Source of the DNA: a virus
Virus record (IMG/VR): IMGVR_UViG_3300032116_000866
Coordinates: 1 to 31,777 of that record
DNA length: 31,777 nt
Direction: 5' to 3' (one strand)
Notes under the pieces: model-generated
Seen by the model: only the letters and a program-made list of their open reading frames with translations
The model's database searches: none
Told to the model about the DNA's origin: nothing
Shown here: positions 1-31,777 of the stretch, piece after piece
How the letters are laid out: every line of letters starts with the position of its first letter
Position numbering within the stretch: position 1 is the stretch's first letter
Made by a program: the position numbers and the translations under genes

Positions 1-2
1 TG

Positions 3-539
3 CTTTGGAATCGACCAATAATTGAACGAGCAAGGATAACGGCAAAGCCTGAATTGTCACGTATCGTAATTGCTATTGACCCAGCAACCACCGCATCAAT
101 GGCGAGCGATGAGACTGGTATAATTGTATGCGGCAAAGATGCCAACGGCAAAGGATATGTACTCGAAGACCTTAGCGGTAAGTACTCACCAACGGAATGG
201 GCAACAGTTGCTTTGCAAGCATTTAAAAATTGGAATGCTGATTGTGTAGTAGCAGAAAAAAACCAAGGTGGCGACATGGTTGAAAATGTTTTGAGGTCGC
301 AAAATGCTACCGCAAGAATAAAACTTGTAACCGCTACCAAAGGAAAGTTTGTAAGGGCGGAGCCTATTTATTCACTTTATGAGCAACACAAAATTTTCCA
401 CGTTGGAAGTTTTCCATTGCTAGAAAATCAAATGATTAGCTTTGAACCCGACAAAGGCAAATCACCTGACCGAGTAGATGCAATGGTTTGGGGATTTACA
501 GAATTAATGCTTTCAAGCCAAGATTTTTGGCACGTTTAG
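3..539 (+). CDS. terL: Terminase large subunit, C-terminal nuclease domain (5' truncated by the window)
   Basis: The frame is open to the left edge, so only the C-terminal part of the packaging motor is present; the TTG at 54 is internal. The visible part is the RNase H-like nuclease that cuts concatemeric DNA at the start and end of packaging. Metal-binding acidic residues are seen in IVIAIDPA near the start, in VVAEKNQGG in the middle and in SPDRVDAMVWG near the end, the usual order for TerL. The ATPase domain with Walker motifs must lie upstream of the window. The portal gene follows, as is standard in head modules. The family call is sure; the 5' end is unknown. Confidence 0.93.
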   Translation, partial: LWNRPIIERARITAKPELSRIVIAIDPATTASMASDETGIIVCGKDANGKGYVLEDLSGKYSPTEWATVALQAFKNWNADCVVAEKNQGGDMVENVLRSQNATARIKLVTATKGKFVRAEPIYSLYEQHKIFHVGSFPLLENQMISFEPDKGKSPDRVDAMVWGFTELMLSSQDFWHV

Positions 540-547
540 GATATGGC

Positions 548-578
548 ATCATTTTTTTATTTTATTACCCTATTTTTA
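548..578 (+). promoter_or_regulatory. Possible late promoter before the portal gene
   Basis: TATTTTTA at 571-578, preceded by ACCC and followed by an A-run, resembles the stronger promoters at 3332-3362 and 8639-8669 (same -7 octamer, same CCC/TCC and poly-A flanks). The -33 box is poor here: no TTTG lies 19 bp upstream. It overlaps the 5' leader between the terminase stop and the portal ATG. Confidence 0.35.
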
Positions 579-595
579 CAAAAAAAGCAAACGGA

Positions 596-1972
596 ATGAA
601 TTACATAGATAGAATTAAAGCCGCACTGGGTTTTAACCAAAAAGATTCTACTTACCTAAATGCAGTTTTTCCTTATTTAGGCAACAACGTCATTTGGACT
701 GCACCAACAACGCAAAACTTTATTGAAAAAGGTCTTTACCTTAACTCTGACCTTTACGCTATTGTAAATCTAATCATTAACAAAATAAGTGCCGCTCCGA
801 TTGTTGTTTATGAGGTAAAGGACCAAAAGGCATTGAATTACTACAAGTCCATGAGTCGAAACTTTGACAACTCAGGCGCAAAATTTCAAGCCGAGAGACT
901 CAAGACAAAGGCATTGGAGGAGGTACACATTCCTGAACTTGAAAAGCTATTTAAAAAGCCAAACGAGTTTCAAACTTGGGACAACCTTTTAAAAGAAATT
1001 GCCGCATTCCGTTTGATAACTGGCAACGCTTACATTTACGGCGCTAGACGTGGAGAGCAGCCAAATGCTCCAATAATTGCTTTGTACTCTTTGCCTGCTC
1101 AGTACATGGAAATTATTTCGGGAGGTCTAAACCAGCCGATTAAAGAATACCGATTAACATACAACGGATATGACCGAATTGATGCTGCAAACGTAGGTCA
1201 CCTAAAAAATATTAACCTAAGCTATACCGCTGGAACTGCTAACCACCTTTACGGAGCATCTCCTTTGCGTTCCGCAGTTCGTGACCTTACTACCTCAAAC
1301 GATGGCAAACAGGCGCTTTTGTCTATGCTTCAAAACATGGGTGCGAGAGGTATACTAACGGGCGACGGAACGGTTAACATTACACGTGAGCAAGCGCAAG
1401 GACTAAAAGAGGATTACGCCCACAACTACCAAGGCGCAACTAAAGCTGGCGACGTTATCATTACTCCAGCCAAGTTAAGTTGGGTTCAAATGGGAATGAA
1501 TGCGGTGGATATGTCAATCCTTGATACTCAAAAAGTAATTTTACGTTCCCTATGCCGAGTTTACGGCGTGGATGCTAAGTTGCTTGGAGATACTGAGGCA
1601 AGCACGTTTAACAATACAGAAACCGCTTATAAGGCGCTAATTAATAACGTCGTAAGACCTTTGCATATTGAAATCAGAGACGTGCTTAACAACTGGCTTT
1701 TGGCATCTTATGGCAATAAGAATCTATTCCTAGATTTTGATTACATGGCATATCCTGAGATGCAAGACGATATGGATAAGCTTGTTGGTCAATTGTCTGC
1801 TGCTTGGTGGTTAACTCCAAACGAGAAACGTGCGGCAATGAACTACGGCGAGTATGAGAATGTTTTGATGGAGCAGCCATTTATTCCGCAAGGCTTAATG
1901 ACTTTGTCGGAGTTTTCTGCACAACCAGTCGACGACCTAGAAAATTTGGGAGACTATGCCCAAACCAACTAA
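596..1972 (+). CDS. Phage portal protein (HK97 type)
   Basis: Portal proteins form the dodecameric ring at the capsid vertex through which DNA is packaged and to which the neck attaches. This 458-aa protein has the size and order of an HK97-type portal: an N-terminal region with LYLNSDLYAIVNLIINKISAAPIVVYE, a middle part with ITGNAYIYGARRG, and LYGASPLRSAVRDL, then SILDTQKVILRSLCRVYGVDAKLLGD near residue 310-340. The frame runs upstream to a TTG at 488, but that part overlaps the terminase and looks non-coding, so the ATG at 596 after an A-rich leader was chosen. Next to terminase and minor head genes. Confident. Confidence 0.92.
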   Translation: MNYIDRIKAALGFNQKDSTYLNAVFPYLGNNVIWTAPTTQNFIEKGLYLNSDLYAIVNLIINKISAAPIVVYEVKDQKALNYYKSMSRNFDNSGAKFQAERLKTKALEEVHIPELEKLFKKPNEFQTWDNLLKEIAAFRLITGNAYIYGARRGEQPNAPIIALYSLPAQYMEIISGGLNQPIKEYRLTYNGYDRIDAANVGHLKNINLSYTAGTANHLYGASPLRSAVRDLTTSNDGKQALLSMLQNMGARGILTGDGTVNITREQAQGLKEDYAHNYQGATKAGDVIITPAKLSWVQMGMNAVDMSILDTQKVILRSLCRVYGVDAKLLGDTEASTFNNTETAYKALINNVVRPLHIEIRDVLNNWLLASYGNKNLFLDFDYMAYPEMQDDMDKLVGQLSAAWWLTPNEKRAAMNYGEYENVLMEQPFIPQGLMTLSEFSAQPVDDLENLGDYAQTN

Positions 1973-2747
1973 AAAAGACCTAGCGCTTGCAAAGCAATTG
2001 GACGCATTGCAAAGACGTTACGAGGTTCGATACGAGAAGCAAATTTATACGGCTTTAAAAAAGCAAATGCAGCCGTATTTGGATGCTATTAAACAGGCGG
2101 ACGCAAATATTAACCGCTTTGATTTAATAACTCCAGCGCCATTAGCTGACGTATTGGAAAACCTTTTTGTTGTAGCTGGAACGGCATACGCTGAGGCAAT
2201 GTATAACGCAATCCAACCACCAACTAAAGCAACCAAAGAAGCTTTGCGAGCAGGCTGGAGAGACTTTATGCGTTTGTTTGCAGTCAGAAACTTGCCGCAA
2301 ACCCTAATACAAATCAACGAAACAAGCCAAAAGATAATCCGCAACATTGTTTTAGGTGGATTAAATGAAGGTCTTGGCACGCTTGAAATTGCTAGAAACA
2401 TTCAAGAGTCGGTAACCGTAATTTTTAGAAACAGAGCCAAGCTAATTGCACGAACAGAAATGGCAATAGCTACCAACAACGCAGCAATGCAGTCGGCAGC
2501 GACCTCAGATTTTATGTATGAAAAGAAATGGATTCCAGCGACAGACAACAGAACAAGACCTGACCACGCTGCAATGCTTAACAAACCTTGGATTCCATTT
2601 GAGCAAAACTTTATTGTAGGCGGTGACGAAATGAGACAACCAGCGGATGGAACGCAAGGCGCTGGCGCTGACCAAATATGTAATTGCCGATGCAAAGTTG
2701 TGTTTAGAATAATGCGAGACGTTGACGGCTTACCAATGAGAAAATGA
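1956..2747 (+). CDS. Minor head / head morphogenesis protein (Mu gpF / SPP1 gp7-like)
   Basis: A 263-aa protein of the family that binds the portal and enters the procapsid during assembly. The C-terminal half carries the family signature: an ARTEMAIATNNA segment, then KKWIPATDNRTRPDHAAMLNK and a final GADQICNCRCKVVF with closely spaced cysteines. The N-terminal half is basic and helical. The ATG at 1956 overlaps the portal stop by 17 bases, which is normal for this head cluster. There is no C-terminal toxin or ADP-ribosyltransferase extension of the kind fused to some MuF proteins. Confident from the motif and position. Confidence 0.88.
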   Translation: MPKPTKKDLALAKQLDALQRRYEVRYEKQIYTALKKQMQPYLDAIKQADANINRFDLITPAPLADVLENLFVVAGTAYAEAMYNAIQPPTKATKEALRAGWRDFMRLFAVRNLPQTLIQINETSQKIIRNIVLGGLNEGLGTLEIARNIQESVTVIFRNRAKLIARTEMAIATNNAAMQSAATSDFMYEKKWIPATDNRTRPDHAAMLNKPWIPFEQNFIVGGDEMRQPADGTQGAGADQICNCRCKVVFRIMRDVDGLPMRK

Positions 2748-3322
2748 TTGCTTACGTTATTAACCTTGACCACCGCAAAGACAAATGGGTTGAATCCATG
2801 CAGGAATTAGCACCGCATTTTAACCTTGAAAGAGTAAGCGCAATTAAACACGAATGGGGATGGCTTGGATTGTGGCAAACATTTAAAAAAATATTTCAAG
2901 AATGCGAAAGCAATGTTTTAATTTTTGAGGACGACGCTACATACAGAGGCAATTATAGCGACCTAATTAATTGCATCAATGACTTGCCAACTGAATGGGA
3001 TATGTTGATGCTTGGAGCCAATATAAAAGACATGAGGCTAGACAGAATAAGCAAGCGATTAGTTCGGACTTATGGCTCTTGGACAACCCATGGAATACTT
3101 TATTCTTATAGATTTGCAAAGGAGATGGCAGAATTAGATTTGGATATACCAATTGACGAATATTTTAGGACAATAGTCCATCCTAAGGGCAATTCATACA
3201 TTTGCGCTCCTTTCCTTTCTTTTCAACGACCAAGTGAGAGTGACATTGAGGGAGGTTATAAAAATTATACAAGCTTATTTGAGGAAAGCGAAGCAAAAGC
3301 CTTTCATTTTATTTATCAATAA
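2744..3322 (+). CDS. Glycosyltransferase family 25 (LPS-type) protein
   Basis: A 192-aa protein with the GT25 hallmarks: an N-terminal YVINLDHRKDKW segment and IFEDDA at residues 60-65, whose EDD is the nucleotide-sugar/metal site. Family members transfer a hexose from a UDP-sugar. The ATG overlaps the stop of the minor head gene by four bases, so it is translationally coupled to structural genes, and the prohead protease gene follows a promoter. A morphogenesis operon is an unusual place for such an enzyme. It may glycosylate a virion protein or modify the host surface; the sequence cannot decide. Family call is good, role is inference. Confidence 0.8.
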   Translation: MIAYVINLDHRKDKWVESMQELAPHFNLERVSAIKHEWGWLGLWQTFKKIFQECESNVLIFEDDATYRGNYSDLINCINDLPTEWDMLMLGANIKDMRLDRISKRLVRTYGSWTTHGILYSYRFAKEMAELDLDIPIDEYFRTIVHPKGNSYICAPFLSFQRPSESDIEGGYKNYTSLFEESEAKAFHFIYQ

Positions 3323-3331
3323 TTTTATAGG

Positions 3332-3362
3332 TTTGCATTTTTTTTTAACCCTTTTATTTTTA
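3332..3362 (+). promoter_or_regulatory. Promoter before the prohead protease
   Basis: TTTG at 3332-3335, 19 bp, then TATTTTTA at 3355-3362. This fits the Bacteroidetes sigma consensus (TTTG and TAnnTTTG) with one mismatch in the last base. The same TTG-CATTTTTT start, 19-bp spacing and -7 octamer recur at 8639-8669. The ATG lies 15 bases beyond the -7 box. Confidence 0.6.
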
Positions 3363-3376
3363 CAAAAAAAGAGACC

Positions 3377-4084
3377 ATGATTTACAAGAATATAAGCCAA
3401 GGAATAATCGAAGACGTTGACGATGTAAAGGGAATCGTTACTGGTTACTTTTCAGCTTTTAACAACATTGATTCCGATGGGGACGTAATTGTTTCGGGTG
3501 CTTACAAGAAAAGTATTGCCGAGAATGGTCCAATGGGACGCAATCGAATCATGCACCTATTGCAGCATAATCCATTGATGCCATTGGCAAAGCCTATTGA
3601 GTTAATGGAGGATGCGAAAGGATTGCGATTTACCTCTAAAATTACAGAAACCAGCTACGGCAAGGACGTAATAAAGCTTTATTCTGAGGGCGTATTTAAT
3701 GAGCATTCCGTAGGATTTGAAATTATCAAGGCGGACAATAAGGCTGGTTACAGAGAAATTAAAGAGATTAAACTTTGGGAGGGGTCAACTGTTACATGGG
3801 GAGCCAATCCAAATACACCAATTGAGTCAATGAAAAGCTGGGATAAACCAAAGAGCGAGGAGATGCTTGCTAAGTTTTGCAACATTTTACGAAACGGAGA
3901 CGTTAGCGACGAGTCAATGATTCAGCTTGAAATTGGATTAAAACAAATTGAAAATCACCTAAAGGAATTGGAGTCAGTCCAAATCGTAGAATCCGTGGAA
4001 ACACAATTCAAGAGCGAAGAGGACCCGACAATAGCAATGGCTTTGGAATTTGAATATTACCAAAAACTAAAAAAATTTATTTAA
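3377..4084 (+). CDS. Prohead protease (HK97 gp4-like, peptidase S78)
   Basis: This 235-aa serine protease should remove the capsid delta domain during head maturation. Seen: FSAFNNIDSDGDVIVSGAY near the N-terminus, MHLLQH at 59-64, NEHSVGF at 108-114 and KLWEGSTVTWGANP at 132-145. By comparison with the family, His64, Ser111 and a Glu near 135 are the likely catalytic residues. The C-terminal 70 residues are charged and helical, as expected for a part that is self-cleaved. It sits directly before the capsid gene, six bases apart, and has its own promoter. Confident. Confidence 0.9.
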   Translation: MIYKNISQGIIEDVDDVKGIVTGYFSAFNNIDSDGDVIVSGAYKKSIAENGPMGRNRIMHLLQHNPLMPLAKPIELMEDAKGLRFTSKITETSYGKDVIKLYSEGVFNEHSVGFEIIKADNKAGYREIKEIKLWEGSTVTWGANPNTPIESMKSWDKPKSEEMLAKFCNILRNGDVSDESMIQLEIGLKQIENHLKELESVQIVESVETQFKSEEDPTIAMALEFEYYQKLKKFI

Positions 4085-4090
4085 AACACA

Positions 4091-5290
4091 ATGGACGCAA
4101 TTAAATCACAATTGGATTCAGTACTTGCGAAATTGGAGTCAAACGAAGCTTTGATTTCAGACGTAAAGTCAATGAAAGAAGCTGGTGAGGAGTTCAGAAA
4201 GTCACTTTCTGCCGAAACCGCTAAATTAAACGAAAAGGCTGATGCTCTTCAGGCTCAGCTTGATGGTGTAGATGCAAGAACTCAGGCAAGTTTCTCAAAC
4301 GCTGCTAAAGGACATTCTTTCTCTAGCGAATTGGAGAAGGCTTTCTCTTCTGACGCATTTGGCAACTACAAGAGCGGAAACGCTAACAAAGTTAAGTTGG
4401 ACCTTAACTTGAAAGAGGACATGACAATTGGAAACTCTTACACTGGAGAAGTTATTCCAGCAGACCGAGTTCCTGATTTGAAGTTTGACCCAAATAGACG
4501 AGTTCACGTTCGTCAATTGTTGCCAGTTGGTCAAACCTCTAGCAACCTTATCCGTTTTGTACGTGAAAGCGCTTACGACAACGCTGCTGCACCAACTGCA
4601 CAAGGTTTGGCTAAGCCTCAGTCTGATTTCGATTTGACTGCGGTTGACCGTTCTGTTAGAACAATCCCAACTTTCATGCGATTGACAAAAGAAATGTTGG
4701 ACGATACAACTGGATTGATTGCTTACCTTTCTAGCCGTGCGCCGAGCAAATTGTTGAACGTAGAAGATACTCAAATTCTTTACGGAAGTGGTGTTGGTCA
4801 AAACCTTCATGGCGTTGCAACTGATGGCTCTGCTTGGACAACTGTAAGATTTGGTACTCTAATCAACAGATTTGACGTTCTTGCTGCTGCGGTTGTTCAA
4901 ACTACTAAGGACGAATACGCACCAAATGCAATCCTTATCAACCCAAGCGATTACTTGCAATTGGTATCTGTTAAGGAAACTGCTGGCGCTTACATCTTGC
5001 CTAGCTACGTTTCTATGACTGGCGGACAAATGTTTATCATGGGCGTTCCTGTTTATAGCATCAATGCCGTAACTGCTGGCGATTTCTTCGTTGGTGACTG
5101 GGCGCTTGGTTCCCAATTGTTCGTTCGTCAGGGCGTAACTCTTGAGTTCTTTGAGCAGGATGCTGACAACGTAACCAAAAACTTTGTAACTGTACGAGTT
5201 GAGGAAAGAATTGCATTTGCAGTTTACAACTCCAAGGCTTTGGTATTCGGTAGATTTGCTGCCGCTCTTGCTAACGGTTCCGCAGTATAA
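4091..5290 (+). CDS. Major capsid protein, HK97 fold
   Basis: A 399-aa protein with an N-terminal coiled coil (about residues 1-65, rich in Lys, Glu, Ala and Leu) that acts as the scaffolding delta domain, followed by the HK97-fold shell domain. Features of the shell are the E-loop/spine region around YTGEVIPADRVPDL and RQLLPVGQTSSNLIRFVRES, the later PNAILINPSDYLQL, and the C-terminal VRVEERIAFAVYNSKALVFGRF typical of phage capsids. Synonymous choice looks more biased than in neighbouring genes, in keeping with high expression. A strong terminator follows 26 bases after the stop. Confident. Confidence 0.93.
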   Translation: MDAIKSQLDSVLAKLESNEALISDVKSMKEAGEEFRKSLSAETAKLNEKADALQAQLDGVDARTQASFSNAAKGHSFSSELEKAFSSDAFGNYKSGNANKVKLDLNLKEDMTIGNSYTGEVIPADRVPDLKFDPNRRVHVRQLLPVGQTSSNLIRFVRESAYDNAAAPTAQGLAKPQSDFDLTAVDRSVRTIPTFMRLTKEMLDDTTGLIAYLSSRAPSKLLNVEDTQILYGSGVGQNLHGVATDGSAWTTVRFGTLINRFDVLAAAVVQTTKDEYAPNAILINPSDYLQLVSVKETAGAYILPSYVSMTGGQMFIMGVPVYSINAVTAGDFFVGDWALGSQLFVRQGVTLEFFEQDADNVTKNFVTVRVEERIAFAVYNSKALVFGRFAAALANGSAV

Positions 5291-5316
5291 GTAAAATAGG
5301 TGTTTAGTTGATTAAG

Positions 5317-5345
5317 ACCCCGACAAAAGCGTCGGGGTTTTTTTT
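5317..5345 (+). terminator. Rho-independent terminator after the capsid gene
   Basis: ACCCCGAC at 5317-5324 pairs with GTCGGGGT at 5331-5338 around a 6-nt loop, followed by an unbroken T-run to 5345. It closes the head operon. The rest of the 102-base gap (to 5392) contains only a weak -7-like TACCTTTC at 5363-5370 before the next gene. Confidence 0.87.
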
Positions 5346-5392
5346 ATTTATCTAAAAATCAATACCTTTCACGAAATCAATAGAAAAAAGGT

Positions 5393-6379
5393 ATGAATAT
5401 AGTTTTTTTTGTACACGCATGGGCAGGAACGCACAACTCAGGAGCCGAGTGGACAGTCCAGCATTACGCCAAATATTTTCACGATAAAGGCTGCAACATT
5501 GAAGTTATTTTACCTGAAGGGCAAATTTATCCTGATGGCGAAAAGTTTAAATTTATAAAATTTATAACTGGCTATTATTCAAACGACTTTTTTCTTGCCT
5601 TACAAAATGCAAGCGTTGTATTTACCCATTTAGATAATACAGGCGTTGCGATTAATTGGTGCATGAGGTTTAAAAAGCAATTGATTTTTTTAAGTCACAA
5701 CGACTCTGATTACAGAAATGTAAGGTTTAAGCAGCAAAACATTCACGTTGTTTACAACAATAAGGCAAACGAAAAGAATTTAGATAACGGTGCTTACCCA
5801 AATGCCTCTATTGTTTGCAAGCCTCCTATTTTTCCAGAGGACGTAAAGTACAACCGAAAGCATGGTCAATACATTACGCTAATTAACTGCAACGAAAACA
5901 AAGGAGGGCAAATTTTAATTGACCTTGCCAAGAGATTGCCAAAGTTTAAATTTCTTGGAGTGCTTGGAAGCTACGGCGAGCAAATCATGGACGACACTTT
6001 AAAAAATCTAAAGTACGTTGCGCAAACTCCTGACGTGCATTTAATTTACGGCAAAACAAACATTGTACTTGTGCCATCATCTTACGAGTCTTACGGACGT
6101 GTAGGCTTAGAGGCGGCTATTAATAGACTGCCAGTTATTTGCACGCCTACTGACGGACTAAAGGAATGCCTTGGTTCTGCTGGATTGTATTTTCAACGTG
6201 AAGACATCGACGGAATGGCTGCAAAGATTGAGGAGTTAATGACAGATGAAATACTTTATGACTTTCACCAAAACATTATGCGAAACCTTGCAGAGGAGCG
6301 GTTGAAATACCAAGACCAAGAGTTGGAAAGATTCTTTAATTTTATCGTTGACAAAGCAAAGAAACCATACGATGAGTGA
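5393..6379 (+). CDS. GT-B fold glycosyltransferase (GT4-like)
   Basis: A 328-aa protein with a two-domain GT-B layout. The N-terminal domain begins MNIVFFVHAWAGTHNSGAEW, the glycine-bearing acceptor-side loop of GT4 enzymes. The C-terminal domain holds LVPSSYESYGRVGLEAA with the E-x7-E pair at Glu232 and Glu240, and RLPVICTPTDGLKECLG, which together bind the nucleotide-sugar. It lies between the capsid terminator and the head-tail connector genes and overlaps the next gene by eight bases, so it is expressed with structural genes. With the GT25 gene at 2744 it makes a pair of sugar transferases around the capsid gene. Substrate unknown. Confidence 0.82.
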   Translation: MNIVFFVHAWAGTHNSGAEWTVQHYAKYFHDKGCNIEVILPEGQIYPDGEKFKFIKFITGYYSNDFFLALQNASVVFTHLDNTGVAINWCMRFKKQLIFLSHNDSDYRNVRFKQQNIHVVYNNKANEKNLDNGAYPNASIVCKPPIFPEDVKYNRKHGQYITLINCNENKGGQILIDLAKRLPKFKFLGVLGSYGEQIMDDTLKNLKYVAQTPDVHLIYGKTNIVLVPSSYESYGRVGLEAAINRLPVICTPTDGLKECLGSAGLYFQREDIDGMAAKIEELMTDEILYDFHQNIMRNLAEERLKYQDQELERFFNFIVDKAKKPYDE

Positions 6380-6962
6380 TTTATTATACACGCCTAGCAA
6401 CCTTTCATTTACTGGCTATTCTGTCCAATTAGAGGACGAGATTCCAGCAATCGAGCCAATTAGTTTAACTGAGGCAAAAGAATACGCAAGGATTGACTCA
6501 ACCTTTGAGGACACTTTAATAAGCAGCCTAATAAAGGTGGCTCGACTACATTGCGAGGCATTTATGGGCAAAGCAATTATTCGCAAGACAGTAACTGTTG
6601 AATCCTTTTCTTTTCCATACCAATGGCAGTTGCCTTACGGACCTTTGGTCTCGTCAACAGATGTTTCCAAGGTGGTGACTGTTGACCAAAATGGGGCAGA
6701 GACTGCTTTACAATACCAATTAAATGTAGGCTTGTTCCCAAAAATTGCAATTACTAGCGGTCCTCAATCGTTTAAATTTAAAATGGTTTATACTGCTGGC
6801 TTTACAACAGTTCCTGAAGACATAAAGCTTGCCGTTAAAATGATGGTAAACACGCTTTACGAACGCAGAGAAGACTTTAGCGACTTGCAAGCAATACCTT
6901 CTCCTTTGGGAGTAAAAGCATTGTTGATGCCTTATAAAACTTACAACTGGTTTGGTGCATGA
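6372..6962 (+). CDS. Head-tail connector protein (HK97 gp6-like)
   Basis: A 196-aa adaptor that sits below the portal. The family mark is the early ISLTEAKEYARIDSTFEDTLI segment followed by a helical pair with LIKVARLHCEAFMGKAI, and the later VYTAGFTTVPEDIKLAVKMMVNTLYERRED. The frame extends upstream to 6348, but the ATG at 6372, overlapping the glycosyltransferase stop by eight bases, gives the usual length and start. It is followed by the head closure gene with a four-base overlap. Confident from motif and gene order. Confidence 0.87.
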   Translation: MSDLLYTPSNLSFTGYSVQLEDEIPAIEPISLTEAKEYARIDSTFEDTLISSLIKVARLHCEAFMGKAIIRKTVTVESFSFPYQWQLPYGPLVSSTDVSKVVTVDQNGAETALQYQLNVGLFPKIAITSGPQSFKFKMVYTAGFTTVPEDIKLAVKMMVNTLYERREDFSDLQAIPSPLGVKALLMPYKTYNWFGA

Positions 6963-7300
6963 GGACTAACAAAGAGGTTAAAGCTGGCGATTTACGGGAG
7001 CGCATACAATTCCTAAACCCAAATTTATTTGGTGACGGATTTGGCGGTTACTATTCCTCAATGGGCGTTAGTTATACTTGCTGGGCAAAGGTTACTAACG
7101 TAAATGGCGCACGCATAAATAGCGAGGACCAAATGGTTATTAAAAACCAATGGGAGATAATTATCCGAGATAATCCTTTGGTGACAATCACCAAATCAAT
7201 GCATATACTTTACAACGGCAAAACGCTAATCATTGACTCTATTATTGACGTTTTGGAATATGACAGAATGATTAAGTTAATTGCTAAAGAGAGGGATTAA
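6959..7300 (+). CDS. Head closure / head-tail joining protein (SPP1 gp16-like)
   Basis: A 113-aa beta-rich protein starting with GDLRERIQFLNPN, the conserved N-terminus of head-tail joining proteins, followed by GGYYSSMGVSYTCWAKVTNVNG and a C-terminal YNGKTLIIDSIIDVLEYDRMIKLIAKE. It plugs the connector after packaging. The gene overlaps both neighbours (four bases upstream, one base downstream), in the standard connector-closure-completion-terminator order. Good confidence. Confidence 0.85.
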   Translation: MRTNKEVKAGDLRERIQFLNPNLFGDGFGGYYSSMGVSYTCWAKVTNVNGARINSEDQMVIKNQWEIIIRDNPLVTITKSMHILYNGKTLIIDSIIDVLEYDRMIKLIAKERD

Positions 7301-7749
7301 TGGTAAGCATCAACTTTGACAAGAAAAGCCTTAACGCTTTTTATAAGTATTTAAAAGATTTAGAGGGAGACGTTGCTGACTTTGTACGTGCAGAGGTGGA
7401 GGATTCCATGCTTGCAATTGAGTCAGAGGCAGTTTCAGAGGTTAGAGTTCAATTTGGAGCGCTAAAGCAAAGCATTCAGTCAACTCCAATTAAAGTTACA
7501 AAAAACGAAGTGACTGGAGGCGTCGAGGTAGGAGCCTTTTATGCGCCTTATATTGAGTTTGGAACTGGTGGTGGTGTTTTAGTGCCAACGGAATTAAAAA
7601 CTTTTGCAAAGCAATTTAAAGGCACAACTGGACGCAAAAGAAACTTTGATGCTGACCCATTCTTTTACCCAGCAGTTTTTAAGCAAAGAAGAGAATTGCC
7701 TAAAAGAATTGAGAAAACTTTAACTACATTATTGAAAAAGAAACAATGA
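7300..7749 (+). CDS. Neck / tail completion protein (HK97 gp10-like)
   Basis: A 149-aa protein. The central part, VGAFYAPYIEFGTGGGV, is the signature of HK97 gp10-like proteins, where a Y-A-x-x-(I/V)-E-F-G-T run is conserved; the C-terminal DADPFFYPAVFKQRRELPKRIEKTL is also typical. It forms part of the neck joining the closed head to the tail. It begins on the last base of the previous stop and overlaps the next start by four bases. Confidence 0.86.
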   Translation: MVSINFDKKSLNAFYKYLKDLEGDVADFVRAEVEDSMLAIESEAVSEVRVQFGALKQSIQSTPIKVTKNEVTGGVEVGAFYAPYIEFGTGGGVLVPTELKTFAKQFKGTTGRKRNFDADPFFYPAVFKQRRELPKRIEKTLTTLLKKKQ

Positions 7750-8171
7750 GAAATATTAAAAAGTTTGTACGCAAGGCTTACTGGTCAGCTTTAAATGGCA
7801 CGATAACCTACAAAGGTGCGCCAGTTCTTTGCTACGATACCTTTGCTCCTGACAATGCCAATTTTCCGTACATTCTTATTACAAATCAGACCCAAGAAGA
7901 CGATAAAGACAACCAAGAATATAACTACATCACCACGATAACTTTGGACGTTGTAACGGCAGGAATTGCGCCTTACGGAAGATTTGATGCCGACACAATA
8001 GCTGACTCGATTTTGCAAATTGTTTGCCTATATCCTGAAAACTATTTAGCACTAGAAGTTGGCAAAATTGTAACAGCTAAACTTGTTCAGCAAACTAGCC
8101 TATCGAGCATTACCGACACAAATATTGTGCATCGGGAAATCATGACTATTGAAAATTGGATTGATGGGTAA
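7746..8171 (+). CDS. Tail terminator / tail completion protein (DUF3168-like)
   Basis: A 141-aa protein placed exactly where siphoviruses encode the tail terminator, between the gp10-like protein and the tail tube. It has an N-terminal helix, the conserved-looking CYDTFAPDNANFPYILITNQT, a beta strand region around TITLDVVTAG and a C-terminal strand ending REIMTIENWIDG. Proteins of this type cap the tail tube and join it to the neck. The assignment relies more on gene order than on strong motifs. Confidence 0.75.
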   Translation: MRNIKKFVRKAYWSALNGTITYKGAPVLCYDTFAPDNANFPYILITNQTQEDDKDNQEYNYITTITLDVVTAGIAPYGRFDADTIADSILQIVCLYPENYLALEVGKIVTAKLVQQTSLSSITDTNIVHREIMTIENWIDG

Positions 8172-8628
8172 GGTTAACGGCTCCGCTTTATTTGTTTCTG
8201 TTGGTTTAGCTAGAATTGCTAAGTCTACGGCTTACAATTTGTCTGCTGAAATGAGCCAGCTGGACAAGACAAGCAACGAGTCAGGATTTTTTGCAGACCA
8301 TATTTCCAAGCTTGGGTCTTGGTCGTTATCAAGCGACTCACTTTTTATTCAAGAAGGTTATTCTTATGGCGACCTTTACACCGCTTATATTAATCGTGAG
8401 CGAGTTTATTTGTCAGCTGGGCAAGAGGATAATTTAACGTTTATTGGATTGGCAACGATTGAATCAATTAGCCAATCAGCACCAATGGAGCAAGCTGCAA
8501 GCATTTCAGTAAGTTTTAAAGGTGTTGGAGGACTTTATCCAACCATTTTACCAGCGGAAAGATTTATTGTTGACGAATTATTTGAGATTATTATTGACCA
8601 AGACGGCAACTTTTTGGTTTATACTTAA
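8164..8628 (+). CDS. Tail tube protein, first paralog
   Basis: A 154-aa protein related to the next gene (8700-9122): both share K-x-NG near the start, (D/N)-x-A-D-H-I-x-x-L-x-x-W-S-x-S-x-D in the middle, a GD(L/I)YT segment, and a C-terminal SISxSAxME...SVxFxGxGxL. Such proteins form hexameric rings stacked into the siphovirus tail tube. The frame begins at 8149, but the ATG at 8164 overlaps the previous stop by eight bases and aligns with the start of the paralog, so it was chosen. This copy is less regular than the second and has a longer C-terminus; it may be the minor form. Confidence 0.75.
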   Translation: MGKVNGSALFVSVGLARIAKSTAYNLSAEMSQLDKTSNESGFFADHISKLGSWSLSSDSLFIQEGYSYGDLYTAYINRERVYLSAGQEDNLTFIGLATIESISQSAPMEQAASISVSFKGVGGLYPTILPAERFIVDELFEIIIDQDGNFLVYT

Positions 8629-8638
8629 AATTTATTGT

Positions 8639-8669
8639 CTTGCATTTTTTATAAGTCCTTTTATTTTTA
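8639..8669 (+). promoter_or_regulatory. Promoter before the second tail tube gene
   Basis: CTTG at 8639-8642, 19 bp, then TATTTTTA at 8662-8669, nearly a copy of the promoter at 3332-3362 (shared TTGCATTTTTT start and a CC-TTTTATTTTTA end). It gives the highly expressed tube gene its own transcript. Confidence 0.6.
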
Positions 8670-8699
8670 AAAAAAAAATCGAATTAACCTCATAAAAAT

Positions 8700-9122
8700 A
8701 TGGCTACTACTGGCAAATTTAACGGCACGCTTCTTAACGTTTACCTTGACAACGTTATGATTGGTTGCGCTACCTCCTCTGAACTATCTGTAAACGTTGA
8801 CCTTGCAGATGCAACTTGCAAAGACGATGGCGGATGGGCGGACCATATCGCTGGTCTTCGTGATTGGTCTGTTTCTACTGACGGATTGGTTGCATTTGAC
8901 GATACAAACAACATTGGCGACATTTATACGCTACTAAGCGGTCGTACTGTTGTGGCTCTTAAATTTACCACCAACGTAACTGGCGACCTTGTATTTTACG
9001 GAAACGCATCTGTTGCCTCTATCTCTGTAAGTGCAGAAATGGAAGCAGCAGTAACTTACTCCGTAGAATTTACTGGAAAAGGTCCTTTACTAAAGGCGAC
9101 CGTAGTACCAGCATCAACTTAA
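8700..9122 (+). CDS. Major tail tube protein
   Basis: A 140-aa tail tube protein and the paralog of the preceding gene. MATTGKFNGTLLNVYLDN, DLADATCKDDGGWADHIAGLRDWSVSTDG and the C-terminal SVSAEMEAAVTYSVEFTGKGPL match the general tube-protein pattern. It has its own promoter and a 71-base untranslated gap before it, unlike its overlapping neighbours, which suggests that this is the abundant form. The tail chaperone gene follows 19 bases later, as in most siphoviruses. Confident about the family. Confidence 0.83.
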   Translation: MATTGKFNGTLLNVYLDNVMIGCATSSELSVNVDLADATCKDDGGWADHIAGLRDWSVSTDGLVAFDDTNNIGDIYTLLSGRTVVALKFTTNVTGDLVFYGNASVASISVSAEMEAAVTYSVEFTGKGPLLKATVVPAST

Positions 9123-9141
9123 TTAGTATTATATTTCGCCT

Positions 9142-9510
9142 ATGAATCACACAGGCAGAACAATAATTACAATTAATGGCAGCACCTATACCGTTAAATT
9201 TGGTATGGGTGCTTTGTTGCATTTTAGCGAAGGTCTTGGATATGATGTCCAAGAAACAATTGAGGCGCTAACAAAGACAGGCGTTGGTCAAATCAAGGCA
9301 ATTGCAAAGTTTATTTATGCGGCTTTGTATGTCGATGCGCTTTACCACGACAAAGAATTTACTTTGGAACTTGTGGATATTATTGATTGGGTAGACACAA
9401 ACCCAACAGACGAAATTGGAAAGGTGGTTGTCGTTATCATGCAAGGCATAAGTGCAATTACAAAAGTGGAGTATCCAAGTGGAGACGCTGGAGAGTCAAA
9501 AAAAAAATAA
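9142..9510 (+). CDS. Tail assembly chaperone, gpG-like (short form)
   Basis: A 122-aa protein between tube and tape measure genes, the place of lambda gpG. It starts with a strand-rich TIITINGSTYTVKFGMGALLHF and continues with helices, FSEGLGYDVQETIEALTKTG and AALYVDALYHDKEF. It ends in Lys-Lys-Lys encoded by the A-run that serves as slip site, then TAA. Gene products of this kind bind the tape measure protein and recruit tube subunits. A fraction of ribosomes should continue in the -1 frame (see the fusion). Confident on role from position plus the slip site. Confidence 0.83.
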   Translation: MNHTGRTIITINGSTYTVKFGMGALLHFSEGLGYDVQETIEALTKTGVGQIKAIAKFIYAALYVDALYHDKEFTLELVDIIDWVDTNPTDEIGKVVVVIMQGISAITKVEYPSGDAGESKKK

Positions 9511-9869
9511 CATTTAGAGACGTTTGCCATTACGCCATTGGGGAGTTAGGTATTGCACCTGACTCCTTTTATTTTATGTCGTTTGCCGAGTATCAATCAA
9601 TTGCCTATGGTTATGCTATGCGACAAAGCAAAGAGGAGAATTTATTTAGAACGATTTGGGTGCAACTTAACAATGTAAACGTTACCAAGAAATCTGACCT
9701 AATTAGAAAGCCTGACAAGTACTGGAAAATTCCATTGTTAGATGCCAAGCCAGTTGTGATTCCGACTGAAGAAGAGAAGCAGAGAGCGTACCAAATTGGA
9801 CTACAATGGCAAAACCTTAAATTTGAAGAAGAAGCCAATTTTGACACAGTAACCAAGACCATAAAATGA
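9142..9869 (+). CDS. Tail assembly chaperone, gpGT-like -1 frameshift fusion
   Basis: The frame downstream of the gpG stop is open to 9869 but has no convincing start of its own: upstream of 9507 its reading is Arg/Trp/Lys-rich nonsense, whereas from the A-run on it reads KKITFRDVCHYAIGELGIAPDSFYFMSF, a well-formed protein. A -1 slip on A-AAA-AAA near 9501-9507 joins 122 gpG residues to 120 T-domain residues, giving 242 aa. The T domain should bind the tape measure, whose ATG overlaps this stop by four bases. The -1 direction matches lambda and many other siphoviruses. Frameshift efficiency cannot be judged from sequence. Confidence 0.8.
9498..9507 (+). other. Programmed -1 ribosomal frameshift slip site
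   Basis: Ten consecutive A residues, read in the zero frame as TCA-AAA-AAA-AAA-TAA. A tRNA-Lys pair can move back by one base on A-AAA-AAA, placing ATA-ACA-TTT next and avoiding the TAA at 9508-9510. No obvious strong downstream hairpin was found within the next 40 bases. Confidence 0.8.
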
Positions 9870-11821
9870 GCGCAAAATTAAATGTTGACATTGTCGCCCA
9901 GTTAAAAGAATTTAACAAGGCAATGGCTGACCTAAAGTCAGAGGTCAACTCAGTTAATTCGTCAATTGACAAATCAAATAAGCAAACGATTCAGTCAACA
10001 AAAAAAATGTCCTCAACCTTTTCCGAGGTTGGAGCAACATTGGCTGGTGTTTTTGCGGTTGACCAATTAATAAATTTTGGCAAAGCGATTCTTAATACTA
10101 CTGTTGAGTTTCAAAAGATGGAGGCGGTACTTACTACCGCTTTAGGTAGTAACTCAGCTGCAAAAGCAGCAATGGACCAAATTGTTGACTTTGCTGCAAA
10201 AACTCCTTTTCAAGTAAATGAATTAACAGATTCATTTGTAAAATTAGCCAACAGAGGATTTGTTCCAACGATGGAGCAAATGCGTAAAATGGGTGACTTA
10301 GCCTCCTCAGTTGGTAAATCTTTTGACCAATTAACAGAGGCAATACTTGACGCACAAACAGGAGAGTTTGAAAGATTAAAAGAGTTTGGAGTAAAGGCTT
10401 CCGCTCAAGGTGATGTTGTGCAATTTACCTTTAAAGGAATAACTACTGAGGTTCAAAAGTCTGACAAGGCAATCCAAGAATATATTTTGAGCCTTGGAAA
10501 CCTTGAAGGTGTTTCGGGTTCAATGGAGGCTATTGCGGCAACTACTGGCGGTGCAATTTCTAACCTAGAGGATAACATTACCCAACTATTTAAAAACATT
10601 GGTGACTCATCTAGCGGCTTTATTAACTGGTTTGTAAAAGACCTTAACAACGTGATTTCTTCCCTTAGAAATTTGGGAGAAATTATTGAGTTAATGAATC
10701 CATTTAAAACTATTGCAGAATCCAGCGACGAAGCAAGAACGTATTTATTAAAAGTAAACGATTCAACCGACGATTTAACAAGAACTGTTAAGGATGCGGC
10801 TGCTGAGTTCGATAGTCTTAGTCTTTCTACTTTAATAAGTGGAGAAAGCCAAACCAAATTCCTTAACGAAATGATTCGTTTGGGTCATACGCTTGAGGAT
10901 TCAAAGGCGCTTTATCAAACGTATGTAAAAATAAGAAAGGAGCAAGCAGCTTCAGAGGATTTGCTTGCAACTGCAACGGCAACAACAACACAACAAACTA
11001 AAATAAACACCGCTGAGGTTGAAAAACAAGCTAAAGCAAGGCAAAAGGCTCACGAGGAAAGAATTAAGCAACTACGCAAAGAAGCTGAAGAGTTTATTAA
11101 AACTCAAAATGCAACGCTTAAAAATGTAGGTCAAAGAAATGCATTTAGCGGTGAGCCTACTGATGTAACTAAGCAAATGAGTCCTGAACGCTTGCAAATG
11201 GTTCAAAGCGCATCAGCAAGCATTCTGGCAATGAATAAGCAGATTGCTTTGACAATGCCAAGCATTGTAATTCCTGAGGATGCCATAACACGTTTAAACG
11301 CAGCAGCAGAGGCTCAAAAACTAATGGCTTACGAAACTCAATTGGTTGCTCAAAACATGAATGCAGCTTTATTTGTTGGCGATATGTTTGGGCAAACCTT
11401 ATCAACTTTAGCCGAGACTGGTAAAATATCTTTTCAAGGCATTTTCGATGCGCTAAAACAAATGGTAATAAGATTTGCGGCAGCAATTGCGGCGGCTATA
11501 ACTCTAAATATTTTAACAGGCGGTGCAGTTATGGCAGCTGGTAAATCAGCTGGAGCAAAAAGCGGTTTTGGTGCTTTGTTAAAAGGCGGTAAATCAATGG
11601 GCATTGGCGGACTTACTCCTTTTGCAAACGGAGGCATTGTTTCAGGACCAACTCCAGCGCTAGTTGGTGAATACACAGGCGCACGCACAAATCCCGAAGT
11701 AATTGCACCTTTAAGCAAATTGCAAAATATGATGGGCGGAAATGTTACCTTTAGCATTAGCGGTGACAACCTAGTTGGCACATTAAACAGAGCAAACAAA
11801 ACAAGACAACGCAAATTCTAA
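9866..11821 (+). CDS. Tail tape measure protein
   Basis: A 651-aa tape measure. The N-terminus is a long coiled coil (residues 1-60, LKEFNKAMADLKSEVNSVNSS), followed by the conserved tape-measure domain with FQKMEAVLTTALGSNSAAKAAM, FAAKTPFQVNELTDSFVKLANRGF and FDQLTEAILDAQTGEFERLKEFGVKA spread over residues 75-180. A second coiled coil lies near 370-420. A hydrophobic, Ala-rich membrane-like segment at about 532-560 may take part in membrane passage during DNA entry. The protein is short; at about 1.5 angstrom per residue it suggests a tail near 0.1 micrometre. Confident. Confidence 0.92.
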   Translation: MSAKLNVDIVAQLKEFNKAMADLKSEVNSVNSSIDKSNKQTIQSTKKMSSTFSEVGATLAGVFAVDQLINFGKAILNTTVEFQKMEAVLTTALGSNSAAKAAMDQIVDFAAKTPFQVNELTDSFVKLANRGFVPTMEQMRKMGDLASSVGKSFDQLTEAILDAQTGEFERLKEFGVKASAQGDVVQFTFKGITTEVQKSDKAIQEYILSLGNLEGVSGSMEAIAATTGGAISNLEDNITQLFKNIGDSSSGFINWFVKDLNNVISSLRNLGEIIELMNPFKTIAESSDEARTYLLKVNDSTDDLTRTVKDAAAEFDSLSLSTLISGESQTKFLNEMIRLGHTLEDSKALYQTYVKIRKEQAASEDLLATATATTTQQTKINTAEVEKQAKARQKAHEERIKQLRKEAEEFIKTQNATLKNVGQRNAFSGEPTDVTKQMSPERLQMVQSASASILAMNKQIALTMPSIVIPEDAITRLNAAAEAQKLMAYETQLVAQNMNAALFVGDMFGQTLSTLAETGKISFQGIFDALKQMVIRFAAAIAAAITLNILTGGAVMAAGKSAGAKSGFGALLKGGKSMGIGGLTPFANGGIVSGPTPALVGEYTGARTNPEVIAPLSKLQNMMGGNVTFSISGDNLVGTLNRANKTRQRKF

Positions 11822-14142
11822 TGGCATACGGCTTAAAATATACCATTCCATTTAGGGACATTGACAACAACGCAAACCTTGTAAGCATTTATCAAGATGG
11901 TTTTGTTGGCTCATCAACCGAGTTGATTGCTACGGACTTTCCAGCAGTACACAAATACGAGCGAGAGGATAATGAGGATATAATTTCGCCGATTATGTCA
12001 AGCACCTTAACAATTAGCTTTTACTCAACTGAAACAACAGATTTTAGGAATTTCTTTAGCTATTCAGATAGGGAGTTTTTAGTTGTTCACGAGTTTGCTG
12101 GAAATGTTGTATTTAAAGGCTACTTGTTAAACGACATTACAGGCGAGCCATTCCAAGACCCTCCTTACCCAGTCGTTATTACCGCAACCGATGGACTTGC
12201 ACAACTTAAAGAGGTTGCTTTGGAGGGACCATCTGTCGACACTGATTTAGGCGATTTGTTTTTGGAGCAGTTAAATAGGCTTAACCTAGAACTTAATTTA
12301 GAGGTGTCTAACGACCTTTACGAGGGGTTGGTAATGGACAACACAAAAAGTATTTTTGACCAAGCAGAAGGCGAGAATTTGCTTGTACAAGAGGGGACCT
12401 TTACTGAACTAGGTTTAAACGCTTACGATTTCTTATTGGAAATTTGCCGAACTTTTGGTTGGGTGCTATTTCAGCGAAATAACAGATGGAGAGTACAAAG
12501 ACCAATTGGAAGGAATATAAATACCACAATTCTTTATGTGCATAGCTACTCAACTGGAGCCGTTATAAGTAGTTCAACCGAAACAAGTTCATTGGATGTT
12601 ATTGGTGACCAAACAGGCGGTGGCACAACTTGGATTCCAGTTGGTGGCGACCAGCTTTTGCAATACCAAAGACCTATTAAAAAGCTAACGATTACCCAAG
12701 GCGATTTGGGACAATCTATAATTGCGAATGGAGAACAATTTAACGAGGCAAGCTGGTTTTTGGAGGGACCTTACAAGCCTTTTGATTGGGAAATAACACC
12801 TGACCCCGACACCCCAGTAATACAGATTTTTCCAAATAATATTCCGTCACAAACTGGATATAATGACGAAGAAGGAGTTAGCTGGGACATTCGATTTATG
12901 GCAAATGGGGAGGAGACAGACCAGCCAATTACATCAAAGCCAGTATTCTTGGACTTTGCTGGTTTAAGCCTTGAGTTAGAGGTTGATATTAATTACTCTA
13001 CTTTAGCAAGTGGTTTGGCAATTGCCGTTAAGCACGTAGATTCCAGCGCAACCACAAGGTATTTAGGGACAACCATTGTTGGCAGTTTTTCATTGCTAGA
13101 CTGGAGCGAAACTTATAATACATTTGTTTTTTATTCAACTAAAGATGATGATACACGTAAGTTCAAACTTACAAGCTTTGTATTGCCAACGGCTGGCTTT
13201 TTGTCAATCGAATTAAAATACTTTGGCGAGACTGGCAGCGCAGTAGTTACAAGCGCAAAAATATTGTCAACTTTTGAAGGTAAAAGAAATCCAACAGAGG
13301 TAAAAAAGATTTACGAAACTGCTAGGGCATACACAAGTTTACGAGACGACACTTTAAGGTTTAGCGACCTTTGTATTACTGCATCAAAGAATTGGCTTAA
13401 AATTGGCGATTTACCAGCCATTGTGTTTGTTGAAAAGTCTTTGGCATCAACTCCAAATATTATTCAAGTGCCAAGCGGCGCAGTAACTCAAGTAAACCGA
13501 TTGACAGACACTTTAGGAAGCAATACTTTAAGTTTCTCAGGCGGTACAGTTACAGGAGGTTATCAGCGTCAATTTGTGGCGTCAAGTGGCTTTACAATTG
13601 ATTCTGTTTTTATTTTGGTAAGCAGCTTATCGGGCAATCCTCCACCTCCAAGCGCTGAACTAAATGTTACTGTTACAACAATTTCTAGCACTCAAAGAAA
13701 TGTAACGATTACGCTTGATGATTATGATTATACAGGCGAGGCAAATGTGCAAATTCAAGTCTTTTTAAAAGATGCGAACGGCAACAATTACCAAACGTCA
13801 ACTTTCCTTTTTCAAATCAATGCAAACGGGTCGATAACCTACACTCAAACAAATCTTTCGTTTGAAAACCAAGCGCTTTTGGGAGGTTATTCACCTACTT
13901 TGCGAGACTGCTATGCTAGAAATGTGTTAAGCATTTACAACGCTTTAAGTTACCGATTAGAGGGGTCATTTAGACGCAAAGGGACTGCTTCAGCGTTTGG
14001 CTTTTTGACTGCTAGCCTAAATTATACAGGCTACACAACTGTCCGATTGCAAGTAATTGGTTGGGAGTATGACTTGGCAAGTCGAGTTGCAAGAATTACC
14101 TTTGGGCAAGTACCTACTGCATACGTTTATCCAATTTCATAA
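11821..14142 (+). CDS. Tail tip / hub (baseplate) protein
   Basis: A 773-aa protein directly after the tape measure, starting on the last base of its stop. That position normally holds the distal tail or tail-hub protein. The N-terminal 130 residues are beta-rich with FFSYSDREFLVVHEFAGNVVFKGYLLND, resembling the first barrel of hub proteins; GLNAYDFLLEICRTFGWVLFQRNNRWRVQRP at about 200-230 looks like the second hub domain. A middle carbohydrate-binding-like beta region and a C-terminal YRLEGSFRRKG... with IGWEYDLASRVARITFGQV follow. No peptidase motif is evident. Role inferred from position and domain style. Confidence 0.72.
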   Translation: MAYGLKYTIPFRDIDNNANLVSIYQDGFVGSSTELIATDFPAVHKYEREDNEDIISPIMSSTLTISFYSTETTDFRNFFSYSDREFLVVHEFAGNVVFKGYLLNDITGEPFQDPPYPVVITATDGLAQLKEVALEGPSVDTDLGDLFLEQLNRLNLELNLEVSNDLYEGLVMDNTKSIFDQAEGENLLVQEGTFTELGLNAYDFLLEICRTFGWVLFQRNNRWRVQRPIGRNINTTILYVHSYSTGAVISSSTETSSLDVIGDQTGGGTTWIPVGGDQLLQYQRPIKKLTITQGDLGQSIIANGEQFNEASWFLEGPYKPFDWEITPDPDTPVIQIFPNNIPSQTGYNDEEGVSWDIRFMANGEETDQPITSKPVFLDFAGLSLELEVDINYSTLASGLAIAVKHVDSSATTRYLGTTIVGSFSLLDWSETYNTFVFYSTKDDDTRKFKLTSFVLPTAGFLSIELKYFGETGSAVVTSAKILSTFEGKRNPTEVKKIYETARAYTSLRDDTLRFSDLCITASKNWLKIGDLPAIVFVEKSLASTPNIIQVPSGAVTQVNRLTDTLGSNTLSFSGGTVTGGYQRQFVASSGFTIDSVFILVSSLSGNPPPPSAELNVTVTTISSTQRNVTITLDDYDYTGEANVQIQVFLKDANGNNYQTSTFLFQINANGSITYTQTNLSFENQALLGGYSPTLRDCYARNVLSIYNALSYRLEGSFRRKGTASAFGFLTASLNYTGYTTVRLQVIGWEYDLASRVARITFGQVPTAYVYPIS

Positions 14143-16205
14143 TGGCAAATAGAAGGTTCATAGATTTCCCAATTGCGTCAACCGTTGGCGATAATGACAT
14201 TGTATTAATTTGGCAAAACGGACTAAACAAACAGACCACAAAGGCAACGTTTTTAAGCGGTTTACCTGAAAATTTAGATGAATTAAACGACGTAGCAATT
14301 AGCAGTTTAACTAACGGGCAAATATTGCGTTACGATTCGGTTAGTGGCAAATGGGAAAACACCGACCAAGGCAACTTGGACCTTAACGATTTAAATGACG
14401 TTTCGATTGTTTCGCCTAGCAATGGTCAAGTTTTAGTTTACAATTCGACTACAAGTAAATGGGAAAACTCAAGCGGTGGTTTTGTTCCTTATATTGGAGC
14501 CGTTACTACTGTTGATTTAGGGGCGCAAGGATTACGTGCTGGGTATATTCGTTTTGACACGTCAGTTGTTAGCGTTCCCGATGAGCAAGGATTAGTTTAT
14601 TGGGACTCATCAAGAAGCACGGCTGCGCTCATAATGAATGGCGTTTTACAACACATTGGGCAAGACACTTTTTTTTATGTCAAAAACTCAACTGGCTCAA
14701 GCATTCCAAAAGGCACCTCTGTAAGATTTGACGGAACAGACGGCGCAAGCGGTCATTTAAAAATTGCTCCATTCTTGGCAAACGGAACTTACCCTAGCAA
14801 CTACTTTATGGGAGTTACTGCGGAGACAATTGCCAATGGGGCATTTGGTCAAGTAATGCACTTTGGCGAATTAGATGGTATTAATACGAGCAGTTATACT
14901 GCTGGCGCTTTGCTTTACGCAAGTACAACTGTTGCTGGAGGTTTTCAAACAACGGCTCCAGTTGCCCCTAATAACATCGTCCTTATTGCTGCTGCAATTA
15001 ACTCAAAAAATAACGGTACTATTTTAGTTCGTACAACTTATGGCTCTAATATAAACACGGACGAAGGGGTTAAAATTACAACGCCAACAACTGGTCAATT
15101 ATTGCAGCTGCAAGCTGGCGGATTATGGGAAAACAAGACCAAAGCGCAAGTTTTAGGTGGCACATCTTCGCAGTTTGTTAAGGGCGATGGTAGCTTGGAT
15201 TCGACAATCTATGTTAGCGGGTCAGGCACAAGCGGACAAATAGCCTACTTTAACGGAACAAGTAGCATAACAGGAGAGTCCAGTTTATTTTGGGATGCTA
15301 CAAACGACAGACTTGGAATTGGTACGGCAAGTCCAGTTTATAATCTTGATTTATTAGCCTCATCATCTGCAAATTCTGACATATTTAGAGCAGGTATGAC
15401 AGGCGTTAGTAATGGCTTTACTGTGCAAAGAGTTTCAAGCAGTTTCACATATACTTTTTTAAATGGACACTTATTAATTGGAAATTCTGCAAATAGTGGT
15501 CAGCAGCTACAAGTAACAGGTACGGCTAAAATCACAGATATCTTGACAATTGGTACTACCGATAATAGCTTTATATACGAGTCAGGTGGAAGTCTAATTT
15601 TACAAACAGGAGCGTCAGCAGATTTAGTTATTCCATCATCAGGAGCATCAACTTTTAATTCTGGATTAAATATCGTTGGTGATTTAACTTTATCATCAGC
15701 CAATCCTTTTCTTTACGGAGGTACTGCTGCTGGTAGTCTAGGATTATCTAATATTGGTGGTCAAAGTTACATTAGGGTATTTGGTGCAAGTCATTCTACT
15801 ACTCCAAATGTTACACAATTTGTAAATGCAGGAAGTACATCATTAACCATAGCCTCCACAGGAGCAGCTACATTCTCAGGCTCCGTTTCTACTCCACATA
15901 GTACCAAAACGGCTAACTATACATTAACTGAAACGGACTACACTGTTGGATTTGATTGTGCGAGCAACAGAACTGCTACGCTTCCAGATGCAACAACTTG
16001 TGCAGGTCGCATATATGTTATTTACCAATACAACACAGGGTCAGGCGCAAGGTCGGTAACTTTGGATGGCAATGGCTCTCAAACAATAAATGGAGTTACA
16101 ACTTATTCCTTGTCTCCTTTTTGCGAATACTCATCTGTAATGATTCAATCAAACGGAGCAAATTGGATTATTATTTCAAGCAACTTTACAACTGATTGTC
16201 TTTAA
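14142..16205 (+). CDS. Tail fibre / receptor-binding protein with beta modules
   Basis: A 687-aa, Ser/Thr/Gly/Asn-rich fibre. Residues about 45-105 hold two repeats of the pattern LNDV-x-I-x-x-(L/P)-(T/S)-NGQ-(I/V)-L-x-Y-(D/N)-S-x-x-x-KWEN. A VPYIGAVTTVDLGAQGL segment is the kind of fibre module common in Bacteroidetes phages. A GTSGQIAYFNGTSSITG...LGIGTASP module around 355-400 is also found in the fibre at 16911. The C-terminus (about 590-687) is a separate beta domain with TPHSTKTANYTLTETDYTVGF. No S74 chaperone domain was seen. The start overlaps the preceding stop by one base. Confidence 0.78.
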   Translation: MANRRFIDFPIASTVGDNDIVLIWQNGLNKQTTKATFLSGLPENLDELNDVAISSLTNGQILRYDSVSGKWENTDQGNLDLNDLNDVSIVSPSNGQVLVYNSTTSKWENSSGGFVPYIGAVTTVDLGAQGLRAGYIRFDTSVVSVPDEQGLVYWDSSRSTAALIMNGVLQHIGQDTFFYVKNSTGSSIPKGTSVRFDGTDGASGHLKIAPFLANGTYPSNYFMGVTAETIANGAFGQVMHFGELDGINTSSYTAGALLYASTTVAGGFQTTAPVAPNNIVLIAAAINSKNNGTILVRTTYGSNINTDEGVKITTPTTGQLLQLQAGGLWENKTKAQVLGGTSSQFVKGDGSLDSTIYVSGSGTSGQIAYFNGTSSITGESSLFWDATNDRLGIGTASPVYNLDLLASSSANSDIFRAGMTGVSNGFTVQRVSSSFTYTFLNGHLLIGNSANSGQQLQVTGTAKITDILTIGTTDNSFIYESGGSLILQTGASADLVIPSSGASTFNSGLNIVGDLTLSSANPFLYGGTAAGSLGLSNIGGQSYIRVFGASHSTTPNVTQFVNAGSTSLTIASTGAATFSGSVSTPHSTKTANYTLTETDYTVGFDCASNRTATLPDATTCAGRIYVIYQYNTGSGARSVTLDGNGSQTINGVTTYSLSPFCEYSSVMIQSNGANWIIISSNFTTDCL

Positions 16206-16232
16206 AAATTAAACTTTAAACAAATAAAAACC

Positions 16233-16517
16233 ATGAAAAAAATTCAAGCAGTAACAATTTGGAAAAATGGCGAAAGCCAAGAGGCGAATCTATTGAACGC
16301 ATTTATCATCAATGACAATCTTCAGTCATCTTGCTCCTTTTACTATTCGCTAAATGCAAGCGGAGAGGGGACAGAGGAGATGCCTTTAGTTGTGGGCGCT
16401 ATTTTAGCAGATGGCAACCTAACAATGGATGGAGAAACCTACCTTGGATGGGATGGCTCTAACGACTATGCCTTTAGCTACATCGCTGAGAAATTGAATC
16501 TAATAATCGTAGGTTAA
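16233..16517 (+). CDS. Small fibre-cluster protein of unknown function
   Basis: A 94-aa acidic protein, not recognised as a named family. It has MKKIQAVTIWKNGESQEANLLNAF at the start, a predicted beta-rich middle and GWDGSNDYAFSYIAEKLNLIIVG at the end. It lies between two fibre genes with a 27-base AT-rich leader, so it is probably a fibre accessory or small baseplate protein. No signal peptide or membrane segment is visible. Confidence 0.7.
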   Translation: MKKIQAVTIWKNGESQEANLLNAFIINDNLQSSCSFYYSLNASGEGTEEMPLVVGAILADGNLTMDGETYLGWDGSNDYAFSYIAEKLNLIIVG

Positions 16518-16533
16518 TTCTTATCTTTACGCT

Positions 16534-16914
16534 ATGGCAAACATCGGCAATCAATCCATAGGTAACCTTAACCTATTCGTCAAACAAGGGAATACGCAAA
16601 CATTTAGGCTTGCATTTAACAATGTGCTTCCAAACGGAACAAAAGAGCCTATTGACTTGGAGCAATACACAGACATTAAGATGGATGTAAAGAGCCAAAT
16701 TGATGTTAATGCAGTTCCTTTTATCAGTTGGACAGTTGGTGACGGATTAACCATTGAAGGAGATGACGATAATGTTTTAGCGTTTACATTTAGTGACGAG
16801 TTTTTGGAGTCGCAAGGCTACCAATGGGATTACGACATCTTATTTACTGATGCCGATGGAAATACAACGCTTGTAGGTGGAATTATCAATGTTAGACGAG
16901 TAGTAACAAAATGA
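16534..16914 (+). CDS. Baseplate-like protein (BppU N-terminus-like)
   Basis: A 126-aa beta-rich protein. The pattern LNLFVKQGNTQTFRLAFN...PIDLEQYTDIKMDVKSQ...GDDDNVLAFTFSDEFL...YDILFTDADGNTTLVGGIINVRRVVT resembles the N-terminal domain of upper baseplate proteins of siphoviruses, where strands describe a small jelly-like attachment domain. It overlaps the giant fibre gene by four bases and may anchor that fibre to the tail tip. Family resemblance is moderate; the coupling to the fibre gene is seen directly. Confidence 0.68.
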   Translation: MANIGNQSIGNLNLFVKQGNTQTFRLAFNNVLPNGTKEPIDLEQYTDIKMDVKSQIDVNAVPFISWTVGDGLTIEGDDDNVLAFTFSDEFLESQGYQWDYDILFTDADGNTTLVGGIINVRRVVTK

Positions 16915-19900
16915 GACAGATAGAGGTAATTAATCAGGAGACCATCATCGATGTTACTGCTGAAACGTCAAACGTAGAAATCCTAGTAAGAGACTACGAC
17001 TCAGAATTAGTTGAAAGGTTTGCTTTAGAGGCTCAAGAAGCTGCCATTGACGCTGAGGAATCAGCTGACATCGCAACTGCTCAGGCTTCTATTGCAACCG
17101 CTCAAGCGACTATTGCAACAACTCAAGCAGGTATTGCCACCACGCAAGCAGGTATTGCTACTACTCAAGCTGGCATTGCTACTACCAAAGCTAACGAGGC
17201 AAGTGCTTCGGCTGCTAGTGCCTTGGCTAGTGAGCAGGCTGCGGATGCGGACAGAATCGCTGCACAAGCTGCTGCAAGTACTGCGACAACACAAGCGGGG
17301 ATTGCAACTACACAGGCAGGCATAGCGACTACTAAGGCAGGAGAGGCTTCGGCTAGTGCTGCTGCTGCTTTGGCTTCTGAGACTGATGCTGAGACTGCTG
17401 CTAGTACGGCTACGACTCAGGCTGGCATTGCTACTACGCAGGCAGGAATCGCAACAACACAGGCTGGAATAGCCACTACTCAGGCGGGTAATGCTTTGAC
17501 AAGTGCAAACAACGCTGCTGCTTCGGCTGCTGCTGCTGCACAGGTTGGAACATCTACTCCTTTAACTGGATTTAGCACAGGTGCGAATAGCACTATACTT
17601 GCTACTGACACAATCTTGCAGGGCTTTAACAAGACGCAAGGACAGATTAACGCTAGGGTATCAGGGACAGGAACATCAGGTCAAGTAGCGTTTTGGAGTG
17701 GTACGGGTACGCAGACAGGAGATAACGGCTTTTTTAGACAAAGTGCGACGGGAAGTATTGGTATAGGTACAAACACACCTAGAAAGTCAACTTTTTTTAA
17801 TACAACTTTAACTATTGAATCAACTGGCATTACAGGTACTGAATTAGTCGGCACACAGACTGGTTTAACAGGCACTGTTTCTGCTATTACATTTATAAAT
17901 AATTCAAGTACTGATACAACATTCCAAAAAAGACTTGCTCAAATAACTGTTGTAAATAGCGGTTCGGTTAATAGCGGAGATTTATCTCTAGGTGTATTTG
18001 ACGCAGGTACTTTTAGACAACCTATTTTTATTAAGGCAAACGGCAACGTTCTCATCAACACCACCACCGACGCAGGCTTTCGCTTAGATGTCAACGGCAC
18101 TGCAAGGGTCAGTGGTGATTTTAAACTTGGTGATGGTAGTCAAAGAAATATAATAGGTCCTTTAAATAATAGTTTAGGTATATATTCTTCTCCAAATAGT
18201 ACAACAGAAGGAATATTATTTTCAACAGATGATGGTGCAACTGTTGAAATGTTTTTGCAAGATGGTGGAAATTTAGGAATTGGAACTATTACCCCAACTT
18301 TTAAGCTAGATGTTAACGGAACGGCTAGGGTGCAGGGGGTGCTTACAGCTACTGCTGATGCGGTGGTGAATGGGGTGAATATCGGAGTTGGTGGAGGTGC
18401 AATTGGGTCTAATACAAGAGTAGGTTTAAATGCTTTAAACGGAAATACCACAGGTGCAAGTAATACAGCTATTGGATGGCGGTCATTACAAACTAATTCC
18501 ACAGGAGCTTCAAATGTCGCAATAGGAACTCAGTCTCTACAAAATAGTACAACAGCATCTCAAAACACAGCTATTGGCACTGGTTCACTACAAGAAACTA
18601 CAATAGGTGGTAGCAACACGGCAATTGGTAATTTATCATTACTTAATAATACAACAGGAGGAAACAATTCTGCTATTGGAAATATTGCAGGTCGCTTTAT
18701 TGCAGATGGCACAACTAATTTAACAATTGCAAACAACTCTGTTTTTATAGGGGCGCAAACTAGAGCGGCAGCAGACAATCAAACCAATCAAATTGTAATA
18801 GGATTTCTAGCCATAGGTCTTGGCAGCAACACCACAGTAATCGGCAATTCCTCTACTACCTTCGGGCGGTGGTTTGGAAACCTACTTGTAGGCTCATCAA
18901 CCAACTCAGGTCAGATGTTGCAAGTTACAGGCACATCCTTGCTAAACGGCTTATCAACTATCCAAGGGACTACTGCTTCCGACTCAGGGCAACTAGGTAC
19001 TGAACTGCTAACCACAGGCACAGGAGATGCATCTTGGACAGGAACATCATTTGCGACAGGCTACACCCATGTCGCAGGGTCTACCACTACATTGACAAGC
19101 ACACTTGCAGGGGTGGTGAATACCTTCTATCAGATTACCTATACAGTAACAGGCAGAACGGCAGGCTCGTTTGTCATCGACTTTGGAGGCCTTACATCTT
19201 CTGCATTAACTGCGACAGGGGCAGTAGGTCCAAGAGCAACCACAACAGGAACGCTAGTAATAACTCCTACTTCTGACTTTAACGGAACGATTGTTTTGTC
19301 GATTCGAGTTATTACTCCTTCGAGTGCATCAGTTACATTTAACAATAGTGCAGGAAGCGCAACTAATCATATTAGAATTAGTAACTCTCTGACAAATACT
19401 ATTATTGGTAGAGATTCAGGTCAAAGAAATACCACAGGTACAAACAACTCTTTTTATGGTCAAGCGGCAGGTGACTCAAACACAACAGGAGTAGGTAACT
19501 CTTTTTTTGGTAGAGTTTCAGGATTAAGTAATACAACAGGAGCAGGAAACTCTTTCTTTGGAAATGGTTCTGGACAATCAAATACAACGGCAGGAAATAA
19601 TTCTTTCTTTGGACAAAGTTCTGGACAATTAAATACAATAGGTAGTTCTAATTCATTCTTTGGAAGTAATTCAGGTGCAGCAAACACAACAGGGGCTAGT
19701 AATTCTTTCTTTGGAGTAAACGCTGGATTTTCTAATACAACGGCAAGTTCAAACTCTTTCTTTGGTGAAAATGCAGGATTGGCTAACACAACAGGTGCTA
19801 ACAATATAGCGTTTGGTCGTAACTCAGGCAGATACGCAGGGGCAGGTACAACTGCAATGACATCTGTTAACAACTCAATTTACTTAGGTTTCCAAACTAG

Positions 19901-20225
19901 AGGTCTGAACGCAACAGGCTCAACAAACGAAGTAGTTATCGGCTACGATGTGGTAGGCTTAGGCTCAAACACAACTGTGCTAGGTAACTCGTCTACAACT
20001 CACGGCAGATGGTACGGCTCACTATTGCTAGGAACAACTACAAACGCAGCTAGTTCAATCCTAACGATGGAGTCAACTACTCAAGGGTTCTTGCCTCCAC
20101 GGATGACAACAACGCAAAAGAATGCGATTGCTTCCCCAGCGACAGGACTTGTTGTTTACGACAATACATTGAACAAATTATCAGTTTTTACAGGACTAGT
20201 TTGGGAAACGGTGACATCTCTTTAA
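16911..20225 (+). CDS. Large repeat-rich tail fibre protein
   Basis: An 1104-aa fibre. Residues 1-54 form an attachment domain; 55-213 are an Ala/Thr-rich shaft of 7-residue units (13 copies of A-T-x-(Q/K)-A-x-x in three blocks separated by Ala/Glu-rich spacers), which should form a trimeric coiled coil. Then comes a GTGTSGQVAFWSGTGTQTG...IGIGTNTP module shared with the previous fibre, two (D/N)VNGTARV modules, and two arrays of 17-residue beta repeats, each followed by a related LGSNTTV(I/L)GNSSTT-x-GRW domain. The C-terminus, TTQGFLPPRMTTTQKNAIASP..GLVVYDNTLNKL, is common at fibre ends in Bacteroidetes phages. Probable receptor-binding fibre. Confidence 0.82.
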   Translation: MRQIEVINQETIIDVTAETSNVEILVRDYDSELVERFALEAQEAAIDAEESADIATAQASIATAQATIATTQAGIATTQAGIATTQAGIATTKANEASASAASALASEQAADADRIAAQAAASTATTQAGIATTQAGIATTKAGEASASAAAALASETDAETAASTATTQAGIATTQAGIATTQAGIATTQAGNALTSANNAAASAAAAAQVGTSTPLTGFSTGANSTILATDTILQGFNKTQGQINARVSGTGTSGQVAFWSGTGTQTGDNGFFRQSATGSIGIGTNTPRKSTFFNTTLTIESTGITGTELVGTQTGLTGTVSAITFINNSSTDTTFQKRLAQITVVNSGSVNSGDLSLGVFDAGTFRQPIFIKANGNVLINTTTDAGFRLDVNGTARVSGDFKLGDGSQRNIIGPLNNSLGIYSSPNSTTEGILFSTDDGATVEMFLQDGGNLGIGTITPTFKLDVNGTARVQGVLTATADAVVNGVNIGVGGGAIGSNTRVGLNALNGNTTGASNTAIGWRSLQTNSTGASNVAIGTQSLQNSTTASQNTAIGTGSLQETTIGGSNTAIGNLSLLNNTTGGNNSAIGNIAGRFIADGTTNLTIANNSVFIGAQTRAAADNQTNQIVIGFLAIGLGSNTTVIGNSSTTFGRWFGNLLVGSSTNSGQMLQVTGTSLLNGLSTIQGTTASDSGQLGTELLTTGTGDASWTGTSFATGYTHVAGSTTTLTSTLAGVVNTFYQITYTVTGRTAGSFVIDFGGLTSSALTATGAVGPRATTTGTLVITPTSDFNGTIVLSIRVITPSSASVTFNNSAGSATNHIRISNSLTNTIIGRDSGQRNTTGTNNSFYGQAAGDSNTTGVGNSFFGRVSGLSNTTGAGNSFFGNGSGQSNTTAGNNSFFGQSSGQLNTIGSSNSFFGSNSGAANTTGASNSFFGVNAGFSNTTASSNSFFGENAGLANTTGANNIAFGRNSGRYAGAGTTAMTSVNNSIYLGFQTRGLNATGSTNEVVIGYDVVGLGSNTTVLGNSSTTHGRWYGSLLLGTTTNAASSILTMESTTQGFLPPRMTTTQKNAIASPATGLVVYDNTLNKLSVFTGLVWETVTSL
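17073..17550 (+). repeat. 21-bp (7-residue) coding repeat of the fibre shaft
   Basis: Thirteen in-frame units of A-T-(T/A)-(Q/K)-A-x-x, mostly ATTQAGI, in three blocks of 6, 3 and 4, separated by Ala/Ser/Glu-rich spacers that themselves recur (EASASAA-ALASE). Protein units are near identical but codons differ from copy to copy (gca/gcc/gct, acc/aca/act). Confidence 0.85.
18444..18698 (+). repeat. First array of 17-residue (51-bp) beta repeats, 5 copies
   Basis: Five successive units of the form (N/S/T)-(T/S)-T-(G/A)-x-x-N-(T/S/V)-A-I-G-x-x-S-L-x-x. The period is exactly 17 residues. The N-x-AIG core resembles the stacked turns of YadA-like beta-rolls. Confidence 0.82.
19428..19835 (+). repeat. 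Second array of 17-residue (51-bp) beta repeats, 8 copies
   Basis: Eight successive units of N-T-(T/I)-x-x-x-N-S-F-F-G-x-x-(S/A)-G-x-x; the final copy has N-I-A-F-G instead of N-S-F-F-G. They share period and frame with the array at 18444-18698, but the core is SFFG rather than TAIG. Confidence 0.85.
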
Positions 20226-20260
20226 AATTAATCTTATAAATTGCGGAAAAATTAAACACT

Positions 20261-20542
20261 ATGAACGTAAATCTAGCAATCGCCCTGACTGACATCGAGG
20301 GCAACAAGATTCAAAACGAGAAAGGCGAAGAAATGCTACTTTCTAAAATGGTAGGCAACGCATTGTTTGCTGCTGAAGAAAAGGAAGACCCAATCAGACT
20401 TTACGAGTTGGCGAAGAAAGTCTACTACTCCGAAGGCGAGATTGACTTAAGCAAATCCGATGCTGAACTAATCAAGGACAAGGTCAAGTCTAAAGGCTTC
20501 ACTGTGCTTGTTTTAGGACCTCTCTACGAGGCTTTAAAGTAA
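20261..20542 (+). CDS. Small phage protein of unknown function
   Basis: A 93-aa protein with MNVNLAIALTDIEGNKIQNEKGEEMLLSKMVGNAL and a C-terminal half EEKEDPIRLYELAKKVYYSEGEIDLSKSDAELIKDKVKSKGFTVLVLGPLYEAL. Small proteins of this design (short N-terminal strand part, then a DP-x-(R/K)-x-x-x-LA helix) occur in many siphoviruses without a known role. It ends the fibre operon: a strong terminator follows 29 bases after the stop. No membrane segment. Confidence 0.72.
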   Translation: MNVNLAIALTDIEGNKIQNEKGEEMLLSKMVGNALFAAEEKEDPIRLYELAKKVYYSEGEIDLSKSDAELIKDKVKSKGFTVLVLGPLYEALK

Positions 20543-20571
20543 AAGTAATGGTAAACCACCACCGACGATTT

Positions 20572-20596
20572 AAAGCGCTAGAAATAGCGCTTTTTT
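20572..20596 (+). terminator. Rho-independent terminator closing the tail/fibre operon
   Basis: AAAGCGCTA at 20572-20580 pairs with TAGCGCTTT at 20585-20593 around a GAAA tetraloop, with a T-run to 20596. Confidence 0.88.
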
Positions 20597-20622
20597 ATTT
20601 GCTTTAAAATGCCTTATTTTTG
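20592..20622 (+). promoter_or_regulatory. Promoter of the lysis region
   Basis: TATTTTTG at 20615-20622 is a perfect TAnnTTTG -7 box. At 19 bp upstream the -33 position is TTTT (inside the terminator T-run). The first lysis-region ATG is 22 bases beyond the -7 box. The adjacent CC before the box matches the other late promoters. Confidence 0.5.
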
Positions 20623-20644
20623 ATAAACAAAAAGCAATTAGCAA

Positions 20645-20848
20645 ATGAATATCTTGCAGAAAGATGAAATAGGCATACCTTCTACTCTGGTCGCAATTAT
20701 GGCTAACGTCTTCCAAGCAATCGGACTAGAATTTATTAACGTGGTGTTTACTCTCACCATTTCGATTCTTTCGATTGTATACCTTATCTACAAGATTAAA
20801 AACGAGAAAGCAGTTTACGAAAAAAGAAAAGATGAAGAAGGGAAGTAA
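20645..20848 (+). CDS. Small membrane protein, possible holin
   Basis: A 67-aa protein with two hydrophobic stretches, about 12-30 (PSTLVAIMANVFQAIGL) and 33-50 (INVVFTLTISILSIVYLIY), and a highly charged C-terminus (KIKNEKAVYEKRKDEEGK). Size, topology and position first in the lysis region fit a holin, which forms membrane lesions to let the endolysin out. There is no family motif that proves this. The next small gene overlaps its end by 17 bases. Confidence 0.62.
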   Translation: MNILQKDEIGIPSTLVAIMANVFQAIGLEFINVVFTLTISILSIVYLIYKIKNEKAVYEKRKDEEGK

Positions 20849-20957
20849 CGCTAATAGCAAGCCATCTGCATTTGGAAAGAAGCGAGAAGGCAAAGCAAAG
20901 AATCTAAATACACCTAAAGGAAAAAAGGTAAGTAAATACAGAGGACAAGGCAGATGA
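20832..20957 (+). CDS. 41-aa basic peptide
   Basis: Starting at the ATG at 20832, in another frame and overlapping the previous gene by 17 bases, is a 41-aa peptide with about 15 Lys/Arg and no acidic residue except one Glu. It has no membrane segment. It overlaps the next ATG by four bases (ATGA), the coupling seen between real genes here. The frame extends further upstream without support. Unknown function; could be a nucleic-acid-binding peptide or fortuitous. Confidence 0.5.
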   Translation: MKKGSNANSKPSAFGKKREGKAKNLNTPKGKKVSKYRGQGR

Positions 20958-21199
20958 AAAAGTTTTTTGAATGGTCTAGCGGATTTCTATCCGAAAACGG
21001 GCAAGCATCAAGCAAGCGATTTGTTGGCGTATTTAGTGCGATTGCATTATGTTACACCTTATATGCAAATCACGATTCAGTTAATGAGCCTTCCGAAGCA
21101 TTGGTTTATTCCGTAGCTGCTTTGTCTGCTGCTGCCTTGGGAATTAGTGCAGCCGAAAAGATATTTAAGAACCCAAATAAAAAAGAAGAAAATGACTGA
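20954..21199 (+). CDS. Holin-like membrane protein
   Basis: An 81-aa protein with an amphipathic N-terminus (MKKFFEWSSGFLSENGQASSKR), a first hydrophobic helix (FVGVFSAIALCYTLYA, about 23-38), a short polar loop and a second (ALVYSVAALSAAALGISAA, about 49-67), ending in charged KNPNKKEEND. The N-terminal S-S-K-R before the first helix is often seen in holin-like proteins of Bacteroidetes phages. It is the better of two holin candidates. Overlaps the next ATG by eight bases. Confidence 0.68.
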   Translation: MKKFFEWSSGFLSENGQASSKRFVGVFSAIALCYTLYANHDSVNEPSEALVYSVAALSAAALGISAAEKIFKNPNKKEEND

Positions 21200-21482
21200 A
21201 GAGAAAAAAGAAATCAAAGCAAACCCATTGCCAATTAGCTTTGCTGAATTTGCAAAAGAGCCAGTAAAAGGAATGCTATTCCTAGTAATCATTGCAATCG
21301 GTTACTTGTACATTGATGGCAAAATTAACTATACAAGCCAAATCGAAAAGCAAGGCTTGAAAATTGATGCCTTGGAATTGAAGATTGACAACGCAACCAT
21401 GAATCTAAAGCGTTCGGATTCTTTGCTTTCTGCATCACTTGCTAAATTGACAACCTTGCAGGAGTTAGGTAAAATCAAATAA
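21192..21482 (+). CDS. Membrane-anchored coiled-coil protein, inner-spanin-like
   Basis: A 96-aa protein with a cytoplasmic N-terminus (about 25 residues), one membrane helix at 28-44 (GMLFLVIIAIGYLYI) and a C-terminal domain of heptad-like Leu/Ile spacing (IEKQGLKIDALELKIDNATMNLKRSDSLLSASLAKL). This is the topology of an inner-membrane spanin. The following gene encodes a lipoprotein, the expected partner. The longer frame from 21147 was rejected because the ATG at 21192 overlaps the previous stop. Functional label is an inference from topology and neighbours. Confidence 0.62.
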   Translation: MTEEKKEIKANPLPISFAEFAKEPVKGMLFLVIIAIGYLYIDGKINYTSQIEKQGLKIDALELKIDNATMNLKRSDSLLSASLAKLTTLQELGKIK

Positions 21483-21484
21483 CG

Positions 21485-21844
21485 ATGAGATATCTTATTA
21501 TTTTATCCTTGCTGGTTTTAGCTTCTTGCAGTAAAGAACAAGAGGTAATCGAAGAGCAAGTAACTGATAGCTTATTTGTCAAAAGTGATAGCCTATTTAA
21601 GCAAGCTACTATAACACTACCAAAGTCAGACAAGCAGTTTACCAAAATGGTAGAGAAGGTAGACAAAAAGATTGAAACGCTAAAGACAGAGGTTGTTGTA
21701 GCTAAGAAAGCGGTTGAGTTGGCTAAAGCTGAAAAGACAATTGTTTACATTCGAGATACTATTTTCATAAAAGAAGAGAAAAACTTTTGGGGTAAAAAGA
21801 AAGTCACGATTGATTCGGTTGGTCTTGATTCACTAAAAAACTAA
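21485..21844 (+). CDS. Lipoprotein, outer-spanin-like
   Basis: A 119-aa protein with a lipoprotein signal: MRYLIILSLLVLASC, where LASC is a lipobox and Cys15 the lipidated residue; Ser-Lys-Glu follow. The mature part has helical, coiled-coil character (MVEKVDKKIETLKTEVVVAKKAVELAKAEK) and a basic C-terminus. Beside an inner-spanin-like protein and before the endolysin it is likely the outer-membrane member that fuses the membranes at the end of lysis. The lipobox is seen directly; the spanin role is inferred. Confidence 0.66.
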   Translation: MRYLIILSLLVLASCSKEQEVIEEQVTDSLFVKSDSLFKQATITLPKSDKQFTKMVEKVDKKIETLKTEVVVAKKAVELAKAEKTIVYIRDTIFIKEEKNFWGKKKVTIDSVGLDSLKN

Positions 21845-21847
21845 AGA

Positions 21848-22312
21848 ATGAAAATTAGCACGCATTTAAATTTAGCAGAGGTAACTCGTTCAGATTCTGC
21901 AAAGCGTCACGGCATTGACAACACTCCTACTGCTGAGCATTTGGAAAATTTTAAGCTATTGGCTGAGAAAGTATTTGAGCCTATCCGTTTGCACTTTAAA
22001 GAGCCTATTTTTATTTCCAGCGGTTACCGAAGCAAAGCCTTAAATGATTTTATTGGTGGTAGCGCATCCTCTCAGCATTGCAAAGGGCAAGCTATTGACA
22101 TTGATATGGACGGCAGTAAAGGTGGAGTCACCAACAAAATGGTCTTTGACTTTATTGTTTCTCGCTTAGACTTTGACCAGTTAATATGGGAATTTGGGAC
22201 AGATGCCAACCCTGACTGGGTCCACGTAAGCTATGTCAAGACAGGAAACCGCAAGCAAAAGCTGAAAGCCGTTCGGTCTGGAGGCAAAACAGTATACCAA
22301 ACTATTCCTTAA
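21848..22312 (+). CDS. Endolysin: peptidase M15 family (D-Ala-D-Ala carboxypeptidase-like)
   Basis: A 154-aa zinc peptidase that should cleave peptidoglycan cross-links. The M15 motif S-x-H-x-x-G-x-A-x-D is complete as SQHCKGQAID, with zinc ligands His77 and Asp84, and the third ligand His126 in WVHVS. ISSGYRSKALN at 57-67 is the usual substrate-side loop. No signal peptide, so it needs the holin to reach the cell wall. It overlaps the next gene by one base. Confident. Confidence 0.92.
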   Translation: MKISTHLNLAEVTRSDSAKRHGIDNTPTAEHLENFKLLAEKVFEPIRLHFKEPIFISSGYRSKALNDFIGGSASSQHCKGQAIDIDMDGSKGGVTNKMVFDFIVSRLDFDQLIWEFGTDANPDWVHVSYVKTGNRKQKLKAVRSGGKTVYQTIP

Positions 22313-23193
22313 TGGAAATCAAAAAAATCTCAAGGAATTTGCACCAAATTAGCCTTGACCAAAAAGAGTCCAAAATTGCGTTGTTATCTGACATACACTG
22401 GGACAATCCTAAATGTGACCGAGAGAAATTAAAGCGCCATTTAGACTATTGTAAAGAGCAAGAAATTCCTGTTTTTATTAACGGGGATTTTTTTTGTTTA
22501 ATGCAGGGTAAGTACGACCCAAGACGAAGCAAAAAGGATGTACTACCTGAGCATAACAAAGCAAACTACATTGACGCAGTCATTGAGGATGCGGTTAATT
22601 GGTGGAGTCCTTATGCTAGTCTTTTGACTGTTATCGGTTATGGAAATCACGAGACGGCAATTATAAAAAACCTTGAGACCGACCCATTGCAAAGGTTTGT
22701 TGACTTGTTAAATTATACTAACAAAACCAGCGTGCATACTGGCGGATATGGTGGTTGGCTTGTTGTTAAAAAGCAAGTTGAAACCAACACTTTTATGACC
22801 AAGATGGTTAAATACTTTCATGGAAGCGGTGGAGGTGGAGTCGTAACTAAGGGAGCCATTAACTTGACTAGAGCGTTAGAAATGTATGAAAATATGGACG
22901 TTTTTGTAATGGGACACATACACGAGAACTCCAGCAGAAATGATGCTAGGGACGCAATACAATATAACGCAGGAAAGCATTGCCATGAGTTAGTACAAAA
23001 GCAAATTCACCTAGCAATTACTGGCGCATACAAGGAAGAGTATGAAGACGGATTTGGAGGATGGCATATTGAAAGAGGCGCACCAATTAAGCCAACTGGA
23101 GGTAGAATTTTAAACTTAGATGGCAGACGAATAAGAACAAAAGAAAGTGATACTTGGGAGTTGCTAGTCGATTCTTGTAAATTTCCGTTATGA
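22312..23193 (+). CDS. Metallophosphoesterase
   Basis: A 293-aa calcineurin-like phosphoesterase. Metal-binding motifs appear in order: SDIH (Asp27, His29), NGDF (Asp59), GNHE (Asn112, His113), a His in FHGSGG (His170) and GHIH (His202, His204). The enzyme hydrolyses phosphodiesters or phosphomonoesters with two metal ions. Its place after the endolysin and before early genes is common in phages of this type, but the substrate is unknown; nucleic acid ends or cyclic nucleotide defence signals are possible. Activity class confident, role open. Confidence 0.85.
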   Translation: MEIKKISRNLHQISLDQKESKIALLSDIHWDNPKCDREKLKRHLDYCKEQEIPVFINGDFFCLMQGKYDPRRSKKDVLPEHNKANYIDAVIEDAVNWWSPYASLLTVIGYGNHETAIIKNLETDPLQRFVDLLNYTNKTSVHTGGYGGWLVVKKQVETNTFMTKMVKYFHGSGGGGVVTKGAINLTRALEMYENMDVFVMGHIHENSSRNDARDAIQYNAGKHCHELVQKQIHLAITGAYKEEYEDGFGGWHIERGAPIKPTGGRILNLDGRRIRTKESDTWELLVDSCKFPL

Positions 23194-23411
23194 AAGCCAA
23201 GCTAATATTTAAATTGCCTGAGGACCAACATGGATGGTATATGGCGGTAAATGCAAGCGCAATGCATTGCGTTTTAAATGAGTTTGACCAGTGGTTGCGC
23301 TCTAAGATTAAATACGAGGACCTAAACGATGACCAGCACCAAGTTTACCAAGCTTGTCGTGACCAGCTAAGGACTCTACTTTACGAGGAAAATATTGACT
23401 TAGACAAATAA
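23190..23411 (+). CDS. Small phage protein of unknown function
   Basis: A 73-aa protein, KAKLIFKLPEDQHGWYMAVNASAMHCVLNEFDQWLRSKIKYED, rich in helix with a C-terminal acidic tail. The initial K-x-(K/T)-L-x-F-x-LPE(D/E) followed by a helix is a pattern found in many small phage proteins of unknown role. It overlaps the phosphoesterase stop by four bases and the next gene by one base, so it belongs to the same transcript. Confidence 0.7.
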   Translation: MKAKLIFKLPEDQHGWYMAVNASAMHCVLNEFDQWLRSKIKYEDLNDDQHQVYQACRDQLRTLLYEENIDLDK

Positions 23412-23944
23412 TGGACCAAAGAATTCAAATCGCAATCTTAGCTTTTCTTGGAGGGGTAATTTTAACCTTTGTAGTTTACCCTAGACACGAGCAGGAGACG
23501 GTTTACAAGTTTGAAACCGTGACAAAAACGGACACTTTGTTTGTCGACAAATTGGAGACGGTTTACATTTCTCAAACCAAGATAAAAACCGAGGTTGTAA
23601 GAGACACAATCCTAATTGATTTTAAGCCACAAATTAGCCTATTTGAGACCACCTTTCCATTTGAGCATGGAAGTACCAAGGTTAGCGGAGAAGTCCTTGG
23701 AGAGGTGCTTAAAATGACCGCTACGAACGATTATAAATTGCCAGTCGTAACCAACACAATTACGAACACAGAAACAAAGACAATTATTCAAAAACCAAAG
23801 GGAATTTACTTGGGTGGTGGTGTCAATTCATTGCTTCAGCCTAGCGCATCGGTTAGTTATTTGGACAACAAGTATTTATTTAGCTACCAATTCCAGCCTC
23901 TGCAAAAGGTCCACCAAATAGGAGTGGCAAAAAAGTTGTTTTAA
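23411..23944 (+). CDS. Membrane-anchored exported protein
   Basis: A 177-aa protein with one N-terminal membrane helix at about 7-23 (IAILAFLGGVILTFVVYP) and an external domain made of alternating strands (VYKFETVTKTDTLFVDKLETVYIS, TIIQKPKGIYLGGGVNSLL). The final part with GIYLGGGVN and VSYLDNKYLFSYQF looks like beta strands of an outer-surface protein. Unknown role; could act in lysis or superinfection exclusion. Its stop overlaps, on the opposite strand, the stop of the leftward gene by four bases, TTAA. Confidence 0.7.
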   Translation: MDQRIQIAILAFLGGVILTFVVYPRHEQETVYKFETVTKTDTLFVDKLETVYISQTKIKTEVVRDTILIDFKPQISLFETTFPFEHGSTKVSGEVLGEVLKMTATNDYKLPVVTNTITNTETKTIIQKPKGIYLGGGVNSLLQPSASVSYLDNKYLFSYQFQPLQKVHQIGVAKKLF

Positions 23945-24138
23945 TTAGGCTTAACTATCTCTTTAAGCTGATTAAAAATAGACTCTGCTAGGTCTCCCCA
24001 ATACATATCACATTTTCCGTCCTTAATTGGAGGTTCTAAGAAATAGCTTTGCCAATCGCTAGGCTTAGATGTATAGCGGTAACAAGTTTCTTTGTAGGGA
24101 CAACCTGTCCCTAGGCATTTTGCGATATCAGGACTCAT
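23941..24138 (-). CDS. Small Cys-rich protein
   Basis: A leftward 65-aa protein from the ATG at 24138 (a TTG at 24144 is possible). It contains C-L-x-x-x-C-P-x-x-x-x-C-Y-R-Y and a fourth Cys in KDGKCDMYW, four cysteines fit for zinc or an Fe-S cluster. Similar small proteins (CLGTxCPxKExCYRY) are common in Bacteroidetes phages, without known function. It overlaps the upstream leftward gene by 11 bases and meets the rightward gene at a shared TTAA. Confidence 0.74.
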   Translation of the reverse strand: MSPDIAKCLGTGCPYKETCYRYTSKPSDWQSYFLEPPIKDGKCDMYWGDLAESIFNQLKEIVKPN

Positions 24139-24397
24139 TTCCAATAATCTTTAGCAAGACAAGGTAACCAATCAAATCGTTTATAACATCCTCGTCGTCC
24201 TTTTGTAAGCTGCCGTTCTTGATTCGTTTTAGCTTGTCATCAATCCTGACCAGTAGTCCTTCTTTTGAGGACAACTGACTAAATACGCCAAGGGGTTCCA
24301 GTGCGCTATTGCCGTACTTTTGATTTTTAGCAATTAGCAGGTCTCGTATTTCATCAAGGACAACCGTAACCTGTACGGCAAAGAAATTATTTGTCAT
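24128..24397 (-). CDS. MazG-like / nucleotide modification associated domain protein
   Basis: A leftward 89-aa all-helical protein from the ATG at 24397 (the frame reaches a TTG at 24415). The run AKNQKYGNSALEPLGVFSQ...GLLVRIDDKLKRIKNG...DDEDVINDLIGYLVLL has the pattern of small phage proteins in the nucleotide modification associated / all-alpha pyrophosphatase-like group: K-x-x-x-YGNS, then R-x-x-DK-x-x-R, then D-x-x-x-D-x-x-GY. If so it may act on the nucleotide pool or modified nucleotides. Motif resemblance is moderate. It is coupled (TAATG) to a 31-aa membrane peptide gene upstream. Confidence 0.65.
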   Translation of the reverse strand: MTNNFFAVQVTVVLDEIRDLLIAKNQKYGNSALEPLGVFSQLSSKEGLLVRIDDKLKRIKNGSLQKDDEDVINDLIGYLVLLKIIGNES

Positions 24398-24492
24398 TAT
24401 TTTAACAAAAACCAATAAGTTATTAGCATTAAAAACAAGGTAAAAGAAATTGAAACGCAGGAGATTAATAAAAATATTTTTGATTTTTCCAT
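24397..24492 (-). CDS. 31-aa single-span membrane peptide
   Basis: A short leftward frame: MEKSKIFLLISCVSISFTL followed by a hydrophobic run to a final WFLLK. It is a charged N-terminus plus one membrane helix. Its TAA overlaps the ATG of the next leftward gene (TAATG), a coupling typical of this genome, which is the main argument that it is real. Too short for family assignment. Confidence 0.45.
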   Translation of the reverse strand: MEKSKIFLLISCVSISFTLFLMLITYWFLLK

Positions 24493-24525
24493 TATAAGTT
24501 AATTTTAAGAAACTCTGACCACCAT

Positions 24526-24831
24526 TTAATAAGGCAAATTATCACCATAAGCAAGCCAAACGTCGCTGCAATCTTTTTCAAGTTTTGCTTGCTTGTAAAA
24601 CGTTTTAAAATCAATGTACTTTTCGCCTTTAACATATTGACTGCTCCTAAATTTAGATTTCCCTTTTTTGACAAGTAAGCCATCGGCAAACAGAATATAA
24701 AATTCGTTCTCAGCAACTGCTTGGTTAAACTCAAGATATTGATGCCACCAGTCAGCTGGCTTGCGATTCTCGTCTAGCACCTTGGTTGCGCTTAGGTAGC
24801 CAAACGGGTTAATGATTTGTGCCTCTTCCAT
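24526..24831 (-). CDS. Leftward early protein of unknown function
   Basis: A 101-aa protein from the ATG at 24831; the frame has a TTG at 24837. MEEAQIINPFGYLSATKVLDENRKPADWWHQYLEFNQAVAENEFYILFADGLLVKKGKSKFR shows a mixed alpha/beta fold with several Trp, no membrane helix and no recognised motif. It is the first gene of the leftward cluster and lies next to the divergent operator region, a position often taken by regulators or host-takeover proteins. Another frame (24492-24734) overlaps it but lacks support. Confidence 0.62.
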   Translation of the reverse strand: MEEAQIINPFGYLSATKVLDENRKPADWWHQYLEFNQAVAENEFYILFADGLLVKKGKSKFRSSQYVKGEKYIDFKTFYKQAKLEKDCSDVWLAYGDNLPY

Positions 24832-24893
24832 ACGCAAGTTAAAAGCATAAAAAACGACACGGAAAAAAAATCTTCACTTTTGTTAAAAAAAAA

Positions 24894-24935
24894 GTTAGAA
24901 ATATTTTTTATTCTAACTTATAAGTTAGATATTTG
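24894..24935 (+). promoter_or_regulatory. Early promoter with palindromic operator
   Basis: GATATTTG at 24928-24935 matches the -7 box in seven of eight bases; TTTT lies at the -33 position 19 bp upstream. Between the boxes sits a perfect 16-bp palindrome, CTAACTTATAAGTTAG (24913-24928), and the left arm TTCTAAC (24911-24917) also pairs with GTTAGAA at 24894-24900, giving three GTTAG-type half-sites. A repressor bound here would block the promoter. The transcript leader (to 24977) is CAA-rich and unstructured. The rest of the 146-base divergent gap is A/T runs with no convincing leftward promoter. Confidence 0.6.
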
Positions 24936-24977
24936 TCTCAGTAATAACAACAACAACAACCAAAACACCAAAATACT

Positions 24978-25235
24978 ATGCAACTAATTACTATTAACGG
25001 CTGGGGAACTGAAATTTTTAACGAGAAAGAAATTGAGACAACCTACGAAAGCCTACAAATTCAAGTAAAAAGCAAAGTTTATTCAATTACCATTGCTAGA
25101 GGTCGCAACAACTATTATTTTATCAGATTAGAAAACGGCAACAGAATGGGAGGCAAAAATTTTGCAACTCTAGATTTGGCAATTGATTCTTACAAGTCAA
25201 TTGAAATGAAAGCAGCTTTAATGCAAATAAGATAA
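24978..25235 (+). CDS. First early protein, unknown function
   Basis: An 85-aa protein with the start MQLITINGWGTEIFNEKEIETTYESLQIQVKSKVYSITIARGRNNYYFIRLENGNRMGGKNFATLDLAIDSYKS: strands followed by a C-terminal helix. No known motif. It is the first gene after the operator-bearing promoter and is followed by a GAAA-capped hairpin, so it is probably expressed immediately after infection. Small beta-alpha proteins at this place often target host machinery; that is inference. Confidence 0.68.
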   Translation: MQLITINGWGTEIFNEKEIETTYESLQIQVKSKVYSITIARGRNNYYFIRLENGNRMGGKNFATLDLAIDSYKSIEMKAALMQIR

Positions 25236-25242
25236 ATAAACT

Positions 25243-25258
25243 GCCCACGAAAGTGGGC
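25243..25258 (+). other. Stable intergenic hairpin (GAAA tetraloop) with conserved leader
   Basis: GCCCAC (25243-25248) pairs with GTGGGC (25253-25258) around GAAA. There is no T-run, so it is not a classical terminator. The next 19 bases, ATAACTTTCTACACCTATG, are identical to those after the hairpin at 27607-27620. Confidence 0.6.
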
Positions 25259-25274
25259 ATAACTTTCTACACCT

Positions 25275-25550
25275 ATGGGAAAACTATTTAACGATTCTGA
25301 AATGTACCTCGACCAAGAGGTGCTATTCTATTACGAAGGCGAGGAGTATTGCTGGACTGGTCATTACGAGGTCAAGCAATGCGGCGAGGAGTCCGACTGG
25401 GATTATTGCGGCGATTCCGAGGTTGAGGTTGAGATTGAGACAACCAAAGCCATCACCAAGTTTAACGAAGAAACAAACGGCTGGGACGAGGTGACAATTA
25501 CCAACTCCCTCATTTACGAATTAGTATTATACATTGAACGAGACCTTTAA
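25275..25550 (+). CDS. Very acidic small early protein
   Basis: A 91-aa protein with 24 Asp/Glu and 5 Lys/Arg, net charge about -19. Sequence includes EGEEYCWTGHYEVKQCGEES, then DSEVEVEIETTKAI. It has several Cys and Trp, so it should fold rather than be disordered. Strong negative charge in a small early phage protein is a known feature of DNA mimics that block restriction or repair enzymes, but no such family was recognised here. It begins with the recurrent ACACCTATG initiation signal. Confidence 0.68.
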   Translation: MGKLFNDSEMYLDQEVLFYYEGEEYCWTGHYEVKQCGEESDWDYCGDSEVEVEIETTKAITKFNEETNGWDEVTITNSLIYELVLYIERDL

Positions 25551-25564
25551 ACAAACAAACACCT

Positions 25565-26116
25565 ATGGAAAAATCACAGAGTATCCAAAACCTAACACAA
25601 GGACTTGCCAAGTTTCATGCAATGGTTGGGAAGATTAGCAAAGATGCTAAGAACCCATTTTTTAAATCCAATTACGCCAGCTTACCTCACATTATTACAG
25701 AGGTCAGCGAGCCGCTAGAAAAGGCTGGTTTAATTCTTAGCCAGTTTCCAAACGGCGACGGCTTGACAACAATGCTAATTCACGCAGAAAGTGGTGAGTA
25801 CATTTCAGCAACCTACACTTTGCAAGTGGTTAGACAGAACGACCCACAAGCGCAAGGCTCTGCAATTAGTTACGCAAGACGATATGCCATTACAAGCATT
25901 TTAAACCTAGCTATTAGCGATGACGATGGAGAGGCTGCAACTAGACCAGTGCGCCAAGTGCCAGCGGTTGTAAAGACCAAGCCAACCGACGAGCAATTTG
26001 CCTACATCGTTCGCTATTTAAACGGAACCGATGCCCAGCGCAAGCAAGCAAAAGATGCCTTGACTAAATACGAATTAACACAAGACCAAAAGGACATCTT
26101 AGACGGATTACTATGA
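25565..26116 (+). CDS. ERF-family single-strand annealing recombinase
   Basis: A 183-aa recombinase that anneals complementary single strands during phage recombination. The N-terminal domain has KFHAMVGKISKDAKNPFFKSNYASLPHIITEVSEPLEKAGLIL and the signature GSAISYARRYAITSILNLAISDDDGEAA at about 98-125 (the ERF S-Y-x-x-RY motif and acidic end). The C-terminal 50 residues are a charged helical extension. The following gene is Gp157-like, a pairing common in phage recombination modules. Confident. Confidence 0.9.
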   Translation: MEKSQSIQNLTQGLAKFHAMVGKISKDAKNPFFKSNYASLPHIITEVSEPLEKAGLILSQFPNGDGLTTMLIHAESGEYISATYTLQVVRQNDPQAQGSAISYARRYAITSILNLAISDDDGEAATRPVRQVPAVVKTKPTDEQFAYIVRYLNGTDAQRKQAKDALTKYELTQDQKDILDGLL

Positions 26117-26595
26117 ACCTATATGAAATCACAAGGGAGGCGCTTGAGTTAGCCTTCCTATTGGAAACAGAAGATTTAACACCTGAGTTGGAAGCAATGC
26201 TGGTAATAAACCAAGAGCAACTCCAAGTCAAGGCTGGCAACTATGCCAAGGTCATCGCAAACATCCAAAGCGATTCCGATGCAATCGACCAAGAGATTAA
26301 AAGACTCAAGGCAATGAAGGACAGTAAGGAGCGAGCCATTACAAGGCTTAAGGATGCACTTAGAGAGGCAATGCTAGTAAGTGCCATTGACAAAATTGAA
26401 AGTCCTTTATTCAAGCTTAGTTTGCGCCGTAGCGAAGCGGTGGAGGTTGACATTGTAGAGGCTTTACCTAGCCAGTTTGTAAACATTAAAAACGTGGTAA
26501 CTGCTGACAAGGTAGCAATTAAGGAAGCCATTAAAAGAGGCGAGAATATTACTGGCGCTAGAATTATCGAAAACTTTAGCCTACAAATCAAATGA
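26113..26595 (+). CDS. Siphovirus Gp157-like protein
   Basis: A 160-aa protein: N-terminal helical pair with MNLYEITREALELAFLLE, a central long coiled coil (KAGNYAKVIANIQSDSDAIDQEIKRLKAMKDSKERAITRLKDALREAML, about 40-95) and a beta-rich end with LFKLSLRRSEAVEVDIVEALPSQFV. This is the layout of Gp157 proteins, linked in streptococcal phages to phage-resistance phenotypes and next to recombination genes in many others. Overlaps the ERF stop by four bases and the next gene by four bases. The family call is good; biochemical role is unknown. Confidence 0.84.
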   Translation: MNLYEITREALELAFLLETEDLTPELEAMLVINQEQLQVKAGNYAKVIANIQSDSDAIDQEIKRLKAMKDSKERAITRLKDALREAMLVSAIDKIESPLFKLSLRRSEAVEVDIVEALPSQFVNIKNVVTADKVAIKEAIKRGENITGARIIENFSLQIK

Positions 26596-26753
26596 AAGAT
26601 AACCCAATATTTTTGGCAACGCTTATCCTATTCTCAGGCATAAGCATAACCTTACTGATTTTAGCAGGACTTAAATACATCCCAATAATTACGATTGTCT
26701 TGATTTTAGCCGCTGCTTGGTACGTCATTTATTACCTATTTAAAAACAACTAA
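26592..26753 (+). CDS. 53-aa two-span membrane protein
   Basis: MKDNPIFLATLILFSGISIT, a Lys-containing turn (GLKYIP) and a second hydrophobic stretch ending YYLFKNN give two membrane helices of about 20 residues. ATGA overlap with the Gp157-like stop supports translation. Unknown function; small early membrane proteins can act in superinfection exclusion. Confidence 0.6.
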   Translation: MKDNPIFLATLILFSGISITLLILAGLKYIPIITIVLILAAAWYVIYYLFKNN

Positions 26754-26754
26754 A

Positions 26755-26892
26755 ATGAGCAACTACACCTATTTAGGCAAATTCATTAAACGCCCAGCAG
26801 ACCTAGCGCCAAGAGGTGTTAAGTCTACCTATCAAACTGAAAAGCTACCATTTAACGAAACCTTTGAAAGATTATGGAAACTCAAGAAATAA
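26755..26892 (+). CDS. 45-aa basic protein of unknown function
   Basis: A short frame (MSNYTYLGKFIKRPADLAPR, then GVKSTYQTEKLPFNETFERLWKLKK) that begins one base after the previous stop and whose TAA overlaps an ATG at 26892 of the next gene. It is basic with no membrane helix. Real-gene spacing is the main support; no family was recognised. Confidence 0.55.
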   Translation: MSNYTYLGKFIKRPADLAPRGVKSTYQTEKLPFNETFERLWKLKK

Positions 26893-27206
26893 TGGACGAA
26901 GTAAAGCGACTATACATCGAAGGATTTACTCGCAAAAGGATAGCTGCAAAGCTTGGAGTAGATAAGGAAAAGGTAGGCTACCTACTCTATACCAAAATGA
27001 AGCTTCATGAAATCCACCCACGTAAGCTAATAAACGAAAACATCTTTAACATTCTGACCGACCACCAAATCAGCCGAGTGCTGACGCTGGCGACATACGG
27101 TTATAACTGCAAAGAAATAGCAGAAGACCAAAAGCTAGAATATCGTAAGGTAAAAAAGTTGCTGGATGTAGCACAATCCAAAAATATGATTGAGAAAAAA
27201 ATTTAA
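26874..27206 (+). CDS. Helix-turn-helix protein
   Basis: A 110-aa protein with two HTH-like units: IEGFTRKRIAAKLGVDKEKVGYLLY (about 14-38) and YGYNCKEIAEDQKLEYRKVKKLL (about 75-97), each with the A-x-x-L-G/x-V-x turn of DNA-binding helices. Two starts are possible: ATG at 26874, overlapping the previous gene by 19 bases, or ATG at 26892, sharing one base with its stop (TAATG); the latter gives 104 aa. A likely regulator or DNA-structure protein of the early region; the promoter at 27224 with an operator lies just after it. Confidence 0.68.
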   Translation: METQEIMDEVKRLYIEGFTRKRIAAKLGVDKEKVGYLLYTKMKLHEIHPRKLINENIFNILTDHQISRVLTLATYGYNCKEIAEDQKLEYRKVKKLLDVAQSKNMIEKKI

Positions 27207-27223
27207 TTTATTTTTAAAAATAG

Positions 27224-27254
27224 TTTGGAATCTAATTTATTTGTTAGATATTTG
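27224..27254 (+). promoter_or_regulatory. Second early promoter with operator-like repeat
   Basis: TTTG at 27224-27227, 19 bp, GATATTTG at 27247-27254. The spacer holds CTAATTTATTTGTTAG (27232-27247), an imperfect version of the palindrome at 24913-24928, and the bases after the box (ACTCA against TCTCA) also agree. The leader to the ATG at 27322 is about 60 bases. Confidence 0.65.
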
Positions 27255-27321
27255 ACTCAACAAACAAGCACAATCCTGCGACTGAAGGAAATCAGCACGA
27301 GATGGAAGTTCTCTTTTTGTT

Positions 27322-27597
27322 ATGGCGAATCAGCCGTTTTTTCCTGTTAGTGTTTCAAAGTCAGAAATGATTTTGGCTTTAAAAGGTCAGAAGGTAAAAC
27401 TTTCTGTTTCTTTTATTGCTGATTTTAGCAATGGTGTTGTTAAGGTTCTTAACAGGACTAAATGGGTGGACTCTAGACTTGTTAAAGAGTCTGACCTAAT
27501 GGAATCTGTAATGTCTAAAGACAATTGCAGACTATATTTCCTTGATTGGTCAAAAAATCCAACTTTTGGAACTTGGGATAAAAACTATCCTAGTTAA
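27322..27597 (+). CDS. Small early protein of unknown function
   Basis: A 91-aa protein, MANQPFFPVSVSKSEMILALKG then QKVKLSVSFIADFSNGVVKVLNRTKWVDSRLVKESDL, ending DWSKNPTFGTWDKNYPS. It looks like a small beta-rich domain. No motif was recognised. It is the first gene behind the second operator-bearing promoter and is followed at once by a UUCG-capped hairpin, so it parallels the gene at 24978. Its T-rich codon use seems somewhat different from neighbours. Confidence 0.66.
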   Translation: MANQPFFPVSVSKSEMILALKGQKVKLSVSFIADFSNGVVKVLNRTKWVDSRLVKESDLMESVMSKDNCRLYFLDWSKNPTFGTWDKNYPS

Positions 27598-27606
27598 TAA
27601 CCAAAC

Positions 27607-27620
27607 GCCCCTTCGGGGGC
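27607..27620 (+). other. Stable intergenic hairpin (UUCG tetraloop) with conserved leader
   Basis: GCCCC (27607-27611) pairs with GGGGC (27616-27620) around the extra-stable UUCG loop. It lacks a T-run. It is followed by the same 19 bases as the hairpin at 25243-25258, leading into the ATG at 27637. Confidence 0.6.
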
Positions 27621-27636
27621 ATAACTTTCTACACCT

Positions 27637-27744
27637 ATGAAAAAAGCACTTAAAATTACAGGCAAAATCATCTACTTCATTGTAGCAATGTCACCCATCT
27701 TTGCGCTTGGCTATATGCTAGGCATTAAATTAATGCAACAATAA
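27637..27744 (+). CDS. 35-aa single-span membrane peptide
   Basis: MKKALKITGKIIYFIVAMSP continues with a hydrophobic segment to KLMQQ: a positively charged N-terminus and one membrane helix, with a Pro in the middle. It starts with the recurrent ACACCTATG signal and the identical 19-nt leader, which supports translation. Unknown role. Confidence 0.6.
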   Translation: MKKALKITGKIIYFIVAMSPIFALGYMLGIKLMQQ

Positions 27745-27758
27745 AAACAAAAACACCT

Positions 27759-28046
27759 ATGAAATTTTACACAATTAAATCAACCAAAGTAACGGAGTTT
27801 CAAATGGACGTCCCTAAGTATTTTAAAATAATGGACTTTCATTACATGATTTTAAACGACGATGACGTCCTAGTTGTAAACCCTAATTACTTACCTGATT
27901 TATTCGTTTATGCCTACATCAAAATTGATTTGATTAAATGGCACGCAGATTTTTGGGCGAAAAATGAAATTGAGCCTTTGAATGAATACGAATTTCGTCA
28001 AGTATACACAGATGCAACTTTAGAAATAGAAAAATTAATGAACTAA
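27759..28046 (+). CDS. Small early protein of unknown function
   Basis: A 95-aa acidic protein, MKFYTIKSTKVTEFQMDVPK then YFKIMDFHYMILNDDDVLVVNPNYLPDLFVYAYIKIDLIKWHADFW, rich in aromatic residues with a C-terminal helix. No motif. It starts with ACACCTATG, and its stop shares one base with the next ATG (TAATG). Confidence 0.66.
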   Translation: MKFYTIKSTKVTEFQMDVPKYFKIMDFHYMILNDDDVLVVNPNYLPDLFVYAYIKIDLIKWHADFWAKNEIEPLNEYEFRQVYTDATLEIEKLMN

Positions 28047-28261
28047 TGACAAGCACAGACTCACAAAACGCACTAATCAAGGGATGGCTATTAAATGGCT
28101 ATTCCCTTACCCAGCTAGAAGCTTTAAACCAGTTTGGATGCTTTAGACTAGCGGCAAGGATTGCAGACCTTAGAGACAAAGGTTTAAACGTTGTAACCGA
28201 CATGGTTACCCTGGAGAATGGTAAAAGGGTTGCACGCTACTTTTTAAAGCGTGGAGTTTAA
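28046..28261 (+). CDS. Winged helix-turn-helix domain protein (HTH_39-like)
   Basis: A 71-aa protein consisting of one DNA-binding domain: NALIKGWLLNGYSLTQLEALNQFGCFRLAARIADLRDKGLNVVTDMVTLENGKRVARYFL. The pattern of sL-T-x-x-(E/Q)A-x-x-x-(F/Y)-G-x-x-R-L-(A/S)-x-RI-x-(D/E)-L-(R/K)-x-x-G is that of the small phage HTH_39 family, followed by a beta wing. Commonly encoded in replication regions. It overlaps the GTG of the next gene by 11 bases. Confidence 0.82.
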   Translation: MTSTDSQNALIKGWLLNGYSLTQLEALNQFGCFRLAARIADLRDKGLNVVTDMVTLENGKRVARYFLKRGV

Positions 28262-28610
28262 TAGCGATTTTAGATACGACTTAGAGTATGGCATTGTCGA
28301 GGGAGAGACTTGGTTTCACGACATTGTAAGTAATTCCAAATTTGAGGTTAAGACTGACCGAATGTCTGCAAGGACTGGAAACATTTACATTGAATACGAG
28401 AGCCGAGGTAAACTCTCAGGCATTGCCACAACTCAAGCAGATTATTGGGTTTATAAAATCGCAGAATTCAAAGCAATTGTAATTAAAACAGACGAACTTA
28501 AAATGCTTGTTAAAAAATTAGTAGACGAAGGCAAAGCAAGACCAAACGTCAAAGGTGGTGACAACAACACCAGCGTTGGCGTACTTGTTAAAATAAAGGA
28601 CTTAGTATGA
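28251..28610 (+). CDS. Probable PD-(D/E)XK-like nuclease
   Basis: A 119-aa protein from a GTG start (no ATG in frame). The run DLEYGIVEGETWFHDIV...FEVKTDR...GNIYIEYESRGKLSGIATTQADYWVYKI looks like the core of a small PD-(D/E)XK nuclease: an acidic residue in the first strand, then E-V-K (ExK) near residue 32, then strand-helix with a conserved Glu and an aromatic-rich helix. In phages such proteins resolve or trim DNA. The proposal rests on motif shape only. It overlaps the next ATG by four bases. Confidence 0.6.
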   Translation: MEFNSDFRYDLEYGIVEGETWFHDIVSNSKFEVKTDRMSARTGNIYIEYESRGKLSGIATTQADYWVYKIAEFKAIVIKTDELKMLVKKLVDEGKARPNVKGGDNNTSVGVLVKIKDLV

Positions 28611-28972
28611 CACGAGAGGAAATCATTACAGAACTCAACCACCGAGCAACTCAAAAGTACTTGGTATACTTGGCGCTCCAAGAAATTATGCTAGATTACT
28701 ACGAAGACGTGACAATGCTAAAGGCATTTGACGTGGACCTAAGAACAAAGCACAAAAACATGATTAACGCTTTAAAACGTAAGTCAACCGAGGCGTTTAG
28801 GTTTTTGGAAAATTACGACGGTGGAGAGGCAACAATTAAGCAGTTTCACGAGTTTGTGACTTTGTTTGAACGGCTCCACAATTCGATTGACCAAGGTGGC
28901 AATCTATTTCACGACTGTTTATCAGCTATTGAACAAATTTTAAACGACAATGAAAAGACGCAGAGTAACTGA
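28607..28972 (+). CDS. Helical early protein of unknown function
   Basis: A 121-aa all-helical protein, MTREEIITELNHRATQKYLV then LQEIMLDYYEDVTMLKAFDVDLRTKHKNMINALKRKSTEAFRFLENYD, ending HDCLSAIEQILNDNEKTQSN. No motif was recognised. It overlaps the upstream nuclease-like gene by four bases and the next HTH gene by 23. Confidence 0.66.
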   Translation: MTREEIITELNHRATQKYLVYLALQEIMLDYYEDVTMLKAFDVDLRTKHKNMINALKRKSTEAFRFLENYDGGEATIKQFHEFVTLFERLHNSIDQGGNLFHDCLSAIEQILNDNEKTQSN

Positions 28973-29099
28973 CGAGGAAAAGCAGTTAATATTTGAAGGA
29001 TGGCAAGACCGCAAGCCAATTAAAATAATTGCAATTGAACTTGGCAGATGTTATGGCACAATTTATACCGAACTAAAACGTAGGGATTTAGTTGGATAA
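28950..29099 (+). CDS. 49-aa helix-turn-helix protein
   Basis: MKRRRVTDEEKQLIFEGWQD then RKPIKIIAIELGRCYGTIYTELKRRDLVG: a single HTH of the type found in small transposase-like or phage regulators (recognition helix R-x-x-G-T-I-Y-x-E-L-K-R). The basic N-terminus and 49-aa length suggest a minimal DNA-binding protein. It overlaps the previous gene by 23 bases. Its end lies just upstream of the promoter and structured RNA at 29112-29215, which it might control (inference). Confidence 0.66.
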   Translation: MKRRRVTDEEKQLIFEGWQDRKPIKIIAIELGRCYGTIYTELKRRDLVG

Positions 29100-29119
29100 A
29101 TTAAAAAGAATTATATTTG
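29092..29119 (+). promoter_or_regulatory. Promoter of the leader RNA
   Basis: TATATTTG at 29112-29119 is a perfect TAnnTTTG -7 box. A TTG lies at 29092-29094, 17 bp upstream, slightly closer than in the other promoters here. A start near 29124 is expected. Confidence 0.55.
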
Positions 29120-29123
29120 TGTA

Positions 29124-29215
29124 AATAATGATAGATTTAAGAGGTCGGAGCCTTGAATCTTTCATAGGTGATAACCACCAAGGCCCATCGACTCCGACAC
29201 GATAGGGCCTTTTTT
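29124..29215 (+). ncRNA. Structured leader RNA / putative attenuator or small RNA
   Basis: About 92 nt from the expected transcript start to the terminator T-run. Segment A, GTCGGAG (29144-29150), is exactly complementary to CTCCGAC (29192-29198), which forms the loop of the terminator hairpin (29182-29209). CCTT (29151-29154) can pair with AAGG (29180-29183), and GGTG/CACC (29167-29179) forms an inner hairpin. Either A pairs in an extended stem that competes with the terminator, or A pairs with the loop as a pseudoknot. A 25-codon frame, MIDLRGRSLESFIGDNHQGP plus STPTR (29128-29205), covers the same bases and may be a leader peptide. No known RNA family was recognised. Confidence 0.5.
29182..29215 (+). 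terminator. Terminator directly before the DUF6291-type gene
   Basis: GGCCC-ATCG (29182-29190) pairs with CGAT-A-GGGCC (29200-29209) with one bulged A, a 9-nt loop, then six T. The next ATG is only five bases after the T-run, so the downstream gene needs readthrough from this promoter or a distal upstream transcript. Confidence 0.75.
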
Positions 29216-29220
29216 ATTTT

Positions 29221-29925
29221 ATGGAAGGGAAAAAATCATTTGTACTTTATACGGACCAAAGAGAAGTCTTTGAAGAGCTTGACCACGAGCAAGCTGGAAA
29301 GTTAATTAAGCACATTTTTAGCTATGTTAACGATGAAAATCCTGAAACGGACGACAAGTTTGTGCGTCTTGCATTCCTACCAATTAAGACTCAGCTTAAA
29401 AGGGACCTAAAGATTTGGGATGAAAAAAAACATTTAAGGTCTGAGGCTGGTAAAAAGGGAGGTCTAGCAAAAGCTAGCAATGCTAGAAATGACCTAGCAA
29501 ACCCTAGCAATGCTACAAATTCTCTAGCAAACGTAGCTGTTAATGTAAATGGTAATGTTAATGTAAATGATAATGTTAATGTAAATGGTAATGTAAACAA
29601 TCAAAGAAGCGCTGGCGCACTTTTATCTTTGGAGGAGGTCTTTATTGATTTTAAAAAAGAAAAGCCTTTAAAGCGACCATATTTTGAAAGGATGGCGCAC
29701 GTACATTCAGCAGATAACGAAACCATTGAAAAGCTATTTGAAAAATGGGCAACAATAAAAGAAGGCGAAAGCATGACGATTGCAAAGGCTGAAAATAGTT
29801 TTAACCTTTACCTAGCTAACAATTTAAAAACCAGCTACAAGCCACCCGAAAAGTCAAAGACTTACAACGTATTTGACGAACTTTACGAAGACTTACAAAA
29901 ACAAAAACACCTAAACAATGAATGA
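29221..29925 (+). CDS. Replication-region protein (DUF6291-type N-terminus), possible initiator
   Basis: A 234-aa protein. The N-terminal 80 residues (KSFVLYTDQREVFEELDHEQAGKLIKHIFSYVNDENPETDD...FLPIKTQLKRDL) match the DUF6291 pattern of phage replication-region proteins. Residues about 80-128 are a low-complexity Asn-rich linker (LAKASNARNDLANPSNATNS, then NVNGNVNVNDN repeats), whose DNA is a phased repeat array (see 29464-29597). The C-terminal 100 residues are helical and basic (ERMAHVHSADNETIEKLFEKWATIKEGESM). The two-domain layout with repeats between resembles phage initiators of the lambda O kind; that role is inferred. Confidence 0.75.
   Translation: MEGKKSFVLYTDQREVFEELDHEQAGKLIKHIFSYVNDENPETDDKFVRLAFLPIKTQLKRDLKIWDEKKHLRSEAGKKGGLAKASNARNDLANPSNATNSLANVAVNVNGNVNVNDNVNVNGNVNNQRSAGALLSLEEVFIDFKKEKPLKRPYFERMAHVHSADNETIEKLFEKWATIKEGESMTIAKAENSFNLYLANNLKTSYKPPEKSKTYNVFDELYEDLQKQKHLNNE
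29464..29597 (+). repeat. Phased CTAGCAA repeats plus AT-rich 18-bp repeats, candidate origin
   Basis: CTAGCAA occurs at 29464, 29474, 29494, 29504 and 29524, with one-mismatch forms CTAGAAA at 29483 and CTACAAA at 29513. Steps are 10, 9, 11, 10, 9 and 11 bp, so one copy per helical turn. They are followed at once by TAATGTTAATGTAAATGR (29553-29570 and 29571-29588) with partial copies on both sides, about 85% A+T. The order matches iterons plus unwinding element. Confidence 0.5.
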
Positions 29926-30547
29926 GATAATTTTAACGCACCTCCGCAAGATGGAGTTTGTATGCGGACTGAAGCAGTTTAAAGAATACAAAAAAGAAGA
30001 GGCAAGCGAGTTACTTGGATGTCTTAGCAAGTTATTTAGCAGCTACGGCTGGATGACAGAGGCAAGAGTTGACTATATTCTCCATGCTGGTATGCGAGGA
30101 CAATACGGCGATTTTTACCACGTAAACGAGAAGACAGTAAGCGTATGGATTAACCAATATTATGCCCACCACCAAAGCCAAATTGTTCAGGAAGTACAAG
30201 CTTTAAACAACAAAGAAAAAGAACCAAGCAACGAAGAGATTGCGTACTGGATTGAGGTTGGTAAGCAGATATTTAGAGATAATTACCAGTATGCTAAGGA
30301 CACAGGATTTTGCAGAGACATTGCAGAATGGGGCATGAACTGGTTTAATAAGTTCCAAGAAAAAGGAATTTTAAAACCTTGGGAGTTTAATGTGGAGGAG
30401 ATGGAGAATGACGTTAGAAAAGAATTACGCTTGACGGTTAGATATGTAGACGAGGTAAGCGTTGGCGCCAAGACAAAGAATAAAATTTGGAAATTGTTTA
30501 TTTTACAATCTATTAGGGATAATAAAAATTTAGATAAGCTAATATGA
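29918..30547 (+). CDS. Replication-region protein of unknown function
   Basis: A 209-aa helical protein, with EILTHLRKME-like start (MNEIILTHLRKMEFVCGLKQ), YGWMTEARVDYILHAGMRGQYGDFYHVNEKTVSVWINQYYAHH in the middle, and a long charged C-terminal part. No Walker, nuclease or HTH motif is convincing. It overlaps the DUF6291-type gene by eight bases and the methyltransferase ATG by four. In comparable phages this place holds replication accessory or helicase-loading proteins, so that is a possible role. Confidence 0.66.
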   Translation: MNEIILTHLRKMEFVCGLKQFKEYKKEEASELLGCLSKLFSSYGWMTEARVDYILHAGMRGQYGDFYHVNEKTVSVWINQYYAHHQSQIVQEVQALNNKEKEPSNEEIAYWIEVGKQIFRDNYQYAKDTGFCRDIAEWGMNWFNKFQEKGILKPWEFNVEEMENDVRKELRLTVRYVDEVSVGAKTKNKIWKLFILQSIRDNKNLDKLI

Positions 30548-31356
30548 GACACGGCTCTTTGTTTAGCGGAATAGGAGGTTTTGATTTAGCCTCTGAATGG
30601 ATGGGATGGGAAAATGTATTCCATTGCGAATGGAATGAATTTGGACAAAAAGTTTTAAATTATTATTGGCCTAATGCAATAACTTATCATGACATCACAA
30701 AGACAGATTTCACTATTCACAGAGGAGCAATTGACATCATTACAGGTGGATTTCCCTGTCAACCCTATTCATCCGCAGGAAAGCGACTTGGCAAGGAGGA
30801 TGAGAGACACCTCTGGCCTGAGATGCTTAGAGCAATTCGAGAGATTCAGCCGAGCTGGGTTGTGGGCGAAAACGTTCGTGGCCTTACTAATTGGAATGGA
30901 GGGCTGGTATTCGACGAGGTGCAGGCTAATTTGGAAGCTGAAGGCTACGAAGTCACACCGTTTTTACTTTCAGCTGCAAGTGTCGGAGCATTTCACAAAA
31001 GAGATAGGATTTGGTTTATTGCCTACTCCAAACGCAATGGATTGGAATACAGGAGTAAAACCAATAACATACAAGAAAAGGAAACAAAAACATTTGTTAA
31101 AAAAAGTAAATTTACAAATGACTTTAAGGCAGATGGCAGCAGATTTAACGAAAAATGGCCAACCTACCTACAAGCTGAAAACCTCGTTTGTTCAGGAATT
31201 AATGGGGTTTCCAAAAAATTGGACAGAATTACCTTTCCAAAGTGGAGAAAAGAATCAATAAAAGCCTACGGAAACGCAGTAGTTCCACAGGTAGTATACC
31301 AAATATTTAAAGCAATAGAGCAATACAATCAATTAAACAAACAGTTAACATTATGA
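30544..31356 (+). CDS. DNA (cytosine-5) methyltransferase
   Basis: A 270-aa C5 methyltransferase that transfers a methyl group from S-adenosylmethionine to cytosine. Motifs in order: I, FSGIGGFD (7-14); IV, GGFPCQPYS with catalytic Cys72; VI, ENVRG (109-113); VIII, HKRDRIWFIA (151-160); X, AYGNAVVPQVVYQIF (241-255). The target recognition part between VIII and the end motifs is only about 60 residues, so the enzyme is small. There is no partner endonuclease, so it is a solitary phage enzyme likely to protect phage DNA from host restriction. A second frame is open inside the gene (30689-31261). Confidence 0.9.
   Translation: MRHGSLFSGIGGFDLASEWMGWENVFHCEWNEFGQKVLNYYWPNAITYHDITKTDFTIHRGAIDIITGGFPCQPYSSAGKRLGKEDERHLWPEMLRAIREIQPSWVVGENVRGLTNWNGGLVFDEVQANLEAEGYEVTPFLLSAASVGAFHKRDRIWFIAYSKRNGLEYRSKTNNIQEKETKTFVKKSKFTNDFKADGSRFNEKWPTYLQAENLVCSGINGVSKKLDRITFPKWRKESIKAYGNAVVPQVVYQIFKAIEQYNQLNKQLTL
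30689..31261 (+). other. Long overlapping frame inside the methyltransferase gene
   Basis: A 190-codon frame, shifted by +1 against the methyltransferase, begins with ATG (MTSQRQISLFTEEQLTSLQV) and contains LIGMEGWYSTRCRLIWKLKATK, IGFGLLPTPNAMDW and LKTSFVQELMGFPKNWTELPF. The LLPTP-x-A-x-D and MGFP-x-x-WTELPF segments recall motifs in proteins annotated from other phages. It has no separate promoter or clear ribosome site. Translation is not shown; part of the resemblance follows from the conserved main frame. Confidence 0.3.
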
Positions 31357-31625
31357 GCAAGATTTACGGCGGTAACGCAAAGATTATCCAAACAAAATTT
31401 GGCACAATGACAAAGATTAGCCAAAGCAGAACTGACCTTGAAAAGTTATTGGCTTACCTAAATGCTAACGATACCGAGTGGGTAAATCTAGTAATGAAGG
31501 AAAAGCAAGAGAAAGTTGAAGGCAAGGCAACGCATTATTTGGAAGTAGACGATTGGAAGCCTGTACAGGTAGCAAACAAGCCGACAGAGAAGCGCATTGT
31601 CGAAAATGATAACTTACCTTTCTAA
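31353..31625 (+). CDS. Small protein with SSB-like acidic C-terminal tip
   Basis: A 90-aa protein: MSKIYGGNAKIIQTKFGTMT then KISQSRTDLEKLLAYLNANDTEWVNLVMKEKQEKVEGKATHYLEVDDWKP, ending in ENDNLPF. An acidic run ending in a hydrophobic-Pro-Phe is the tip by which single-strand binding proteins recruit partners. The body is too short for a full OB domain to be recognised but is partly beta. Placed after the methyltransferase in the replication region (overlap of four bases). Probably a replication or recombination accessory protein. Confidence 0.68.
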   Translation: MSKIYGGNAKIIQTKFGTMTKISQSRTDLEKLLAYLNANDTEWVNLVMKEKQEKVEGKATHYLEVDDWKPVQVANKPTEKRIVENDNLPF

Positions 31626-31775
31626 ATGAAAAAAAATGATTTGTACGCAATCTTTGTGGCATTGGTAGGCATCTGTCTACTTTTGCTGCTAAAGATTTCT
31701 AGCATATTGCTTTTTATGGTTTTGCTGGCTTTGTGGACATTGGCTTGGTCTTGGATTTATGAACGCTGCAAATGA
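31626..31775 (+). CDS. 49-aa two-span membrane protein
   Basis: MKKNDLYAIFVALVGICLLL continues with a Lys-containing turn (LLKISS) and a second hydrophobic segment ending WIYERCK. It begins right after the previous stop. Its TGA overlaps an ATG at 31772, probably the next gene, which leaves the window after two codons. Unknown function. Confidence 0.6.
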   Translation: MKKNDLYAIFVALVGICLLLLLKISSILLFMVLLALWTLAWSWIYERCK

Positions 31776-31777
31776 TT

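Follow-up and report, generated by a model that had tools for sequence, protein, structure and literature searches.

A putative operator common to the cores of two predicted early promoters in a virus contig and its relatives

The window, by which is meant the whole stretch of DNA analysed, is a virus contig with a record length of 31,777 bp. Head, tail and lysis genes precede a promoter, P1, and genes for an ERF annealing protein, a Gp157/Gam-like protein, three HTH proteins and a DNA methyltransferase lie downstream of it. Operon 1, behind P1 (24978..27206, + strand), starts with a small accessory gene followed by the 25275 gene, continues with the ERF annealing protein (25565-26116, +), the Gp157/Gam-like protein (26113-26595, +) and small genes, and ends with a tandem-HTH protein of 110 aa (26874-27206, +), referred to here as HTH 26874. 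The operon 2 region, behind a second promoter, P2 (27322..31775, +), opens with accessory genes and holds an HTH_39 protein (28046-28261, +), a 49-aa HTH_38 protein (28950-29099, +) and the DNA methyltransferase (30544-31356, +). Operon 2 is assumed to form a single transcript up to about 29100 only, since a promoter-like site and a terminator-like RNA come next. From this gene content we infer an early timing for the genes behind P1 and P2. On the other side of P1, and pointing away from it, a small divergent gene (24526-24837, -) carrying the motifs NPFGY...DENRKP...KKGRSKF is strongly conserved in most relatives. It matched no known family, and as a possible repressor it was set aside with an unusable predicted structure (pLDDT 50.7).

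P1 (24905..24935, +) reads TTTT-N19-GATATTTG, with the -33 box TTTT at 24905-24908 and the -7 box GATATTTG at 24928-24935, and its boxes are kept in relatives. P2 (27224..27254, +) reads TTTG-N19-GATATTTG, with the corresponding boxes at 27224-27227 and 27247-27254. Two promoters with the same -7 box, 19-bp spacing and an inverted repeat had been proposed in the initial annotation, and are found exactly where it placed them. Bacteroidota sigma-A promoters have a TTTG/TTG -33 box and, about 19 bp further on, a -7 box of the form TAnnTTTG (PMC9723704). P1 and P2 resemble this arrangement in the form TTTG/TTG-N19-NAnnTTTG, with a spacing of 19, but depart from it, and from the TTTG and TAnnTTTG boxes of the initial annotation, in the -33 box of P1, which is actually TTTT, and in the first base of both -7 boxes (G for T); they further differ by a conserved 18-bp spacer element that is outside the general consensus. 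Group II P2 promoters of relatives match TAGATTTG exactly. The host phylum is probably Bacteroidota, judging from promoters of the TAnnTTTG type (PMC9723704) and from weak similarity to Flavobacterium phage 11b, the nearest named phage, which shares a 78-bp DNA match with the window. No P1/P2-like site was seen in the 16 kb of phage 11b examined, which gave one unplaced hit of 13.4 bits only, and a host look-up with the ERF protein in genome contigs returned distant ERF relatives only.

Putative operator 1 lies within P1 (24912..24929) and is a perfect 18-bp palindrome, TCTAACTTATAAGTTAGA, the sole one in the window. The inverted repeat core CTAACTTATAAGTTAG (24913-24928) had already been described as perfect, and the outer T/A pair extends this perfection to the full 18 bp. 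Putative operator 2 lies within P2 (27231..27248; TCTAATTTATTTGTTAGA), with the core CTAATTTATTTGTTAG at 27232-27247, and the 18-bp site overlaps the core of both promoters. The pattern TCTAA-N8-TTAGA occurs exactly twice in the window, at 24912 and 27231, with 0.1 copies expected in block shuffles and two or more in 1% of shuffles; when up to three mismatches are allowed, one further weak 16-mer appears, at 18294. Shuffles give a perfect 18-bp palindrome somewhere in the window in 18% of cases, which is not rare, and one inside a shuffled 40-bp P1 core has a probability of 0.00085.

Relatives were gathered by scans with the ERF and HTH 26874 proteins, which yielded loci from over a hundred contigs with a conserved gene order, P1 sitting between the divergent small gene and operon 1 and P2 directly after HTH 26874. 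Removal of duplicates left 86 distinct P1 and 95 distinct P2 regions. With a profile built from the GATATTTG promoters, the 18-bp element was recognised in 82 of the P1 and 93 of the P2 regions; among regions outside training, 27/38 for P1 and 66/69 for P2 reached p<0.05 against shuffles of the same region, in a test where reversed sites were not pre-selected by their core. A held-out profile, whose training left out all 11 genomes scanned with it, scored P2 of the window at 24.5 bits and P1 at 14.8 bits, the one-strand shuffle maximum being 13.1. With this profile, P1 and P2 were the two best hits in nine of the 11 whole genomes (the window, G001, G002, G004, G009, G012, G013, G020 and G025), both scores of G004 and the P2 score of G025 falling below the shuffle maximum; P1 of G007 was not among the five best hits, and P2 of G021 was outranked by a hit at another position. 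A looser pattern had hits in 23 of 26 records, one or two in most of them (reversed control, 0), and some of its three-mismatch hits fall outside P1 and P2. The exact palindrome is nearly private, since the exact pattern TCTAANNNATNNNTTAGATATTTG, sought in all viral contigs, occurred in 9 contigs only, including the near-identical L003 (as L130) and L313 (as L124).

Perfect inverted symmetry is not a conserved feature, both arms being exact in just 4/86 P1 and 18/95 P2 regions. Compared with column-shuffled controls, complementarity showed no excess in the GATATTTG promoters (p=0.13 for P1 and 0.39 for P2) and an excess in P2 of the TAGATTTG class (p=0.0055). Lost symmetry with conserved promoter boxes, which the initial annotation had named as an outcome that would count against it, is seen in part at P1, but the element itself survives. 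What relatives retain, as judged by sequence comparison, is the element and not its perfection. The extra GTTAGAA half-site proposed upstream of P1 can be read at 24894..24900, but across relatives it is limited to 6 of 43 class-1 P1 regions, all from close relatives.

The element overlaps both promoter cores and, throughout the phage clade, hardly occurs outside P1 and P2, which fits the earlier proposal that the two early units form a regulon. It appears fairly probable, though well short of assured, that a single operator has been copied in both early promoter cores and that one phage regulator, most likely HTH 26874, shuts both units off. The two palindromes would be copies of this operator in the cores of P1 and P2, promoters that would transcribe early recombination, regulatory and accessory genes, and both would be bound by a single DNA-binding protein of the phage, most probably the tandem-HTH protein. 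With the -7 box taken as -12 to -5 (PMC9723704), a protein bound there would occupy about -28 to -11 and thereby block RNA polymerase by steric repression; as the regulator accumulated, both early units would be turned off together, with negative autoregulation. Within this mechanism, we infer repression rather than activation, two-fold binding and the identity of the regulator.

Three HTH proteins, at 26874, 28046 and 28950, had been put forward as candidate regulators. HTH 26874 ranks first among the candidates on its position and its conservation: its gene is located between the two sites, ending operon 1 just before P2, and it is present in 59 of 59 relatives with enough flank. Its predicted structure contains two trihelical HTH units (pLDDT 84.5), and all 26 aligned members of its family match a PHROG HTH DNA-binding family; fold searches, tried for a family assignment, returned generic HTH matches only. 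The HTH_39 protein at 28046, present in 57/59 loci with enough flank, is disfavoured because no homologue is found, whether at the expected position or in the rest of the contig, in relative G009 (31.9 kb, holding L028), a contig that may be incomplete and that keeps both sites (held-out profile scores of 23.4 for P1 and 14.0 for P2). HTH 26874 and HTH_38 remain from the original list. A possible, although less probable, reading is that the same operator has another reader, namely the HTH_38 protein at 28950, an undetected phage protein or a host regulator. The HTH_38 protein is likewise present in 59/59 loci with enough flank, and neither Mantel nor partial Mantel tests single out a regulator; yet HTH_38 distances are unrelated to P1 sequence (Mantel r 0.05), and a host protein would leave unexplained why the site keeps to P1 and P2, as judged in phage genomes.

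The conserved spacer could also be a property of the promoters, whether a preferred spacer, DNA shape or an alternative sigma factor, and not an operator at all. Conservation extends over the whole P1 region (mean bits per column of 0.99 in the spacer, 0.87 upstream and 0.97 downstream), and the AT-rich symmetry is weak in the GATATTTG promoters, as such a property would allow. This explanation is nevertheless unlikely in view of how the element moves relative to the boxes. In the GATATTTG promoters, the symmetry axis falls after spacer position 12, and in the TAGATTTG promoters (group II P2) after position 14, with the -33 and -7 boxes still 19 bp apart, a displacement of about 2 bp relative to the -7 box in this one P2 class; the element of group I P2 is shifted upstream by about 9 bp and overlaps the -33 box. 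It also flips, the best match being on the opposite strand in 24 P1 and 10 P2 regions, where reversed sites occupy the same place and axis as the forward sites of close relatives. Moreover, a third conserved promoter (20592-20622, +), which has the -7 box TATTTTTG, stands immediately behind an intrinsic terminator and recurs in G002, G004, G007 and G009, is devoid of the operator element. Because the element slides and flips relative to the boxes and is absent from this third promoter, the comparison supports a module distinct from the promoter boxes and one shared operator, and the element behaves as expected of a roughly two-fold symmetric site bound by a protein. Recruitment of an activator acting from the spacer with MerR-like geometry, suggested by the position of the site and by a -7 box that is off consensus at its first base, is very improbable and less likely than repression, no MerR-type protein having been matched among the early genes tested and the group I P2 site overlapping the -33 box.

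Within a genome, P1 and P2 resemble each other weakly (p=0.02). P2 of the window with its leader (27195-27290) resembles the P1-type promoter of relatives L022-L029, and the nearest relatives by HTH 26874 protein carry a P2 unlike that of the window; promoters may therefore have been exchanged between the P1 and P2 positions, which would explain part of their likeness. A more speculative and rather doubtful extension of the repressor model is that one chain of the tandem-HTH protein occupies the whole pseudo-palindrome, with one HTH on each of two unequal half-sites, and that the P1 and P2 versions of the operator are exchangeable control cassettes. Single-chain binding, if true, would explain how operators can flip about their axis in relatives without loss, and exchangeable cassettes would control the rapidly swapped accessory genes behind P1 and P2.

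The genes directly behind the two promoters are highly exchangeable, homologues of 24978-25235 and 27322-27597 occurring in 3/59 and 1/59 relatives, respectively, and genes further behind are found in nearly all of the 59. Depending on the relative, similar first genes stand behind P1 or behind P2. The promoters proposed to be regulated stand directly ahead of the positions where these phages exchange accessory genes.

A conserved structured RNA (window 29120-29222, +) lies between the HTH_38 gene (28950-29099) and the gene at 29221, is preceded by the promoter-like TATATTTG and is also found in relatives (e.g. L004 6964-7081 and L036 6531-6657). Its fold z-score is -4.7, and it matches no Rfam family at the curated cut-off. 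The RNA contains a hairpin whose loop complements 7-9 nt of the loop in the intrinsic terminator that follows. Six core loops (GTCGGAG, GTGGTAG, GTAGGAG, GTGAGAG, GTCGCAG and GTGGAAG) are all matched by their own complement across 81 distinct regions, a count that is conditional on a search requiring complementarity. The changing sequence pairs speak for real loop-loop pairing, since both sides change together in relatives, and the RNA is possibly an attenuator or a small RNA held by a kissing loop.

What emerges is a concrete predicted operator with two target promoters and a few candidate regulators, conserved among about a hundred uncultivated relatives; the literature searched contained no account of early promoters in such phages or of how their early genes are controlled. 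Three known systems invite comparison. HTH 26874 resembles the CRISPR-repeat-binding protein of PDB 2lvs in having two HTH units in a short chain; 2lvs is its top Foldseek hit (E-value 0.13), with a Z of 7.0 for the alignment of one 51-residue unit, a purely structural likeness within the range common for small helical domains. The KorA/TrfB repressor of IncP-1 plasmids binds the operator GTTTAGCTAAAC (PMC2680271) and, like the regulator proposed here, is a global repressor of several promoters. Its half-site GTTTAG/CTAAAC is seen in TCTAAACTATTGTTTAGA of group II P2, but the half-sites here stand in the opposite order and with a spacer (CTAAAC-N4-GTTTAG); the KorA/TrfB operator itself is not found, the sites here being CTAA-N8-TTAG. 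HTH 26874 matches the KORA profile (PF16509) weakly (E 0.02, 15.5 bits), under the Pfam cut-off of 26.7, and is not assigned a KORA domain.

The third system is the lambda Cro/CI type of control, where phage repressors bind operators overlapping early promoters. The present case is similar in that a palindrome-like site lies in the promoter core and is common to more than one early promoter, and in that the gene of the candidate regulator lies within the controlled region. It differs in having one site per promoter rather than triplets, in the lack of any integrase match among the window proteins scanned and in a candidate regulator that is not of Cro/CI type by profile search. As far as sequence can tell, a conserved site of protein-binding type over several early promoter cores places these sites among phage early-gene operators. 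Operators overlapping phage early promoters are an already known kind, and what is new here is this member, possibly with an unusual tolerance of orientation.
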